Position numbers and translations under genes: made by a program. A DNA stretch of 64,000 bases from Methanomethylovorans hollandica DSM 15978. GTDB taxonomy: Archaea; Halobacteriota; Methanosarcinia; Methanosarcinales; Methanosarcinaceae. This document shows, in pieces, positions 1 to 64,000 of this stretch. Where the stretch lies: the NCBI RefSeq assembly GCF_000328665.1, contig NC_019972.1, positions 186,001 to 250,000 on the forward strand, in the 5' to 3' direction. Within the stretch, counting starts at the first letter, position 1; each line of letters starts with the position of its first letter. The notes under the pieces are model-generated. The model saw nothing but the letters and a program-made list of their open reading frames with translations, ran no database searches and had not been told where the DNA came from.

Positions 1-452
1 TAGATGTTGTTCAATACATTATGTTCTTTTGAAAATAGGTTAATGTAGTTCCCGTTTTTTAATAATACGATTTTTCCAGCTTCTTTAAGAACGCTTATAT
101 GGTATCGGACAGTTCCTCTTTTAAGTCTTAAGTCCCTTTTAACGGAATTAACAGTAATTCCGGGATTTCTTTCAATGAATTGGAGAATCTTCAGGCGATT
201 ATCATTATTTTCATCTTTTATCCTTGCGATTAATATCGCAGACAGCTTCCAACCGAGGGCTAAGACAAGTGAACTAATGGTTATTAATTGTAAAGAGAGT
301 GGCAAATCCCAGAAAGTGATATTGGCATCTGCACCACTGTCATCATTGATCAAATTTGGATCCGGTTGGGTTAGAATTACATAATCTTTACAATAGCAAG
401 GCGATGTGAAAAAAAAGAAAAGAATTATTGTTGCCAGAAGTATTCTTTTCAT
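1..452 (-). CDS. Membrane-anchored winged-helix regulator, partial (3' end outside window)
   Basis: The reading frame opens at the ATG at 452 and stays open to the left edge, about 150 codons. Residues 1-18 form a hydrophobic signal-like segment. A second hydrophobic helix lies near residues 52-75. A winged helix-turn-helix follows (ILQFIERNPGITVNSVKRDL, then RGTVRYHISVLKEAGKI). This order of signal, transmembrane helix and cytoplasmic wHTH is a common Methanosarcinales regulator design, so it probably senses something outside the cell and binds DNA inside. An AAAGG-type ribosome site precedes the ATG. It starts 12 bp after the secreted-protein gene at 465-920 and is probably cotranscribed with it. 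Confidence 0.75.
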   Translation of the reverse strand, partial: MKRILLATIILFFFFTSPCYCKDYVILTQPDPNLINDDSGADANITFWDLPLSLQLITISSLVLALGWKLSAILIARIKDENNDNRLKILQFIERNPGITVNSVKRDLRLKRGTVRYHISVLKEAGKIVLLKNGNYINLFSKEHNVLNNI

Positions 453-464
453 ATTCTATAACCT

Positions 465-920
465 TTAGATCGAATAGTCTTCAGTTCCACTAACCGAGTA
501 ACCGTATACTTTGTATCGCCAAGTTCCTTTTTCTATACCATTACTATTAGTAATGTATATTCTAATCCTTCCATTAATTGTTCCATCTGCAGAATCATAA
601 TAAGTTCCTATACAGTAATTACTTGGATTATATATACTAAGTCTTAGAGAATCACTTGTATCTCCCCAGTTCAAGTTAACAGTCATGCTTTGAATATTCG
701 TGCTAACTGTCTTACTATGCCAGTTTGTTTCTCCTTGAGTTATGGTATCATATGTTGATTTGATTCCAATATCATTATCTGCTAGTTCTGCAGGAATTAT
801 CTTGTATCCGAGGTCCGATGCAGAAATCAAAGAGAATTCATCTTCTGTATCAGATGTGCTTGCTCCTGCTACCGTAATGAACAGCAAAAATACTACAAAT
901 CCCATTATTATCCTATTCAA
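465..920 (-). CDS. Small secreted beta-sandwich-like protein
   Basis: The 151-residue product begins with a clear signal peptide (hydrophobic residues 4-18, then AGAST). The C-terminal half is rich in Tyr, Ser, Thr and Asn, with alternating hydrophobic strands such as MTVNLNWGDTSDSLRLSIYN, which resembles the pre-peptidase C-terminal (PPC) type of extracellular beta-sandwich. No catalytic motif is visible. It sits 12 bp upstream of a membrane-bound winged-helix regulator, so it may be the extracellular partner or sensor for that regulator. The family call is by appearance only; the export call is firm. Confidence 0.6.
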   Translation of the reverse strand: MNRIIMGFVVFLLFITVAGASTSDTEDEFSLISASDLGYKIIPAELADNDIGIKSTYDTITQGETNWHSKTVSTNIQSMTVNLNWGDTSDSLRLSIYNPSNYCIGTYYDSADGTINGRIRIYITNSNGIEKGTWRYKVYGYSVSGTEDYSI

Positions 921-1063
921 TCTTTATTCTCCTTGTTTATTGATTTTTGCAATAAGTATTGAAGTCAAACAAAGTATATAAGAATTTTAGCCATTGACCG
1001 AATTGAGAAAAAAAATAAATAGTGGGTGAATATACTATTAGAAGAGAATCAATATATTAGGAA

Positions 1064-1091
1064 ATGGGTGATGCGCTGATCACCCATTTTT
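1064..1091 (+). terminator. Hairpin with T-run (terminator-like)
   Basis: Perfect 9-bp arms (ATGGGTGAT / ATCACCCAT) around a 6-nt loop are followed by a short T-run on the plus strand. No plus-strand gene is seen just upstream, so its role is unclear. Apart from this hairpin, 982-1247 holds no convincing gene. Confidence 0.4.
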
Positions 1092-1247
1092 ATGGATTCA
1101 ACCCCCTAATCGAGGGTTTTTACTCATCCTCTACCCCATAGTTGCTGTTTCTTGTTTTAAGGTTCGTTTTTGATATTAATATCTAGGCACCCACAATATA
1201 AATAAATTATGGCCTTTACTCGAATTGAGAATCTGGGATATAGTAAG

Positions 1248-1466
1248 TTATATTGTTCCTGTGTTGTAGCTGGGAGTTATAGTTGTGCCCGCAATTGTAT
1301 TGTGTGAACTGCCTGGAGATGCAATGTTAAATGGAAGATCAGAAAATACATTGATCTGGACAAGTGGTTTATCTGTAGCATTTGCTATTACTATTCCAAC
1401 AGATAGTGTCAATACTAAAAGTACTGCAAGTGAGGATAATATTAATTTGTGGTTACTGCTCAGCAT
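1248..1466 (-). CDS. Very small exported protein, unknown
   Basis: The 72-residue product has a textbook signal or anchor segment (residues 8-29, SLAVLLVLTLSVGIVIANA) followed by about 43 polar residues rich in Ser, Thr, Asn and Gly. A ribosome site of the AAGGTG type lies about 8 nt before the ATG, which favours this strand over the overlapping plus-strand frame at 1285-1599. No family is recognised. It could be a small surface or pseudopilin-like peptide, or the 5' remnant of a longer surface-protein gene. Confidence 0.45.
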   Translation of the reverse strand: MLSSNHKLILSSLAVLLVLTLSVGIVIANATDKPLVQINVFSDLPFNIASPGSSHNTIAGTTITPSYNTGTI

Positions 1467-1573
1467 AAAAGCACCTTATAATACATCATCATACAAATTT
1501 AAATATCTGTCGCAAAGAAAAAATGAGATCAATTTTGAATTGCCTTTTAATATCTTAAGATTAGAAAACGTAT

Positions 1574-2434
1574 CTAAAATTTGGATGAATCTAATATGAA
1601 CCATGATTTATCGGGGATCCTGCTGAACTTATATTCATTTCCATTAACTCGGTATGTATAAAGTGTTTTTTTATTCTTGATAGCATCAGCAATAAGAAAA
1701 TAATTAATGTTATAATAGACATTGATTATCATAGCAATTATTCCAGCAAGAGGAGACCAGTACCATAGGAATAATGCAAGAATCGTGAAGATAACCACCT
1801 TTAAAGAATGATATGCAAATGTTCTTGGATATATCCACGATATGAGTGATTTTTTCAAGTACTCTTGTTCTTTTGCAGGGGGATATTTGTCAGACAATAT
1901 GTTTACTGAGAGAATATTCAAGAAATAGTAAGTAAGGTAGAGATCATCATGAGGATACCAGTCACGTTCATTCTTAGCATTCAATCGTCTTTTTTTCATG
2001 TAATCTGTTATTTCCTTTATATCAGCAGGACCCATTATTTCAATTAATTGTTCTTTATAAACATCTCTTAACAATGAGAAACCTTCTTTTTTGTCCAAAT
2101 TATCAAGATCACTTTCATATTGTTCATGAATTGGATCTTTACTGGATACGTCATGAAGATGAACTGCAGTCATTCCGTCAGCTATGTAATGGCTTGCTAC
2201 ACCAAGTTCATAATAGGCATCAGATATCCTATTAATCAAAAACATGCTCCTTGCTTTCTGAATATGGTATCTGATCTTTTTAAGTCCATTTTTATTGAAC
2301 CTGTGATCATAGTAGTCTTTGGTCACTTTATCAGGTGCAATGCTGCCTTCCCGGGCTTGATATAATAGTTGCTCATCAGAATGAAAACGACTAAGAATCC
2401 TTGAAAGTATCCTCTGGTGAGTTGACCATTTCAT
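1574..2434 (-). CDS. Zn-dependent phospholipase C/S1-P1-like membrane protein
   Basis: The 286-residue product shows the metal-site spacing of the zinc phospholipase C/S1-P1 nuclease fold: an N-terminal Trp/His (MKWSTHQRIL), then ASHYIADGMTAVHLHD and PIHEQYE, which supply His, Asp, His and Glu ligands. Two hydrophobic helices near residues 212-250 anchor the C-terminus in the membrane. Archaeal proteins of this family are mostly uncharacterised, and the substrate (lipid, nucleic acid or other) cannot be read from the sequence. There is no obvious N-terminal signal peptide, so the catalytic part may face the cytoplasm. It stands alone, with short gaps on both sides. Confidence 0.6.
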   Translation of the reverse strand: MKWSTHQRILSRILSRFHSDEQLLYQAREGSIAPDKVTKDYYDHRFNKNGLKKIRYHIQKARSMFLINRISDAYYELGVASHYIADGMTAVHLHDVSSKDPIHEQYESDLDNLDKKEGFSLLRDVYKEQLIEIMGPADIKEITDYMKKRRLNAKNERDWYPHDDLYLTYYFLNILSVNILSDKYPPAKEQEYLKKSLISWIYPRTFAYHSLKVVIFTILALFLWYWSPLAGIIAMIINVYYNINYFLIADAIKNKKTLYTYRVNGNEYKFSRIPDKSWFILDSSKF

Positions 2435-2505
2435 ATAATTTTATGAATGTTTCTTTGGTATAAATATTTATTGTACATCGGAAAAACAATTGAGGATCTG
2501 AACTT

Positions 2506-2545
2506 AAAAAAAATAGTATAAAACCCTGTAGCATTGGCAGGGTTT
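2506..2545 (-). terminator. Hairpin terminator of the exported protein gene
   Basis: Read on the minus strand, 8-bp arms AAACCCTG / CAGGGTTT are followed after a short spacer by a run of eight T. It begins 8 bp after the stop codon at 2553, the position of an intrinsic-type terminator. Confidence 0.6.
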
Positions 2546-2552
2546 CTATTCT

Positions 2553-3968
2553 TCACCATTTGTTGTAGTATTCTGCATGAGTATATATTGACTCATCCAT
2601 TGCTAGATCTGCTGTGTTCAAGGTAAGGTTTGTAAACCAATATGGATATGGAATATCAGCACAAGTAAGTGCAGATACATCTTCTAAATGGCATTCACTT
2701 GCTGTGGTATGATTGAGCCATTGCATGTATACCCAACTATCCGTTTCTCCATAAGTAATTGTGAACTCAAATTCATCAAGTTCGATATCATCATCGTATG
2801 TTACTTCAGTTATTGCAGCCGGTTCAAGATGTTCGTTATTACACATCGTTTCTCCGTTCATTTCATATGATGTCGTGCTTAATTCGTCAAGGAGGATGTC
2901 ACAAGTTCCTCTGATCTCAGCTGCAGTAAATCTTCTGTAACCTACGGTAGAATCATACTCACACCAACAGTATGTGTAAGTTCCAAGTGGAGTGACGATT
3001 GTTTCACACTGTACTTCTCCGTCAACTGGATAATATTCTCTGCATTCGTCTACAGTGACTACATATTCTGCATCCCATTCATCTGCTCTAAGAACGAGTA
3101 AAAGTCTATAAGCGATTTCATCGAACAAAGGATCTCCTTCATGCAATTCATATTCTTCATCACCGATAGCATCAACAATATACTGTGCAGTTTCTTCAAT
3201 GATACTTTCTTTCGTTGGTACTTCATTCCCATAGAAATCCGGATCGTAGTTGTGTTCATATTCCAGAGGATATGGTTCATTAATAGTTTCGTATATTCCC
3301 CCTGGTTTTTCAATATCCTCAATTACAGTTACTAACTGGTCATTGCGTGCAAGATATGGGTAAGCAAATCTATAATAGCTGTTAAGAGTTTCAACTTCGA
3401 TTGGGACATTGTATGTTCCATAACTATAATCAAATTCAGAATTATCATCGTCTAAATATGCATTGGTCGTAGGAATTGGCATGAGATCTGAGAGTTTGCC
3501 GTTCTGCTCGTAATAATAGGTTATGTTATAGTTTCTTGTAACAGCTAACTGTTGCCATGCTCCATCCATTACTTCAAATGACTCTTCATCTGTAGTACCA
3601 ATACACAATTGTGCGTTAGGTGTCCAAAAATAGTTATAAAGCCATTCTTGTGTTGTTTCAGCAATGTTTTCAAGATCAAGTGGATTTGCCTCAGAAATTA
3701 GTCGATTATGGAATTGTTCATAGGTTATGTAAGATAATGATTCTAATGCATCGTGTTCAGCATGACGTATTGCAAACCATGCTGATTCAAGGATATAGCT
3801 TGCTTTTGTTTCCTGCCCTGGTACTACATGAGCATTAGTGAGTATCAATGCTTGTAAGGGCGTGTGAGTGTATTCTGCTGTCGTTGCTGCAAGTATCGGG
3901 ATAAGGGCGAATAAGGTTAGGACCCCGACAGTTATCACTAACATATATTGACTTCTAGGGCCAAACAT
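2553..3968 (-). CDS. Large acidic exported protein, unknown
   Basis: The 471-residue product starts with MFGPRSQYMLVITVGVLTLF, a short charged stretch and one hydrophobic helix (about residues 8-28) that can act as signal or anchor, resembling the N-terminus of archaeal pilin-like or type II membrane proteins. The rest is strongly acidic (many Asp/Glu) and rich in Tyr and Thr, with several Cys in the second half (around residues 320-350 and 375-450) that could form disulfides. No catalytic motif or known domain is recognised. A hairpin terminator follows the gene, so it is probably monocistronic. Confidence 0.55.
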   Translation of the reverse strand: MFGPRSQYMLVITVGVLTLFALIPILAATTAEYTHTPLQALILTNAHVVPGQETKASYILESAWFAIRHAEHDALESLSYITYEQFHNRLISEANPLDLENIAETTQEWLYNYFWTPNAQLCIGTTDEESFEVMDGAWQQLAVTRNYNITYYYEQNGKLSDLMPIPTTNAYLDDDNSEFDYSYGTYNVPIEVETLNSYYRFAYPYLARNDQLVTVIEDIEKPGGIYETINEPYPLEYEHNYDPDFYGNEVPTKESIIEETAQYIVDAIGDEEYELHEGDPLFDEIAYRLLLVLRADEWDAEYVVTVDECREYYPVDGEVQCETIVTPLGTYTYCWCEYDSTVGYRRFTAAEIRGTCDILLDELSTTSYEMNGETMCNNEHLEPAAITEVTYDDDIELDEFEFTITYGETDSWVYMQWLNHTTASECHLEDVSALTCADIPYPYWFTNLTLNTADLAMDESIYTHAEYYNKW

Positions 3969-4010
3969 AAAAAAAGAAACGCTTTAAAAGTATTTAATGA
4001 TATGCAAAAG

Positions 4011-4036
4011 AAAAAAATCAGGCATTGATCCTGATT
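4011..4036 (-). terminator. Hairpin terminator overlapping the RPA stop codon
   Basis: On the minus strand, arms ATCAGG / CCTGAT are followed by seven T. The hairpin includes the last codons of the RPA gene. Confidence 0.55.
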
Positions 4037-5163
4037 TCACTATTGTTAAATGTATTCATTTCAATTATTTTATTCATTCCTTCTTTTCCCAGGCCATCAA
4101 TTATCTCAACGGGCATACCAAGATCTATCTGTTTTATAATTTCCGTATTTTTTCCCCATAAGGTAACTTTGATCTGGCCTGTATTGTCTTTGACAACGAT
4201 GTTTCCGACAGAATTAAGCTGTCCACTGTCATTTGAGAATTCTCTGATCTCACTGATATCAATTATATTACCTTTTATTGAGTATTTCTTTCCTACAGTG
4301 ACTTGGTTGATGGGTACAAAGGCCTCCTTGAAGACCACATTATTATTTGTTTTCTCTATTGATGTTGAATCACCAATCTGTAATTCAACTGATTTAGAGA
4401 AGTCGTTGTATTTTGCTGTAGCATTTCTGATCAGGAGACTATCACCAACCTTAATATCCGGGGATAAATCTGCTTTATCGTTCCAAAGAGTTGCGTTCAC
4501 CTTTCCACTATCATCGCCAAGAGAAATATTTCGGAGTTTACCAGTGCCATTCTTCTTATTGAATGTTTTTACATCACCGATCTTCAGAACCTTTACGATA
4601 AGATAGATATTAGACTCGTTATTTTTGATCTCGCTTATCTTTTTTTGAGGAATAGTAGCTTGAACAGATTCCTGCGAGATGCATATTGAATCTTTCGTAC
4701 CTATGTTTATTTGAGTGCCTGTAGCACCATCCTTGGCTTGTCCAGTAATATCAATTGTATCGTTGACTTTTACAAAACCACCTGTTATATTTTCAACCAT
4801 TTCATCCCACAACGAAGCAATAACACAGCCAGTTTCGTCTGCTATTGTTATAGATATGACTCTTCCTGTACTGTTGTCTTTCCTTGGGAATTCTCTCACT
4901 GTTCCAACATTGATGATTTTACCAATAACACGAACAGTGCTTCCATCCGGTTCTATATTTTTGATCTTGATGGGGTCCTGTGTAGGAGTAGACGTTGTCA
5001 TCCCCAAATCATTGTTAACAAGCAAGGCAGCTGTTTTTGGATCACATAATCCGGCAAGGGTTTCTATCCTGGCCTGCACAAGTTCTATATATTTCTCTGG
5101 GGTAATCTGAGAATTTACTTTTTCATATTCATCTTTAATTTCACTAAAACTAACATTTTCCAT
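4018..5163 (-). CDS. Replication protein A, three OB folds (RPA1-like)
   Basis: The 381-residue product is an archaeal single-stranded DNA-binding protein. A helical N-terminus (EKYIELVQARIETLAGL) is followed by three OB folds at about residues 65-160, 175-270 and 280-375. Each has the repeated layout V.GKI..VGTVREF...GRV.SITIADETG.V.ASLW. No zinc finger is visible, as in the Methanosarcina RPA1 type, although that protein has four OB folds. It would coat ssDNA at forks and in repair. An AGGTG ribosome site precedes the ATG. A hairpin terminator overlaps the stop. A decayed copy of its first OB fold lies at 8696-8904 and another RPA starts beyond the right window edge. Confidence 0.9.
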   Translation of the reverse strand: MENVSFSEIKDEYEKVNSQITPEKYIELVQARIETLAGLCDPKTAALLVNNDLGMTTSTPTQDPIKIKNIEPDGSTVRVIGKIINVGTVREFPRKDNSTGRVISITIADETGCVIASLWDEMVENITGGFVKVNDTIDITGQAKDGATGTQINIGTKDSICISQESVQATIPQKKISEIKNNESNIYLIVKVLKIGDVKTFNKKNGTGKLRNISLGDDSGKVNATLWNDKADLSPDIKVGDSLLIRNATAKYNDFSKSVELQIGDSTSIEKTNNNVVFKEAFVPINQVTVGKKYSIKGNIIDISEIREFSNDSGQLNSVGNIVVKDNTGQIKVTLWGKNTEIIKQIDLGMPVEIIDGLGKEGMNKIIEMNTFNNSEIRINA

Positions 5164-5249
5164 GGGTACACCTCGATAATAGCATCAGCTAATCCTTTTT
5201 ATCTTTGAACTTAATATGATGTAAAAGCATAAAAATGCTTCTAATGATA

Positions 5250-5262
5250 GTATGCGTTTTTT
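5250..5262 (-). promoter_or_regulatory. A-tract + CGCATAC motif upstream of RPA
   Basis: This is a variant of the A-tract/(G)CAAACA motif seen before many minus-strand genes in the window. Here it lies 87-99 nt before the RPA start, with a small AAGCAT/ATGCTT palindrome at 5224-5239 between motif and gene. Confidence 0.3.
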
Positions 5263-5297
5263 ATTTTATTAAAATTCTTTGTTGGTCATGAGTATTA

Positions 5298-5305
5298 AAA
5301 ATAGT
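5298..5305. repeat. Target-site duplication, left copy
   Basis: The 8-bp sequence AAAATAGT abuts the left inverted repeat of the ISL3-type element; the same 8 bp follow its right end. Confidence 0.9.
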
Positions 5306-6580
5306 GGATCTCCACAACATTGAGTGGGTAAGTTAATATGTTATTTCATCTAAACCCTTTTTAATGGAAGACAAAGACCTCATTCAACTTGCTCTGGGAA
5401 TAATCCCTCCTTGGTTTGTAAAAGAACTAAATCTCGATACTTCTAAGAAAAGGATGGATATTTACCTTGATTTTATAAAAGGGAGCAAATTCCTCTGTCC
5501 TGTATGTAATGAATTGTGCCCTATTCATGATACAAAAGAAAGAATATGGAGACACCTGGATTTCTTCCATTACGAAACCTATCTTCATGCAAAGGTTCCC
5601 AGAATAAAGTGTAATGGACATGGTGTGAAGTTGATCGATCTTCCATGGACCAGACAGAACACGGGGTTTACCTTGTTCTTTGAAGCATTGATCGTTGCTA
5701 TGTGCAAAGAAATGTCAGTTGCTTCTGTAGCTGATATTGTACATATTCATGAGGATTCTGTGTGGAGAATACTTAGTCATTATGTAGACAAAGCAAAAGA
5801 AGAAAGGGATATATCATATATTAAAACGATCGGAGTAGACGAGATAGCTGTTAAAAAGGGCCATAACTACGTCACTTTGTTCTATGATATGGAAGAAGCA
5901 AGAGTCATACACATCGAAAATGGAAAAGGAAAGGATGTGTTCCAAAAATTTAGAACAGAGATCGCTGGCAAGGTAGATCATGAACAGATCCAATACATAT
6001 CTATGGATATGTATCCTGCATTCAAAAGTGGGGCCAGGGAATATTTCCCAAAAGCTACGATCGTTTTTGATAAGTTCCATGTGATAAAGATGATGAATGA
6101 TTCAGTTGATAGAGTTAGAAGAACTGAATCAAAAGAAAACCATGTTCTTAAGAATACCAGGTTTATGTGGTTAAAGAACCCTGAGAGATTGTCAGAGAAA
6201 GAAAACGTAATCATGGAATCTATCAAGAACCTTGATACAAAAACTGCTAAAGCATACCAGTTTAGATTGGCCCTTCAAAGATTGTGGACAATAAAAGAGG
6301 TATCAGTAGCAAGGGAATATCTTGATAAATGGCATTATTGGGGAACCCATAGCAATATCCCAGAGATAATTTCAGTGTCAAAAGCCATCAAAAAACATGC
6401 GCAGGGAATTCTTGAAGCAATGAAGAATGGTATAAACAATGGAGTTGCAGAGGGAATAAACAATAAAATTAAAACTGCTTTTAAAAGATCTTATGGTCTA
6501 AAGACGGAAAAATACAGGAATAACATGATCTATCTGATGGCGGGAAAATTGACATTACCCACACGATGTTGAAGAGAGCC
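5306..6580 (+). mobile_element. ISL3-family insertion sequence, complete (1,275 bp)
   Basis: The ends are imperfect inverted repeats of about 27 bp. The left end begins GGATCTCCACAACATTGAG and the right end, read inward on the other strand, begins GGCTCTCTTCAACATCGTG. Both continue with TGGGTAA. The element is bounded by exact 8-bp duplications (AAAATAGT), the usual target length for ISL3. One transposase gene fills it. It landed between the RPA gene and the 3' end of an Hsp20-like gene without damaging either. The intact repeats and exact duplication suggest a recent insertion. Confidence 0.92.
5364..6572 (+). CDS. ISL3-family DDE transposase
   Basis: The 402-residue protein has an N-terminal zinc region (CPVCNELCPIHDTKERIWRH), a helix-turn-helix-like segment near residues 110-140 and the ISL3 DDE catalytic core. 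The catalytic acids lie in TIGVDEIAVKKGH (first Asp, about residue 157), SMDMYPAFKSG (second Asp) and the C-terminal helix NNGVAEGINNKIKTAFKRS (Glu). KFHVIKMMNDSVDRVRR is the typical family signature. Length is normal and the frame is unbroken, so the element may be active. The stop codon lies inside the right inverted repeat, a compact arrangement common in this family. Confidence 0.92.
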   Translation: MEDKDLIQLALGIIPPWFVKELNLDTSKKRMDIYLDFIKGSKFLCPVCNELCPIHDTKERIWRHLDFFHYETYLHAKVPRIKCNGHGVKLIDLPWTRQNTGFTLFFEALIVAMCKEMSVASVADIVHIHEDSVWRILSHYVDKAKEERDISYIKTIGVDEIAVKKGHNYVTLFYDMEEARVIHIENGKGKDVFQKFRTEIAGKVDHEQIQYISMDMYPAFKSGAREYFPKATIVFDKFHVIKMMNDSVDRVRRTESKENHVLKNTRFMWLKNPERLSEKENVIMESIKNLDTKTAKAYQFRLALQRLWTIKEVSVAREYLDKWHYWGTHSNIPEIISVSKAIKKHAQGILEAMKNGINNGVAEGINNKIKTAFKRSYGLKTEKYRNNMIYLMAGKLTLPTRC

Positions 6581-6588
6581 AAAATAGT
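6581..6588. repeat. Target-site duplication, right copy
   Basis: AAAATAGT, identical to 5298-5305. Its last base is the first base of the reverse-complemented stop codon of the Hsp20-like gene, so that gene keeps its own stop. Confidence 0.9.
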
Positions 6589-6976
6589 TAAGTAAGAAAT
6601 TCGTGGTTTTTCTCGTTATAATTTCTCTTAAATTCTACTACAAGAATCCCATCGTTATAAGTAACATGTTCAAATTTTGGATGGACTGAAACAGGTAAAT
6701 GAATATTGTATTCATACTTCCATTGTTGGTAAGATGCAGATACTTTTACATTCCTATTAGTAGAGTCAATAATGATTTGTTGCCGAGGAACTCCAGGCGT
6801 AGGTGCATCTATAATTACACTAGTTGGAGTAATATATCTACCATAATCCAGATTTTGTCGTCTGTTTTTGGGTATCTTTGATGTTATAAATCCTACTAAT
6901 TTGTTAATGGGAATGTTGTTATTCACTTCTATAAAGAAGCGTGGCCATATCCAATTATAGAAAATTCCCTTTTCAA

Positions 6977-8361
6977 CTATTATAGCAGGAGTCCCCTTCC
7001 TCGAAGCGTAGCGACAGGTGGGGGAGGAATGCGTCACTCCAACTAACATTAAAGTATTTATAACATAAAAAACATTATACTACTAACGATTTTCTACCAA
7101 AAAAGCAAACAATATACTGAAATATTTGAAAGAAGGTTATTGCATGATCCTGACCAAAACTGTTATTCTGAAAATAGTAAATCCAGATAACGATCTGGTA
7201 GAGACCATGCAAAAGTATTCAGATGGAATGAACTATGCTTCTTCTGTTGTTTTTCAGAACGGAAAAACTATCGGTTCTTACAAATTGCAGAATATCGTTT
7301 ACGGATATCTCCGAGAAGTTATTGGACTGAAATCCCAGATGAGTTGTAACATCCCAAGACAAGTATCAGGATGCTACAAAACCTTGAAAGAACAGATCAA
7401 GGAAGGAAAAGTAATCTGGAAGGAAATAACATTCAGTACGTATTCGATGACGCTTTCCTACAAAAGAGATTTTAGTATAAGTCAGAATTTAGTTTCTATT
7501 ACAACCATTAATAATGGGAGGAAACCATACAAAATACAAAGTTATGATAATGCACAGCAATACTTCGATGGAACATGGAAATTCACAGCATCCAAGGTTG
7601 TAAGACATAAGGATAGTAATCATTATTTCCATCTTTCTGTTGAAAAGGAAGTTCCAGAAAAAGAACTGGAATACCCATCCAATTACATGGGTATTGACTT
7701 GGGAATGAACTACCTTGCTGTTGCATCAACCACTGAAAAGAAATGTAAGTTCTTTGCAGGAGGTCATATCAAATATATCAGAAACCAATACAAGTCAATG
7801 CGAGCACGTTTACAATCGAAGGGAACTTTGTCAGCAAAGAGGATGTTGAAACATCTCTCTGGCAAAGAACAACGTCTTATGCGAGATGTAAACCACATAA
7901 TTTCTAAAGAAATCGTAAAATTCGCTATTGATAACGATGTTTCCGTAATAGGTCTTGAAGATTTGAATGGTATTAAGGAAAGTACTATACATAATGTACC
8001 TAAGAAGAAACGACATAACCACAGTAGTTGGGCGTACAGACAACTACACACATTCATTGAATACAAAGCAAGAGAGGCGGGAATAATTACTCATTTTGTA
8101 GATCCAGCTTACACTTCTCAAACATGTATACGATGCAATCACATATCTAAAAACAATAGACATCGACTTGAATTTAGATGTGAAATATGTGGTTATGAAA
8201 ATAATGCAGACCTAAACGGAGCAATGAACATCGAACATCGAACACGGGATTTTAGGTATATCTTAGAATCTCAGGGGTGTGTGTCAGCCACCCATACGAA
8301 TGCTTAAATGATATTCAAGCTCCTTCCTCGACTTCGTAGAAGGCAGGGAGGAGTAGTTGAC
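6977..8361 (+). mobile_element. IS200/IS605-group TnpB element, copy 1 (no tnpA)
   Basis: The boundaries come from comparison with copy 2 (40720-42068). Both copies are preceded in element orientation by TTTCAA, begin CTATTA and end TAGTTGAC. The left end carries an imperfect hairpin (CCTTCCTCGAAGCG...GGGGGAGG). The right end has another just after the tnpB stop (CTTCCTCGACTTCGTAGAAG). No TnpA gene is present, so movement would need TnpA supplied elsewhere. No target duplication is made, as expected for this group. Insertion split Hsp20-like gene 1. Confidence 0.8.
7144..8307 (+). CDS. tnpB: TnpB RNA-guided nuclease (IS605 OrfB), copy 1
   Basis: The 387-residue protein has a RuvC-like catalytic triad: GIDLGMNYLAVAS (Asp), VIGLEDLNG (Glu) and NADLNGAMNIEHR (Asp). 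The fourth region has a zinc ribbon, CIRCNH...CEICGYE. TnpB proteins are OmegaRNA-guided DNA nucleases that help keep their elements in place. The start was set at 7144, not 7126, because GAAGG lies 8 nt before it and copy 2 starts with the same residues (MILTKTVILKI). All key residues are present. The guide RNA would come from the 3' end of the gene and the right-end hairpin. Confidence 0.9.
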   Translation: MILTKTVILKIVNPDNDLVETMQKYSDGMNYASSVVFQNGKTIGSYKLQNIVYGYLREVIGLKSQMSCNIPRQVSGCYKTLKEQIKEGKVIWKEITFSTYSMTLSYKRDFSISQNLVSITTINNGRKPYKIQSYDNAQQYFDGTWKFTASKVVRHKDSNHYFHLSVEKEVPEKELEYPSNYMGIDLGMNYLAVASTTEKKCKFFAGGHIKYIRNQYKSMRARLQSKGTLSAKRMLKHLSGKEQRLMRDVNHIISKEIVKFAIDNDVSVIGLEDLNGIKESTIHNVPKKKRHNHSSWAYRQLHTFIEYKAREAGIITHFVDPAYTSQTCIRCNHISKNNRHRLEFRCEICGYENNADLNGAMNIEHRTRDFRYILESQGCVSATHTNA

Positions 8362-8465
8362 ACACCAAATATATCATTGCTGTTTCAATTATCTTCTGAC
8401 TGAGCATCTCTACAGTTTGAACTACCATACCAACTACCTCCACAACACCATATTTTTTGTTTTTC

Positions 8466-8559
8466 CAGCCTTTCAGGTAAATATCATTGCTTATATTTTT
8501 CCTCCATTTTTTTTAATTATTTCTTGCAATCGTTTTTGAACAAAACCTTCTATTGATAA
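8466..8559. repeat. Direct repeat A (about 94 bp) upstream of Hsp20-like gene 1
   Basis: This stretch is about 90 percent identical to 9508-9600 by eye, from CAGCCTTTCAGG to TCTATTGATAA. It lies just upstream of the ribosome site of Hsp20-like gene 1, and the other copy sits in the same place before gene 2. It may hold a shared promoter or the end of a lost small ORF. Confidence 0.85.
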
Positions 8560-8695
8560 TGTACTATATTAACGATATGATATGAACCCACGAAATCTAT
8601 CTTATCTTCTATAGTGCCAGCAGTCCGAATTCAACCTTTTTCTACATCCTTTTGCATAAGCATAGAGTGTCCTGCACAGCAACTACAGTGAATAT

Positions 8696-8904
8696 GGAGA
8701 TGGAAGAGTTATATCCATAACCATGGCATATGAAACTGATTATGTTACCGTTTCATTGTGTGATGCAATGATGGAGAATGTGACTGGTAGATTTATCAAA
8801 ATTAATGATCTGGGCGTACAGCGAAGGGTACAGTTGTTGTTCTTAGAAGAGAGAGGATATTTATAGGTATTAATGATACAGATTCTAAGGAAAATAGACT
8901 CTGA
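8696..8904 (+). pseudogene. Decayed RPA OB-fold fragment
   Basis: Plus-strand translation gives GDGRVISITMAYETDYVTVS...MMENVTGRFIKINDL, aligning with GRVISITIADETGCVIASLW...MVENITGGFVKVND in the first OB fold of the RPA gene at 4018-5163. After a frameshift near 8810 the match resumes (GRTAKGTVVVL against GQAKDGATGTQI). No start codon or full fold remains, so this is a relic of an additional RPA gene in the opposite orientation. The surrounding 8560-9025 shows no intact gene. Confidence 0.7.
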
Positions 8905-9025
8905 CTCACAATATCGCCAAAAAATCGGATTGTCCTGAGTCTGTCTATTACATTCTCTTGTTCAGGAATACTCAGTACAAGTAAAAAAGTCTACAGGAGA
9001 ATTTTACCAGAAAAAAAAGATGAAA

Positions 9026-9454
9026 TCAGAGAGTGGTAAGAATGTATTTTTTAAGAAGAACTATCTTATACCTCAGTTCAAGAACACCATTGTAGTAACG
9101 CATTTTTTCAGAAAGGGGATCTATCCTGACCTTTAGGGGAATATTCTTCGTATACAATCTATCTTCGAATGCTGCTATAATACTAACCGATTTTTCTCTG
9201 GGGTCAGTATAGATGTTTTTTCGTGGTATACCTGGAATATCTAGAGTTATAATAACACATTCTTTTTCGGTAGTAATCTGGTATTGTGGCTCGTTTTTAT
9301 TGCGTCCTGGTATTACAGACCTGAGTGTGTCACTAATTTCATGTACTGAGATCTTGATTCCAATATCAAGAAAGCTTGGAATCTTTCCTGAGATTCCAAT
9401 TGTTAGTAGGGTTGATATAATTGATGTTTCGAGTCCTCCGGCTAATTGCTCCAT
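9026..9454 (-). CDS. Hsp20-like (alpha-crystallin domain) protein 2
   Basis: The 142-residue product has a hydrophobic N-terminal segment (about residues 9-35) and a C-terminal alpha-crystallin-like beta-sandwich with the family's IPGIPRKNI turn and the YYNGVLELRYK strand. Hsp20 proteins are ATP-independent holdases. The hydrophobic N-terminus suggests membrane association, unlike ordinary cytosolic Hsp20. A strong ribosome site (GGGAGGT) lies about 8 nt before the ATG. It is the middle one of three divergent Hsp20-like genes in a row and shares a 94-bp upstream repeat with gene 1. Confidence 0.7.
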   Translation of the reverse strand: MEQLAGGLETSIISTLLTIGISGKIPSFLDIGIKISVHEISDTLRSVIPGRNKNEPQYQITTEKECVIITLDIPGIPRKNIYTDPREKSVSIIAAFEDRLYTKNIPLKVRIDPLSEKMRYYNGVLELRYKIVLLKKYILTTL

Positions 9455-9507
9455 GCTATGCTACCTCCCATAATACTCCACTTTTTTATCCATGTTTTTG
9501 ATTCATT

Positions 9508-9600
9508 CAGCCTTTCAGGTAAATATCATTGCTTATATTTTTCCTCCATTTTTTTAATTCTTTGTTGCAATTGTTTTTGAACAAATACATCTATTGATAA
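9508..9600. repeat. Direct repeat B upstream of Hsp20-like gene 2
   Basis: Second copy of the repeat at 8466-8559, in the same orientation and the same position relative to an Hsp20-like gene. This supports a local duplication of promoter plus gene. Confidence 0.85.
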
Positions 9601-9973
9601 AGTTATTTATTAATATTTACATTATTAAAATATGTGCCGTGTGTCAAAAAACAGTATCTATTGGTACTTTCTACATCTCTGGGTTTTATCGAAATCATGT
9701 TCTGCAATTAAAAGAAAGTATCTGAAGGAAGGATTAATGCAACTTGTCATTATATTATAAAAACGAAAACAGCAGAAGTATTAATTGAACACACATGTCC
9801 AAGAATATCTTAAAGTTTTCGAGTTGCCGCATGTAGATATGTGATGAGCTATACAAACGGACTTTGCAGAGTAATATATCCAATTGACCAGGAATTTGGA
9901 ATAAAGGGGGTACTACTGACACTGAATATACAGACGTACCGATCAAAATAATGGACAGAAAAAAAGAAAATAG
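9601..9973. other. Gap without a convincing gene
   Basis: AT-rich. A 35-codon plus-strand frame at 9849-9956 starts with ATG but has no recognisable product. It may be decayed sequence like the neighbouring RPA relic. Confidence 0.4.
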
Positions 9974-10420
9974 TTATTGGACTTTAATCGTTTTTTTGTT
10001 CGTTATTTGCTTCGGGCAGTTAATCTCCAAGATTCCGTTATTAAATATGTATGATATTTTATCAATGTCAATCTTACATGGTAGAGGGATGTTGTGACAA
10101 ATGCTTTTTCCATTGAAACTCCCCGTTACGCTGATTGTATCATCTGTAAAATCAAGTATTATCCTATCTTTTGGAATACCGGATATATTTATAAAAATGG
10201 TAATCATAGAATCGTTATTATGAATCGAATATCCTCTCTTAATAAATATCAGAGGACAGATAAATTTTAGAATATCAATCAATGGGATTGAAAGCTTTAT
10301 ATCAATTGGGGGTGTACCTTCTCCAGGCATGAGAATTGTTCTTCCTAATGTTATTACAATAGCCCCTAATTTAATTAGAGCTACGGTAATTATACTTAAA
10401 TGTACTACCTTATGTACCAT
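9974..10420 (-). CDS. Hsp20-like (alpha-crystallin domain) protein 3
   Basis: The 148-residue product has a long hydrophobic N-terminus (residues about 6-30 and 42-64, possibly two membrane helices) before an alpha-crystallin-like domain with ISGIPKDRIIL and FNNGILEINCPK. An AGGTGA ribosome site precedes the ATG. It is the most diverged of the three Hsp20-like genes. Membrane-tethered small heat-shock-like proteins are uncommon. A role in protecting membrane or envelope proteins is inference only. Confidence 0.65.
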   Translation of the reverse strand: MVHKVVHLSIITVALIKLGAIVITLGRTILMPGEGTPPIDIKLSIPLIDILKFICPLIFIKRGYSIHNNDSMITIFINISGIPKDRIILDFTDDTISVTGSFNGKSICHNIPLPCKIDIDKISYIFNNGILEINCPKQITNKKTIKVQ

Positions 10421-10988
10421 TTAATTTCACCTACACATAGATTCGTCTATTATAGCATATTGACAAATACCATTATATTCCACCAGCACCAAAATTTGTT
10501 ACCACAAATTTAATTATTTATATATTATGCGCATTATATTTATTGTGGTTACTAGACCTCCGGTTAATACTATTATCATTTGTATCTACTGCGCGGTTCT
10601 TTTTTCTGTAGATTTTTTATGTTCTACAAATCAATGTAAAAGATAGTCATATATAAGCATTTGCTTTCATTTGACAAATGATAATTTGAATATAAATATG
10701 CTATAAGGCAGTATATAACAAAACAGTCTTAGAAATTTTTTATATGTTTTTGATATATACAATAAATAATTTTGTAGAGTGTGACACTAGCTTCCGTTAG
10801 TATGTGAAAACAAAAAATTGAATTGAGTGCATTTTTGTTTTGTAAAATAATCCATGTCTGTAAATGGGACTCAATTTCATAAAAAACCTATTATATAATA
10901 ATCTAGTTGCCCATAATAATAACTTTTTATCGGAATGGATAATTATCAACCATTAATTAAGCATAGTTAGGGCAAAAAAAAAGGATTT
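10421..10988. other. AT-rich intergenic region, no gene seen
   Basis: About 570 bp of low-complexity AT-rich DNA with many TATA-like stretches and stops in all frames. It includes a short repeat of ACCACAAATTT-like words near 10490-10510. It could carry promoters or an unrecognised RNA; nothing specific can be supported. Confidence 0.5.
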
Positions 10989-11591
10989 TTATATATATTG
11001 AGCAACGTACTTGACGATATTGTCATTGAAATAATAGGATGTCGTAGAGATACCAAGTATTTTGAGATCAATGGCTAATAATGGTTCATCTACGTTGCAA
11101 ATATCATTTACAAGGAACATTCCGGATACCTTATTATCAAATATTTTAGCTGCAACAAGTTCTAATTGCTCATCAGTTAATGGAGGTACTTCATCAAAGC
11201 AATGTTTACTGCAAATCGTTTTCAAAGCGTTCAATATCCCTGGAGAATCTACTATGTACAGCTTACAGAAGTGTTCATGGCCTTGAAGGATAAAGTAGGA
11301 TCCTCCATTGCAAAAACCTTCTTTAGAGCTAATTATCTTGTTCCCATAAGATTTCTTTTCAAAATGCAAATAAGGATTTAGTTGAGTAGAACTTGATGAG
11401 TTCAATAAATGATCTGGAACTCCGGTATAATAGGCTTTGATCACTTTACCGCATTCGGGACACACATATCCGCTTATCAATGGAAATTCATGAATTTCAG
11501 TATCAGAGGTAGCATTCTCTTTTGATGGTTTATCGGACAGATCATGGAATAAAAGAAAGAGATTTCTTTCTTTATCTATGGTTATAGTCAT
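10989..11591 (-). CDS. Unknown protein with a CxxC zinc-like motif
   Basis: The 200-residue product is cytosolic in appearance. A YVCPECGKVIKAYY motif near residues 42-55 could be half of a zinc site, with further Cys/His pairs (GHEHFCK, CSKHC) around residues 104-135 that may complete it. No family is recognised. Its ATG overlaps the stop of the HD-domain gene by 4 bp (11588-11591), so the two are translationally coupled and probably work in one process. A T-run on the minus strand follows the stop. Confidence 0.6.
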   Translation of the reverse strand: MTITIDKERNLFLLFHDLSDKPSKENATSDTEIHEFPLISGYVCPECGKVIKAYYTGVPDHLLNSSSSTQLNPYLHFEKKSYGNKIISSKEGFCNGGSYFILQGHEHFCKLYIVDSPGILNALKTICSKHCFDEVPPLTDEQLELVAAKIFDNKVSGMFLVNDICNVDEPLLAIDLKILGISTTSYYFNDNIVKYVAQYI

Positions 11592-12226
11592 GTGACAACC
11601 TCCGTTATCGGTGGAATTGTTTCTGTAATTTCCAGTGGTGTTTCTGCATCATCTACATACAATGTAGCAAGATGGTCTGCGAAATATACAATGAATGCTT
11701 CAGGGCATTTATCTTTAATTGCGAATTCGTACATCCTGTATGAAGGATCATAAGGCCCCATGTGCCATCTTATGCACATCATTTCCTGCGTTGTTAAGGT
11801 TATGAATTTCTGAAGCAGAATTACGCTTTTCTCACCGTGTCCCATCGGAAAAATATCTTCTTTTTCGTATGGGTTTTGGCTCCGTGCTCCTGCTTTGGTG
11901 TACTTTTCCCTGTATAGATTTAGGGCTTTGTCAAAATCATGTAAAATACCAATAATGATGAGAGAATCACAGAATTTGATTTGGCTATACTTTTCTTCAA
12001 GATACAGTAGTGCATCGTACACATTGAGAACATGTTGAGCAAGGCCTCCTTTTTTGCACAGGTGGAATTTACTGCTTGCAGGTGCTTCAAAGAAATTGCA
12101 TTCAGGACTTTGCATGAAAACAATTAGGTTATCGATACCTTCTCTTTCAGTCGATTTCAGAAGTTCTATTATTCTATTCTTGTTTTGGAGAATCGTTTCT
12201 TCAGGTAATGAATGGTCTGTAGTCAT
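11588..12226 (-). CDS. HD-domain phosphohydrolase, phage type
   Basis: The 212-residue product has the HD-superfamily metal motifs in order: GGLAQHVLNVYDALLYLEEK (His), IIGILHDFDKALNL (His-Asp), GHGEKSVILLQKF (His) and IRWHMGPYD (His), with YFADHLATLY (Asp) near the end. This layout matches HD proteins often carried by phages and plasmids, which hydrolyse phosphate esters of nucleotides or related molecules. The exact substrate is unknown. The downstream gene overlaps by 4 bp. An A-tract motif lies 8-24 nt before the ATG. Confidence 0.75.
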   Translation of the reverse strand: MTTDHSLPEETILQNKNRIIELLKSTEREGIDNLIVFMQSPECNFFEAPASSKFHLCKKGGLAQHVLNVYDALLYLEEKYSQIKFCDSLIIIGILHDFDKALNLYREKYTKAGARSQNPYEKEDIFPMGHGEKSVILLQKFITLTTQEMMCIRWHMGPYDPSYRMYEFAIKDKCPEAFIVYFADHLATLYVDDAETPLEITETIPPITEVVT

Positions 12227-12233
12227 AGTACAT

Positions 12234-12250
12234 TGTGTGTGGTTTTTTTA
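12234..12250 (-). promoter_or_regulatory. A-tract + CCACACACA motif upstream of HD gene
   Basis: On the minus strand a run of seven A is followed by CCACACACA, a variant of the recurrent A-tract/(G)CAAACA motif. It lies 8-24 nt before the HD-domain start. Confidence 0.35.
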
Positions 12251-12264
12251 GTGATTTTGAATAA

Positions 12265-12606
12265 CTAAACATCAGACACCCATTCATATTCTTCAGGAGA
12301 CATTTCATTATAGTGCTTGAAAATTGTATCAATTGGAGGCTTAGCACGAAATATTCCATAATATTTCCCAAAAAGAGCATGGTTGAAAATTCCATTAATA
12401 GACCGAATTGTTAACCTTTTCTGAGGATGAAATACTGATATTTCCAAACGGTCTCCGTTATGAGCTACCATTCTTTTGAAATATTCGATTTTCGTATAAC
12501 CTGCATCCAACAGATTGTCCATTTCTTTAACGAATGATTTAGAATCACCTGTCTCTGATGCGAGAATTAATCGTTCCCTGATCTGTTCGATATCAAAATC
12601 AAGCAT
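12265..12606 (-). CDS. Small unknown protein
   Basis: The 113-residue product is charged, lacks membrane segments and looks like a folded alpha/beta protein (DIEQIRERLILASETGDSKS at the N-terminus, MSPEEYEWVSDV at the C-terminus). No family is recognised. It lies 38 bp upstream of the HD gene on the same strand and may be part of that small operon. It diverges from the plus-strand gene at 12665. Confidence 0.5.
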   Translation of the reverse strand: MLDFDIEQIRERLILASETGDSKSFVKEMDNLLDAGYTKIEYFKRMVAHNGDRLEISVFHPQKRLTIRSINGIFNHALFGKYYGIFRAKPPIDTIFKHYNEMSPEEYEWVSDV

Positions 12607-12664
12607 TTTATCAACTTTTTTTAATGGTTCATTTTGAACAACTATATATTAATTATAATCTTAT

Positions 12665-13393
12665 TTGATTAATATGAGTACGAATGAAACTCTTGATCCT
12701 GTCTCGATATGGGATGAATACACTTATCTAGAGCAGGAATTTATGAATAGTTTAAGGTATTTGCCTGCTGTCCCTGCGCATTATAATGTATGGTCTGTTC
12801 ATTTTGCTGATCTTCTAATAAGGATCGGGAGTATTTTTGATTCTTTTTTAAAAAGAACTCTATTTTGCGGTTTTTTAGATAAAAATACTGTTGCAATAGC
12901 TTCTAGAGTAAAATATGAGGATAATAAAATCACAATAAAGGATTATTACCATTTGTTTGAACCATGTTACAATCTTTCCTTAAAAACAGTATTTAACTTG
13001 ATCACATCTGAGCCAATTGTTCCTTTTTCTGAATGGGGAAACAATGAATATACGGCTCTTGGATGGTGGAAGGCTTATACGAAACTAAAACACGATAGAT
13101 TTGTAAATAAAGAAGTAGCAACGCTTGAATCAACTCAAAATGCGTTGGCATCTCTTTTTTTGATGAACCTGCTCAATCCAGAGATTAATTCATTATTAGT
13201 TGATTATGATCTGATAAGAAGTCTGTGGTCAAAGGAATCCCTTAAGAGATTAATATCTAAACCAGAACCTATAGATGGATGTGAGGAAATCTATGCAAAA
13301 ACCAAACTTTTTGGATATGTATTCGAAACACAAGTCAAATATGATAATCCGAAAAAAATAGAAATATTATCTCCATCTTATCTTCAATTCTAA
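12665..13393 (+). CDS. HEPN-like helical protein, unknown
   Basis: The 242-residue product is mostly helical. The motif GWWKAYTKLKHDRFVN followed by ATLESTQNALASLFLMN resembles a group of bacterial and archaeal HEPN-type proteins linked to abortive infection or toxin systems, but no Rx4-6H RNase motif is clear. The start may be ATG 12674 (MSTNETLD) rather than 12665, since neither has a strong ribosome site. It is one of the few plus-strand genes and is transcribed away from the HD operon. The HEPN assignment is tentative. Confidence 0.5.
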   Translation: MINMSTNETLDPVSIWDEYTYLEQEFMNSLRYLPAVPAHYNVWSVHFADLLIRIGSIFDSFLKRTLFCGFLDKNTVAIASRVKYEDNKITIKDYYHLFEPCYNLSLKTVFNLITSEPIVPFSEWGNNEYTALGWWKAYTKLKHDRFVNKEVATLESTQNALASLFLMNLLNPEINSLLVDYDLIRSLWSKESLKRLISKPEPIDGCEEIYAKTKLFGYVFETQVKYDNPKKIEILSPSYLQF

Positions 13394-13494
13394 AAGAACC
13401 GGTTGTTGATCGTATCTTTAGGGCAATTCACAGTAGCATGCAATGTATTTTGAATTTGTCATTAACTTCGGTATATTTTCCGTTAATCGTTATT

Positions 13495-13839
13495 TTACGA
13501 AGGATTGTTAAGTATTGTATCAATGTGGAAAATCAATACATGTTCAAGGATCTTATGACTTATATTTTCATCATCTACATTAATACAATCTCCACATAGA
13601 TCACATACAAACGATGATATTTCTCTGACAGATGATTCCTGAACATCTCCAGCTTCGTATTGTGGAAGTTCTTCTTGTATGAAATCACTTTCACATATCA
13701 GTGAGCTGGTAGATTCACACGTTTCAGCAACTTCCTGGTTGATAGTTATATGGGAAGTAATCCAGTCATCTATTTGTTTTCGCTGCTCGCTTGTTAGTGA
13801 TAGCCATTTTGTATTAATTTCGTTCTGTATATTAGACAT
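13495..13839 (-). CDS. Small protein with C-terminal CxxC...H zinc motif
   Basis: The start was placed at 13839 (MSNIQNEINTKW) because a GGAGAT ribosome site lies just before it; an upstream in-frame ATG at 13914 overlaps the preceding gene and lacks such a site. The 114-residue product has a helical N-terminus (LTSEQRKQIDDWITSH) and a C-terminal zinc-finger-like pattern FVCDLCGDC...HKILEHVLIFH. Small zinc proteins of this type often act as DNA-binding or adaptor factors in archaeal elements. No specific role can be given. Confidence 0.55.
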   Translation of the reverse strand: MSNIQNEINTKWLSLTSEQRKQIDDWITSHITINQEVAETCESTSSLICESDFIQEELPQYEAGDVQESSVREISSFVCDLCGDCINVDDENISHKILEHVLIFHIDTILNNPS

Positions 13840-13906
13840 TGTATATCTCCAATTTGTTTTTTGTCTGGATTTTTTGTTGCTTTTTATTATACAATCGAAT
13901 GAACCA

Positions 13907-14146
13907 CTAATCATGTTTTGTTTTGTCTTCTACCATGCTCATTAGATCCAGAGGAATATTTTCTTCTGATACGGGAATAATCAGTACTTTTTTACCAATG
14001 AGATATTGTGGTACAACTACAACTGGATAATATCCATTTGGAGAGCCTTCGACCTCTCGGTCTATCCTACCATCTTTCGACATCCGATCTAAATCGATAT
14101 AATTTTCTTGTACTCTTCTCGTGTATCCAAATTCCATATTAATCAC
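13907..14146 (-). CDS. Small unknown protein
   Basis: The 79-codon frame opens with GTG at 14146. The ATG at 14137 (MEFGYTRR) with AAGAAGTG just upstream is the likelier start, giving 76 residues. The C-terminal half is beta-like with a hydrophobic run (YYPVVVVPQYLIGKKVLIIP). No family is recognised. It probably shares a transcript with the zinc-motif gene downstream. Confidence 0.45.
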   Translation of the reverse strand: MINMEFGYTRRVQENYIDLDRMSKDGRIDREVEGSPNGYYPVVVVPQYLIGKKVLIIPVSEENIPLDLMSMVEDKTKHD

Positions 14147-14176
14147 TTCTTACTAACAAAAAAAATCTATAGTGGA

Positions 14177-16261
14177 TTAGTGTTTCTTAAGGAACACGAA
14201 TCCACCTGCAAATAATCCCATTACCATACATGTACCGACAGCATATATTGGAAGATTTGATTTTTCGGGTTGTGTATCTGTGGTGTTGGAGCTATTTGTA
14301 GTGTTTTTATCATTCCTGGTACTTTTTGTTTTTAGTACCATTGTTTGTGCATATACATCATCCGGTTTGGATGTAGCTGTCTGCTCACCAGTGATAGCAA
14401 ACGATGAGAATCCATCAGTTTGAGCTGTATATGTGTTATTTATAGAACTATTTATTGGAATAGTGGGTAGTTCTTCCCAACCATAGCCATCATATCTTTG
14501 CAGTTTAACGTCTGTTGGGCTCAAGCACATCTTTTGCATCCATGATTCATTTACATGGAATTTTACCCAACCATCTTCTATGTTATCATCAGTAGCAAAT
14601 CCAGATTTACCTACCCATACATTTACATAAGTATATACATTTCCTTGAGGATCGCTGTCTACTAGCTTTGATCTATTATTCAGAATCTCTACCGTAGTAG
14701 TTATTTCTCCGGAGTTTTTGAGAGCCTTAAATCCAATTGAAGGGACGACATCAGCAGTTTTGTTGAAGTTGTATATTACATAAGTATCTGCTAATATGAA
14801 CTTTCTGGCAACGTCTTTAATCAAAATTTTCCTGAAATCTTCTGCAGTAGAAGCTCCTCCTATACTACCGCCACCGCCTCCACTTTTGGATTCAATGGTA
14901 TTTGATGAATTTGTCCTGACAACAATCTTAATGGTATTTCCATTAAAACCATTATTATAAGGGGTTATGTTGTAAGTATAGATAGTATTGCTCGTAAGTC
15001 CTGAGTCTACATATGACTCTTCGCTAATGTTTCCAATAATAAGTCCATTTCTTTGTATTTGGGTATTGGTAGTTTCATTAGAAGCATTCCATACTAATGT
15101 GATCGAAGTATTAGTAATTTCAGTACTGGAAACACTAGAAATGACAGGTATCTTTATTGTAGTAGCTGTATTATTGATTCCTGTGTAATCAATATTTCCT
15201 GAAGTATCAACAGTATGTATGCTGATTGTGTGAGTTGTTGCTTCACCTAGTCCAGTTGCATTATATGAATCTATAGAGCTATTGAAAATGTTAGTTACAA
15301 AGACATTGTCCAGATAAACCATTATGTATCCAAGACTTGTATTCAAGGGATTTGTCCAGGTCCATCTGATCCAACTTGGACCAATATTACTGGCACTGAT
15401 ATTTGATATGGAACAAGATACAGTAAGGTTATTTGATGTAATTCTTGATGTATCAAAAATAGCTTCTGCTGCAGTTAGATCTATGGTAGCCTGATCAACT
15501 TGAGATTGAGTTGTATTTTCATTACTTAGAATTGCCTGTGCATTGAGAATCGATATATTAAAAGCATCAATTGCTGATTGGGAATATTGTCCAATTTCTG
15601 TTCCTGCTATAGCAAGACTTAGTTTTGTATATGCAGTAGTAATAACAGATGCGAGGGTAGTTTTATTTACAGAAGTTATTTTGGATGCGTCAAATATTGC
15701 TTCCGCTGACTTTAGAGTTATAACAGCTTGATTTACTTCTGCCTGAGTTGCATCTGGGTCATTTAATATTGTTTGTACATTAACAATAGTTGTATTGAAA
15801 GCATTGATAATCGTTTGAGGATATTGGCCTTGGCCTGTTCCTGCAACAGCACTTCTTAGTTTTAAGGTCGCTGTTGTGATTGATGAAGATAGTGTCGTTT
15901 TATTTACTGATGTTATCATTGCCGTATCAAACAAGGCTTCTGCAGCTTCCAGATCATATATTGCCTGATCGATTTCACTTTGAGTTATTGCATTATTAGA
16001 AACGGTTTGAGCTATGGAAATCGCTTCTCTGAAAGTAGTTATTGCAGATTGGGGATACTGTCCGGGTTCAATGCCAGCGATTGCATTTCCGGCTTTCAGA
16101 GATGCTGTTGTAATGCTGGATGTTAGTTGACTTGTATCTACTGTGGCATTGTCTGCCAAACCTGTATCTATAGTCATGGATACTAAAAGTACCATTGAGA
16201 TTATGTAAAATATTCCAATTCCAAGATATGTAAGTCTATTCTTAATTTGCAGTTCCATCAC
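14177..16261 (-). CDS. Cell-surface protein: three FIVAR-like repeats, two FN3 domains, PGF-pre-PGF domain, C-terminal anchor
   Basis: The 694-residue product has an N-terminal signal/transmembrane helix (residues 11-35) and three tandem repeats of about 75 residues (about 40-275) with the pattern IAG..PGQYPQSAI..F...I..AQ....N..ATQ..V.QA...L..AEAIFD, typical of FIVAR-like surface modules. Two fibronectin-III-like domains follow (about 283-370 and 375-455), then a Gly-rich linker and a PGF-pre-PGF domain (about 480-630: VGKSGFATDDNIEDGWVKF, WMQKMCLSPTDVKLQRY, DGFSSFAITGE). A Ser/Thr/Asn-rich stalk ends in a membrane helix and KKH. This is the architecture of Methanosarcinales adhesin or S-layer-associated proteins. 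Confidence 0.85.
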   Translation of the reverse strand: MMELQIKNRLTYLGIGIFYIISMVLLVSMTIDTGLADNATVDTSQLTSSITTASLKAGNAIAGIEPGQYPQSAITTFREAISIAQTVSNNAITQSEIDQAIYDLEAAEALFDTAMITSVNKTTLSSSITTATLKLRSAVAGTGQGQYPQTIINAFNTTIVNVQTILNDPDATQAEVNQAVITLKSAEAIFDASKITSVNKTTLASVITTAYTKLSLAIAGTEIGQYSQSAIDAFNISILNAQAILSNENTTQSQVDQATIDLTAAEAIFDTSRITSNNLTVSCSISNISASNIGPSWIRWTWTNPLNTSLGYIMVYLDNVFVTNIFNSSIDSYNATGLGEATTHTISIHTVDTSGNIDYTGINNTATTIKIPVISSVSSTEITNTSITLVWNASNETTNTQIQRNGLIIGNISEESYVDSGLTSNTIYTYNITPYNNGFNGNTIKIVVRTNSSNTIESKSGGGGGSIGGASTAEDFRKILIKDVARKFILADTYVIYNFNKTADVVPSIGFKALKNSGEITTTVEILNNRSKLVDSDPQGNVYTYVNVWVGKSGFATDDNIEDGWVKFHVNESWMQKMCLSPTDVKLQRYDGYGWEELPTIPINSSINNTYTAQTDGFSSFAITGEQTATSKPDDVYAQTMVLKTKSTRNDKNTTNSSNTTDTQPEKSNLPIYAVGTCMVMGLFAGGFVFLKKH

Positions 16262-16474
16262 CTACTGAAATTTTAGTGAGGCTCTATTACCACTATGACA
16301 ATAATTTCATTTAGTTGAAGATGATATAGAGTAAACTATTCCTTTCCTGATAATTCAAATACAATCTAATTTTATTTAAAATTTACCTTCTGAATCAGAA
16401 AGCCATTCTCTTGGTAGCTAGAAGAAAAAAATGTTTGTAATTTTAATTGTTTTTCATCAGCTTGAAGCAAGGAG

Positions 16475-16496
16475 ACCACCGGTTTTAACCGGTGGT
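16475..16496. repeat. Orphan TnpB/IS605-type end palindrome
   Basis: A perfect palindrome with 10-bp arms ACCACCGGTT / AACCGGTGGT and almost no loop, preceded by GAAGCAAGGAG. The same palindrome forms the left end of the TnpB element at 60.5-61.9 kb. No tnpB gene is near, so this is a solo end or the footprint of a lost element. Confidence 0.7.
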
Positions 16497-16522
16497 TATT
16501 GATTTACTCGGAGAATATAAAA

Positions 16523-16756
16523 TTAAATTTCAAACAATTTTAAAAATTCTTCGGAATATCCCATACCTCCAAACATTAATGTAGCCAACGAAAATGCACC
16601 TGCTATGACTGTTGTAGATAATTCAAATATAAGATATGTATTAGGAACAGTTCCAGTTGGATAACTATCTATAATCCAAGAAACTATACAAAGTATCAAA
16701 CTACTCACTATAGCAGCAAGTAAACAAAATTTAAACCAAGGCTTTGCATCTTCCAT
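16523..16756 (-). CDS. Small two-helix membrane protein
   Basis: The 77-residue product has two strong membrane helices (about residues 8-28, FCLLAAIVSSLILCIVSWII, and 43-66) joined by a short loop containing Pro and Tyr. No family is recognised. It precedes an orphan palindrome on its 3' side and follows two small zinc-motif genes on the same strand. Confidence 0.5.
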   Translation of the reverse strand: MEDAKPWFKFCLLAAIVSSLILCIVSWIIDSYPTGTVPNTYLIFELSTTVIAGAFSLATLMFGGMGYSEEFLKLFEI

Positions 16757-16798
16757 AAAATCTACCCTTCTAATCTTGATTGGAATTTTTTGATATAT

Positions 16799-17107
16799 TC
16801 ACTGTATATTGTCTACATTATAGTCATTTCCATTAATCGTCTTCATTATTTGACAGATCAATTCCTTTGTTTTTTCGGCATCTTTAATAGAAGGATTGAC
16901 TTTTAGAAAATCCGCAAAGTTTAGAGAAGTATGTTCGCATTCTGGACACATGAAATACAATGTTTTACTTTCACATATTGTTGAATCAGTAAAATCAACC
17001 TTATTGTTTTCAATTTCCCAATCGTATCGCCACTTTTCAGCAGTATCTTCAATTACTTTATCAATTTGACGATTACAGTTTGGACAAAAAAATTCTATTG
17101 CAGGCAT
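16799..17107 (-). CDS. Small zinc-ribbon protein
   Basis: The 102-residue product holds a split zinc ribbon: FFCPNCNRQID at residues 6-17 and YFMCPECEHTSLN near 51-64. Two CxxC pairs at this distance would bind one zinc ion. The C-terminal part is helical. No enzyme motif is visible, so it may be a nucleic-acid-binding or adaptor protein. It lies 9 bp after another small zinc protein on the same strand. Confidence 0.6.
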   Translation of the reverse strand: MPAIEFFCPNCNRQIDKVIEDTAEKWRYDWEIENNKVDFTDSTICESKTLYFMCPECEHTSLNFADFLKVNPSIKDAEKTKELICQIMKTINGNDYNVDNIQ

Positions 17108-17116
17108 GTTACTACC

Positions 17117-17410
17117 TCAATCATACAAAGCATCGGGATGACCTGCAAAAGGATTGCTTCCACGTTCTGATAGTTCGATTCCTCTTTCCATTCTATCAAG
17201 AGCTCTCTGTTCTCCTCCATCTCTGGAATCTTGACGTTCTTTTTTTATCTTTTCAATGAATTCATCGACAGGAACAAGGCAATTATCACATAAGAATCGT
17301 AATTCATGTTCATAAGTAACAAACTCACCTTCAATTACATTACCATAATCAATAGCTGATACGTCATCATCTTCCTCGAATACTTTTCCACATACAATAC
17401 ATTTTGCCAT
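17117..17410 (-). CDS. Small zinc-ribbon protein with helical tail
   Basis: The 97-residue product begins MAKCIVCGKVFEEDDD and has RFLCDNCLVPVDEF near residues 38-52, together a four-Cys zinc site. The C-terminal third is a highly charged helix (KIKKERQDSRDGGEQRALDR). An AGGTG ribosome site precedes the ATG, and a clear A-tract plus GCAAACA motif lies 32-45 nt upstream. It appears to head a small operon with the gene at 16799. Confidence 0.6.
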   Translation of the reverse strand: MAKCIVCGKVFEEDDDVSAIDYGNVIEGEFVTYEHELRFLCDNCLVPVDEFIEKIKKERQDSRDGGEQRALDRMERGIELSERGSNPFAGHPDALYD

Positions 17411-17441
17411 GGTTTCACCTATTATTGATTTTATGAGTATT

Positions 17442-17455
17442 TGTTTGCTTTTTTT
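17442..17455 (-). promoter_or_regulatory. A-tract + GCAAACA motif
   Basis: On the minus strand AAAAAAAGCAAACA lies 32-45 nt before the start at 17410. It is one of the best examples of a motif repeated before many minus-strand genes. Confidence 0.5.
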
Positions 17456-17459
17456 GTTT

Positions 17460-18116
17460 TTATGAAAACCAGTTCAAGAGCATAATGGAATCTAGTGGTA
17501 CATTGTATTTTTCTTTGATTACCTTAATGGTTTCTCTGGTCTGAATTTTATTGATGTAGTCTTTGTATTCGAGTAGGTGTTCCATGATAGGAATAGCACT
17601 TAAGTCTCCGACTTGTGCAAGGGATATTAATGCAGCAGGTACTTCGAAGACTCCTCTGTGCAATGCATGTATCAAGATCCTTGTAGCTCTGTTATCTCCT
17701 AAATGACCAACGGTTTTTATGATCTCTATTCTCACATCATGATAACCCGATATTACAGTTTCATGGTATAGATCAAGCAAAATCGAAAGAAATTCAGGAT
17801 TTTTTATGGTCCCAATTGCTCTCACTGCTAAGAGTTGTGTTACGTATGATGGACTGGAAAGAGCATATCGAATAGCCTGATAAGTCGCTTTTGTTGAATT
17901 TTCAGGAGTTGCTAATTTGCAGATATATACCAGAGCTGTGTCAATCGATGAAGGGAATATTTGTTGTTTGTTGTTTGAGAGTCTTTCTAGGACAAAGGAT
18001 TCTAGTTTCCTTATATCATTTTCAGCGAAAGCTTTTTTCAAGATACTATTATGATATTCAGCTTCAGTAATTGATAGAGAATTACTATTGTCAGTAGCGA
18101 ATAATGTCGTTTGCAT
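17460..18116 (-). CDS. HEAT-like repeat protein
   Basis: The start was set at 18116 (MQTTLFATDN) because AAAGGGTA precedes it; an in-frame ATG at 18167 is less well supported. The 218-residue product is a helical-repeat protein. ALSSPSYVTQLLAVRAIGTI, HDVRIEIIKTVGHLGDNRAT and FEVPAALISLAQVGDLSAIP mark successive HEAT-like units with the typical buried Val/Arg/Ala pattern. Such proteins are binding scaffolds. The N-terminal QTTLF resembles the start of a PIP box but lacks the final aromatic residue. It lies 24 bp after the gene at 18192. Confidence 0.65.
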   Translation of the reverse strand: MQTTLFATDNSNSLSITEAEYHNSILKKAFAENDIRKLESFVLERLSNNKQQIFPSSIDTALVYICKLATPENSTKATYQAIRYALSSPSYVTQLLAVRAIGTIKNPEFLSILLDLYHETVISGYHDVRIEIIKTVGHLGDNRATRILIHALHRGVFEVPAALISLAQVGDLSAIPIMEHLLEYKDYINKIQTRETIKVIKEKYNVPLDSIMLLNWFS

Positions 18117-18191
18117 TACCCTTTTCTCTCCTTGATGATTTATGTTATTTCTTCGATTCTGACTCATTTTTCTAAGATTGCTATCTTTTCA

Positions 18192-18731
18192 TCAAGACTT
18201 TTTTCTGTTGTTTATCTGAAACTCATATTTGTTCAGGTCACTTTCTAAAACTTCATCATCGGGGATGTTATTATTGTTGTTTTTTAGTTCAATCTTCATG
18301 TATTTTAATAGTTCTTGTCGATGATTATCGATAACATGTAGGTCAAGATCATCCCATATGTAGTCTTCTTCCCAACAATCAACAAATTCATAACAATCTA
18401 GGCCTTTCTTAGTAACCAATTGAACTATAATAGAGCCCCAACCATATTTGTGTTCACATATTATACCGAAGTCTCTGGATTTGATTTCCTTTACTTCTTC
18501 TTTTGTTAGAGGAATTCCATTAATTTCAATTCCAGAGATATCATTATCGGTGATGTATAAATCGTTGTCATTGGATTCGCATTTCCATACATGCCCTGTT
18601 AATTCTTCAATGGTGTTTTTGATAGCATCTTTGAGGTCGAGGCCATCTTGTGCTTGTGTTATTTGTAACGCGAATATGAGTGATACTTCATGATTTCGGC
18701 TACCATCATCTATAATTGATGTTATTGTCAT
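18192..18731 (-). CDS. Unknown acidic protein
   Basis: The 179-residue product is soluble and acidic. A central region of possible beta strands (NDNDLYITDNDISGIEINGI, then CEHKYGWGSIIVQLVTKKGL) is followed by an Asp/Trp-rich segment and an Asn-rich helical tail. No family or catalytic motif is recognised. A GAGG ribosome site precedes the ATG with an A-rich tract before it. It sits between the methyltransferase-helicase gene and the HEAT-like gene on one strand, so all three may be cotranscribed. Confidence 0.5.
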   Translation of the reverse strand: MTITSIIDDGSRNHEVSLIFALQITQAQDGLDLKDAIKNTIEELTGHVWKCESNDNDLYITDNDISGIEINGIPLTKEEVKEIKSRDFGIICEHKYGWGSIIVQLVTKKGLDCYEFVDCWEEDYIWDDLDLHVIDNHRQELLKYMKIELKNNNNNIPDDEVLESDLNKYEFQINNRKKS

Positions 18732-18767
18732 ACGTTCCTCATTGCTATCTTTTTTTTAAAAAAAAAG

Positions 18768-21700
18768 TTATAGTAAACCTTCTTCTGTAAGCATCTTATA
18801 ACTGAAATCCTTATAAGAAAGCCAATTATCCGGATTGAATTCGCTTACTTTTTTTTCATCTATTGCCTGATCGATTCCGTTGGCCTTTAGATCACATAAT
18901 TGTTTCATGTATTCATCTATTGTTCCTTCTAAAAGGACAAAATGGATATTAGGCTCTTTCTTTTGTTGAGGTCTCAGTATCCTTGAGTATGCTTGTCTTG
19001 TTTTTGATGGAGTCCAGTTAACATCGACAACGATTACAGTAGACGCTTCCGGGATGTTAAGTGCAGTTTCTCCACATGTTGTAGTTGCAAGCATTACATT
19101 AATATCAGGAGATGTCTGGAATTTTTCCTTGTCTGTTATTCTCTTGTCAATTGATATTTCTCCAGTGAAGAGAATTGAATTTATTTGTTCCTGATTTAAT
19201 ATCCGGTGCATGTAACTAAGGAATTCTGGTCTTTCAGAGAATACGATTATTTTTTCTCCGTTATTAATAGCATTCCTAATCAGTTCAATTGTTTTTATTT
19301 GCTTTTGGGTTGAATCATGATTCCATTCAAATCCTGGAATATCAGTTTTACTGCTTTGTGGAATTGTAGATGCAAACTGGAGTTTAGTGAGATGAGAAAT
19401 TACAATAGCATTGCTAATGTTATGGCTTGAATCATATTTCATTATTTCAAGCTGTTCTCTGAACCATTTTGCATAGTTTTCCAGCCATTTTTTGTAGTAT
19501 AACAAGTGGTCAGTATCTGGTTTTATCAAGTGGTTATGAAATACAGGTGTTGGACATTTCATGTATGGTTTGACTTCTGGTTCGTTTGTTACCCTGCGGA
19601 TCATCTTTGGTGCAAGCATTTTATACCATTCATTAATATCTTTGACCATTGGTACTTCCATGGACCTCATGCCTTTGTCGAGTGTTTGAGCAAACTGTTC
19701 AGATACCCATGTAGTCTTGATGAACGTTTCATTAAATTTGCGAGTTCCTGAAGTAAATTGATAGCCTTCATCGACAGGGTAACGATATCCGTATGGATTA
19801 AGTTCTGTGCCATCGCCCCATGCTGCTACCAGCAACGAGAAAATGTTTCTGGGATAATTATTAATTATCGTTCCAGTGGCTTCTATAATTCTCTTGCATC
19901 TTCCGAACATTTGTCTGGCTGCAAGAGAGCGATTTGAATCGGCTGCTTTGAGATTATGTGCTTCGTCAAATGCCACGAATTTGATCTTTTTCTTCAGGAC
20001 TTTAATATACGGTTTTTTCAGTCCGTCGATTTTTGTCCATAATTTATTATATGAGATAATATTGAATTGTTTTAGGTTATCTAATTCTTTTCTGGAATCG
20101 ATTACGTTTACGTTTTTAATTCCTAAGTTATTAAATTCGGTGAGGAATTCTTTGATGTTTCTTGATTCTACAACTATCAGAGCATGTTCATGTCCAGATA
20201 ATATAATTGATGCAATTATACATCGGGTTTTTCCAACACCCATATCACCTGTATACATTACACCGGATTTCATGCACATTCTGATAACATCGTCTTTTTG
20301 ATATGGCCACAACCAATCGATACCAAGCTTATCGAGTTTCTTGTGAAGCTCTTCATACTTTGCAGCATATTTGGTTCTGATACCATTTTCAGAGTATTTG
20401 TTAATCCAGATTCCTTTATCTTCATCATATACCGCTTTTTCAAAAGGAGTCATTTCGAGTTCTTTTCTTTGAGTAATTTTCTTGTACCAGTTGAATACCT
20501 GATCATCGAAAACAACATCCAATCCCTTTCTTTCAAGATGTTCTTTCATCTGCATTATGGTATCCAGACCATCGTTAACAATGTTCATTCTCCTGCAGTT
20601 CCATTGCCATATCGAGAAATTTGTTTGGTTTCCGCGATTGTATTTCTTTCCGTATGAATCAATGGCTTCCTGCAGTTTTAATGCTGACAGCATGTCTTTT
20701 GCAGAGAAAACTAGTCCAGAGCTATTTGCATTGACAGATATACGAATTTTTTTTGCATATTCAAGTGATAAAGTTGGTTTGGAAGGTACAGATATTGACT
20801 CTATTTCTGCATGTGGTTGAAGATCGAGATCATATAATGGATATTCATTTGCAGTATCTATTTTTTCCAGTAATTTTTTGTATCCCTCGGAGTTTTTCCA
20901 TATCTCGATTTTTTCCGGGAGCTGTTCCATTGTTTCTACGGTGAGATGCATTGTTTCTAGTTTGTTGTACCAGTAGTCGTATGGAATATAGACTACAAGA
21001 GAACAATTCCATTCTGTTCCGTATTCTTTGAATGCTTCAGAGGGTAGATCGATTCTAAGCAATTTTTTGTGCTGGATAGATGCCCATTTTTCAAATGAAT
21101 ATGTACTTGAATTTGTAAAGAAAGATGTTGGAAGAATTGCTCCAACTACTGTTCTTGATGATTCAAGAGCAATTTCAAGAGCTGCAATATGAGATTCAAT
21201 TGACGATCTCGGACCAAGTTTCCCCCAATTTGCGTTTATTAATGGGATATTTTTCTTTTCTATTTGTAGTGAGAAAGGGGGATTGATTATGAAAGCATCA
21301 ACCATTGTTCTTTCTTTTGATGTTAGCAGGTATCTGTCGTTTTCTGGAATTGCTCCATGCTTAAAAGATGTATGATTGATAAGGTTATCATTGATTATTG
21401 TATCATTTGGCCAGATGTATTTAGCAATTGAAAATGCGTTATTATCGAGTTCAATTCCATATAATCTATTGTTATTTGGTATGAACTGGAACATGGATCC
21501 TATTCCCATGGAATTGTCCATGATAGTAAGATTCTTTGCTCTATCAAGTCCCATAGATTCAGTAAGAGCCTTTACAACAACTGCAGGAGTAAAGAACTGG
21601 CCTTTGTTAAGCTCCCTTTTCTTATGCATGTCAGGAAGCCCACGGGAACCTTCCAGTTTAACAGTAAGTCCAAGAGGTTTATACTTATGGAGTGCATATT

Positions 21701-21881
21701 CCCTGGTAAGTGTACGGGATTCCTGCATCTCGAAGATCCTGTAGTTTGGATCGTCTGGACTAATTGTTCTTAATATTGATTTTATTTCTTCAGTTATTGG
21801 TTCTGGAATAAGATCGGACTTTGGGAGAATAGGGTTTGAACTGATCTGATCGAGAAATTCGATTAATGTAGTTTGTAACAA
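18768..21881 (-). CDS. DNA adenine methyltransferase-like / SNF2-type helicase fusion, TTG start
   Basis: The 1,037-residue protein joins two modules. The N-terminal part (about 85-330) is a class I methyltransferase of the N6-adenine type: KGQFFTPAVVVKAL, IMDNSMGIGSMFQF (AdoMet loop), LYGIELDNNAF and FIINPPFS (the [DNS]PP[YF] motif). The C-terminal part (about 530-1000) is a superfamily 2 helicase: GDMGVGKTRCIIA (Walker A), FVAFDEAHNLK (DEAH), EATGTI, and a second RecA fold with IVFSERP and QAYSRILRPQQ. The start is TTG at 21881, preceded by AGAGGTG. The N-terminal LQTTLIEFL is a PIP-box-like peptide. Phage anti-restriction proteins such as DarB join the same two activities. Confidence 0.8.
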   Translation of the reverse strand: MLQTTLIEFLDQISSNPILPKSDLIPEPITEEIKSILRTISPDDPNYRIFEMQESRTLTREYALHKYKPLGLTVKLEGSRGLPDMHKKRELNKGQFFTPAVVVKALTESMGLDRAKNLTIMDNSMGIGSMFQFIPNNNRLYGIELDNNAFSIAKYIWPNDTIINDNLINHTSFKHGAIPENDRYLLTSKERTMVDAFIINPPFSLQIEKKNIPLINANWGKLGPRSSIESHIAALEIALESSRTVVGAILPTSFFTNSSTYSFEKWASIQHKKLLRIDLPSEAFKEYGTEWNCSLVVYIPYDYWYNKLETMHLTVETMEQLPEKIEIWKNSEGYKKLLEKIDTANEYPLYDLDLQPHAEIESISVPSKPTLSLEYAKKIRISVNANSSGLVFSAKDMLSALKLQEAIDSYGKKYNRGNQTNFSIWQWNCRRMNIVNDGLDTIMQMKEHLERKGLDVVFDDQVFNWYKKITQRKELEMTPFEKAVYDEDKGIWINKYSENGIRTKYAAKYEELHKKLDKLGIDWLWPYQKDDVIRMCMKSGVMYTGDMGVGKTRCIIASIILSGHEHALIVVESRNIKEFLTEFNNLGIKNVNVIDSRKELDNLKQFNIISYNKLWTKIDGLKKPYIKVLKKKIKFVAFDEAHNLKAADSNRSLAARQMFGRCKRIIEATGTIINNYPRNIFSLLVAAWGDGTELNPYGYRYPVDEGYQFTSGTRKFNETFIKTTWVSEQFAQTLDKGMRSMEVPMVKDINEWYKMLAPKMIRRVTNEPEVKPYMKCPTPVFHNHLIKPDTDHLLYYKKWLENYAKWFREQLEIMKYDSSHNISNAIVISHLTKLQFASTIPQSSKTDIPGFEWNHDSTQKQIKTIELIRNAINNGEKIIVFSERPEFLSYMHRILNQEQINSILFTGEISIDKRITDKEKFQTSPDINVMLATTTCGETALNIPEASTVIVVDVNWTPSKTRQAYSRILRPQQKKEPNIHFVLLEGTIDEYMKQLCDLKANGIDQAIDEKKVSEFNPDNWLSYKDFSYKMLTEEGLL

Positions 21882-21910
21882 GTATCACACCTCTTAGATA
21901 CAAAAAATAG

Positions 21911-21922
21911 TGTGCTTTTTTT
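21911..21922 (-). promoter_or_regulatory. A-tract + GCACA motif
   Basis: On the minus strand AAAAAAAGCACA lies 30-41 nt before the TTG start of the methyltransferase-helicase gene. Confidence 0.45.
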
Positions 21923-21947
21923 GGTGAAAATTTAGTTCCCAAAATTA

Positions 21948-21955
21948 TTTATACT
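21948..21955 (+). promoter_or_regulatory. TATA box of HEAT-repeat gene 1
   Basis: TTTATACT lies about 25 nt upstream of the ATG at 21977, so the transcript probably starts at or near the start codon (leaderless). Confidence 0.5.
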
Positions 21956-21976
21956 CATTCTGGAGTGTAATTATAT

Positions 21977-24085
21977 ATGGTGGTAGATCAGGAAGAAATC
22001 CATAGGTTGAGTTTGAGTAAAGATGTAAATGATAGACTTATAGCTTTTAGATTATTTAGGGATCACTTTGAATCATTACCCGACAAGTCATCCGCATGGA
22101 TTGATTTGTATAGATTGACACAGGATAAGAATTCGATTGTAAAAAATAATGCTCCAAATGCTCTTGGTTATGCTTTCGAACATGTTCCTGACAAGTTTGT
22201 TGCATGGACTGATCTACATCATCTAACACGCAATGATGATAAGGATGTTAGAAAGAATGCTGCTTCTACCCTTGGTTATGCTTTTAAACACATTCCTTTG
22301 GAGTTCAAATCTGCTGCTTGGAATGACCTGCATAAGCTGACAAAAAATAAGCATTGGATGGTTAGAATGAATGCTGCTTTAGGTCTTGGTTATTCTTTTG
22401 AGTACATTCCTGAGGAGTTTAAGTCTGCTGCTTGGTTAGATTTACAAAGATTAACAAATGATAAAGATCTTGATGTTAGACAATATGCTGTTAATGCACT
22501 TGGTTATGCCTTTGAATATATTCCTGATAAGTCCATTGCTTGGTCTAATCTCCAGACACTAACAAGTAATGATAATTTGTATCTTAGAAGTCGGGCTACT
22601 TCTGCTCTTGGTCATGCATTTAAGTATGTTCCAAATAGGTCTGTTGCATGGTTCGAATTGCATAGGCTAGTATGTGATGATAATTCATATGTTAGAAGCG
22701 TTGCTGCTAGTAGCCTTGGTTATGTTTTTAAGTACATTCCTGAAGAATTAAAGTCCGAAGCTTGTTCTGATTTACATAAACTAACATATGATGAAGAATT
22801 AAACGTTAGAAGTAATGCCGCTTCGGTTATTGGTTCTGCTTTTTCTTATATTCCTGAAGAATACAAGTCTACAATGTGGTTTGATTTACATAGACTAACA
22901 AATGATAAATATTCAGATGCGAAAATGTATGCAAATCATTCCCTGGGTAAGATATGTATTTATAAAGCATCTAAATCAGAAATCGAATATGAGTCACGTA
23001 CTTTGTTTGAAGAAGCGATTCGATATTTTGAAACTGCTACAAATGAACGTAGTTATTCAAATCCTGCAAAGTTTTGTAATCATTTCTATCGTTCTTTTGA
23101 TGTAGTTTTGTTTAAAAAAAATAACTCAAAGAACAATATTGAGAAATATATTACAGCTGCAAAAAAGGAAATTGAAGGATCTAAAAGTAAAGAAAATCTC
23201 ATCAAAGCAATTGAACAGTTAGCTGAGGCTCTTGAAATGGCACACCATGCTCATGAATCTGGTAATGATTGGCAAGAAACACTAAAACATTGCTCAGATA
23301 TCTGTAATCGTGCTGACCAATTAATGTTAGAGAACAAAGATAATATACCTGCTATATTCGACATATACGAGAAAAACAAACCATCCTTTAGGAAAAACAT
23401 CAAAGAACTCATAGATGAAGTCAAAGAGAAAGCAGAGATAACCTGCAAGGAAACACAAGGTACTCCTGCTGAAGGTGTTGCTTGTTCTATTAACAAGGAA
23501 ATACAAAAATGGAAAATTGAAAGTCAGGAAGATATCGAAAAGAGTTTCTATAATCTAATCGATATGATGAAGATTATGATACCTGACATCCCTAAAAATC
23601 AGTTACTACTCTCAAAAGTTAATTCTATGGAAAATTATACAAAACCAGAGGATGTGTTTGAAGCTCTAGGTATGATATTTCCATTGATCAAAAACATGAG
23701 TCTATCTGAAGATATAAACTATATCAAATCAACAGTAGATGAAATAAAAGTTGATGTAAAACAAGTAGATACGAAAATCGATAATCTGAGTATTAATGTC
23801 GAGCAAGTGACGAAACAGATAATGGAACAGCCAAATTCACAAGAATATCTTGATCTGATCCAACAGAGATTAGAAAATATTCAAGATAAAATTCCTGAAA
23901 TGAAGGATGAGATTAAAGATGTACTTGATGAATTGTATTCTCCTCTTGGAATAGAGAGAAAACTAAAAATTTCCATCCCATTAATTCCATTGTTCATGTC
24001 ATATGAAGCTCAAGTAACTCCTTCTAAGTTTGTAGTTGATCGGATTTTTGAATTTAAGCAGCTTTACAGTAAATTAATAATATGA
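21977..24085 (+). CDS. HEAT-repeat protein with coiled-coil tail, paralogue 1
   Basis: The 702-residue product has eight tandem units of 36-38 residues (about residues 35-325) with the pattern IP..FKSAAW.DLHRLTND....VR..AA..LGYAF.Y. Paired helices of this kind make a HEAT-like solenoid. A conserved linker follows (NPAKFCNHFYRSFDVVLFKK, about 365) and then long charged helices predicted to form coiled coils to the end. It is paralogous to the gene at 32025, which has five units. It is on the plus strand inside a minus-strand block. Function is unknown; the solenoid suggests a binding platform. Confidence 0.75.
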   Translation: MVVDQEEIHRLSLSKDVNDRLIAFRLFRDHFESLPDKSSAWIDLYRLTQDKNSIVKNNAPNALGYAFEHVPDKFVAWTDLHHLTRNDDKDVRKNAASTLGYAFKHIPLEFKSAAWNDLHKLTKNKHWMVRMNAALGLGYSFEYIPEEFKSAAWLDLQRLTNDKDLDVRQYAVNALGYAFEYIPDKSIAWSNLQTLTSNDNLYLRSRATSALGHAFKYVPNRSVAWFELHRLVCDDNSYVRSVAASSLGYVFKYIPEELKSEACSDLHKLTYDEELNVRSNAASVIGSAFSYIPEEYKSTMWFDLHRLTNDKYSDAKMYANHSLGKICIYKASKSEIEYESRTLFEEAIRYFETATNERSYSNPAKFCNHFYRSFDVVLFKKNNSKNNIEKYITAAKKEIEGSKSKENLIKAIEQLAEALEMAHHAHESGNDWQETLKHCSDICNRADQLMLENKDNIPAIFDIYEKNKPSFRKNIKELIDEVKEKAEITCKETQGTPAEGVACSINKEIQKWKIESQEDIEKSFYNLIDMMKIMIPDIPKNQLLLSKVNSMENYTKPEDVFEALGMIFPLIKNMSLSEDINYIKSTVDEIKVDVKQVDTKIDNLSINVEQVTKQIMEQPNSQEYLDLIQQRLENIQDKIPEMKDEIKDVLDELYSPLGIERKLKISIPLIPLFMSYEAQVTPSKFVVDRIFEFKQLYSKLII

Positions 24086-24155
24086 GAAATAAATGATATC
24101 GTTTTTCAAGCCATATATTTGATATTTGCATCCAATTTTTGCATGAGAAAATGAA

Positions 24156-24434
24156 CTATTTGCTTTTATTAGCACTATTAACCACTTTTATGTTTCTGAT
24201 ATCATTTGGATTTACAAAGATAGGCTTATTACCAATCATCACTCTGATATGGTCACGGAAACTAGGAAGAGCTCCTATAATTTTGTCTCCATTTTTCGTT
24301 TCGATCTCAAATGTTGACTTGTGTTCAAATTTTGGATAGTTCTTTTGGGTGACAGAAAATATCATTCCAAGAAAAATCGGTGAAAGTAGTCCTAGTACAA
24401 AAACAACGAAGATACCTAATAGAGACATCTGCAT
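24156..24434 (-). CDS. Small membrane protein with beta-rich tail
   Basis: The 92-residue product has an N-terminal hydrophobic segment (about residues 4-29, LLGIFVVFVLGLLSPIFLGM) and then a soluble tail with beta-strand character (TFEIETKNGDKIIGALPSFR, IRVMIGNKPIFVNPNDIRNI), similar in size to a small Sm- or PRC-barrel-like domain. No family is assigned. It lies between convergent HEAT gene 1 and nrdD. Confidence 0.5.
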   Translation of the reverse strand: MQMSLLGIFVVFVLGLLSPIFLGMIFSVTQKNYPKFEHKSTFEIETKNGDKIIGALPSFRDHIRVMIGNKPIFVNPNDIRNIKVVNSANKSK

Positions 24435-24527
24435 ATTATTTCCTCTGTATTCTATGTTACTGTATTTGGGAAATTATTCCCAATGTATAAATAACTTGTG
24501 TTTTTATTGTTCACCTAAAAAAATATA

Positions 24528-26852
24528 TTATGTCTGTATCTGCAGAGATGGTTTCTTTTCTGGTGATTTCGTATTCTTATTCCTCAGATGTTCAGGATCA
24601 TACCTTTGCCTGTCTTTAAGTTCCTGTTTCTTTGCAGCATTCCAGCCGCTAACTGCTTGAATATAACCAGTGACTCTGGAAAGGTGTTCTACATTATTGG
24701 ATCCACAATTCTCGCAAGTATTGTGTAATCCTGGCATTACGTGAGAATCATTTCTGCAGATAGTCAGATCCTTTGTAAATGCAAAGTACCCGACCTGCGT
24801 GTTCTTAGCAATGTTCATAGCAAATTCTTTGAGTCCTTTTGCATCCGGAGAGCTTTCTCCAAGCCATATATGGAGAATGTTTCCTCCGTCAACTATTGGG
24901 AAGAACGTGTGCTCCGCCTTGATTCTATCTATAATTGATATGTTTGCTCCAGGTGGTACATGTGTTCCGTTTGTGTAGTATACAGGGAGATCTCTTGTCA
25001 TGTTTCTTTGCCTGAGAGCTGTATCAATATCTCCTTTGATGACACGGATTGCATCTTTTCTATAAGATTCGTTCAGCAGGTCGGATACAGCAAATCTCTG
25101 ACATGTTGTTTCTGCAGGTGTTCTTGCAAGAGCAATTGTCATACCGTGCTTTACAGACAGTTCTTTTGCATACATTTCCATTTCTGTCATTACCCTTATT
25201 GCAAGTTTCATGGCAATGTGTGATTCATGTAGCTGGCACCCACATTGGACCTGAACCATTTCGTTGATTCCTATAACACCGATTGTATAAACCAATGCAT
25301 TCAGATCGACTGCAATGCTTCCCTTTTTATTTGTATTGGGATCTTTTGGTCTTTGAGTAATGAATGGCATTCTACCTGCAGTTATTACCTGGTTCATCCA
25401 GTTTTTCTTGATGTTGAATATTTTGACTGCATCATCCATCTGTTTCTTGAGGATTGCTATCAGGAGATTATCATTACCATTGGCTTTGTAAGCTGCTCTT
25501 GGACAATTGAGTGATACTACCTGCCATGATCCCATTGAGAAATGCTTACCCTCCTTGAATAGTACTTTTTCTTCAAATTCGTTATCATCTTCTTCATTTA
25601 CGGAAAATTGATAAGCACAACATTGATAGCAAGAAATCCCGCCTTTTGAACGTCTGTATTCAGGAAGCTGGTTATCAAAGTAAGGAGTTCCGAACTTTGA
25701 AGCAAGTTCAAATGCAGTCGTGTATAATTCTTCATATGTGGGGAGTTCTGGATGGGTTTTGTTGAATAATGTGTCTTCTTGCATAAAATCGGGTTCTATA
25801 GAAATCTCAGGCTTTGGAAAACTGAATGGCTTGCCCCAATAATCACCCTGTAGCATGACATTCATTAGAGCTTTGAAGGATAACCTTACTTCTCTTTCAA
25901 ACTCACCATATGTACGTTTTAATGGGCTATCGAGACCATTCCAGACCTTTCCCATATATACAGCTGGAATATCTTTCCATATACTTGGTATTCCCGGAGA
26001 AAGCTGAACTGATGAGAACACCAGCTGTCCTCCACGAGCAACCATCATCTGTGTCATTTCATAGATGAACATTTGCATTAGCTGTTCAATTTCCTTGTAT
26101 TCTTTGCCTTCCAGGTAAGGAGCAAGGAACGTAAGGAAATTGTAGAATCCCTGCCCTCCGGCAAAGTTTGTCTGTGCGCTTCCAAGTGCTTTTACTGCAT
26201 GAAGGATTGCAACTTCTGCTTTCATTGCAGGTCCTGCTACACTTGCTTTCGTTCCGTTTCCATCCGGCATCAAGCCATAGTAGAAGAAATATCTCAGATC
26301 CCAATCCTGACAGAATGGCCGGGTTCCAAAGTATTCAAGATCGTGGATATGAATGTCACCTTTTAGGTGCATATCAGTGATTTCCTGAGGGAATAGTAAA
26401 AGATACTGTTCCTTAGAGATCTTATCGGCTTTTTTCTTGTGAGCTGTTTCAGCATTACACTGTAAATTGGCATTTTCATTTACTTCAAAACCGTTACCTA
26501 AATCGATTTCACATGCATCAAATACAGGAGTTCCAACACGAGTAGATATTTTTCTCCATTCAGGATGACCTGACTCAAGGAGCTTAATGTTGACAATTTC
26601 TCTAATGAGAGGGCCTGAGAGAACAGAAAGATTCATTTTCAAAATACTTTTCTCAACGTCCTTTGCTATATTTTGTGCTTCTTCTCTTGTGATTGCTGTA
26701 ATTCCATAGTACTTTTCACAAAGGACTGTTTCTTTGAGGAGCTGGTTCACGATAGCTTCTTTGTTCCATTCTATGAAGTGGCCATCCGTTGTCCGGACTT
26801 GAGGCATAGTAACTACAAGTGATCCATCTAATGATTGCTGTTTAGGTTGCAT
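24528..26852 (-). CDS. nrdD: Anaerobic (class III) ribonucleoside-triphosphate reductase
   Basis: It reduces NTPs to dNTPs with a glycyl radical. The start was set at 26852 (MQPKQQSL) after AAGGTAAT; a 24-codon upstream extension is possible. An ATP-cone lies at about residues 17-110 (EWNKEAIVNQLLKETVLCE). The catalytic barrel has the Cys-containing GGISCYQCCAYQFSVNEE loop, and a C-terminal metal site (DLTICRN...HNTCENCGS) precedes the glycyl-radical loop RVTGYIQAVSGWN. Length and motifs are complete. No nrdG activase gene is in the window, so the radical must be made by an activase encoded elsewhere. It would supply dNTPs for the element's replication. Confidence 0.93.
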   Translation of the reverse strand: MQPKQQSLDGSLVVTMPQVRTTDGHFIEWNKEAIVNQLLKETVLCEKYYGITAITREEAQNIAKDVEKSILKMNLSVLSGPLIREIVNIKLLESGHPEWRKISTRVGTPVFDACEIDLGNGFEVNENANLQCNAETAHKKKADKISKEQYLLLFPQEITDMHLKGDIHIHDLEYFGTRPFCQDWDLRYFFYYGLMPDGNGTKASVAGPAMKAEVAILHAVKALGSAQTNFAGGQGFYNFLTFLAPYLEGKEYKEIEQLMQMFIYEMTQMMVARGGQLVFSSVQLSPGIPSIWKDIPAVYMGKVWNGLDSPLKRTYGEFEREVRLSFKALMNVMLQGDYWGKPFSFPKPEISIEPDFMQEDTLFNKTHPELPTYEELYTTAFELASKFGTPYFDNQLPEYRRSKGGISCYQCCAYQFSVNEEDDNEFEEKVLFKEGKHFSMGSWQVVSLNCPRAAYKANGNDNLLIAILKKQMDDAVKIFNIKKNWMNQVITAGRMPFITQRPKDPNTNKKGSIAVDLNALVYTIGVIGINEMVQVQCGCQLHESHIAMKLAIRVMTEMEMYAKELSVKHGMTIALARTPAETTCQRFAVSDLLNESYRKDAIRVIKGDIDTALRQRNMTRDLPVYYTNGTHVPPGANISIIDRIKAEHTFFPIVDGGNILHIWLGESSPDAKGLKEFAMNIAKNTQVGYFAFTKDLTICRNDSHVMPGLHNTCENCGSNNVEHLSRVTGYIQAVSGWNAAKKQELKDRQRYDPEHLRNKNTKSPEKKPSLQIQT

Positions 26853-26880
26853 GTGATTACCTTGATTATTTGGTAATGAG

Positions 26881-26895
26881 TGTTTGTTTTTTTTT
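26881..26895 (-). promoter_or_regulatory. A-tract + ACAAACA motif upstream of nrdD
   Basis: On the minus strand a run of nine A is followed by CAAACA, 29-43 nt before the nrdD start. Confidence 0.45.
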
Positions 26896-26923
26896 AAAAA
26901 AAAAGCAGTATTATAAATCAAAT

Positions 26924-26967
26924 ACAGGAGACATATTTAAGAGAGGTGTAACGCTGATGTCTCCTGT
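26924..26967. terminator. Perfect inverted repeat between moxR-like gene and nrdD
   Basis: 11-bp arms ACAGGAGACAT / ATGTCTCCTGT flank a 22-nt loop. On the minus strand it follows the moxR-like stop (26992) and is followed 20 nt later by a T-run, so a terminator or processing hairpin is likely. An operator for nrdD is the alternative. Confidence 0.5.
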
Positions 26968-26991
26968 TTATCTTATGAATCCTGATGCAAC

Positions 26992-28740
26992 TCAGGCATA
27001 AGCTGGAATATCTTCAAGTATTGATGTGATTTTTGTCATGCTATCGGGTTTCTCGCTCTTGAGATTAACCATAACAATATCATTTTGATGAGTAATTGTT
27101 ATTGTTGTTGAAAGCATGGTAAATGAAACATCTGTAGTCAATGATTCCTGAATATTGGTCTTGTTCTTGGTAGTTCCAAGATTTACAAACTCAGGGAATA
27201 CTTGTTTAGAAAAGACTTCTTTATCGAATTTAAATGTCTTTTCTTTTCTCTCATTATATTTTTTTAGAAGGGTTTCTATGGATTCCCTGTTGGAGAGAAT
27301 CTTTTCGTAATTTCTCATCGGTACCATTGTCGAAAGTGTATCACATATTACTTGAATATCCGGTTTTTTATCTGTTGGCATGGCAAAGGTTTGAGAGGAC
27401 TTGATCCTCTGTTCTAATAACTGGAAATCATCGTCTTTTGGTTGTGTTTCCAGTATACTCATAACATCTTCAAGATCTCTTGTACTGGTGTTTGCATATA
27501 TTCTTAGAATATCGATAAGTGTGTTCAGGTACAGCATGTTTTGTCTTGAGTACTTGAACATTTCTTCGATTATACTTGATGCAGGTTTTGCTATTGCCTG
27601 CTGATATTTACTAAGAATATCCAGGCAATGTTGTTTTTGCTGTTCTACTTTGGGTATTGCATATTCTACTATCCATGTGTGTGCATCAACATACTTGGAC
27701 ATTGTTTCTGGTTGCAATGTAATACGATGGTTCAATGCATAAGGCATTATGAACATTATATCGTCTATAGATACTGTATCTCTCTTCTCAAGCCATGCTT
27801 TGGTTTTCGAGAATTTGAGGATTGATTCAATGAACCTCTGCCCTATGGGGTATTTGACATGAGCACAAAGTCCATTATCAAAACTGCATGCCTTACAGTT
27901 TATATTTTCATTGTAGATTTCATTTGCAATGTCTCTGCGATGTTTACATGCAAAGAACAACTGAGTAATTGCTGACAACAGATAAATGTCCTCGGACTTG
28001 ATATGTACTTTTCTTATATCTTCATATATCTCTGTCATTTGCACGTATGACAGCAGAGAAGGTAATTCTGCAGCTGTCTTATCAGACGTTTTTATAGTCT
28101 GGGTAGCAATTATCGTAAACAATGAAGGAGCACACATTGGGATCTTAACATCTATTCTATCCTCCAGTGCAGGTTCCAGCCTGCGACCATCGTTCTGCAT
28201 GTGTACAGGATTCTGGTCGAATATAGTGATTGATGGATTTGGAGACCTGAATATTTTACCCTTATATTCGAGCTCTTGCTCTTGGAATAGTCGTAAGAGT
28301 GTATCCTGAAGTGATTTACTTGCTCTGTTGGCCTCATTTACGAACTTAATTGGCTGAGTTACGAAATCCATTGCTCTTGGATCAAAATCATATTCCTGCT
28401 GTGTATTTGTCAGCTGGCCAGATTTATCGTAATTATAATGTGTATTTGATGTTACTGCAGTTTCATACAGGGATTCTTCCTGTCTTTTGTCAGGATCGCA
28501 TTGAAGCAATCCTATTTTCTGGTCCTTGAAGAAAACCTTTTGGATTGCTCTTGTTGATACTCCTTTTCCTATACCCATTATTCCTTCGAGTAAAGTAATA
28601 CCGTTTTCTGTTAATGGAATCAGGCACAGCATTGTTTTGATGGATGGATCAAATATCGTAACGCTTTCCTTTGTTTTTCCATTAAATATTTCCTTGAGAC
28701 CTGCAAGGACAGTTTCATGATGAATAAATGAAGGTTCCAT
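26992..28740 (-). CDS. MoxR-like AAA+ ATPase with altered Walker B
   Basis: The 582-residue protein has a Walker A loop GIMGIGKG (about residues 53-60) and the MoxR signature FVNEANRASKSLQDTLLRLF (about 132-151) with the RLEPALEDRIDVKI sensor/arginine-finger region after it. In MoxR proteins the signature is normally hhhDEhNRA; here the Walker B Asp is Asn while the catalytic Glu stays. A Cys/His cluster (NCKACSFDNGLCAHVKYP) near residue 290 may bind metal. MoxR ATPases act as chaperones with VWA proteins, and a VWA partner lies at 39013-40629. Downstream of a PIP-box gene and upstream of nrdD. Confidence 0.75.
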   Translation of the reverse strand: MEPSFIHHETVLAGLKEIFNGKTKESVTIFDPSIKTMLCLIPLTENGITLLEGIMGIGKGVSTRAIQKVFFKDQKIGLLQCDPDKRQEESLYETAVTSNTHYNYDKSGQLTNTQQEYDFDPRAMDFVTQPIKFVNEANRASKSLQDTLLRLFQEQELEYKGKIFRSPNPSITIFDQNPVHMQNDGRRLEPALEDRIDVKIPMCAPSLFTIIATQTIKTSDKTAAELPSLLSYVQMTEIYEDIRKVHIKSEDIYLLSAITQLFFACKHRRDIANEIYNENINCKACSFDNGLCAHVKYPIGQRFIESILKFSKTKAWLEKRDTVSIDDIMFIMPYALNHRITLQPETMSKYVDAHTWIVEYAIPKVEQQKQHCLDILSKYQQAIAKPASSIIEEMFKYSRQNMLYLNTLIDILRIYANTSTRDLEDVMSILETQPKDDDFQLLEQRIKSSQTFAMPTDKKPDIQVICDTLSTMVPMRNYEKILSNRESIETLLKKYNERKEKTFKFDKEVFSKQVFPEFVNLGTTKNKTNIQESLTTDVSFTMLSTTITITHQNDIVMVNLKSEKPDSMTKITSILEDIPAYA

Positions 28741-28769
28741 TATTTTACCTCAGATAAATTATTGGGAAA

Positions 28770-30056
28770 TCATAGACAATCTAATATTGCATCTCCCAGA
28801 GATAAGTCTTCTTTCTTTTCTTGAGTTTTTATGTCCATTTTATCAGTTGTTTTTGGAGATGATCTCTTTGATGGTATGGATTTCTTACTCTTTGTTGTCC
28901 TTACTGTCTGTTTCGGCTGTTCGAGCAAGGATCTCATTAGCAGACCTTCTGAAGCGTCTAAGAGAGCATCGATTTCCGGAGTTCTGTTCTGATGCAAGGA
29001 ACGAATGTTCTCGATTTCTCTTTTAATTGCATTAATTGATTTCCCATTGATTTTTCCATCTTTGTCATGTGATTTTTTCACTGTGTTGCTTAATGATGAT
29101 ACAATCTTTTCAAGTTGAGCTTTCAAATTCTCGTTTAGCTGAGATACTATCTGTTCGGTCTTTGTTTGTATCACCTGATCTACGATTTCAGGTGATAGTT
29201 TAGATTCTCCTAGTGATGTATCAATGAAGAAAGTTAGAATTTCTATCTTGTTTTGGAGAGAATCATAGTTATTTATTGGCTGAAACTTGCTTATACCAAG
29301 TCTTGCTGCATTTGAATTGATTTTATCCTTATGTTCCCATATTGTATCAATTACATTCTTTACAGAATACTTGTTGTCCCTTCCAATACCTTCTTCTTTG
29401 ACATTTTCAAATACCTTCATTACAGCTACCAGATTATGTTCTGGAATGAATCTGATGTTGGCGAATATTTTAACACCGAGTTTATCCAATTCTCGATCTA
29501 TTGCATTTCTCAGTCTCCCTGGAAGTCCTCTTATTTCTTTTGGTAAAGCAATTGTAATTCTCTCTACGAAATCATTTTCATTTTCTCTGATGGTACCGAA
29601 AGTAGAACCACTGATAGAGTAACTTAAAAGGAGACCTGCAGGAACACTGACAATTCCCATGTTACGGGTATCTTTTATTTCTTTCATTGTGTCCAGTCTT
29701 TCAATAATTGCCTGGATAGCTTCGTCGTTTGTTTTTCCATCAATTAATTCATGGTTAGCTTTTATTGAATCGATTGCATTTTTCCTTTTGGATGGCGCAT
29801 TGTTTTCAGGTACTGGATCTTCATCTTGAATTGTTGGAGTCTCCGGTACTTCATTGGATATGTCTTCTGAATCATTGGTTTCAGTTACTGTGGTAGATTC
29901 GGCTGTAAGAGAATTCTCATTATTAATCGGATTTCCAATGATCATCTTAATGTCTGTACTAATATTGTTTTCAGGAACCAATGGCATATCCACCGTTTGG
30001 GGAAATACATTTGTTTGGTCTCCTGACTCGAAGAAATCTAAAACTAATTGTTGCAT
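28770..30056 (-). CDS. Unknown protein with N-terminal PIP box
   Basis: The 428-residue product begins MQQLVLDFFESGDQ, a good match to the PCNA-interacting peptide Q-x-x-L-x-F-F. A low-complexity acidic linker (about 15-100) leads to a folded core (about 105-260), then helical and possibly coiled-coil segments (about 280-370) and a basic Ser/Lys tail (TKSKKSIPSKRSS). No enzyme motif is seen. It lies 29 bp upstream of the MoxR-like AAA gene and should be cotranscribed with it. A clamp-tethered adaptor or AAA substrate is a reasonable guess, no more. GAGGTG precedes the ATG. Confidence 0.6.
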   Translation of the reverse strand: MQQLVLDFFESGDQTNVFPQTVDMPLVPENNISTDIKMIIGNPINNENSLTAESTTVTETNDSEDISNEVPETPTIQDEDPVPENNAPSKRKNAIDSIKANHELIDGKTNDEAIQAIIERLDTMKEIKDTRNMGIVSVPAGLLLSYSISGSTFGTIRENENDFVERITIALPKEIRGLPGRLRNAIDRELDKLGVKIFANIRFIPEHNLVAVMKVFENVKEEGIGRDNKYSVKNVIDTIWEHKDKINSNAARLGISKFQPINNYDSLQNKIEILTFFIDTSLGESKLSPEIVDQVIQTKTEQIVSQLNENLKAQLEKIVSSLSNTVKKSHDKDGKINGKSINAIKREIENIRSLHQNRTPEIDALLDASEGLLMRSLLEQPKQTVRTTKSKKSIPSKRSSPKTTDKMDIKTQEKKEDLSLGDAILDCL

Positions 30057-30083
30057 AATTACACCTCTAAATAATTCATTTTA

Positions 30084-30097
30084 TGTTTGTTTTTTTT
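30084..30097 (-). promoter_or_regulatory. A-tract + ACAAACA motif
   Basis: On the minus strand AAAAAAAACAAACA lies 28-41 nt before the start of the PIP-box gene at 30056. Confidence 0.45.
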
Positions 30098-30207
30098 GTT
30101 GGTGTATTTTAGAAGCAGGTGTTTCTAGAAGATGAAAAAAAGAAGATAAAAGAAGAATGGTCAGGATGTATTCGTGTAAAGATGCAGATATTATAGCAAA
30201 AAAAAGA

Positions 30208-30459
30208 TTAAGAAATGTATTTTTGATGGGATCTCAGAATCTTGATGTCGATAAACTCGACAATCCCAAAAAGCATCATAATAGCAGCAATTATCAATGA
30301 AAATATCCCACTCCATCCTATTAGAATATCAGATAATGTAGGGAGGGGTTCAAGTGTAGTTGCTTGTACTGTGTCAGTTATGTAATTCCACTCAATAGTT
30401 GAATAACTGAGAAGAATTATACTTATCAGAAGGTCGATGTGATATGGTTCTCTTCTCAT
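30208..30459 (-). CDS. Small two-helix membrane protein
   Basis: The 83-residue product has a first hydrophobic segment (about residues 9-25) and a second (about 46-70, LIGWSGIFSLIIAAIMMLFG) with a short loop between them. Its ATG overlaps the scpA-like stop by 4 bp (30456-30459), so it is translationally coupled to the kleisin gene. No family is recognised. The coupling is odd for a membrane protein and raises the idea of membrane-linked segregation. Confidence 0.55.
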   Translation of the reverse strand: MRREPYHIDLLISIILLSYSTIEWNYITDTVQATTLEPLPTLSDILIGWSGIFSLIIAAIMMLFGIVEFIDIKILRSHQKYIS

Positions 30460-31283
30460 GTGATCACCTGTATTTCAATTTCCTGTGGCATGCGGATATA
30501 TATTTCACCATAAAGTTCTGTTTGAGTTAAATGCACTTTCTTATCGTTAGCAAGGAACAACAATGCTAAGTATATCAGTAATGGACTTTCTGTTCCTGAA
30601 TTTATTATTTCAGATAATGTTATAAACTCATTCTCAAGAAATATTTGGTCTAATCTTTCTTTTAGTCTTTCAGAATGACCAAGTATATCTTCTTCGTGAG
30701 CAATTTCAAGAACAGAATCCGTTGTTATTAATATAGGATCATCAAATCCTGGTTTCAGGTATTCATCTGCAGGTGTGTCTGGTTCCGTTGTTTCGATTAA
30801 TAATTCATCAAGCAAGTCGTCAAGTGATATGTATACTTTCTTGCGTGATGTAGAAGGCAGAGAATACTCATGTTCGAGGTCCTGATCAATAAGTGCCTGC
30901 TGGTCTGCAGGATCAGCCGGAAGTTCAAAATCTATTTCATCGTCCAGGGAAATTGAAGACGATTTTATTCGTAGAAGTATGGATGCCTGCATTAATGTCC
31001 GGGCAGATATCCTGATATCCATTTTTTCCATGGATTTCAGCATTGAAAAGAACCAATCGGTTATGGTAATGATATCAACGTTCCATGGATCTATTTTTTC
31101 ATTCTTTGCGAGGTATAGCAATATCTCAATGGGTTCGTTCAGGATATCTTCCGGCAGGTCAATTTTTGAAGTGTCTACTTTTAACTTCTCTAGATTTAAT
31201 TTGATTTCCTGTGCGATTTCACATAGCTGCGAGGAGTTATCATCTGAGATTTCTATTGGATTTTGGGTTTCTTTGATACTCAT
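30456..31283 (-). CDS. scpA: ScpA-like segregation and condensation kleisin
   Basis: The 275-residue product has the ScpA core at about residues 48-110: EPIEILLYLAKNEKIDPWNV, ITITDWFFSMLKSM and ISARTLMQASILLRIKS. An acidic middle and a C-terminal winged-helix-like end (TLSEIINSGTESPLLIYLAL, then VHLTQTELYGEIYI) follow, as in kleisins that bridge SMC heads. ScpA works with SMC and ScpB to compact and segregate DNA. Neither SMC nor ScpB is seen here, so it may recruit the host SMC to this replicon. It is coupled by overlap to a small membrane protein gene. Confidence 0.85.
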   Translation of the reverse strand: MSIKETQNPIEISDDNSSQLCEIAQEIKLNLEKLKVDTSKIDLPEDILNEPIEILLYLAKNEKIDPWNVDIITITDWFFSMLKSMEKMDIRISARTLMQASILLRIKSSSISLDDEIDFELPADPADQQALIDQDLEHEYSLPSTSRKKVYISLDDLLDELLIETTEPDTPADEYLKPGFDDPILITTDSVLEIAHEEDILGHSERLKERLDQIFLENEFITLSEIINSGTESPLLIYLALLFLANDKKVHLTQTELYGEIYIRMPQEIEIQVIT

Positions 31284-31337
31284 TGATTTTCCTCGGGTAA
31301 TATAATAAGAAGTATTTTATAATATATAAAATTGCCA

Positions 31338-31844
31338 CTATTCAAAATACAGACATTTTCTGTCCTCAAGACATTGCTCAATTTCTTCTTCGATATTTCC
31401 TTCAAGTATGATGTTTTCATTTTTTGCTTCTCTAAGTAATATGTCTACTACATCTTGTATTGTATATTCGCCAGTTTCTATTCCTACAATGTAATTGCCT
31501 GAATTAAGCCAATCGGTTACATTCCATACATCTCTGGGATCGTAGTACTGATACACAATAATATCTCTTCCGGTGTCTGGATCAGTCACTGTCATATCTT
31601 TTCTATCTGAGAAATTCACAGGAATCTCACCGAAAGCTGATTCAAACGAACCAAATTCTCCAAGTGCATATTCGGAACTATTGTTAAGTGTTCCAAGCCA
31701 GCCTTTTTTTGTTTTTTTCTCGCTCAGAGTCCATGGAACAATGGAACTGATAGCATAGGTTATATTTTTTGGATATACAGGTGCTTTTTGTCCTACATCT
31801 ATTACTTTCATCAGATAATACTTTTTATCACTGGATTGGTTCAT
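31338..31844 (-). CDS. Unknown soluble protein
   Basis: The 168-residue product has no signal or membrane segment and no recognised domain. A central region with many aromatic and Asp residues (TDPDTGRDIIVYQYYDPRDV) is followed by an acidic helical C-terminus. An AAAGAGG ribosome site preceded by an A-tract lies just before the ATG. It is the first minus-strand gene upstream of scpA and may be cotranscribed. Confidence 0.5.
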   Translation of the reverse strand: MNQSSDKKYYLMKVIDVGQKAPVYPKNITYAISSIVPWTLSEKKTKKGWLGTLNNSSEYALGEFGSFESAFGEIPVNFSDRKDMTVTDPDTGRDIIVYQYYDPRDVWNVTDWLNSGNYIVGIETGEYTIQDVVDILLREAKNENIILEGNIEEEIEQCLEDRKCLYFE

Positions 31845-31933
31845 TTGTTCCTCTTTGTTTTTTTCAGCTGATACTTTTCTGATTGTATATGCAATTCAAG
31901 ATTATGAACTATCCTATATTTCATTGTTTATTT

Positions 31934-31978
31934 TTTGACCACACTATGTATATGCTTTTTTATATGAGTGTAGTCAAA
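31934..31978. promoter_or_regulatory. Operator-like inverted repeat before HEAT-repeat gene 2
   Basis: 12-bp arms TTTGACCACACT and AGTGTAGTCAAA (one mismatch) flank a TATA-like core (TATATGC...TATATG). The placement about 47-90 nt upstream of the ATG at 32025 suits a repressor site that covers the promoter. Confidence 0.5.
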
Positions 31979-32024
31979 GTAGACAATCATAAATTATTTG
32001 TATTTGATGTGGGTTATAATCTAC

Positions 32025-33995
32025 ATGATAGTTAATCCGGAGGAAATTCACAGACTAAGTCTGAGTGAAAATACAGACGATAAGTTTGCAGCTCTAGAAT
32101 TGCTCCGAGAACAATTTGAATTCTTAGCAGATAAGTCGTCTGCTTGGGAAGATTTACACCGGCTAGTAAATGATAAGAATCTACGAGTTAAAGTTAGTGC
32201 TACTTTTGTCCTTGGTTCTGTTTTTAAATATGCTCCTAATAAGTTAAAAGCATGGGATGATCTACATAGTCTCACCTTTAATGAATATTCAGATATTAGA
32301 GAGAATGTCACTTATGCCCTTGGTTCTGTTTTTCAGTATAGTCCATATCGTTCTGCTGCTTGGGATGATTTGCACAGGCTAACAAATGATGAATCCTTGT
32401 GTGTTAGAGAAAAAGCTGCTGATGTCTTTGGTCATGTTTATCCTTTCATTGCTGATAAGTATGAAGCTTTGGATGTTTTCCATAGACTAACAAATGATAG
32501 TAGTTGGATAATTCGACATCAAGTTGCTCGTTCCCTTGGGTTTACTTTTTCTTTTCTTCCTGAAGAATACATGCCAATTGTGTTAGCTGATTTACAGCGG
32601 CTAACAGATGATAGTAATCTGTATGTTAGACCATGTGCATATTACTCTCTAGGTAGAATTTGCATATATAAAGCATCAAAATCCAAAGATGAAGCTGATG
32701 CTCAGAAAATATTGGAGGATGCGATAAATTATTTTGATAATGCTGTTCTTGAGGGAAATTATATTGATATCGTGGTAGGCAATTATAACAATCCTGCTAA
32801 GTTTTGTCGTTTTTTTTATCGTTCCTTTGATGCTGTTCTGTTCAAAAAAGCAAGTTCAAGGAAAGAAATTGGATATTATATCACAGCTGCAAAAAATGAA
32901 ATTAGAGATTCGAAAAGTAAAACGAAGCTTCTTCAAGCTGTTGAACAATTGGCTGAAGTTCTTGAAACTGCACAAAAAGCAAAGAAGCTTGGTATTAGGC
33001 ATCAGGAATTATTTGAACATTGCTCAAGTATCTGCACTCATATTGATCGATTAATGGATGAAAATAAAAATAAAACACCTGCTATAAATGATTTGTACAA
33101 TATTGCTAGACCATCATTTAAGAAAAATATTAAAGTGCTCATTGATGAAGTTAAGGAAAAGATAGATATAGCTTGCAAAGAAGCAAAAGGAACTCCTGCC
33201 GAAGCTATTGTTTACCCAGTGAAGAAGGAAATCCAAGAATGGGAAGTTGAAGATCAAGAACTTATGGCAATGAATCTTGATCTTGTAGTTCTTTTTCTGA
33301 AAAGCAAGATTCCAAAGATTGCCGACAACACAGAAATTATTGATAAAATCGATCAGATCAAGAGTTACTTAAGAGTTGAGATTCAAATGGGGCTTCTTGC
33401 ATCTATAATTTCATTTCTCCCACACGTAAATATCCCAGAGCAAATAAATGAATTTAAAGAAGAAATGAATAATAGACTTGATAAAATCGAAGAATCTCAA
33501 CATCTGATGGGTTTATCATTAGAGAAAATAAATAAAAGATTAGACAACAATTACGACAAATTGCGTACTCTTTCTTTTGACTTCAAAAGGATTGATAAAG
33601 AAATTGAAAGTGATCATGTTGATACATTTGAAAAAGAAATTCGATCTCTCATTGCTGAAAGGGATTATGAAACATTAGAGTTTTTTGCTAAAAAACTCGT
33701 TGAAGATCGTCCATTGCTTTTTGAGGCAAACGATGAATCAGATGCAAGTGATGAAGAAAAAATCAATGGAGAAAAGAGTATATTTGAATTAAGGAGTCTA
33801 CCTCATAAAATAAAAGAAATAATGATATCTTCTACCACAGCTGTTTCTAAAGAAGTAGTTGTTTCATTAATTGCTAATTTAATAATTGAATATGTATTTC
33901 CGATATTAGGACCAGCTTCTTTTCAGGTTGTCAAGATACTAGTATCTGCAATAAAATCAAGAAAAAACTTAACAAATTCTACTAAAATGGCTTAG
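32025..33995 (+). CDS. HEAT-repeat protein with coiled-coil tail, paralogue 2
   Basis: The start was set at 32025 (MIVNPEEIHRLSLSEN) by alignment with paralogue 1 (MVVDQEEIHRLSLSKD); a longer TTG-initiated frame from 31998 is unlikely. The 656-residue product has five HEAT-like units (about residues 35-215), three fewer than paralogue 1, then the same NPAKFCRFFYRSFDAVLFKK linker and coiled-coil region. The C-terminus differs: it adds a helical segment and ends in a hydrophobic helix (EYVFPILGPASFQVVKILVS) that could insert in a membrane. It is on the plus strand with an operator-like repeat upstream. Confidence 0.75.
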   Translation: MIVNPEEIHRLSLSENTDDKFAALELLREQFEFLADKSSAWEDLHRLVNDKNLRVKVSATFVLGSVFKYAPNKLKAWDDLHSLTFNEYSDIRENVTYALGSVFQYSPYRSAAWDDLHRLTNDESLCVREKAADVFGHVYPFIADKYEALDVFHRLTNDSSWIIRHQVARSLGFTFSFLPEEYMPIVLADLQRLTDDSNLYVRPCAYYSLGRICIYKASKSKDEADAQKILEDAINYFDNAVLEGNYIDIVVGNYNNPAKFCRFFYRSFDAVLFKKASSRKEIGYYITAAKNEIRDSKSKTKLLQAVEQLAEVLETAQKAKKLGIRHQELFEHCSSICTHIDRLMDENKNKTPAINDLYNIARPSFKKNIKVLIDEVKEKIDIACKEAKGTPAEAIVYPVKKEIQEWEVEDQELMAMNLDLVVLFLKSKIPKIADNTEIIDKIDQIKSYLRVEIQMGLLASIISFLPHVNIPEQINEFKEEMNNRLDKIEESQHLMGLSLEKINKRLDNNYDKLRTLSFDFKRIDKEIESDHVDTFEKEIRSLIAERDYETLEFFAKKLVEDRPLLFEANDESDASDEEKINGEKSIFELRSLPHKIKEIMISSTTAVSKEVVVSLIANLIIEYVFPILGPASFQVVKILVSAIKSRKNLTNSTKMA

Positions 33996-34186
33996 TTGAA
34001 TTGTATTTTGAGCCAATTAATTGATGCAATACCAAGTCTTATTCACATAGCCGGTTGCGCTTTTCTTAAAGCATAACAAAAAAAGGTCTATAGGAATTTT
34101 AAAATAAAAGCAGAGAAAGAATCCTATATTAATTACTATAGATAACGTTAATATGGTAGAGCGGAGAAAATGACTATGGTGATAGT

Positions 34187-34798
34187 GTGAGATATTGGTT
34201 ACAGGCAGAGAAAGATTTGAGTTACAGAGTAAAACAGGAGATGCATTGGAAAAACATAACAGAAGAAGAAGCAAGGAAAATATTAGAGCCGGAAATCAGG
34301 ATTAGTGCTTTTTTCCTTTACAATGCCGCAAAAAATAATCCAATAGATTACTGGCTGAAAGCAAAAGAAGAATATTACAAGCAAAACGACTTTTATCCTG
34401 ATACTGAAAATTATGCTGATACTCTGCTCCCATTTATGCCCAAAATCGCAAGACAGAAATATGCACAATTAATATTCATTAGTGATAGAGCTTATTTTGA
34501 TTGGCTAAACGATTTCAATACTTCATTTGACCAAAGTGAATATGAAAAACGAATTCTGGATAAAATCGGGTATAGAGCATCAGAGATCTTAAAGAAACAA
34601 CCATATTTATCTGTAGAAGAAGCTTTTAATTGCGCTCGTGATCAGTTTTATTATGATATCCAAAATGGAGCTGCTGAAAAGAGAAAATGGGTATCCGAAA
34701 GAGCATATCAAATCGGAGAAGATAATCCAAATAATTCGAGTGAAGAAAATTGGTATATTGCAGAGCAGGAATTTGATGATCAGTTTCTATCTGATTGA
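34187..34798 (+). CDS. DUF2934-like repeat protein, start uncertain
   Basis: The 203-codon frame opens with GTG (MRYWLQAEKDLSYR). It contains three or four degenerate copies of a helix-turn motif like that of DUF2934, with the pattern A..I......YWL.AE.E: YWLQAEKDL, DYWLKAKEEYY, EAFNCARDQFYYD and ENWYIAEQEF. The first copy lacks its first half, and an ATG at 34153 (MVERRK) is in another frame, so the 5' end may be truncated or frameshifted. DUF2934 proteins have no known function. The gene converges on the zinc-site gene at 34807. Confidence 0.5.
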   Translation: MRYWLQAEKDLSYRVKQEMHWKNITEEEARKILEPEIRISAFFLYNAAKNNPIDYWLKAKEEYYKQNDFYPDTENYADTLLPFMPKIARQKYAQLIFISDRAYFDWLNDFNTSFDQSEYEKRILDKIGYRASEILKKQPYLSVEEAFNCARDQFYYDIQNGAAEKRKWVSERAYQIGEDNPNNSSEENWYIAEQEFDDQFLSD

Positions 34799-34806
34799 GA
34801 AAGAAA

Positions 34807-35550
34807 CTATCCAAAAAATGAAGATGAATTCAATATGTATTCTTCTAAGGAAATGATACTGGTATGGAATTCATCTTCTGACATTGTTATTTTTGGAAGG
34901 GTGAAAGTACCTTTGATATTATGGATATCTATGAATTGTCCTCCAGTGAAGAAAGAAGGTTCTGAATTGTTTAATGTAAGACTGTCTTCAGTAGAAGGTA
35001 CAATATCGCCTATTATATCAAAGTAAAGTTCATCATGAGTTCTTATTATTTTTTCTATCAGAAAGTTATCTGATACAAGGTTTGTACCATGTTGATTTAT
35101 GTGTGTAACCAGTTCTCTAAAAGACTTGCTGAACTCGGAATCTGGTTTGAAGTGAAGTAATGCTATAGCTATTGTAATCACTGAATGATAACAAAGATTG
35201 TGACCTGAAAATCCAGGGCATTTGTGTATCAATTCTGCAGTGTGTGAATAGTCTGCGTACTCATATTGTGTACAGTAAGAAGTATTTATTGAGGATGATG
35301 AAAAGAATATTATTTGTAAAGTTGATGCATCTGGCTTGGTATCTACAGTTATATTTAGAATATTTGATTTTGATCCGGGGAGAAGGTGATATATTGCTTT
35401 TAGCAGACTCTTGCTAGGATTTGCTTGTTTAATGGTATTCCTGTTGGAATAAGTACCTGTTTTGCCTGAAGCATCGAATGCTTGTCTTAATGCAGATGTG
35501 TCTAGCTCATCGGGATATTTATTCCACGCAAGTGTGTGTTTAAAGCTCAT
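34807..35550 (-). CDS. Unknown protein with SWIM-like Cys/His cluster, 2
   Basis: The start was set at 35550 (MSFKHTLAWNKYPDELD), which has GGAGATC just upstream; the frame opens further back at 35592. The 247-residue product carries a Cys/His cluster HKCPGFSGHNLCYHSV that resembles the C...CxH end of a SWIM zinc finger. Its neighbour at 35561 has a similar cluster (CSEYDGTHNCKH). A C-terminal beta-rich part follows. SWIM fingers bind DNA or proteins. It is the last gene of the priS-priL operon, so a role in priming or lesion handling is possible. Confidence 0.55.
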   Translation of the reverse strand: MSFKHTLAWNKYPDELDTSALRQAFDASGKTGTYSNRNTIKQANPSKSLLKAIYHLLPGSKSNILNITVDTKPDASTLQIIFFSSSSINTSYCTQYEYADYSHTAELIHKCPGFSGHNLCYHSVITIAIALLHFKPDSEFSKSFRELVTHINQHGTNLVSDNFLIEKIIRTHDELYFDIIGDIVPSTEDSLTLNNSEPSFFTGGQFIDIHNIKGTFTLPKITMSEDEFHTSIISLEEYILNSSSFFG

Positions 35551-35560
35551 TGGGATCTCC

Positions 35561-36166
35561 TTATGATAGCATGTAGTCCAGTACAACATCATCTAGATTA
35601 CTGATTTTGCCTGTATTATTTTTTGTCTGCTTTTTTTGTGGTATTATTGGTATTTTTCGAACTGGTGTATCCGTAAGGAAGATTATATCTTCTGTTATGT
35701 TTAGCATATCTTCCGGATCAGGTACAGGAGTGAATCTATTAATAGTACTGGTTTTAATCAGTTCATTAAGTTTTTCTTCAAACCTTCCTAGCATTTCATA
35801 ATATTCATTTGGATGGTTTGGAATTAAATAAGGATTCATAAATTCCTGTGCGAAACTATCAGTTCTGTTTATGTAAATTTCGTATATCAGCAAGGAAAAG
35901 TCAATGTGCTTGCAGTTATGAGTTCCATCATATTCTGAACAGGTGTGATTGACAATTATCTTTGTTTTTCCAGAGGGAGTTATATATGCTCCTATCTGAC
36001 AGATGTGCTCATCTACATAATCAATCTGAATGCATGCCGTAAATGTTCCATTTACGTTTACAAAGATTGATGATGGAGTTGTGCATATGGTTTTTATTTC
36101 TGAAATTATGTTTCGGAATTCACTTAAACGGTTATCATTTTGGGAACTGGAAGGGATGTTTGGCAT
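35561..36166 (-). CDS. Unknown protein with SWIM-like zinc motif, 1
   Basis: The 201-residue product has beta strands (IFVNVNGTFTACIQIDY) leading to HTCSEYDGTHNCKHIDF, a compact Cys...CxH pattern close to a SWIM zinc finger. The C-terminal half is a long linker ending in ISNLDDVVLDYMLS. Its ATG lies 43 nt inside the end of priL, preceded by GAGGTTT, so translation is coupled to primase. The overlap and the similar neighbour point to a small accessory pair of the primase. No enzyme activity can be assigned. Confidence 0.55.
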   Translation of the reverse strand: MPNIPSSSQNDNRLSEFRNIISEIKTICTTPSSIFVNVNGTFTACIQIDYVDEHICQIGAYITPSGKTKIIVNHTCSEYDGTHNCKHIDFSLLIYEIYINRTDSFAQEFMNPYLIPNHPNEYYEMLGRFEEKLNELIKTSTINRFTPVPDPEDMLNITEDIIFLTDTPVRKIPIIPQKKQTKNNTGKISNLDDVVLDYMLS

Positions 36167-37470
36167 TTTGAAGAAACCTCGTTTTTTAGATTATATCTTT
36201 GTCTTAAGATATCTTTCTTATGGTAATAATTTTCAGGGAAGTCTAGTGCTTTTATCCAACACTGAGGACACATAGAGTAGCCAATACAATATTTTCCAAA
36301 TCCACGGGTTCCGTAGATATATTTTGGAGTATTGTCTGTGTCAATCAATGATTTTATTTGTTTTTCTGCTATTTCCGGGTTGTATTTTTTGTCATTAATT
36401 TGTGATTTTAGTATTTGATGGCATTCTGCTTTTGAGAAGAACCACAAGAGGGTTGAGAAAAAAGCAGTTCTTATATCATGTGGTATCTCAGAAGATTCGA
36501 TCAATTTTGCCATGCAAGGAAATTGTTTTAGTTTATGTATATCTTCTATTGTTTTGAGGGTTATTTTTGTGCTGTTCTGAATAGTTAGAGCAAAGGGATC
36601 TACTATTCTTAGTTCGGGAAATTTTCTTGAGCTTTGAGCTTTTTTGTATACTTGCATTAAGTTTCTATCATCTAATTTCAAGAGGTTGTTTTTAAATTTT
36701 TGTTCCCATACACGCTTACAGTTATATTGTTCGATTGCATCGCGTATGTCAACTATGCTAAGTGTTTTTTGAGTCAATGTATCTTTCAGGAGAATGTCTA
36801 CAGCGAATTTCAAATAGGGGTCTGCATTGTATTCATATAGTAGCCATGGTCCTTTGATATTTCCTGTTTCCAGAAGCTGATCAATAATATCCTGGAAGAT
36901 AGTTTTTATTTCATTTTTGATGCTCTGATCAATTGTTTTTTCAAAAAAAGATATCATAGTATCGAATGATAATTCAAAGTATGATGGAATTTTATCCATG
37001 TAAACATGGGGGGGAACTACAACATGGTAGTCTATTATAGCATTATCTCTTGAAAATGGAATGTTTTCGTTTATTTCTGATAATGGAATTATAAGATTAC
37101 CTTTTTCAATTGCATTTTTTCCGAATATTGCCTGGATAACCTGTTTTTTTATCGGTTTATTTTCAAGATATTCCAGAATGCTCCATGTGAATAGATTTCT
37201 GCAGTTCTTTTCGATTTGTGTCATGGATGCATTATGGAGTAACCAACCGGTGATTGAGAATAAGACATATGCATGGTCAAGTGATAAGAAATCCGTAATC
37301 GATAGGTCAGTTATATTGCCCATAAATGACATCGAGATAATCTTGTTTACAAGTGGTTTTTCGTTAAAAATATTCAAAGGTTTCAATGCACTAAACGGCT
37401 GGATGAGTTCATCACCTGTGCTTTTTTGTGCATTAAATATAGGATGAGGTTGCAATCCTGGGTTCTGCAT
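36124..37470 (-). CDS. priL: Primase large subunit, Fe-S (PriL-like)
   Basis: The 448-residue product follows the catalytic subunit gene with a 38-nt overlap. The C-terminal third carries the PriL iron-sulfur domain pattern: QFPCMAKLIESSEIPHDIRT, FFSKAECHQILKS, then GFGKYCIGYSMCPQCW, which together supply Cys ligands for a 4Fe-4S cluster. The long N-terminal part is helical and diverged from cellular PriL. PriL regulates primer start and length. An in-frame downstream gene begins within its 3' end. Identification rests on the Cys layout and the operon partner. Confidence 0.8.
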   Translation of the reverse strand: MQNPGLQPHPIFNAQKSTGDELIQPFSALKPLNIFNEKPLVNKIISMSFMGNITDLSITDFLSLDHAYVLFSITGWLLHNASMTQIEKNCRNLFTWSILEYLENKPIKKQVIQAIFGKNAIEKGNLIIPLSEINENIPFSRDNAIIDYHVVVPPHVYMDKIPSYFELSFDTMISFFEKTIDQSIKNEIKTIFQDIIDQLLETGNIKGPWLLYEYNADPYLKFAVDILLKDTLTQKTLSIVDIRDAIEQYNCKRVWEQKFKNNLLKLDDRNLMQVYKKAQSSRKFPELRIVDPFALTIQNSTKITLKTIEDIHKLKQFPCMAKLIESSEIPHDIRTAFFSTLLWFFSKAECHQILKSQINDKKYNPEIAEKQIKSLIDTDNTPKYIYGTRGFGKYCIGYSMCPQCWIKALDFPENYYHKKDILRQRYNLKNEVSSKCQTSLPVPKMITV

Positions 37471-38293
37471 TTTCTAACACTCTATAGAATGCTTTTATTG
37501 GTTCTTCTTCGGTTATTAAGGAAACTGGTTTTGTTACTGAGGCATTTAAGCTTCCTGGATATCTAAGTACTCGATTGGCATCGTTTGTTACTGTTGGATC
37601 AAGAGGTATCTGGTATTTTTGAATAAGAGTAGTTTTTATGTATTCTCTTGATGTTGTTCCAAGGTTCCAGCTGATTGGATCAGTTACATGAATATGCGTT
37701 CCCTGTCCAGAATAAAGAATATGGATACTATTTTTATTGAATCCCCATTCTATGAGGATATTTTTAAGATCAAATGCATATTGGATTGATAATAGCAGAC
37801 AATTGAAACAATACAAGTATTGGTATGGCGGTAATGATTGTATCAGAGATATTTCTGAATCAGTAGAATTCTCATATCCGGAATGAAAAGGACATAATCC
37901 GCTTTTTGCAATATTCTTTGCATCGATATCAAATGCAAGGAGCCAACCGTGGTTCTTTATGTTATTTAGTTTGAAGTATATCCCTTTGAACTGTACATTT
38001 TCAAGTACACTTTTTATAGGGTCTTTTTCTTTTATGTTCAGGCATATTGCCTGAAGGTCTTTTATGTTACTGATTGATGTATTGGTTCTTCTCAAGAAAT
38101 CTCTTGTTCCTCTGTTTGTTGAAATTGGTCTAAGCGGAGCAAATCCGAATTCTGAAATGTTCTTAGGATTAAGGTATTCGGGATTTTTATTTGCAATTTG
38201 CGGGAAAATATGCTGATAAAAATATTTAATTTCTTTTTCAGATGAGGGATTCCATGTTGATTTAATTGTTTCTGGATTGATTTGACATGTCAT
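37433..38293 (-). CDS. priS: Archaeal primase small (catalytic) subunit
   Basis: The start was set at 38293 (MTCQINPETIKSTW) because the ORF upstream of it lies in the divergent promoter region. The 286-residue product has the archaeo-eukaryotic primase motifs: WLLAFDIDAKN (metal-binding Asp pair), CPFH...CFNC (zinc knuckle), HILYSGQGTHIHV (SGxGxHxH) and DANRVLRYPGSLNASV (R.PGSL). It synthesises primers and overlaps priL by 38 nt. An A-tract plus GCACAC motif lies 15-28 nt upstream. Confidence 0.88.
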   Translation of the reverse strand: MTCQINPETIKSTWNPSSEKEIKYFYQHIFPQIANKNPEYLNPKNISEFGFAPLRPISTNRGTRDFLRRTNTSISNIKDLQAICLNIKEKDPIKSVLENVQFKGIYFKLNNIKNHGWLLAFDIDAKNIAKSGLCPFHSGYENSTDSEISLIQSLPPYQYLYCFNCLLLSIQYAFDLKNILIEWGFNKNSIHILYSGQGTHIHVTDPISWNLGTTSREYIKTTLIQKYQIPLDPTVTNDANRVLRYPGSLNASVTKPVSLITEEEPIKAFYRVLENAEPRIATSSYI

Positions 38294-38307
38294 ATTACTC
38301 AGAAAAA

Positions 38308-38321
38308 GTGTGCTTTTTTTT
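38308..38321 (-). promoter_or_regulatory. A-tract + GCACAC motif upstream of priS
   Basis: On the minus strand AAAAAAAAGCACAC lies 15-28 nt before the priS start, within the divergent region shared with the plus-strand gene. Confidence 0.45.
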
Positions 38322-38333
38322 GAAAATGGATAG

Positions 38334-38345
38334 GTATATATAATA
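38334..38345 (+). promoter_or_regulatory. TATA box of the divergent plus-strand gene
   Basis: GTATATATAATA lies about 26 nt before the ATG at 38366, which suggests a leaderless transcript and supports that start. Confidence 0.55.
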
Positions 38346-38365
38346 ACCATTTGATAGCTAATTTT

Positions 38366-39010
38366 ATGAGATTTAGTTGGGAATTCCTTCTGAATACATT
38401 TTACAATTATCCTCATGTAAGTATGATTAATGTAAAATTTAATACCCCTCTGCAATTTATGAATATATGTATTAGCGGGATATTATTATGTGAGAATATA
38501 GAACTTCAGGATAGTCCAACCTTATCCGGTACGATAGATATAGGTCAGATATCTGAATCGGGTAGCATATGTAAGATACTTGTTTCAGAATACAGTAATC
38601 ACTACCGTTCAGGGACTTATGTACATGATGAAAATGGTTTGTTATATTCATTGGACTTGAAAAAGATCTCTTTTTTCCGGAAATCTCTTAGTTCTCTGGA
38701 TGTTGAAAATATTAGAATCCTTATAGATAGAACAATGTATGAATATGATTCATGTGAAAGATTAATGCTCTGTCTGGCTACACATGTTGTTCATAATATG
38801 CATCTTGAATCAGAGGGTGGGCAGATAAAAGAGTTTTTCTTTAATGAGGTTCTTGATGAAATTCGGCTTGATAATGAGATGAATTCCCGAAATGAACTTG
38901 AAGAAAAGATTCTAAAAGCTCGGCCATTGCTTTCGGAAAATGTTGTTCAGGACTTGATTGATTATATTATTTCAATAGGTGCTTTTGTGCCTATAGATCC
39001 TGTAATTTGA
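38366..39010 (+). CDS. Unknown protein divergent from priS
   Basis: The start was set at 38366 (MRFSWEFLLNTFYNYP) by the TATA box 26 nt upstream; the frame extends five codons further. The 214-residue product has a beta-rich N-terminal half (MINVKFNTPLQFMNICISGI, SGTIDIGQISESGSICKILV) that could be an OB-like or barrel fold, and a helical C-terminal half (SSLDVENIRILIDRTMYEYD, ENVVQDLIDYIISIG) with wHTH-like spacing. No family is recognised. It converges on the VWA gene with a 2-bp gap. Confidence 0.55.
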   Translation: MRFSWEFLLNTFYNYPHVSMINVKFNTPLQFMNICISGILLCENIELQDSPTLSGTIDIGQISESGSICKILVSEYSNHYRSGTYVHDENGLLYSLDLKKISFFRKSLSSLDVENIRILIDRTMYEYDSCERLMLCLATHVVHNMHLESEGGQIKEFFFNEVLDEIRLDNEMNSRNELEEKILKARPLLSENVVQDLIDYIISIGAFVPIDPVI

Positions 39011-39012
39011 TT

Positions 39013-40629
39013 TCAGGACAGGCTCATTATATTGCTAATAACCAGATCTGAATAGTTTTGGTCTGTTGGAATAGAATAAGCTTTTGTGATTACTGGTTTT
39101 ATAGCTTTTTTAAATTCACTTGTAAATTCCTTCCCTATGCAATAAAGAAAGATATTATTTTTATTGTTCTTGATCTCAGATAATAGTCTGTATGTTTCTT
39201 TCTGAATAAGTGAATTGTTGGATTCATCTGTTAGAATGAAGATAGCATTTCCTGATCCTAGTTTACTGATATATTTAATCGTAGAATGTATATTTGTTCC
39301 ATATCCGGTTGCTTCCATTTTTGACATTATCTCTTCGTTTTGATAATAATCTCTGCTTTTTGCTATGTGCAGAGTAATGCTATCATTAAATTCAATCAAT
39401 GAAACAGGCCATTCTTTTCTTTTTGATGCTGCATTTATAGCTATGATAGCATCGATCATCCTTTCTGTTGGTACTCCTGACATACTGCCACTTGTATCAG
39501 CAACTATTACAATATGGGGTTTGTTCTTCAGTGATGATTGTTTAGGTACCTTAATTTCTGATATTCTCTTAGTAGTTATATCAGGAATTAGTATCCCAAA
39601 TGTGTTTAGTGTTCCTATCAAATCGAGTTCCTGGAATGAATGATTCGAATTCCATGTTCCTGTAGATTTTAGTTGTTTTTGATAATTAGATTGTGATGCC
39701 GATATTAGAGGTAGAGCTATTTTTTTAGCTCTTCTTTTACGGAACTCTTGTTTTAGATCTTTACCGAGATTTTTATTGGGATTTAAGTCATCGTATATAT
39801 CTGATAATTTATCTGCTACTTTTTCTATGTCTTCCTTTGTCAGTTTTCTTTCAAGTGGTAGTGATGGATTAAGGATTTTTTTATTATTTTTACCGTTTCC
39901 ATTTTGAGTATTATTGCCATGTTCTTTGTTTTCAGAGTCCGTTTCTTGTTCATCTAACCCGGATGACTGTTCTTCATTCCCTCTTGGTGTTGATTTTGGA
40001 ATTGATGAATCGTACCAGTTTTTGAATATCCTAGCAAGTTCAATGAGTCTTTTTTCAAATGCCCTTTGATCAGTGTATAACAGATCAAATATATTTTGTT
40101 CTGTAATTCCTAATTGGTAGCTATGTCCGTAATAATCGTATACCATAGCAACATTCAGGTTTTGAAAAATAGTATCGGGGGAAATGTCTTCATCTGAGAA
40201 TTTCCATGGCCTTAATTCCTCAAGTCCATAAATATACGTATCTTGCCATTCCATTTCCAGAAGGTTTATGCGATCAATTAGTAGATCGTATATTATATTC
40301 AAGAATTCAGGAACATGTTTTTTTTCAATTCCTTCGTTTTTTGAAATTGCAATATGTAGTTCTTGTTCTACAGTTGTTCCTGGGAAAAGAGTACGATGAG
40401 ATGTTTCATGAGCAAGAACAGTTTTGATAGTATTCTGACTAAAGTTCTGTACTAATCCATTTGAAAGATAGATTATGGAATAGCCCTGACAAGCAATAGT
40501 ATCTCCAATATCAGCAATTTCACAGTTTATATGAGGGAGTTTGTAGTGATCCAGTACATATCTTAAAAATAAATTATACTCTGGCAGGAGGGTTGTTCTT
40601 ACTGGAGTAGATGAATTATTATGAGACAT
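39013..40629 (-). CDS. HExxH metallopeptidase-like / VWA fusion protein
   Basis: The 538-residue product has a zinc-peptidase-like N-terminus with LAHETSHRTLFPGT (HExxH, about residues 68-82) and a downstream Glu-rich helix. A charged linker with Asn/Lys/Gly follows (about 215-280). The C-terminal VWA domain (about 370-530) has an intact MIDAS: VADTSGSMSG (DxSxS), a Thr in TGYGTN and LTDESN. This matches the metallopeptidase-plus-VWA architecture that pairs with MoxR AAA ATPases, and a MoxR-like gene lies at 26992. It would form a chaperone-like complex that remodels or cleaves a target. Confidence 0.75.
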   Translation of the reverse strand: MSHNNSSTPVRTTLLPEYNLFLRYVLDHYKLPHINCEIADIGDTIACQGYSIIYLSNGLVQNFSQNTIKTVLAHETSHRTLFPGTTVEQELHIAISKNEGIEKKHVPEFLNIIYDLLIDRINLLEMEWQDTYIYGLEELRPWKFSDEDISPDTIFQNLNVAMVYDYYGHSYQLGITEQNIFDLLYTDQRAFEKRLIELARIFKNWYDSSIPKSTPRGNEEQSSGLDEQETDSENKEHGNNTQNGNGKNNKKILNPSLPLERKLTKEDIEKVADKLSDIYDDLNPNKNLGKDLKQEFRKRRAKKIALPLISASQSNYQKQLKSTGTWNSNHSFQELDLIGTLNTFGILIPDITTKRISEIKVPKQSSLKNKPHIVIVADTSGSMSGVPTERMIDAIIAINAASKRKEWPVSLIEFNDSITLHIAKSRDYYQNEEIMSKMEATGYGTNIHSTIKYISKLGSGNAIFILTDESNNSLIQKETYRLLSEIKNNKNNIFLYCIGKEFTSEFKKAIKPVITKAYSIPTDQNYSDLVISNIMSLS

Positions 40630-40719
40630 ATTAGGAGATCCTATTTGTGGTGCTTTTGTTAGTTCTCAATACGGGGTGCAAGTCAGAAAGATTCTGTTGC
40701 TGAAGCAGTCAGTTTTACA

Positions 40720-42068
40720 GTCAACTACCCCACCCTGCCAGCCTTCGGCTGTCGATGATGGGACTTGAATGTCAATTATGCATTCGTCTGGGTGGCTGAC
40801 AGACACCCCTGAGATAACGAGATATACCCGAAATCCCTTGTTCTTCTTTCGATATTCATCGAAGCATTCAGATCTGCATTGTTCTCATATCCGCATTTTT
40901 TACATATGAATTTCAACCGATTCCTGTTGGTATTGGAAATATGATTACATCGGTTGCATTCCTGTGAAGTATGAGCAGGGTCCACAAAGTGGACTTTTAT
41001 TCCTGCTTCTTTTGCTTTGTATGTAATGAAATCCTGCAGTTGTCTGTATGTCCAGCTACTTTGATGATAGCGTTTGTCTTTACGAACTTTCCTTACTTTG
41101 TTCTCACGAATACCTTTTAGGTCCTCTAATCCTATCAAAAAAACCTTGTTCTCAATGGCGAATTTAATAATTTGTTTTGATATCATATGGTTTACATGTC
41201 GCATAAGACGTTTCTCTTTATCAGAAAGATGTTTGATCATTTTTCTTGCTGACAAAGTTCCCTTCGATTGTAACCTTTTTCGCATTGACATGTATTGGTT
41301 TCTGATATCTTTGATATGACCTCCTGCAAAGAACCTGCAGTTCTTTTCAGTGGTTGATGCAACAGCAAGGTAGTTCATTCCCAAGTCAATACCCATGTAA
41401 TTGGATGAGTATTCCAGTTCTTTTTCTGGAACTTCCTTTTCAATGGACAGATGGAAAGAATGATTACTATCCTTATGTCTTACAACTTTGGATGCTGTGA
41501 ATTTCCATGTACCATCGAAGTATTGCTGTGCATTATCATAACTTTGTATCTTATATGGTTTCCTCCCATTATTAATGGTTGTAATAGCAACTAAATCCTG
41601 ACTTATACTAAAATCTCTTTTGTAGGAAAGCGTCATCGAATACGGACTGAATGTTATTTCCTTCCAGATCACTTTTCTTTCCTTAATCTGTTCTTTCAAG
41701 GTTTTGTAGCATCCTGATACTTGTCTTGGGATATTACAACTCATCTGGGATTTCAGTCCGATAACTTCCCGAAGATATCCGTAAACGATTTTCTGCAACT
41801 TATAAGAACCAATTGTTTTTCCGTTCTGAAAAACAACAGAAGAAGCATAGTTCATTCCATCCGAATACTTTTGCATGGTCTCTACCAGATCGTTATCTGG
41901 ATTTACTATTTTCAGAATAACAGTTTTAGTCAGGATCATGCAATAACCTTCTTTCAGAGATTTCAGTATATTGTTTGCATTTTTGTTAGAAAATCGTTAG
42001 TAGTATAATGGTTTTTATGTTATAAATACCTTAATGTTAGTTGGAGTGACGCATTCCTGCTCTAATAG
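40720..42068 (-). mobile_element. IS200/IS605-group TnpB element, copy 2 (no tnpA)
   Basis: The ends match copy 1: preceded by TTTCAA, starting CTATTA and ending TAGTTGAC. Compared with copy 1, the left end lacks about 36 nt that hold the left hairpin, with AGGA words at the deletion edges. The element may therefore be unable to move. A right-end hairpin (GACAGCCGAAGGCTG) is present. It inserted near the 3' end of a small ORF behind the recJ-like gene. Without it that ORF would read ...LLSLISM and stop. Confidence 0.8.
40776..41939 (-). CDS. tnpB: TnpB RNA-guided nuclease (IS605 OrfB), copy 2
   Basis: The 387-residue product is colinear with copy 1. RuvC residues are in place (GIDLGMNYLAVAS, LIGLEDLKG, NADLNASMNIERR), as is the zinc ribbon (CNRCNH...CKKCGYE). 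The first about 215 residues are almost identical to copy 1, while the last about 170 differ at roughly a quarter of positions, so one copy looks like a recombinant. Frame and catalytic residues are intact even though the left end has lost its hairpin. Confidence 0.9.
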   Translation of the reverse strand: MILTKTVILKIVNPDNDLVETMQKYSDGMNYASSVVFQNGKTIGSYKLQKIVYGYLREVIGLKSQMSCNIPRQVSGCYKTLKEQIKERKVIWKEITFSPYSMTLSYKRDFSISQDLVAITTINNGRKPYKIQSYDNAQQYFDGTWKFTASKVVRHKDSNHSFHLSIEKEVPEKELEYSSNYMGIDLGMNYLAVASTTEKNCRFFAGGHIKDIRNQYMSMRKRLQSKGTLSARKMIKHLSDKEKRLMRHVNHMISKQIIKFAIENKVFLIGLEDLKGIRENKVRKVRKDKRYHQSSWTYRQLQDFITYKAKEAGIKVHFVDPAHTSQECNRCNHISNTNRNRLKFICKKCGYENNADLNASMNIERRTRDFGYISLSQGCLSATQTNA

Positions 42069-42207
42069 TTGAAATCAAAGATAATAAGATCTGGTTAATA
42101 TCATTTGGTGATACCTGAATTTTTCTGGCATTCGAAAAATTTTTTGCAATTATGGAATCATCCATTACTGCAATGTATCTTGGATACGAATAATTAACAA
42201 TAACCAT
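42037..42207 (-). CDS. Small ORF behind recJ-like gene, tail altered by TnpB element
   Basis: The frame starts 7 nt after the recJ-like stop with MVIVNYSYPRYIAVMDDSI and now reads into the element, ending ...RAGMRHSN (56 residues). Without the element it would end at 47 residues. It resembles no family clearly. In archaeal chromosomes DHH-type genes can neighbour the KEOPS subunit gene pcc1, but the match here is too weak to claim. Confidence 0.4.
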   Translation of the reverse strand: MVIVNYSYPRYIAVMDDSIIAKNFSNARKIQVSPNDINQILLSLISTIRAGMRHSN

Positions 42208-42214
42208 GGTTATC

Positions 42215-43609
42215 TCAGCCTGAACCTATTTGTTGACTTATCATAATATTCATTTTCTCGAGGAATTGATCCATTGTTCCGTATGGAATTGTTGCTCCTG
42301 CGGCAATATCGTGTCCTCCTCCAGCTCCTCCGAGTTCTTTGCATACTACCTCGAGTGCTTCAGAAAGATTCAGGCCTTTGTTAACAAGTATCTGTGTTCC
42401 TCTTGATGATACTTTGTGACCGTCTTCCTTATTTGAAAATGCAAAGATTGGCAGATTCCGGTTGTAAGATGAATGAATCATTCCTGCAACTATGCCTACT
42501 ATAGTTTCAGGGATCTTATCCTTGGCATCAAAGTACTGAATATGTGATAATTCAATTACACCATTTGTATTTTTAACATAATTGATTCCATCTACCAGGT
42601 TCTTCCTGTGTTCCTGCAGAAGAGTAGAAGCACGGCTATAATATTCCCCACGATCTCCAAGACAAACTGCAAAACCAATTTCAGCTTGCATATATCTTCC
42701 AGTTGCATTCAGAAGTGTACTAAATTCCATTGCATCTCTGGTTTCAGTTCCTTCTCTTTCCTGGACGAGTTCATAGCATTCTGTGATTATTCTGTCCATA
42801 TTTGCTTTTGGAACATTATGCCCAATTGAATATTCAATAATAGCAGAAATGACTTTTCTTTTATCTGCTATTTCGAGATCAATCCATCTTTTCCATCTTT
42901 CATCTTTTGCAAGCGGAAAATGAAGACTACCCAAGAATTCAATGCAGCCATCTTCGTTTCCAGTGAGCCCCGGTAGATAAGGATCCGTTGAGAACTGGAT
43001 CATTTTGTGTATGGGTCGTGTCTGCTTTCCATATAAAGAAAGATCCATTTTTGCCATTACGTGCTCAGGATTTGCTTTAAGGATTTCTTCGTTCAAACTT
43101 ACAAGTTTTCCGTATTTTCTGTATTGTAGGTCTCCGATACATCCTACAATAGCAAGGCTTGCAAGGTCTCGGTTATCACCAAGTTCATTTGCAAGAATAT
43201 ATGTTGTCCCTGAACCACTTAGTTCATAGGAACCATTTGCACCAACAAGATGTGGATTTAGGTGGTGGGAATGTTGTCCTTGGGGCCTGTGATGATCGGA
43301 TATTACTGCGTTTAGTCCATAGTTAATAATATGTTCTATTTGACCACTGCCAAGATCGGTGAATATAACAAGATCATGGTTTTCTTCTGATAATTCTTTT
43401 ACTATCTTTTCATCAAGTTGTTTTACGAATTGCATTTCATAATCTATTCCAGCTCTTTCAAGAGCTCTTGCTATTATAGCTGCTGATGTAATTCCATCGG
43501 CATCAATGTGTGATACACAATGGACGTGCGAATAGTTTCTTATTTCTTTGGCACACTCGATTGCGATTTTTTGTAGAGCAAGATATTTTTCTGATGACAT
43601 ATGTATCAC
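42215..43609 (-). CDS. RecJ-like DHH-family nuclease (archaeal GAN/RecJ type)
   Basis: The 464-residue product has the DHH motifs HVSHIDADGITSAAIIARAL (motif I, Asp), VIFTDLGSGQ (motif II), AVISDHHRPQG (the DHH triad) and SLAIVGCIGDLQ (motif IV). A DHHA1-like C-terminus carries GGAGGGHDIAAGATIP. Archaeal proteins of this kind are single-strand exonucleases that associate with the replicative helicase complex, and some also act on RNA. The start may be MSSEKYL (43600) rather than MIHM. The small ORF behind it is close enough for coupling. Confidence 0.88.
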   Translation of the reverse strand: MIHMSSEKYLALQKIAIECAKEIRNYSHVHCVSHIDADGITSAAIIARALERAGIDYEMQFVKQLDEKIVKELSEENHDLVIFTDLGSGQIEHIINYGLNAVISDHHRPQGQHSHHLNPHLVGANGSYELSGSGTTYILANELGDNRDLASLAIVGCIGDLQYRKYGKLVSLNEEILKANPEHVMAKMDLSLYGKQTRPIHKMIQFSTDPYLPGLTGNEDGCIEFLGSLHFPLAKDERWKRWIDLEIADKRKVISAIIEYSIGHNVPKANMDRIITECYELVQEREGTETRDAMEFSTLLNATGRYMQAEIGFAVCLGDRGEYYSRASTLLQEHRKNLVDGINYVKNTNGVIELSHIQYFDAKDKIPETIVGIVAGMIHSSYNRNLPIFAFSNKEDGHKVSSRGTQILVNKGLNLSEALEVVCKELGGAGGGHDIAAGATIPYGTMDQFLEKMNIMISQQIGSG

Positions 43610-43736
43610 GAATTTCTTTTTTTTGAGTTATATGTTTTACTACTGCATCATATTCGGATAAGACAATTCCGGTGTAGGGATTTGTGATATTAGTTCACTT
43701 AAGAATGCTAAAATAATGTTAGTTGTATGTTTTTTT

Positions 43737-43997
43737 TTAAGTATTTGGTTTTAGTGATGAATTTTCTTGTATGGGAAGTGTTTCTGCCATTATTTTTTTC
43801 GTGTATGTATTTGTCCAAAAAGTATGTTCAATCGATCTGTTGTTAACAGTTTGAGTGTATGTATCCAGTGATTCGAAACTATGTTGTTGAAGGAATTTTT
43901 TAATCCTTTTTTCAATACTGTCTTTGTTTGGTGTAGAGAAAATATCAATGGTTTTTCCATCATGATACTCTACGAAAACAAATACATTATCTTCCAT
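43737..43997 (-). CDS. Small unknown protein
   Basis: The 86-residue product starts with a beta-like stretch (MEDNVFVFVEYHDGKTIDIF) and a helix (NKDSIEKRIKKFLQQHSFES), then a beta strand and a polar tail. No family is recognised. A GAGGA ribosome site precedes the ATG. It lies 26 bp after the PIP-box gene at 44024 and is probably in one transcript with it. Confidence 0.5.
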   Translation of the reverse strand: MEDNVFVFVEYHDGKTIDIFSTPNKDSIEKRIKKFLQQHSFESLDTYTQTVNNRSIEHTFWTNTYTKKIMAETLPIQENSSLKPNT

Positions 43998-44023
43998 TAT
44001 ACATTCCTCTTGTTTTGAGTAAC

Positions 44024-44590
44024 TTAGAAGCAGAATAGTGTCGTCTGATGCATATTTGTATTTTGATATTTGTGATTAAAAATTGTAGTAGGTATGGATT
44101 GTTCTGGATCAGGAAATTCTGTGTCTATTACTTCAGTTTCGTCATCCATGAAACCCTGATTAATCAAATTAATAGCAAACATTCTCTGGAAGGAATCAAA
44201 ACTATCTTTGTTGTATGGACTGACACGCCTCTTTCCATTTTCATCTATTTTGCTGACAATGGTTATTCCTGAGATATAGGGGCCATTAATGAAATGTAGA
44301 GGGCGTTGTTCAATTAATTCTGGATACCAGAAACCATTGTTATAATCAAATACTAAAATTGGATCGCTAATTGAATCTTCGTTTTGTCTGTTATAGTGTC
44401 CTGAAAATATCTGTGATCCACATTTCTCCATCACAAGGTCAAGATATGGTTTGTTTCCAATTTTTAGGTACCATTCTTTTCCCAGTTCCTTTTCTTGAAC
44501 TCCGTGTTTTAGAAGGATTGTCTCAATGACATTCTGGAAAAGATATTTTCCATTTTTTCCTATTTTAGAACGGGTATCGAGTTTGGACAT
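44024..44590 (-). CDS. Unknown protein with C-terminal PIP box
   Basis: The 188-residue product ends HQTTLFCF, which fits the archaeal PCNA-interacting peptide Q-x-x-L-F-x-F at the extreme C-terminus. The body is a mixed alpha/beta fold with DTRSKIGKNGKYLFQNVIET at the start and conserved-looking YLDLVMEKCG, VFDYNNGFWYPELIE and GPYISGITIVSKIDENGKRR. No nuclease motif is sure. The tail suggests it works at the fork or in repair. An A-tract plus GCAAAC motif lies 21-32 nt upstream of the ATG. Confidence 0.6.
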   Translation of the reverse strand: MSKLDTRSKIGKNGKYLFQNVIETILLKHGVQEKELGKEWYLKIGNKPYLDLVMEKCGSQIFSGHYNRQNEDSISDPILVFDYNNGFWYPELIEQRPLHFINGPYISGITIVSKIDENGKRRVSPYNKDSFDSFQRMFAINLINQGFMDDETEVIDTEFPDPEQSIPTTIFNHKYQNTNMHQTTLFCF

Positions 44591-44610
44591 ATCGTATCAC
44601 TTATTACACA

Positions 44611-44622
44611 GTTTGCTTTTTT
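44611..44622 (-). promoter_or_regulatory. A-tract + GCAAAC motif
   Basis: On the minus strand AAAAAAGCAAAC lies 21-32 nt before the start of the PIP-box gene at 44590. Confidence 0.45.
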
Positions 44623-44824
44623 GTAGTGGTAATTAAATTACATAACAATTAAATAAATAATGTGTTGTGTGGGTGTGTTTTTTTATGCCCTCTCTTGGAA
44701 TAACTTTTATTTGTGTAAACCAACGCGTATTGCTTATATATAGGCTGTTAAATAATAGAGACTGTTTTAACTTATATTAAGGTTCTATTAAGCTATTAAC
44801 TGATATGGGTAAAAAAATCGATAT

Positions 44825-44837
44825 GTTTATATATGAG
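44825..44837 (+). promoter_or_regulatory. TATA box before leader ORF and FilR-like regulator
   Basis: GTTTATATATGAG lies about 30 nt upstream of the ATG at 44861. Another TATA-like stretch (TGCTTATATATAGG) is at 44731-44743. The gap 44623-44860 otherwise holds no gene. Confidence 0.45.
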
Positions 44838-44860
44838 TCAAACACTTTATATTGATGATC

Positions 44861-44941
44861 ATGAATAATACTTCAAATATTAATGTTGGTTGTATTGAGA
44901 CATTTATATTTGTAATTTACTTATACACGGTGGTTTTATAA
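44861..44941 (+). CDS. 26-codon hydrophobic leader ORF
   Basis: The ORF MNNTSNINVGCIETFIFVIY... ends in TAA directly followed by the ATG of the regulator gene. It starts about 30 nt after a TATA box, so translation could begin near the 5' end of the message. A GGTGG ribosome site for the regulator lies inside its 3' end. Such an arrangement could couple or attenuate regulator synthesis. Chance is not excluded. Confidence 0.35.
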   Translation: MNNTSNINVGCIETFIFVIYLYTVVL

Positions 44942-45742
44942 ATGCCGGATAAAAAACTTTTCCAAATTGTAACACGTTCTGGTGTCCGAACTGAAACTCT
45001 TTTAATGCTAAAAGATGGATGCAAGTCTGCTGGTGAACTTTGTTCTCATTTTAAGATTGCACCTCAAGAATTAGCACCACGTACCCGGGAGCTAGTTGAA
45101 AGTGATTTAATTATCAAGAAAGACAAAAATTATTATCTAACTGACCTTGGAAAGATAATTACAGAAAAATATTCTGAATTTAAAAATTTGTTGTATTTTA
45201 TAGGCGATAAGCAAGATTTTCTAAAAGAACATGATTTGACAGACATACCTTTTGAGCTCCAGCTAAGATTTGAAATGATGAGTCAATCTAAAGTTGTTTG
45301 TCCAGAGAATCATTCGATTTTTGATACTCATGATGGGTTTATGGATAATGTAGTTAAGTCAAAGTATCTAAAAGGACTAGCGTCTATAATGTTCCCTTCT
45401 TATCCTTCTTTCTTTAATCAGCTTGCTGAGAGTGGCACAAACGTTGAGATCATTGTAACTGAATCCATATATTCCATATTAAAGACTAAATATAAGGATC
45501 AGTTAATTGAGTACCTGAATTACGAGGATGCTCAGCTGTATATATGTGATAACAATAAACTTGCTTTTGTTGTTACTGACTCGTTTTTCTCGATTTCATT
45601 ATTCTTTAAAAACGGTATTTTTGATCATGTAAGCGACATTGTTGGTTTTGATCCAGATTCAATTGGGTGGGGAGAGTTGTTATTTGATCATTATGTCAAG
45701 CAGTCTGTCCCAGTTAAAATCGAAGATTTAATGTCGTCCTAA
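44942..45742 (+). CDS. Msr/FilR1-type winged-helix regulator
   Basis: The 266-residue product has an N-terminal winged helix-turn-helix (about residues 15-75: TLLMLKDGCKSAGELCSHF, QELAPRTRELVESDLIIKKD, YYLTDLGKIITEKY) and a C-terminal sensor region (about 130-255: LASIMFPSYPSFFNQLAESG, VEIIVTESIYSILKTKYKDQ, IGWGELLFDHYVKQS), the layout of methanogen Msr/FilR regulators (DUF1724). In Methanosarcina these control methyl-group and stress genes. It converges on hel308 with a 4-bp overlap. A leader ORF ends immediately before it. Confidence 0.8.
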   Translation: MPDKKLFQIVTRSGVRTETLLMLKDGCKSAGELCSHFKIAPQELAPRTRELVESDLIIKKDKNYYLTDLGKIITEKYSEFKNLLYFIGDKQDFLKEHDLTDIPFELQLRFEMMSQSKVVCPENHSIFDTHDGFMDNVVKSKYLKGLASIMFPSYPSFFNQLAESGTNVEIIVTESIYSILKTKYKDQLIEYLNYEDAQLYICDNNKLAFVVTDSFFSISLFFKNGIFDHVSDIVGFDPDSIGWGELLFDHYVKQSVPVKIEDLMSS

Positions 45743-47997
45743 AAATCAAATAGATTTTTCTGCTGGTTTATTTCTTTTTTATTGTTTTCGGGGACTTCTG
45801 GAGAAGTATCTATTTCATCTGATGGAATTGGGAGCTCAAGTTCATGGAATATTTTAATTGTGATCTTGTTCCCGAATAGTTTTGATACTTCACTGAAGGG
45901 CGTAGACTTTATTTTATCAACCGAACCAATACCATTATCGTATAATTTACGAGCTCTTTTTCTACCAATGTTCTTTATGGACAGGAGGCTGACCAGTTCT
46001 TTGCTTGCTCCATATTTGAGTCTTTGTTCCAGGAAGATATTTTGTATATCGAATCCCTTAAGTTTTGATATCCTTTGAACTGCATGAGAAATCCATGATG
46101 CAGATTCTGATAATGAATGGAGATCTCCTTCGCCTATAACATAATTTTCAACGATTTCTTTTGTTTCGCATTCTTCTATCCAGTCAAGTAAGATTCTTGC
46201 ATTTTTTATTGATTCAATGAATGATTCTGCTGATATTTCACTGATTTCGTCAAGATCTGGAAAATTAATTATTTCGTTTTTATGATCATCTGCATATATC
46301 AAATTTTCAAAGTATTCATTGCCCTTAAGATATAATGTACGAATATCCGGGGTTTTACATATAACCTGCAGCAAGGAAAATGCAGTTATTTCCATGTTTG
46401 ATTGAGATGCTTTTTTGAGGTCCTCTACTATGACGACAGCTGTAAGAGGATCGATATAGATTCTAGATACGAGTTGACCAAGTGGTGTGGCTTGAAGGTA
46501 ATTGTTGTCAGTTACGATTAGATCATTTTCCTCAAGGAAATATAAGCACTCATTTATGGTTTCTATGAAATAAGATAGATCAGACGTATGAGCATAAAAT
46601 GTCTCAGACAGGAAATCTATAACACCTTTTTGAGATGTCGCAATCCCACTGCTTATTATTGCAAGTATATGACTTCTAAGGGCTTTTTCGGATCCAAGTT
46701 TTGAAGATATATCTTCAGCTTTTGCATGGATATATTTGGTTTCTAGAAAATCTATTTTATCCGATGACTTTGCAATTAACAAAGATTGGCCATATGGATC
46801 AAGATGTGGTCTTCCTGCTCTTCCGACCATTTGCTTGTAATCAAGCACAGGTATTGGGATATTGCCTTCATTTGCATCATATCTAAGGAAGCTTCGGATT
46901 ACTACTCTCCTTGCTGGTAAGTTAAGTCCTGCTGCAAGTGTTGGAGTACATGATATTACCTTGATTTTGTTTTCTTTGAAACCATCTTCTACTAATCTTC
47001 GCTGTGCAGCATTAAGGCCTGCGTGGTGGAATGCAACACCATTACGAATGCATTCTGCAAGATTATTTGATTCAGTGGTATCGCTGGAGTATTCGATTTC
47101 TTCTGATATTTCTGCAAGCTTATTCTTTTCGTCTTGGCTTAGAAGGATATTTATTTGTTTATGTTCTCTATTCTTTGGATTTGAAAAACGCTTGGCAAAC
47201 GCCATACAGGTTCTTCTTGAACTTTCGAATACGAGACATTGACCTCCTTCTTTGATGGTATCTAGTGCAACATCTGCTGCTGGTTCTTTTGTATCGTGTA
47301 CTATTTCTTTTTGAATAACAGGATCTTCAGATAAGAAATTCATTGATTTCCCAAATACAACTCCTTCTTGTAGTTTAGTTGGTCTCCAATCACTTACTGT
47401 AAGTTCAGCTTTGAGCCAATCTGCAAGTACCTGGGTATTTCCTATTGTTGCTGAGAGAGCTACGATCTGCAGGTTAGGTATTTTTCTAAGTTTGGTCATT
47501 ACTATTTCAAGTGTAGGTCCTCTGCTCTTTTCGTCTAGCAGATGTACTTCATCTACTACAACTATTGATAATGTCTGTAGCCATTGAGTTCCATTACGTA
47601 GCATGGAATCTGTTTTCTCGGATGTACAGACAACGATATCATTCTTTCCAAGGCCTTCACTTTTTGATTCCAATTCACCTGTTGAAATGCCTGTAAGGAT
47701 ACCAAATTTTTCAAATTCTTTGAAACGCTGATATTTTTCGTTTGCAAGAGCTATCAGAGGAACAATATACAATGCTTTTCCACCATCAATTATATGTTTA
47801 AGCATTGCAAGTTCTGCAAGCAAGGTTTTTCCGCTGGCTGTTGGAATAGCAGCAAGTGTGTTCTTTCCTTCAAGTAATCCTTTTTGAACGACTTCTCCCT
47901 GAGGCGGATATAGCTGTTTTATACCAGAATCAATATAGAACTGCTGTATTTTCTCTGGTAAAGGCAGGGATTTTATGTAACAGGGTGATTCGTTCAT
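45739..47997 (-). CDS. hel308: Hel308-type Ski2-like DNA helicase with C-terminal PIP box
   Basis: The 752-residue product has the full motif set: TLAAIPTASGKTLLAELAML (Walker A), VVVDEVHLL (DEVH), ALSATIGN, GVAFHHAGLNAAQRR and YKQMVGRAGRPHLDP, then winged-helix, ratchet and helix-hairpin-helix domains (LLSIKNIGRKRARKLYDNGI). Hel308 unwinds lagging strands at stalled forks. The tail QQKNLFDF fits the archaeal PIP box at the very C-terminus. Length is normal. It is transcribed toward the FilR-like gene. Confidence 0.92.
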   Translation of the reverse strand: MNESPCYIKSLPLPEKIQQFYIDSGIKQLYPPQGEVVQKGLLEGKNTLAAIPTASGKTLLAELAMLKHIIDGGKALYIVPLIALANEKYQRFKEFEKFGILTGISTGELESKSEGLGKNDIVVCTSEKTDSMLRNGTQWLQTLSIVVVDEVHLLDEKSRGPTLEIVMTKLRKIPNLQIVALSATIGNTQVLADWLKAELTVSDWRPTKLQEGVVFGKSMNFLSEDPVIQKEIVHDTKEPAADVALDTIKEGGQCLVFESSRRTCMAFAKRFSNPKNREHKQINILLSQDEKNKLAEISEEIEYSSDTTESNNLAECIRNGVAFHHAGLNAAQRRLVEDGFKENKIKVISCTPTLAAGLNLPARRVVIRSFLRYDANEGNIPIPVLDYKQMVGRAGRPHLDPYGQSLLIAKSSDKIDFLETKYIHAKAEDISSKLGSEKALRSHILAIISSGIATSQKGVIDFLSETFYAHTSDLSYFIETINECLYFLEENDLIVTDNNYLQATPLGQLVSRIYIDPLTAVVIVEDLKKASQSNMEITAFSLLQVICKTPDIRTLYLKGNEYFENLIYADDHKNEIINFPDLDEISEISAESFIESIKNARILLDWIEECETKEIVENYVIGEGDLHSLSESASWISHAVQRISKLKGFDIQNIFLEQRLKYGASKELVSLLSIKNIGRKRARKLYDNGIGSVDKIKSTPFSEVSKLFGNKITIKIFHELELPIPSDEIDTSPEVPENNKKEINQQKNLFDF

Positions 47998-48066
47998 ATT
48001 TTCACTTTTATTGTTTTTATCAATTTGATGATGTCTAAGTATATTGACCTATCTATTTTTTCGTCG

Positions 48067-49299
48067 TTAGGATTCAACTGGTGTGCTGAACATTTCTAAT
48101 GTTGTTATTTTTGATTTTGATGCAGTTTGTTCATTTTGTTTATTGATTGGGTTATTGATTATAGGAGATTCATCTATAGTGCATTCTGTTGTTTTGGGAA
48201 TTGCGGATTCTAAAGGCACAAAACCAAATGAATAAGATGAACCTATATTTTTGTATGATCCTTCGGGATAATTAATAATATCTGGTTTTTTTTCATGATA
48301 TATTTCAAGCAGTAATTCGTAAAGGTTTTCTATTTCTTTTTGTTCATTTGCTTTACATCCTTCTTTTGCCCATTTTAGTAGAGCTTCTTTGTATGCCTTT
48401 ATTTTTTTCTGATCTCTTGTTCTCTCTGGGATTGGTCTATTTGGCCACTTATCAAAAGGTAACGATTCGCATGAAATAGATGATAACTGGAGAATTGTTT
48501 CTTTATTCTTTACTTTTTCTTCTCCAAAACAGGTAACTAAAATTTTATATGAAATTGTAATTCCCTTATAGCATGTACCCTGTGAGAAAGGTATAGCTAC
48601 ATTTCCATCAGCGGTTATTTTGATTGGTCGTGATTCGATTTCATAGTACGATGATATGATTGATGCTGCAGCTCGATATAAGAATAGTTCAATCGGAGAA
48701 AGATGAGATATTTTAGGAACATTTAACTTCTTTATTACAAGGTTTCCGTTATTATCGGCAACCAGGTCATTTCCTTCAATATCGATGTTGTGTGATTCTT
48801 TTCCATGTTCTTTTTTGATATTAAGATAGGTAGAATAATGCTCAGTTGGAATTGACATATCAACAAGGAATTGAGGTGCTGACATAAAATCATAGAATTG
48901 ATTGTGTGTTGAAAAAATCCTGCCTTCACTTATGGCATAGAATTGTTCTATAAGGTTTTTGAGTTCTTCTGCTGACTGGCAATTCCAATCATGTATTTTA
49001 TCTATGATACTCTGAATTTCATTTTGTTTCGTTGTTTTTACTATTGGGTTGAAGGATATTTCTTCATTATCCATCCAGAAATACATAGTCCTGGTACCAT
49101 ATAAATGGATTTTAACTGGTGTTCCAGTTGATATTTTAGGATCCCATGAGTAGATTCTCTTGGTTCCTTCTGGATCAGTGTTCCTTCTAAAAGTAAAGTG
49201 TTTTGTTTCAATTTTTCTACTATAATAAAATCCGGTTTCCTGACTTACTATTTGTGTAATTGTAGGTGTTATTAGTGGAACAAAATCTTTTTCAAACAT
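48067..49299 (-). CDS. Unknown protein of the replication block
   Basis: The 410-residue product has a beta-rich N-terminal half (VSQETGFYYSRKIETKHFTF, GTPVKIHLYGTRTMYFWMDN), a helical middle with IHDWNCQSAEELKNLIEQFY, and a C-terminal region with KAYKEALLKWAKEGCKANEQ. It ends with a flexible tail that includes ITTLEMF, a possible degenerate PIP peptide with Lys in place of Gln. No enzyme motif is recognised. It lies upstream of hel308 on the same strand. Confidence 0.5.
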   Translation of the reverse strand: MFEKDFVPLITPTITQIVSQETGFYYSRKIETKHFTFRRNTDPEGTKRIYSWDPKISTGTPVKIHLYGTRTMYFWMDNEEISFNPIVKTTKQNEIQSIIDKIHDWNCQSAEELKNLIEQFYAISEGRIFSTHNQFYDFMSAPQFLVDMSIPTEHYSTYLNIKKEHGKESHNIDIEGNDLVADNNGNLVIKKLNVPKISHLSPIELFLYRAAASIISSYYEIESRPIKITADGNVAIPFSQGTCYKGITISYKILVTCFGEEKVKNKETILQLSSISCESLPFDKWPNRPIPERTRDQKKIKAYKEALLKWAKEGCKANEQKEIENLYELLLEIYHEKKPDIINYPEGSYKNIGSSYSFGFVPLESAIPKTTECTIDESPIINNPINKQNEQTASKSKITTLEMFSTPVES

Positions 49300-49360
49300 T
49301 TCATGTCCTCGGTGTGTGATTTTTGATTGAAAAATAACTAATCTTACTAATCTGAGTAAG

Positions 49361-49789
49361 TTATTTGATTGCTGTTGCTGTTAGAGAGGATTCTTTGATT
49401 TCATGAATCAAGAATTGCAACAATTCTGTGCTTGGATTTTCATATTCACTGAATGATTGGATTATTGACTCATCGTTTTCTCCGTCAATAATTTTTGTGC
49501 GAATTTTATTTATGATAAGTTTGCTGATAGTATATTCTGAGTTTTTATTTTCTACAATTCTGATTATATTCCCTTTTATAAGCGTTATGCCGACTATTTT
49601 TAGATAGTAAGATGCTGATATTGATAGGGTATTGAAATGTGAAGGGGGAAGCTGGATTGCTTTTAGTTTTGGACACGCTTTGTGGATTGCTAAAATATCA
49701 TCCCTAGAAGGACGAAAGGATATGTGAACAATAGATGCTCCTTTCAAAGTATTTATTTCTTCAAGCGACTTAATTACCTTTATTCTCAA
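49361..49789 (-). CDS. DUF1699-like protein 1
   Basis: The 142-residue product matches the look of DUF1699, a small family of Methanosarcinales: IKVIKSLEEINTLKGASIVH, ISFRPSRDDILAIHKACPKL and AIQLPPSHFNTLS. The second half is helical. Function is unknown. A diverged paralogue lies at 57314-57727. Its presence supports the host assignment. Confidence 0.65.
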   Translation of the reverse strand: MRIKVIKSLEEINTLKGASIVHISFRPSRDDILAIHKACPKLKAIQLPPSHFNTLSISASYYLKIVGITLIKGNIIRIVENKNSEYTISKLIINKIRTKIIDGENDESIIQSFSEYENPSTELLQFLIHEIKESSLTATAIK

Positions 49790-49814
49790 GGTATCACCGA
49801 GAATCTTTTGTCGA

Positions 49815-50435
49815 TTAATTATCTGATATCAATGGTTCTATTATATCATCGGGAATGAGATACATCAGATCCAAGCATGAGTTAAGAAGCAATGATAAAT
49901 CTAATGCTATTTTATCTAGGTTATCGTTAATGTATTTTGATATATAATGTTCTGTTTTTTCAACGTCATCTAGATTAGTTGCTTGGTATGTTTCTATTGT
50001 TCTATTAAGGATAAAGAGGATAGCACTTTCGTGGATGTTCGTTATGCAAATTGGAATTCGAAGATCTCCTTTTTTTGCATAGAAATTACAGAGATCTAAA
50101 GCATCTATATCATTGTCTTTTTCGATTATTTCGAATTGCTGAGATTCCGGAAATTCGGATTTGAAAACTATTTTTGCAATATCCTTAGGATCAAGGTGTA
50201 TATGTGGTATATAGCAGTGGATTTCTTGCTTTATATGACGACTGTTTATTTCAATAGCATGATTGATAGCATTTAGTAATGCTGCCTGGGTTGGAAATTT
50301 GTTTTTTCGAAGAAAAGAAGACAGCTGTTTCTTTATAGCTCTAGATATAATAAATCGATGTATGTCATTTACAGGTATTGTATTTGTTTTTTTTGATGCA
50401 TGATTAATACTTGAATCTAGAGTTAATACTTCCAT
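49815..50435 (-). CDS. Unknown helical protein
   Basis: The 206-residue product begins with a polar segment, then DIHRFIISRAIKKQLSSFLR and KFPTQAALLNAINHAIEINS, a helix-rich basic stretch that could bind nucleic acid. The C-terminal half is acidic and helical (DNLDKIALDLSLLLNSCLDL). No family is recognised. It lies between the DUF1699-like and the Panacea/YwgA-like genes, with short gaps. The ribosome site AAGGAAG precedes the ATG, and an A-tract plus ACAAACA motif lies 46-58 nt upstream. Confidence 0.5.
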   Translation of the reverse strand: MEVLTLDSSINHASKKTNTIPVNDIHRFIISRAIKKQLSSFLRKNKFPTQAALLNAINHAIEINSRHIKQEIHCYIPHIHLDPKDIAKIVFKSEFPESQQFEIIEKDNDIDALDLCNFYAKKGDLRIPICITNIHESAILFILNRTIETYQATNLDDVEKTEHYISKYINDNLDKIALDLSLLLNSCLDLMYLIPDDIIEPLISDN

Positions 50436-50474
50436 AAAATTACTTCCTTGCTTGGTTAATGCATATATTTTGCA

Positions 50475-51020
50475 TTATGCTGTTTGTTTTTTTGTAGGAA
50501 TAGTTATTGAGTTGATAAGCTGTTGTGCGTCATTTATAACTTGGATGGACTCTTCCTTTGAAATAAAGGGATTACAATGCCTTAAGATATCTGATTTTGA
50601 TTTTCTAAATTGAATAGGTGATTTACATACATAGATTGCAGATGTCAGGTGCTCAAGGGATGAAGGTGGGTATTGACACATAATCTTTATAACTACATTT
50701 ATTTCACTTTCTGGTTTTTCTTTGAGTTTAGAGATTACTTGTGTTCCGTTTATTCCAATGATTAAATTACCCGGTTTGAGGTGATTTGATTCCTGCTTAA
50801 GAATTTCATCAATTCGCATTTCAAGAATAATATCTTGTAACTCATCCGAAAAAGGAGCATGTTTGTTTATGTAAAAGTTAAATCCTAGCTGTATTTTACA
50901 CAGTTCCTGCAACAGAAAAACTGCTTTTTGAAGAAAGAAAGGAGATGCCCATAGATTATTATTGTTTATCCTTTCAACTAGCAATGCTATGATTGCTTTT
51001 TGTTTGATTTTATCCAGCAT
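50475..51020 (-). CDS. YwgA/Panacea-like protein (tentative)
   Basis: The 181-residue product has a helical N-terminus with ASPFFLQKAVFLLQELCKIQ, then FNFYINKHAPFSDELQDIIL, which resembles the L.K..Y.L.......F.Y....GP.S..L pattern of YwgA and Panacea (DUF4065) proteins. Panacea domains often act as antitoxins or phage-associated modules. No toxin partner is evident. The middle and C-terminal parts are helical. The end of the gene overlaps the promoter-like motif of the next gene. Assignment is by resemblance only. Confidence 0.45.
   Translation of the reverse strand: MLDKIKQKAIIALLVERINNNNLWASPFFLQKAVFLLQELCKIQLGFNFYINKHAPFSDELQDIILEMRIDEILKQESNHLKPGNLIIGINGTQVISKLKEKPESEINVVIKIMCQYPPSSLEHLTSAIYVCKSPIQFRKSKSDILRHCNPFISKEESIQVINDAQQLINSITIPTKKQTA
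50481..50493 (-). promoter_or_regulatory. A-tract + ACAAACA motif
   Basis: On the minus strand AAAAAAACAAACA lies within the last codons of the upstream gene and 46-58 nt before the start at 50435. Confidence 0.4.
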
Positions 51021-51120
51021 ATTGCTTCCTGCTATGAAATTTGTTTGGATTTTTTACACTATGAAGTAGAGCTATAGCTATTCTTTTTTTGATCGTTTTT
51101 GTATTAATAGGAAAGAGAAA

Positions 51121-53895
51121 TCAGTATTCAAATAATGATTTCTGACGTTTTGTTCCTTTATCGTTGTTATCTGTTGAGGGTTGTTTATCTATTGGAGCTG
51201 GTTCAGAGTTTTTCTTTTTGGGAGATTGTTCTTCCTTTTCTTGTTTTCCAAAGTCAAATAACCCTTTTTGGTTCTGATTGATCTCAAGAGTTGTTCTCTT
51301 CACTCCAAACGTTTCAAGTAATCTCAATGCCGGAGGGATGATTTGTTTTTGAATGTAGTAATTGGTATCTATTGGGATGTTATGTTCAATTACATAAGCT
51401 GGATCTTCGGCTTGTTCGACATAACCTGATCCCACAGTTGTAATCAGGAATGGAATTCTTTCTCCAGTAATTGGAACCTGACCGCCTCTTTCTCTGATCT
51501 TTTCAACTACAGTAAGATGTGGTTGTTTGTTCTTGTATGAAGATGGTGGCCTTGATAGTGTTTTACTTAAAGTAAGTTCTGCAATAAATGCTTCATCTCT
51601 GGTATCATTTATTTTCCTTATTTTGGCGATGACATCTTGTACGTATGTAATACACTTATCAACATCTCCTTCCTTAAGTATAGCTTCAAGAATAATATTT
51701 AGTGTCTTGGAAGTAAGATTACACCAATCCCTTCTTACTGTTTCAAGGCCCTTAACTTTGATTTTCTGAATCCACCCGTCTTTTGCCTGTTCGAACTGCC
51801 ACATAGCATATCTTTTCTTGGCAACCAGAAGGATCCTCTTAGCTGTTGCTTCGTACTGAAGTTCCATTGGTTCCGGTAGTTTACTGGTAACTACTTCTGC
51901 TATCTTTTTTCCTACAAGTGCTGACATATCTAATGTGAATTCTTCTTCTTCGAATTCATTTCCATTAATGTCAGTGCAATGGATAAAGATAGAATCTGTA
52001 TCGCCATAGATAGGTGTAAGAAGGACTATTATATCGTTAGGTTGTGTTCCATCCGATTCATTAGGAGTTAGAGCTTGATTATCTCTTATAGTGAGGGTTA
52101 CGATCTCATTGTTTATTGTATTTTGAGTATTGCGGATGTTTTCTCTTCCGTAGCTTGTAACAGAGTTTGCAACTTCAAGACTGAATAATCTTGCCCGTAT
52201 ATAGCCTGAGTAACCATAAAAGCTGTTAAGTAATATTTTCAGAGCAAGCTGAGTAGCATCAAGAACACGCTTTTCGTTTTCATCTCTTGCGTTTTTCATC
52301 ATCTTTTTAGTTGCTACTCTTTTATCAAGGAGACCTTCAAGTATACTGGGAATTATTCCTTTGAATATTTCCGGTTTAATGAAATGACCATCGGAAGGCG
52401 ATATTATCATTGATTCTTTTGGTGTTGTTTTATCTATTATAACGGTTGTATAGCAAAGGTTCCTTGCCATCATTATAGTTGGATAGAGAGATTTATAGTC
52501 TTCTACAACTGTGTTACAATGCAGGCCTTTTTTAGGATCAAGTACATCAGCTCCAACTACATTGCTTTCTCTTTCTCTTTCTTCAACAATTTCATCGTTT
52601 GGCTTCATAGCCATTAATCGATCTATTTCCCTGAATCTAGACATCAATAGCTGTTCTACCAGGTTTGTCTGGCCACCATTAATTACGTCCTGTAGTGGTC
52701 TGCCGCTAACCTGTGCTAATGCTAGATATTTATCAAGCAACTGGAGTTTCAGAAGGAGCTCAAGTGCAAGCTCAGAGTCTCTCCTGGAATATTCGATGAA
52801 TGTATGAATCTTGCTAGGATCGTTCCAGTATGCTTCCATTTCCTGTGGTGGAACATCAAGTTTCTCTTTACCAATGAGTTCTTTGGCTACGTTTTCGAGC
52901 TTGTATCTTTTTAGCTTGAATCCTTCTCTTATGAGTGGTAGTACATCTGCAACTATTCTTCCAGATATTGAAACAGATGTAGTTGCTCCAAATACTCGGA
53001 AATTTAAATCTCTATTATCTCTTCCAATCTTGAAATTGATTACAGGAGTTCCGGATTCAGTATTTATCTTTTTACATCTATCAACAACGTATTTTGTATC
53101 GAACCCATCAGTATTAAATCCAGTTAAAACATCAGGATCGTATTCTCGGACGGTGCTGAAAAATGCATTTATCATGTCATTTTCATTATCATAACATTCC
53201 GTTTCTTTGTCAACGCCATCGATCTTTTTCGATGCAAGGACCAATGTGTTCATTCCCTTGTATTCTGGAGAGAATGCTATGCTCATTAGAATGATTGGAG
53301 ATTTGTCTGGAGTTGGAAGAGCTCCATTATCAGGCAAACATTCAATATCCCATGCAAGATATTTGAAAGGAGCATGTGCGATTTTATCAATTTCTTCTAC
53401 TTTTTCTGCAGTGATAATTTCTTCACATATGATGTTCGTTGGGTGAAGTTCTTTTTCTGCAGGAGCTGGAGTTATAGTTATCCATTTCAAAGGATGTAGA
53501 TTCTTATCAATGAGGAAACGATTGTGGAAGAGAACATCAGCTTCAAATATTTCATTTACACCTGGAAGATCACGTATCTGATCTCTGATATCCCTTACAT
53601 CAGTCGGGAGCGTGACAGTGATTTTTACAATTGGTACTTTTTTAGTTTGATAGCCAATTGGAAGAAATTTTTCTACAATATCAGCTTTTTGAATACAGTC
53701 GAATGCGTCTGTAAGATAGTTGCATAGTTCGGCTGGATTATCTGCCTGTGCAAAGAAATACGGCTCGAACCCTGGAACCAGACAGCATATGCTCTTTCCG
53801 GCATCATCTTTTCCATAGATGCGAATTATAGGCCGGTTACTGTCAATGTAGTAATCGATATCGATTATCTGTATATTTTGGCTATTATTTTGCAT
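51121..53895 (-). CDS. polB: Family B DNA polymerase with exonuclease and C-terminal PIP box
   Basis: The 924-residue product has all proofreading motifs: YLAWDIECLPD (Exo I), TGFNTDGFDTKYVVDRC (Exo II) and YSRRDSELALELL (Exo III). The polymerase motifs are VEDYKSLYPTIMMARNL (motif A), ALKILLNSFYGYSGYIRARL (motif B) and PIYGDTDSIFIH (motif C). The tail has two PIP-like peptides, NQKGLFDF and the terminal RQKSLFEY, so the enzyme should bind a sliding clamp. This is a processive replicative polymerase of cellular archaeal type rather than protein-primed. An A-tract plus GCAAACA motif lies 10-22 nt before the ATG. Confidence 0.95.
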   Translation of the reverse strand: MQNNSQNIQIIDIDYYIDSNRPIIRIYGKDDAGKSICCLVPGFEPYFFAQADNPAELCNYLTDAFDCIQKADIVEKFLPIGYQTKKVPIVKITVTLPTDVRDIRDQIRDLPGVNEIFEADVLFHNRFLIDKNLHPLKWITITPAPAEKELHPTNIICEEIITAEKVEEIDKIAHAPFKYLAWDIECLPDNGALPTPDKSPIILMSIAFSPEYKGMNTLVLASKKIDGVDKETECYDNENDMINAFFSTVREYDPDVLTGFNTDGFDTKYVVDRCKKINTESGTPVINFKIGRDNRDLNFRVFGATTSVSISGRIVADVLPLIREGFKLKRYKLENVAKELIGKEKLDVPPQEMEAYWNDPSKIHTFIEYSRRDSELALELLLKLQLLDKYLALAQVSGRPLQDVINGGQTNLVEQLLMSRFREIDRLMAMKPNDEIVEERERESNVVGADVLDPKKGLHCNTVVEDYKSLYPTIMMARNLCYTTVIIDKTTPKESMIISPSDGHFIKPEIFKGIIPSILEGLLDKRVATKKMMKNARDENEKRVLDATQLALKILLNSFYGYSGYIRARLFSLEVANSVTSYGRENIRNTQNTINNEIVTLTIRDNQALTPNESDGTQPNDIIVLLTPIYGDTDSIFIHCTDINGNEFEEEEFTLDMSALVGKKIAEVVTSKLPEPMELQYEATAKRILLVAKKRYAMWQFEQAKDGWIQKIKVKGLETVRRDWCNLTSKTLNIILEAILKEGDVDKCITYVQDVIAKIRKINDTRDEAFIAELTLSKTLSRPPSSYKNKQPHLTVVEKIRERGGQVPITGERIPFLITTVGSGYVEQAEDPAYVIEHNIPIDTNYYIQKQIIPPALRLLETFGVKRTTLEINQNQKGLFDFGKQEKEEQSPKKKNSEPAPIDKQPSTDNNDKGTKRQKSLFEY

Positions 53896-53904
53896 GTGTC
53901 TACT

Positions 53905-53917
53905 TGTTTGCTTTTTT
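53905..53917 (-). promoter_or_regulatory. A-tract + GCAAACA motif upstream of polB
   Basis: On the minus strand AAAAAAGCAAACA lies 10-22 nt before the polB start. Confidence 0.45.
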
Positions 53918-53962
53918 AATTCTACATGAGCTTCATATTAATAAATGATTTGGGTTTACCTA

Positions 53963-53992
53963 CAAAAAAAAGATGAGCCAATAAATGGCTCA
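53963..53992 (-). terminator. Hairpin terminator of the beta-helix gene
   Basis: On the minus strand perfect 7-bp arms TGAGCCA / TGGCTCA with a 5-nt loop are followed by TC and eight T. It begins at the stop codon. Confidence 0.7.
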
Positions 53993-56221
53993 ATATGTTT
54001 CAGTATTTGAATCCATTAAATTGCTAATAGCTTCGGAGGATTCTGGTATTTTGAGAGAGCTGCTTAGTCTGGCTGTTCCAATACATTCACACGATTTCAC
54101 AGGATAATTATCTGTGTTCGTGGCATCGAGAACATAAGGTTCATCACAGATTGAATCCTGATTTGCATCTGGAGTGATTTGACTGAATCCGGTACCTGTT
54201 GGGTTTAGCCATATATTTCCATATCTATACTTGTCCCAAGTATTAGAGGGACTATTATCTAGTATGACATCTACTGTGTTATTGAAGTAGTTGTAGAAGA
54301 AACTATTTCCGGTTGAATCTTCAAGTGAAATAGCTGCTTCATTTAACTCATTCAAATTATTGAAGAAAACACACCCTGTACTTCCAGTTATGAGTAGGCC
54401 GGATGAATCTGAGTTAGAAATGTAATTAGATGTCATTTCTGCATTGTTTGACTTAAAGATGCTAAGGCCTTCTTCTTTATTATCCTCGATCCAGTTACAT
54501 ATTATTTGTGGATCAGTCGATTTTGAAATGAGTATTCCACTATCTTTGTTCTTGATGACCTTGTTTCTGATAACAACTGCATTTGGAGAGGATTCAATGG
54601 CTATACCCTGTTTATCATTGTTATAACATTCACTGCCTAATACGGTATTACCGGAACCTCCTGTTACATGGATCCCGACTTTGTCATTTAGTGAAGCATT
54701 GTTTGCCCGGATTATTGCATTTGAACATTTCTCAATAAGAATACCATCATCATTATTGACAGCTTTGTTCATGAGCAAATCTACATCTGTAGAACTTACT
54801 ATACGAATACCGGCACCATCATTAGAAGTTGCTGTATTGGAGTGTAAGAAGATTTCTGATGACCCGCTTATATAGATTCCGCCGTCTTCTGCAGATTCAA
54901 TAATAGAGTTTCCGATATGGGGTTTGGTACATTTATCGAAATAGTAATTGTACGTTTCTGAGTTTGTTACTTTAGATGCATATATTGAAAAATCATTACA
55001 TGATAGAGCATATACTCCAGTTTCACATGAGTCTATCGCAATTGTTTGAATAATTACTGAATTACAATTGATCAGACAAATGCCATACTTACTATTTGAA
55101 AGTGATTTTGCATCAATGATAGTTATTTTACTGCTATTGATACACCAGATTGATCCGGCATTTGCAAAACTACTTTGACCTTCTTTGTTACAAAGATAAT
55201 AAATCTTATTCCCACCAACAGTATTCGTTGAATCAATATCATTGACCATTGTTGATGGATTTGTCTTATCTATGTAAACATTGAAATCATATTCTTTATT
55301 GCCACTCATTTGATTTCCTGATAGCTGGTTAGCATAGGACTTCTCAAGATATATGCCTGTTCCATCGTTTTCCTGGATAATGTTATTGGTAATGGTATTC
55401 TTAGTTGATCTGACCAGTTGGATACCATTATCATCGTTGTTAGTAATCGTTTGTCCGTTGATAGTATTCGATGTTGATGCAGTCAGTAATATAGCTTCTT
55501 TTCCGGATCCTGTTATCTGGTTGTTGTTAATTGTATTTCCAGAACAGGTTGCCAGGGAGATAGCTTGATAGTTGTTGTCAATTAACTGATTGTTCTGAAT
55601 AGTGTTTCCTGTAGAACTTGAAGATAGTTCAATACCCTTCTTGTTTTTACTAATTGTAGAATCAGTTATCTGACCATTTGTTGATGTGACCAAGCTGATA
55701 CCATTCGCATCATTGTTCTCTGATTTACTGCCTTCTAAAAGATACCCAGATGCTTTTTTTAGGTAAATACCATCTTTTGTATTGTTGTGAATGTTGCTTG
55801 AGACAATTTCACTGCCAGAACAGGATTCAACATAGATTCCGTATTGGAATTTCGAAATGTCTACATTTTGGAGAAGGACATTATTTGCTGTTATTTTAAC
55901 ACCTATATTTTCTCCTCCGGTTGCTTTGACAGTGTTTATTGTAACATCCGGTGATTTAACCCATACAGCTGGTAAAGCTATATTTAGTGGTTTGATACAA
56001 GCAGGAGCTGTACCAGTTGACTGTATTGTGATAGTCTTGTTTACTACAACATTTTCAGTGAATGTACCTGAAATAATTAGAGTATCTCCGGCTGCTGCGT
56101 TGTTGATAGCTGTCTGAAGAGAGCCACCGTTGACATTAATTGTTGCAGCCAGTGCTGGACTTGTTGCTACTAAAATTAGTAGCATCGCTATACATATCTG
56201 TATGATTACTGTTTGTTTCAT
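53990..56221 (-). CDS. Secreted right-handed beta-helix protein (NosD-like repeats)
   Basis: The 743-residue product has a signal peptide (residues 5-25) and then about 25 turns of a parallel beta-helix with the repeated pattern G.....S.N.I.NN.I..N...GI.L..S (for example SKGNDGIYL-type turns from 130 to 330 and again 400-680). This is the CASH/NosD fold of surface carbohydrate-binding or lyase-like proteins. The C-terminus has NTWDKYRYGNIWLNP and a Cys-containing end, without anchor. A putative polysaccharide-related surface role fits the fold; no catalytic residues can be named. Confidence 0.8.
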   Translation of the reverse strand: MKQTVIIQICIAMLLILVATSPALAATINVNGGSLQTAINNAAAGDTLIISGTFTENVVVNKTITIQSTGTAPACIKPLNIALPAVWVKSPDVTINTVKATGGENIGVKITANNVLLQNVDISKFQYGIYVESCSGSEIVSSNIHNNTKDGIYLKKASGYLLEGSKSENNDANGISLVTSTNGQITDSTISKNKKGIELSSSSTGNTIQNNQLIDNNYQAISLATCSGNTINNNQITGSGKEAILLTASTSNTINGQTITNNDDNGIQLVRSTKNTITNNIIQENDGTGIYLEKSYANQLSGNQMSGNKEYDFNVYIDKTNPSTMVNDIDSTNTVGGNKIYYLCNKEGQSSFANAGSIWCINSSKITIIDAKSLSNSKYGICLINCNSVIIQTIAIDSCETGVYALSCNDFSIYASKVTNSETYNYYFDKCTKPHIGNSIIESAEDGGIYISGSSEIFLHSNTATSNDGAGIRIVSSTDVDLLMNKAVNNDDGILIEKCSNAIIRANNASLNDKVGIHVTGGSGNTVLGSECYNNDKQGIAIESSPNAVVIRNKVIKNKDSGILISKSTDPQIICNWIEDNKEEGLSIFKSNNAEMTSNYISNSDSSGLLITGSTGCVFFNNLNELNEAAISLEDSTGNSFFYNYFNNTVDVILDNSPSNTWDKYRYGNIWLNPTGTGFSQITPDANQDSICDEPYVLDATNTDNYPVKSCECIGTARLSSSLKIPESSEAISNLMDSNTETY

Positions 56222-56376
56222 ACTAAACCTCTTTTATACAATTGCACGTAAAACATCTGGTTTTTTCAGTTTGTTGTATTGTCTGAGATAACCTGGAGTC
56301 TTGCCTGTGCTTGCTAAAATGGTAGGGAATTATATGAGATGTTTTTCTATATTAACTATACGAAGATAGTTAATAG

Positions 56377-56399
56377 AAAAAAAGAGGAAAATATCCTCT
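56377..56399 (-). terminator. Hairpin terminator of secreted gene A
   Basis: On the minus strand, arms AGAGGA / TCCTCT with a short AT loop are followed by seven T, 12 nt after the stop at 56411. Confidence 0.65.
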
Positions 56400-56410
56400 A
56401 CCTAAAAGAA

Positions 56411-57262
56411 TTACTTTCTGCAATGTTTCCTGGCAACAATAACTATGGATAATCCTGCAAGGGTCACACTAAAGCCAGGAGCAGAACTTGCTTCTTGTGC
56501 AGGTGGTTCGGATGTTTGAGATGAATTAATATTTGAATTGATATCTTCGATTTCTACTGAGGATGGACCGCTATATACTGTTTCATTAGACATAGTTTCG
56601 TTATGTGAAAGTGCTGAATAATCAATATCACATTTTATGTATGATAGTTCTGCCGCAGGATCATATTCCACAGCATATTCCTTGTGAACATAATCTGCTA
56701 TAATGGATGATCCATCTGCTGACCAGTACAATTGTACTAAATTATTTTTGTACATTTCCTGGGGATAAACTCCTTCAGTATACAGGTCGAAGAAGAATTC
56801 GTTTATTCTTTTTCCGGTTTCTGATGATCTGACCTCAAATCCAATTAATTTTCTTCCAGTACCGTTGTTATCCACGACGTTTTTCTCTTCTGGAATAACA
56901 AACATACTGCTGTCCGGGGAAAAAGCTACTCTGAATGGAAGCATTCCAGATGCATGTATCTCGTATAGGATATTTGCACTTTTGTACATTTCAAATTTCG
57001 TTGCCAGATATTCTCCGTTGGGACTCGTTACGTTTCTGTAACACCCTGTTGTAGATATTGGAAAGTTTTCCAGTGAATCTATTCCTTTTTCTTCCATTAC
57101 AATTTGTCTGACATTTCTGCTTTCAGGATTTGTAACAGCGGTATTGAGAAAAGTTCCTTCACTTAAGTCATATGTTATATCAGTAACGAAGTTTTCAGAT
57201 GCACTGGCATTTAAGATCAGCAATGAAATTTCAAAAAGTATAAAAAATATTTTTTTAATCAT
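56411..57262 (-). CDS. Secreted protein with PGF-CTERM-like sorting tail, paralogue A
   Basis: The 283-residue product has a signal peptide (residues 3-21), a soluble region with SPNGEYLATKFEMYKSANIL and FRVAFSPDSSMFVIPEEKN, which suggest beta-propeller-like blades, then a Ser/Asn linker. It ends SAPGFSVTLAGLSIVIVARK with a basic tip: a PGF motif, a hydrophobic helix and arginines, the form of an archaeosortase sorting signal. It is paralogous to 59077-59949. It is probably surface anchored after cleavage. Confidence 0.75.
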   Translation of the reverse strand: MIKKIFFILFEISLLILNASASENFVTDITYDLSEGTFLNTAVTNPESRNVRQIVMEEKGIDSLENFPISTTGCYRNVTSPNGEYLATKFEMYKSANILYEIHASGMLPFRVAFSPDSSMFVIPEEKNVVDNNGTGRKLIGFEVRSSETGKRINEFFFDLYTEGVYPQEMYKNNLVQLYWSADGSSIIADYVHKEYAVEYDPAAELSYIKCDIDYSALSHNETMSNETVYSGPSSVEIEDINSNINSSQTSEPPAQEASSAPGFSVTLAGLSIVIVARKHCRK

Positions 57263-57313
57263 TAGATTACCTCTTATGAGATGAGATTAGTATCAAAAAG
57301 AATATGGATTTTT

Positions 57314-57727
57314 CTAATTGGTTACTTCAATTAGAAATGGTATTAGACTAGGAGGAAATTCTGTTTCTTCTTCTAGAATACTATGGACTTGTTCTGATGT
57401 CATGTTTTCCTGGGATTGTATTCTTTCAATTATAACTTCTGGCACTTCAAAATAATGACAGGCTGATGATGAAGTGGTACTGATCGGTGGAATCTGAATT
57501 ATGTTTAATTTTGCTATGCTGACAATTACATCTACTGCTCTTGATCTCCTATTCCAATGACTCTCTGCTACAATCAATGCTTTTATGTTTGGGGATTTTT
57601 TTAAAATTGTTTCGATAGTGGTATAATTTGGGCAGAAAGTGAGATGAATTATCTTGTCTTTTGGTGATATTGTTTTTAACTGTTCCTTTGTTGTCACTAA
57701 TCGTACTCTATTTGTATTTAGTTCCAT
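57314..57727 (-). CDS. DUF1699-like protein 2
   Basis: The 137-residue product is a diverged paralogue of the one at 49361: VRLVTTKEQLKTISPKDKII, HLTFCPNYTTIETILKKSPN and ALIVAESHWNRRS align with it. The rest is helical and ends FPPSLIPFLIEV, like the partner's STELLQFLIHEI. No function is known. Two diverged copies in one element suggest long residence. Confidence 0.6.
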   Translation of the reverse strand: MELNTNRVRLVTTKEQLKTISPKDKIIHLTFCPNYTTIETILKKSPNIKALIVAESHWNRRSRAVDVIVSIAKLNIIQIPPISTTSSSACHYFEVPEVIIERIQSQENMTSEQVHSILEEETEFPPSLIPFLIEVTN

Positions 57728-57802
57728 AAAACCATCTCTATAAGAGTCGTATTTTATAGAACGTTTGGTTTAGATAAAAACATTTTCATTGTTTTGACCA
57801 GG

Positions 57803-57822
57803 CCGCCCTGAATCCAGGGCGG
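57803..57822. repeat. Orphan TnpB-type end palindrome
   Basis: Perfect 8-bp arms CCGCCCTG / CAGGGCGG with a 4-nt loop are flanked on the minus strand by AGGAGACCA before and TGGTC after. It resembles the right-end hairpins of TnpB elements but has no gene beside it. Confidence 0.6.
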
Positions 57823-57845
57823 TGGTCTCCTGTCTATTCTTCGGA

Positions 57846-58013
57846 TCATGTTCTTCTCCGGAAATGTAACCAGAGCGCAACCAGTGAGCAAAGTAAAAAT
57901 ATTCCGAAATATTCTGGCTTCAAATTACTTGCCAATTCTTTAAATACATCGATGTTATCGATAATTGGTTGTATTCTGATCGGATAGATTTTTGGAATCT
58001 CATCAAGATCCAT
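57846..58013 (-). CDS. Small single-helix membrane protein (55 residues)
   Basis: The frame starts MDLDEIPKIYPIRIQP and ends with a membrane helix (GIFLLCSLVALWLHF) and a basic tip RRRT. An AGGAG ribosome site lies 8 nt before the ATG. An A-tract motif (58071-58083) is 58-70 nt upstream. The clear ribosome site and protein layout make it a credible gene despite its small size. Confidence 0.55.
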   Translation of the reverse strand: MDLDEIPKIYPIRIQPIIDNIDVFKELASNLKPEYFGIFLLCSLVALWLHFRRRT

Positions 58014-58070
58014 TCTTTTTCTCCTGATGATCCGATTTTTCAGTTTTCTGTCTTTTGGACATCGAATATT

Positions 58071-58083
58071 GTATGTTTTTTTA
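58071..58083 (-). promoter_or_regulatory. A-tract + CATAC motif
   Basis: On the minus strand AAAAAAACATAC lies 58-70 nt before the small membrane protein gene at 58013. Confidence 0.3.
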
Positions 58084-58261
58084 GTGATAAGGAATAAACT
58101 TATAAACTTTTAGAACATAGTTGATCATGTACATCTTGAACTAGTGGATCTTTTTTATAAAAAGAAACGATGGTTCATCTATAGGCAATAGTAGTCAATC
58201 ACTGCACAGAGGCAGCATGCGAATAGGACAATGTATAGTTAATCGTAAACTAATAAAAAAT

Positions 58262-58293
58262 GTTATTTCATATTTTCATTTTGTTGAAATAAC
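58262..58293. promoter_or_regulatory. Inverted repeat upstream of small membrane gene
   Basis: Perfect 9-bp arms GTTATTTCA / TGAAATAAC flank a 14-nt AT-rich centre. A TATA-like GCTATATATTTTG follows at 58307-58319, ahead of the plus-strand gene at 58354. It may be an operator. No other feature is seen in 58084-58353. Confidence 0.4.
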
Positions 58294-58353
58294 TGTTTTG
58301 TTATATGCTATATATTTTGCTATGTTAATCGTCAATAAATGTGCGGAGGAAAT

Positions 58354-58590
58354 ATGCAGACGGGACATCTAATTAATGGTAAGGTAATCAGTAATTTAGT
58401 TTTGTGTGGAGCTTTGATATTAACAATTGTTTTTTGTTATGCTCTTTTTTCAGCTGTAGTTTTTCAACATTACGTAACATTTCCTCTAATAGGGGTTCTA
58501 TCACCGATAAAGCTCTCTGGAATTGGTATATTCCTTGCTGTACTCTCACCAATGGTTATGGTCATTATAAAATCAGGCAATCGTTTCTAA
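58354..58590 (+). CDS. Small two-helix membrane protein
   Basis: The start was set at 58354 (MQTGHLINGKVISN) because GGAGG lies just before it; an upstream ATG at 58339 overlaps that ribosome site. The 78-residue product has two membrane helices (about residues 14-36 and 48-70). No family is recognised. A TATA box and a palindrome lie upstream. Confidence 0.55.
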   Translation: MQTGHLINGKVISNLVLCGALILTIVFCYALFSAVVFQHYVTFPLIGVLSPIKLSGIGIFLAVLSPMVMVIIKSGNRF

Positions 58591-58901
58591 AGGGATGTGT
58601 TATTATTTCAGGTATAGGTAAACCACAAACAACATGTAATGTCCGTGGAATATTAAGTTTTAGTATTGGTAGAAAGTTAGCAGCATTAAAGAAAGCAGCT
58701 CATTCAAGAAATAATCTACTTAAGAATGATACTAATGGAGATTTCTATGAAGTATCAACAGAGAATCCTGCTGGTCAAAGAACGTACTTGGGCGAGCAAT
58801 TGGGAATCGGAAATGCAAAAAAATTTAAATTGGCTGCACCGGGAATGAATTATAATCCTGATCCTGAAATATATGCAATGGATGATACCCTTAAAAATTA
58901 G
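58591..58901 (+). CDS. Possible downstream reading frame without clear start
   Basis: A frame open from 58404 continues past the stop of the preceding membrane gene to 58901. It would encode about 100 soluble residues (IGRKLAALKKAAHSRNNLLK, NPAGQRTYLGEQLGIGNAKK). No start codon or ribosome site lies in the unique part. It may be expressed by frameshifting from the preceding gene, or be a decayed gene. Confidence 0.3.
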
Positions 58902-58971
58902 CTTGTGTTTAAAACCATATGGGATGAAATTTGAATTCAAATTTGATGATGGATTTTATCAGGTTGGAGTA

Positions 58972-59058
58972 AGAAGACCACCCAGTGAACTACTCCTATC
59001 TGTCGCTGCGCTCCGAGGAAGGGGACTTCTCGCCTCTAAAGTTAAAAGAGGTGGTGGT
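58972..59058. repeat. Nested TnpB-type end sequences
   Basis: An outer imperfect pair (AAGACCACC ... AGAGGTGGTGG) encloses a block that on the minus strand reads GAAGTCCCCTTCCTCGGAGC and ends GGAGTAGTTCAC, like the ends of TnpB copies 1 and 3. It looks like one solo end inserted in another. Confidence 0.5.
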
Positions 59059-59076
59059 TGGCTTTCCTTTTAGTAT

Positions 59077-59949
59077 CTATTTTTTTTGCGTCTTTTTGTA
59101 GATGAACAACACGAAAATGCTTGTAATAAATGAAAATCCAGGAGCTGAACGTGCAGCACTGGTCTGGTTTGTGTCATTATAATTAATTGTTTTTTCTGAT
59201 ATGTTACTTTGACTTAAATTGTTGTATGTAGTTATTGTTGGTTCTTGGAAAGTTACTTTACTTTCATAAGGCAGCTCAGATAATAATTCGTCGTAATCTA
59301 TATCATACTTAAAATATGACAATGAAGTAAGTATTTCTCCATCTGGTTGTTTTTCGGCATGTAATACATCTGCTATTATCGACCTGCCATCCTGAATCCA
59401 ATATAATTGTATTATCCGATTAGTTGAGTTTGTTTCATCTATATCGGTATAAGGAATACCAAGACCAAATTCTTTGATTTGCTCTTGTTCTGGTGTATAT
59501 ACGATTATATTAGCTATAAAGGTTGGATTGCGTACAGTTGTATTGGGATCTCTGAAGGCCATTGAAGCAAGAACCATTTTGCTATCTGGTGAAAATGGAG
59601 AAGGGTAGGGTGTTGATGGTATCAAGTATGTAGCAATTTGTTTTCCATTTTTGTACATTTTAGTCCATTTCAGAGTATATTCTCCGTTTGGACTGGTTAT
59701 TGTTGCATTGAAAAAGGGTCTGAAGCTTAATGGGAAATGAGATAAATCCTTTACGTTTTCTTGTTCCATTATTAATTGTCTAGCGTTTTTAGTTTCTTCG
59801 TTTGTAACTGGTGTGTCGATGAATTCTTTTTCAGTTATTACTGTGTATTTCAGATGAGTTATATCTGATTTCGCTGTTACTATAGTCGAAGAAACTGATA
59901 TTAACAGAAATAAAACAAAGAGTACTGATGCCATTCTAAATGATTTCAT
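59077..59949 (-). CDS. Secreted protein with PGF-CTERM-like sorting tail, paralogue B
   Basis: The 290-residue product has a signal peptide (residues 7-26), blade-like segments (SPNGEYTLKWTKMYKNGKQI, YPSPFSPDSKMVLASMAFRD, RIIQLYWIQDGRSIIADVLH) and a tail SAPGFSFITSIFVLFIYKKT, again PGF, helix and basic end. It aligns along its length with paralogue A at 56411, including the TNEETKNARQLIMEQENV segment. Both are likely exported and sorted by a host archaeosortase. Confidence 0.75.
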   Translation of the reverse strand: MKSFRMASVLFVLFLLISVSSTIVTAKSDITHLKYTVITEKEFIDTPVTNEETKNARQLIMEQENVKDLSHFPLSFRPFFNATITSPNGEYTLKWTKMYKNGKQIATYLIPSTPYPSPFSPDSKMVLASMAFRDPNTTVRNPTFIANIIVYTPEQEQIKEFGLGIPYTDIDETNSTNRIIQLYWIQDGRSIIADVLHAEKQPDGEILTSLSYFKYDIDYDELLSELPYESKVTFQEPTITTYNNLSQSNISEKTINYNDTNQTSAARSAPGFSFITSIFVLFIYKKTQKK

Positions 59950-60117
59950 AATTCGAATTCCTTTATTTATTGCTGTGTACGTATGTATTTTTGTATTCTG
60001 TTAATAAGTTTTCTATTGTTTTTTTGGTGAGAGGAGAAATAGCAAGTTGGGTGGTAGATAGGGGAAAAAACGGCTGTACTTTTGCTATCTCTCAAAAAGT
60101 GTATGCTTTTTTTATTT

Positions 60118-60399
60118 TTATTCGATAACTTTAGTTGCTTCATATACACAATTGTTTGAAGATTTGTTAAATAAATCAATTCTGAAACTGCCTACTATAT
60201 TATTTTTTTCTTCGATAGCTTTTAGAAGATTCACTGATAAAGACCATCTTTGAGTTCGTATCTTTGTAGAAAGTGGCTTGCTTTTTTCTTTTGGAAAGAT
60301 ATCCTTCGGTGTGAAAAATATCTTTTTTGAATGTGCTCTCGCTTTGAAGTAATCCAGTAGTGCATCTTCAATTATTTTGTCCTGAAATACTGGTTGCAT
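60118..60399 (-). CDS. Small basic protein, unknown
   Basis: The 93-residue product is rich in Lys and Ser, begins MQPVFQDKIIEDALLDYFKA (helical) and ends with a short beta-like segment (IVGSFRIDLFNKSS). AGGGGAT precedes the ATG. It lies between TnpB element 3 and the sorted protein gene. No family is recognised. Confidence 0.5.
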   Translation of the reverse strand: MQPVFQDKIIEDALLDYFKARAHSKKIFFTPKDIFPKEKSKPLSTKIRTQRWSLSVNLLKAIEEKNNIVGSFRIDLFNKSSNNCVYEATKVIE

Positions 60400-60496
60400 C
60401 TGTAATCCCCTGTTGTCAATTTATTTTATATGTAATAAGTGTTTCTGGTAAATCTCCTTGAATTCCTTAGTTACTTTCAGTGAACTACCTATATGT

Positions 60497-61890
60497 GTGA
60501 ACTACCACCGGATAAATCCGGTGGCTTCCTGCTCAATAGTAGTATTCTAATAAGTTTCAACAGGCTCTTCCTGCAGTTCCTGCAGTGCTTAAGTTATTCA
60601 ATGCAATTTTCTTGATGTTGATACTTGCATTTATGTCTCTGTCATGTAATGTCTTGCATGAAGGACATTCCCATTCTCTTATGTCAAGAGTAAGGTCATC
60701 CTTCTTGTATCCACAAACATTACACAACTTGGATGATGCTTCAAACCTACCAATTTGTAGAATTGTTTTTCCATACCATTCTGCTTTGTAGGTAAGTTTT
60801 CTGATGAACTCAGACCATCCAACATCACTGATGCTCTGAGCAAGACAATGATTCCTGACCATTCCTTTGACATTCAAGTCCTCAATACAAGTGGCTTGGC
60901 TTTCGCTAATTATCTTCATTGAGAGCTTATGTTGGAAATCATTTCTCTGGTTTTGAATCAACTGATGATGTTTTGCTAATTTCAATACTGCTTTTTTTCT
61001 ATTCCTTGAACCTTTTTTCATCCTGCTTACATCTCTTTGTAGTTTTTTCAGTCTGTCAAGAGAAGTATTCAGGAACCTTGGATTATCAATTATTTCACCG
61101 GTTGAAAGAGCAGCAAACGATTTGAGACCTACATCAATACCAACCGTTGTCTTCTCATCAAATTCAACGGGTTCTGGTTCAGGAACATGGTTATCTATCA
61201 GGATGCTTACATGATACCTTCCAGCTGATGTTCTGGAAACAGTTAATGTCTTGAAGATATCGAATTTCCGATTCAATTTCTGGTCAAGGATAATTTCTCC
61301 ATTGACTTCTTTTGTGACAAGCTCATTCTCAATGAATTCTTTGTCTAAGAAATCCCTATGAAGAACTATCTTCATCCAACCGATTTTAGGCAGATATATC
61401 TTTGATGTAGTTAGATTGATCTGGTAGTTTTGAGGAACCTGAAAAGAGAAGTTCTGGTCTTTCTTATTCTTCCTGGTAGGATATGCTCCATTCCCTTCAA
61501 AGAAGTTCTTGAATCCGGTTAATAGGTTCTTGTTAGCTTGTTGTAAGGATTGTGAGTTCTGGTCCTTCAACCATGGATGGAGTTCCTTGAGTAATTTCAG
61601 GTTGTTGTTCAGGTCAATTTCAGTAACGTTAATTTTGAACTTAGAATACATAAGGTTCTTAATGAAAAGTGATCGGTTGTAGATGAATCGGGTTCCTCCA
61701 AAGTGTTGTTCTAACAAAGTCTTTTGTTCTTTGTTAGGATAGATTCGATATCTATAACTTTTTTTCATTGTAATCACTATTCAAAATAGTTAGTTTGATA
61801 GAATGTTGTATGTTTGCATAGAATATATGCCTTTTTTGTTGTGGACGCAATTCATCCACCGGTTAAAACCGGTGGTCTTCTTGCTCCTTA
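60497..61890 (-). mobile_element. TnpB element, copy 3, different family (no tnpA)
   Basis: Palindromic ends lie outside the gene: CCACCGGATAAATCCGGTGG followed by TAGTTCAC at the right end (60497-60524), and CCACCGGTTAAAACCGGTGG at the left end (61857-61876). The left boundary is approximate. No TnpA gene is present. It is distinct from copies 1 and 2 in both the protein and the hairpins. Confidence 0.75.
60557..61768 (-). CDS. tnpB: TnpB RNA-guided nuclease (IS605 OrfB, IS1341-like), copy 3
   Basis: The start was set at 61768 (MKKSYRYRIYPNKEQK), the classical N-terminus of this group. The 403-residue product has the helix-turn-helix region (HFGGTRFIYNRSLFIKNL), the RuvC residues VGIDVGLKSFAAL (Asp), CIEDLNVKGM (Glu) and HDRDINASINIKK (Asp), and a four-Cys zinc ribbon (CNVCGYKKDD...CPSCKTLHD). 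Residues are intact. It is not closely similar to copies 1 and 2. Confidence 0.9.
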   Translation of the reverse strand: MKKSYRYRIYPNKEQKTLLEQHFGGTRFIYNRSLFIKNLMYSKFKINVTEIDLNNNLKLLKELHPWLKDQNSQSLQQANKNLLTGFKNFFEGNGAYPTRKNKKDQNFSFQVPQNYQINLTTSKIYLPKIGWMKIVLHRDFLDKEFIENELVTKEVNGEIILDQKLNRKFDIFKTLTVSRTSAGRYHVSILIDNHVPEPEPVEFDEKTTVGIDVGLKSFAALSTGEIIDNPRFLNTSLDRLKKLQRDVSRMKKGSRNRKKAVLKLAKHHQLIQNQRNDFQHKLSMKIISESQATCIEDLNVKGMVRNHCLAQSISDVGWSEFIRKLTYKAEWYGKTILQIGRFEASSKLCNVCGYKKDDLTLDIREWECPSCKTLHDRDINASINIKKIALNNLSTAGTAGRAC

Positions 61891-62048
61891 ATGATAAAGT
61901 AAGAAGGTTCTACTTCACCTCCAACGATGAATATTTGCTCGGTCATAATTAGTAGTTGTTTTTAACGATATTCAATATTAACTATTGTTATAATCGTTAA
62001 ATTCAAATATAGTTGGATTTGACGAAAGGGTATTTGTCTTGTTGGTAG

Positions 62049-62079
62049 AGCTCGCCATCAGATTTAGCGAGCTTTTTTT
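62049..62079 (+). terminator. Hairpin with T-run (terminator-like)
   Basis: 7-bp arms AGCTCGC / GCGAGCT with an 11-nt loop are followed by seven T on the plus strand. No protein gene leads into it from 61891, so it may end an unrecognised short RNA in 61900-62048, a segment with stops in all frames. Confidence 0.5.
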
Positions 62080-62351
62080 ACTACCTTCATTTCTGACGTT
62101 TTTAGCGCAAAATTAAGAATTCAGTCTGATCGTTATGCTATCGATTATTTTGGGATTGCACCTCCTATATGATGATCTTTAGGATGTATGCGTTTTTTTG
62201 TATTGATTATTGTGTGGAATATCCTAAGTGAACCTCTCCGGCCTGAAGACCGGGGACTGCGTATCGTGATTTAGTTCAATTTAGTGTCCGAAATGCTCAA
62301 GAAGTCCACTAAAACTGTTTACTGACATTTTGTTCACCTGTCTATGTTTCT
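62080..62351. other. Gap with a TnpB-type end and no gene
   Basis: No convincing coding region. It holds an AGGAGGTG word on the minus strand with no start codon behind it, an A-tract motif variant near 62185-62199 and the palindromic end described at 62228. Confidence 0.4.
62228..62261. repeat. Orphan TnpB-type right end
   Basis: On the minus strand CCCCGGTCTTCAGGCCGGAG is followed by AGGTTCAC, the same form as the right end of TnpB copy 3 (hairpin, then TTCAC). No tnpB gene is attached. Confidence 0.6.
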
Positions 62352-63248
62352 TTACACTGGAACTTGACTGAAATTAGTAACTGGCTCAACAAATGCAGGC
62401 ATTTTTCTGGTGATTAGTTTTTTTACTTGAAGTGAATGAAGGATTGCTTCAATCTCAGTTTGCCCAATTTCCATTTCTTTCATTATTGAAGCTACACTTA
62501 CGATTTTACCATTTCCTTTTTCACAAATGAGTTCGAGAGCATAGTTTTCCTGTTCTGTCAGGCCATTATCAAGAACTGCTAGTTTTGATGAACTATGAAT
62601 TGATTCAGGGTTTTGTGAGCTGGTACTCTGTGTCTGTTCCTGCTGTGAAGCTGTGATTGGTATTTTGGGTGGTATGGTTTCTGATGATTTTGAAGATGGT
62701 AAAGAATTTTCCATAAGGAAATTCTTTACAGTTTCTATTTTTGTAGTGTAGTATGAATCTTCAATACCCTTTGTTTTTATATTCTGTTCTAATTTTGTAA
62801 TTGCTTCCTGTATCCAATAATTACGGGTATCCTTGTCGGATAGGGTAATGAATTCTGGCCGAATGATGGGGATTTTCGTGTTTGGATCATCAGCTGGGGT
62901 GTAGATGTTTACTTTTCCTATGACAGCAACAATTATGTTGTTATTCATATTTGCCTGCAGGAAAGCGGCGGCTTCTGGCTGGTATTGTCCAGCATGAACA
63001 ATGAAATTACCAGTCATATCATTTATCCTTGCTTTCATTGTTATCGCATTGTCTTTTTTACTACTTTCGACTTCGGTGAGGATACCCACTATGAAAACCC
63101 TGTTCAGTTGAGTTCCTGCTTCAGTTTCAATTAAATTCTTTGTTTTTCCGTCTTCAAGTTCTATTATTGAAGATTCTTTTATCCTTGATAGTTCGACTGC
63201 AAGAACTCTTTTCGCTGGTTCTCTTGCGAATTTCTGTATTGATGACAT
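62352..63248 (-). CDS. RPA-associated protein (COG3390-like)
   Basis: The 298-residue product begins KFAREPAKRVLAVELSRIKE, has an OB fold at about residues 45-140 (RVFIVGILTEVESSKKDNAI, MKARINDMTGNFIVHAGQYQ, NNIIVAVIGKVNIY), a Gln/Ser/Pro linker and a C-terminal winged helix (LELICEKGNGKIVSVASIMK, IEAILHSLQVKKLITRKM). This is the layout of the archaeal RPA-associated protein, which forms a complex with an RPA encoded next to it. The adjacent partial gene is an RPA, 14 bp away, as in archaeal chromosomes. Confidence 0.88.
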   Translation of the reverse strand: MSSIQKFAREPAKRVLAVELSRIKESSIIELEDGKTKNLIETEAGTQLNRVFIVGILTEVESSKKDNAITMKARINDMTGNFIVHAGQYQPEAAAFLQANMNNNIIVAVIGKVNIYTPADDPNTKIPIIRPEFITLSDKDTRNYWIQEAITKLEQNIKTKGIEDSYYTTKIETVKNFLMENSLPSSKSSETIPPKIPITASQQEQTQSTSSQNPESIHSSSKLAVLDNGLTEQENYALELICEKGNGKIVSVASIMKEMEIGQTEIEAILHSLQVKKLITRKMPAFVEPVTNFSQVPV

Positions 63249-63262
63249 GTGAATTACTTCCT

Positions 63263-64000
63263 TTATACTTTAAGTGGATTGATCATTTGTCCTGTAAGTG
63301 AGTCGATTCCCTTGACGATCATTAGTTCAGATACTGGAGTTACTTCTACCCTGTAGTATCTTCCAATAATCATTTTTTCAATTTCTTCCATTACAACTTT
63401 CTGGTCTAAGGCATCTGCGGCCATTGCAATTGCTCTATTGAGGTCAATTCCGGTCAGAGTTTCTGTTAGCTCTTTCTGGAGTAGAATGGTGTATGTGTTT
63501 TCTCCATCATCTAATGTAGCCTTAATTCTTAGATCATAGGTTCCGTCTATTTTTCCATGTTCTGAACAGGCACCTTTACTAAGAACTTTTTTGCATGTTG
63601 GGCATCTTTTAATCAGACCACTACCTGAAGATACTGAGACAATTGCACCTTCAATAGATTTAGTAAACGCCTTGGTCTCAATTATTTCATTGAGAATAGT
63701 TGCTTTACTGGATTTATTGAGACTGATTTGTGGCTGGTTGTAGAAAGTTCCTGTGATTACATTTTCAAGCAGATATGATTTTCCTACTTCAAGTGTAAAA
63801 GGAACATTGTTGCTTGAAATGAAGTTGATAGTTCCCGTTTCGTCGCCAATTACACCTCTTTGTTTGTACTTTTCACCATCAGCACCAAGGTTTGTTACTG
63901 CTATTCTTACATTTACCCATTTTTTGGGTGGAATTGAATATATTTCACCAATACTGACATTGTTGGAGCTGGGTGCAGATAGTTCTACATTTTTTTCTGA
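63263..64000 (-). CDS. Replication protein A with zinc finger, partial (5' end outside window)
   Basis: The frame is open from the right edge to a TAA at 63263-63265 (about 245 codons visible). An OB-fold segment (RGVIGDETGTINFISSNNVP, KSYLLENVITGTFYN) is followed by a zinc motif RCPTCKKVLSKGACSEHG (three Cys and His) inserted in a further OB fold, and the protein ends VKGIDSLTGQMINPLKV. This is the RPA2/RPA3-type of Methanosarcina. It is followed 14 bp later by the RPA-associated protein gene, a typical two-gene operon. Confidence 0.85.
   Translation of the reverse strand, partial: SEKNVELSAPSSNNVSIGEIYSIPPKKWVNVRIAVTNLGADGEKYKQRGVIGDETGTINFISSNNVPFTLEVGKSYLLENVITGTFYNQPQISLNKSSKATILNEIIETKAFTKSIEGAIVSVSSGSGLIKRCPTCKKVLSKGACSEHGKIDGTYDLRIKATLDDGENTYTILLQKELTETLTGIDLNRAIAMAADALDQKVVMEEIEKMIIGRYYRVEVTPVSELMIVKGIDSLTGQMINPLKV

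Follow-up and report, generated by a model that had tools for sequence, protein, structure and literature searches.

What does a plasmid do with a protein that carries an adenine methyltransferase (MTase) and an SNF2-type translocase in one polypeptide chain? The question is raised by a gene in a 64,000-nucleotide stretch of Methanomethylovorans hollandica DSM 15978 (the window), which comprises bases 186001-250000 of a 285,109-bp replicon in a two-replicon genome. The partner replicon is a chromosome of 2,428,904 bp (2.43 Mb) that bears 16S rRNA genes, and the window's replicon is almost certainly the published M. hollandica plasmid, since a 285,109-bp plasmid of this strain is cited in PMC9674854. 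The gene, its motifs and its surroundings are located as follows.

18768..21881, minus strand: MTase-SNF2 fusion protein, 1037 aa, TTG start (ORF, Pfam, orthologues); N-terminal peptide MLQTTLIEFLDQ
21888..21894, minus strand: Shine-Dalgarno-like AGAGGTG, 6-base spacer to the TTG (read from the sequence)
21852..21875, minus strand: PIP-like motif QTTLIEFL, residues 3-10 (10/10 archaeal orthologues; host FEN1 comparison)
20982..21614, minus strand: gamma-class N6-adenine MTase domain, about residues 90-300 (Pfam N6_Mtase; model fold matches)
21585..21599, minus strand: QFFTP, the TP motif of gamma-class MTases, residues 95-99 (Q95 and T98 invariant; PMC5512222)
21489..21518, minus strand: motif I DNSMGIGSMF (AdoMet loop), residues 122-131 (D122 and G126 invariant in 16 homologues)
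21273..21284, minus strand: motif IV NPPF, residues 200-203 (15/16 homologues; NPAF in Aeromonas L045)
18846..20315, minus strand: SNF2-type two-lobe ATPase, about residues 523-1012 (Pfam; PDB fold matches)
20226..20249, minus strand: Walker A GDMGVGKT, residues 545-552 (alignment; point of intein-like insertion, GK^T, in two relatives)
19956..19967, minus strand: Walker B DEAH, residues 639-642 (alignment)
18972..18995, minus strand: motif VI QAYSRILR, residues 963-970 (Q963, R967 and R970 invariant)
17460-18167: HEAT-repeat protein (adjacent ORF)
18192-18731: protein without matches (adjacent ORF)
21977-24085: HEAT-type protein, weak matches (adjacent ORF)
10989..11591, minus strand: homologue of a 182-361-aa family (HMM match 5.7e-11; synteny)

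The first-pass annotation had read the locus as a single polypeptide with an adenine-MTase core (NPPF) and an SNF2-type translocase (GDMGVGKT, DEAH), started by a TTG codon, and this reading is borne out by the ORF, by Pfam and by the invariance of the motifs. N6_Mtase matches residues 90-212 with 28.2 bits against a cut-off of 20.4, while SNF2-rel_dom (residues 530-684) and Helicase_C (866-971) both exceed their own cut-offs. The TTG start is backed by the AGAGGTG element six bases upstream as well as by the orthologues, in which the conserved N-terminal motif lines up with this position. In agreement with the same annotation, no nuclease domain was detected by the Pfam scan of the fusion protein, nor was any found in the scanned adjacent ORFs; small ORFs nearby yield at most sub-threshold zinc-ribbon matches.

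The MTase half displays the gamma-class N6-adenine DNA MTase motifs QFFTP, DNSMGIG and NPPF, in agreement with the features, including the TP motif, listed for this class by Iyer et al. (PMC5512222). When 16 homologues from archaea and bacteria are aligned, all keep T98 in the TP motif, D122 and G126 in motif I, and N200, P201 and F203 in NPPF, whose P202 is replaced in the Aeromonas protein. The SNF2 translocase half, with its Walker A and B motifs, motif VI arginines and SNF2 fold, retains G550-K551, D639-E640, Q963, R967 and R970 throughout the same alignment. Both enzyme halves keep all diagnostic residues in archaeal orthologues only 42-45% identical over their full length. Structure models are of uneven quality: the ATPase half gives PDB fold matches to SNF2 ATPases with E-values down to 7.5e-22, whereas most of the MTase domain has pLDDT values below 50 in the full-length AlphaFold model, and a model of residues 22-520 is poor as well (mean pLDDT 50). 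The top PDB matches of this low-confidence model are mostly adenine MTases, including HsdM-type enzymes, M.BseCI, CamA and BrxX, and only support the predicted enzyme class. In two relatives the Walker A motif is interrupted at the identical GK^T point by intein-like insertions, one of about 460 aa (C...HN|T) in Methanoperedens G050 (L028:10195-14772) and one of about 340 aa (A...HN|T) in an IMG/VR contig (L079:7670-11563).

At the very N-terminus, QTTLIEFL fits the pattern Qxx[hydrophobic]xxF and resembles the C-terminus of the host FEN1, QRTLDQWF. A lone terminal match to the PIP pattern has little weight, as three are found among the 53 ORFs of the window. The pattern is, however, matched by the tails of all ten archaeal orthologues, namely MLQTTLIEFL, MATQLTLALF, MAIQTTWDTF, MAVQLTWDAF, MAMQTTLDTF, MAIQLTWDTF, MTGQLTLGLF, MALQLTFERF, MAGQLTLGLF and MKQTLLPEFI, and M1, Q3, T5 and F9 are the sole invariant positions of the archaeal alignment before residue 45. 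Shuffled tails gave at most two matches in ten over 20,000 trials; since the ten tails are kin, they do not count as ten independent events but point to selection acting on a short motif. The clamp-binding (PIP) N-terminus proposed in the first-pass annotation is strengthened by this conservation beyond what could be known from a single sequence, and binding is predicted. Against a PCNA tether speaks that the second aromatic residue of the canonical PIP box (position 8) is missing in 10/10 tails, where L, E, S, T or I is found instead. Within the genome, PCNA is matched only on the chromosome, and the clamp would therefore be that of the host. Elsewhere in the window, a 428-aa protein of unknown function (28770-30056, minus strand) starts with MQQLVLDFF, a canonical-looking PIP box at its extreme N-terminus, and represents a second candidate clamp-binding protein of the plasmid.

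The same fusion, for which a search in other archaeal elements had been suggested, is present in nine Methanoperedens genomes. Its N-terminal half gives a strong match in ten of 238 genomes of the class, these being M. hollandica and the nine Methanoperedens, which all belong to a single genus of a different family and of which one is identified as Candidatus Methanoperedens; full-length orthology in Methanoperedens was confirmed, and two genome contig scans returned one close orthologue. According to PMC9674854, published in 2022, ORF5 of the Methanoperedens HMp plasmids is a helicase that has an N-6 methylase at its N-terminus and is suggested there to methylate nascent DNA at the fork. ORF5 of HMp_v1 shares the architecture of the fusion, and some of the orthologues have RadC and ThiF nearby, as described for ORF5; the Methanoperedens orthologues probably correspond to HMp ORF5. 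The fusion shares a contig with RadC in four genomes and lies alongside ThiF on four Methanoperedens contigs. These ThiF proteins score 36-46 bits against the PRTRC ThiF profile, compared to 17-21 bits for the chromosomal-type ThiF of such genomes, and the ThiF of the Methanoperedens plasmids is accordingly closest to PRTRC ThiF. Contrary to the HMp ORF5 setting in that text, RadC and ThiF were sought and not found on the M. hollandica plasmid; the 285-kb plasmid likewise gave zero matches to PRTRC protein profiles and none above cut-off to Prok_Ub. At several Methanoperedens loci, the gene after the fusion belongs to the family represented at 10989..11591. Two TnpB-like (OrfB_IS605/Cas12f1-like TNB) genes are also located on the plasmid (40776-41939 and 60557-61777, both minus strand).

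Beyond the archaea, colinear homologues of about 1040 aa are borne by bacterial megaplasmids, 24-27% identical over the whole length and annotated as SNF2-related protein or DEAD-DEAH helicase, e.g. on C. necator pHG1. They share the MTase-SNF2 arrangement of the archaeal fusion but have no robust counterpart of its PIP-like tail, and they are often PRTRC-linked. An N-terminal motif for the bacterial beta clamp (MQRDLFSF, MQRELFTF) was considered and rejected, being restricted to a few Burkholderiales. As the bacterial homologues do without the tail, clamp tethering is not needed for the basic job of the family. In 8/13 bacterial plasmids examined, a small sample chosen mostly from the best matches, the fusion homologue has a PRTRC cassette within about 10 kb. 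PRTRC-type ThiF occurs in 386 of 72,556 plasmid records, a background of all plasmid records and not of megaplasmids alone. In a tree, the archaeal proteins together with two viral-contig relatives are split from the bacterial ones with full support, the viral branches being long. In most of the bacterial plasmids (L043, L044, L054-L058), the fusion is directly preceded by a gene whose 235-296-aa product has no known function; only some copies of this protein are recognisably alike. The Aeromonas homologue with NPAF for NPPF (L045:11932-15000) is located near a gene for a 1577-aa strawberry-notch-type protein. It is conceivable, if rather doubtful, that a scanning adenine methylase and ThiF (E1-like) form a cross-domain megaplasmid maintenance module, clamp-tethered only in archaea, by means of which large plasmids would re-mark their DNA behind each fork and keep it distinct from the host chromosome.

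For the M. hollandica protein itself, we put at about even chances that it is a PCNA-tethered plasmid maintenance enzyme, a translocating methylase giving replicated plasmid DNA an element-specific adenine mark. The fusion would be held on host PCNA via its N-terminal PIP box, and its ATPase, a predicted SNF2-type translocase of double-stranded DNA, would carry the methylase processively along new plasmid DNA, either behind the fork or where PCNA is loaded. The resulting element-specific mark would protect the plasmid from host type I restriction systems or label it as self. The host chromosome harbors four strong HsdM-type MTase genes, which makes restriction pressure plausible and a protective mark useful. 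A replication-coupled role is favored by the plasmid's own Orc1/Cdc6, PolB and primase-like genes, next to which it encodes a Hel308-like helicase, a DHH-family protein and an ScpA-like protein. Furthermore, nascent-DNA methylation was proposed independently for HMp ORF5, an idea to which the conserved PIP-like tail lends a physical basis, and element-specific methylation differing from that of the host has been reported for Borgs (PMC11208441).

Methylation may nevertheless be dispensable, as three distant viral-contig relatives (L079, L081, L082) retain the SNF2 ATPase yet are devoid of the TP motif, motif I and NPPF. Together with the NPAF variant of Aeromonas and the proximity of some Methanoperedens orthologues to RadC and ThiF, these proteins leave some room for a less probable reading in which the translocase comes first, remodelling stalled forks or stripping proteins while tethered to PCNA, with the MTase as a DNA-binding or regulatory relic. 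In all eight aligned archaeal orthologues, however, T98, the motif I glycines and NPPF are invariant, which would be unexpected for a relic. Among the IMG/VR contigs, L080 likewise keeps the ATPase without the MTase motifs, as do L079, L081 and L082.

The plasmid maintenance enzyme has also to be weighed against an anti-restriction protein acting only once, on DNA just arrived in a recipient cell. The comparison with P1 DarB, to which the first-pass annotation had pointed, holds as an analogy. DarB, on a mobile element as well, places the MTase before the SNF2 helicase, and so does the methylase-helicase dyad of polyvalent proteins (PMC5512222). However, a profile of 18 homologues of the fusion matches DarB with 12 bits in colinear fragments only, and DarB is a 2255-aa, virion-packaged protein that acts from inside the virion, compared to 1037 aa for the fusion. 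DarB is thus probably a distant analogue only. Some homologues do reside on conjugative or mobilizable plasmids, in two cases with Lar-type restriction-alleviation genes close by, but other homologue plasmids are typed non-mobilizable and the PIP tail suggests steady coupling to replication; action at transfer is therefore regarded as unlikely.

Type ISP enzymes such as LlaBIII also combine an MTase and an ATP-driven translocase in one chain. Their domain order is nuclease-ATPase-MTase-target domain, whereas the fusion has its MTase in front of the ATPase, and its chain was found to contain no nuclease domain. That the fusion serves as the modifying part of a defence system whose nuclease comes from elsewhere is quite improbable, since its weak matches to the SNF2 subunits of Zorya, DISARM, Dpd and BREX cover the generic ATPase only, no nuclease was found in the adjacent ORFs scanned on the M. 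hollandica plasmid, and the homologues examined do not share any one type of nuclease as a direct neighbor.

The real family of the fusion is a megaplasmid family that unites the HMp ORF5 type with the often PRTRC-linked bacterial plasmid proteins. The MTase-helicase fusion and the idea of methylation at the fork are already known from PMC9674854. The accessible text of that paper mentions no PIP motif for ORF5, and the conserved PIP-like tail and the tie to the PRTRC cassette appear not to be described in the literature searched. The PRTRC link also provides a clue to the role of a plasmid cassette that is widespread but poorly understood. As the plasmid appears to belong to a cultured methanogen, methylation calling on native reads can test the marking directly. 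If the tail binds PCNA, a plasmid-encoded DNA methylase would be physically coupled to the sliding clamp of its host, a simple means by which the element could restore its mark in each round of replication.
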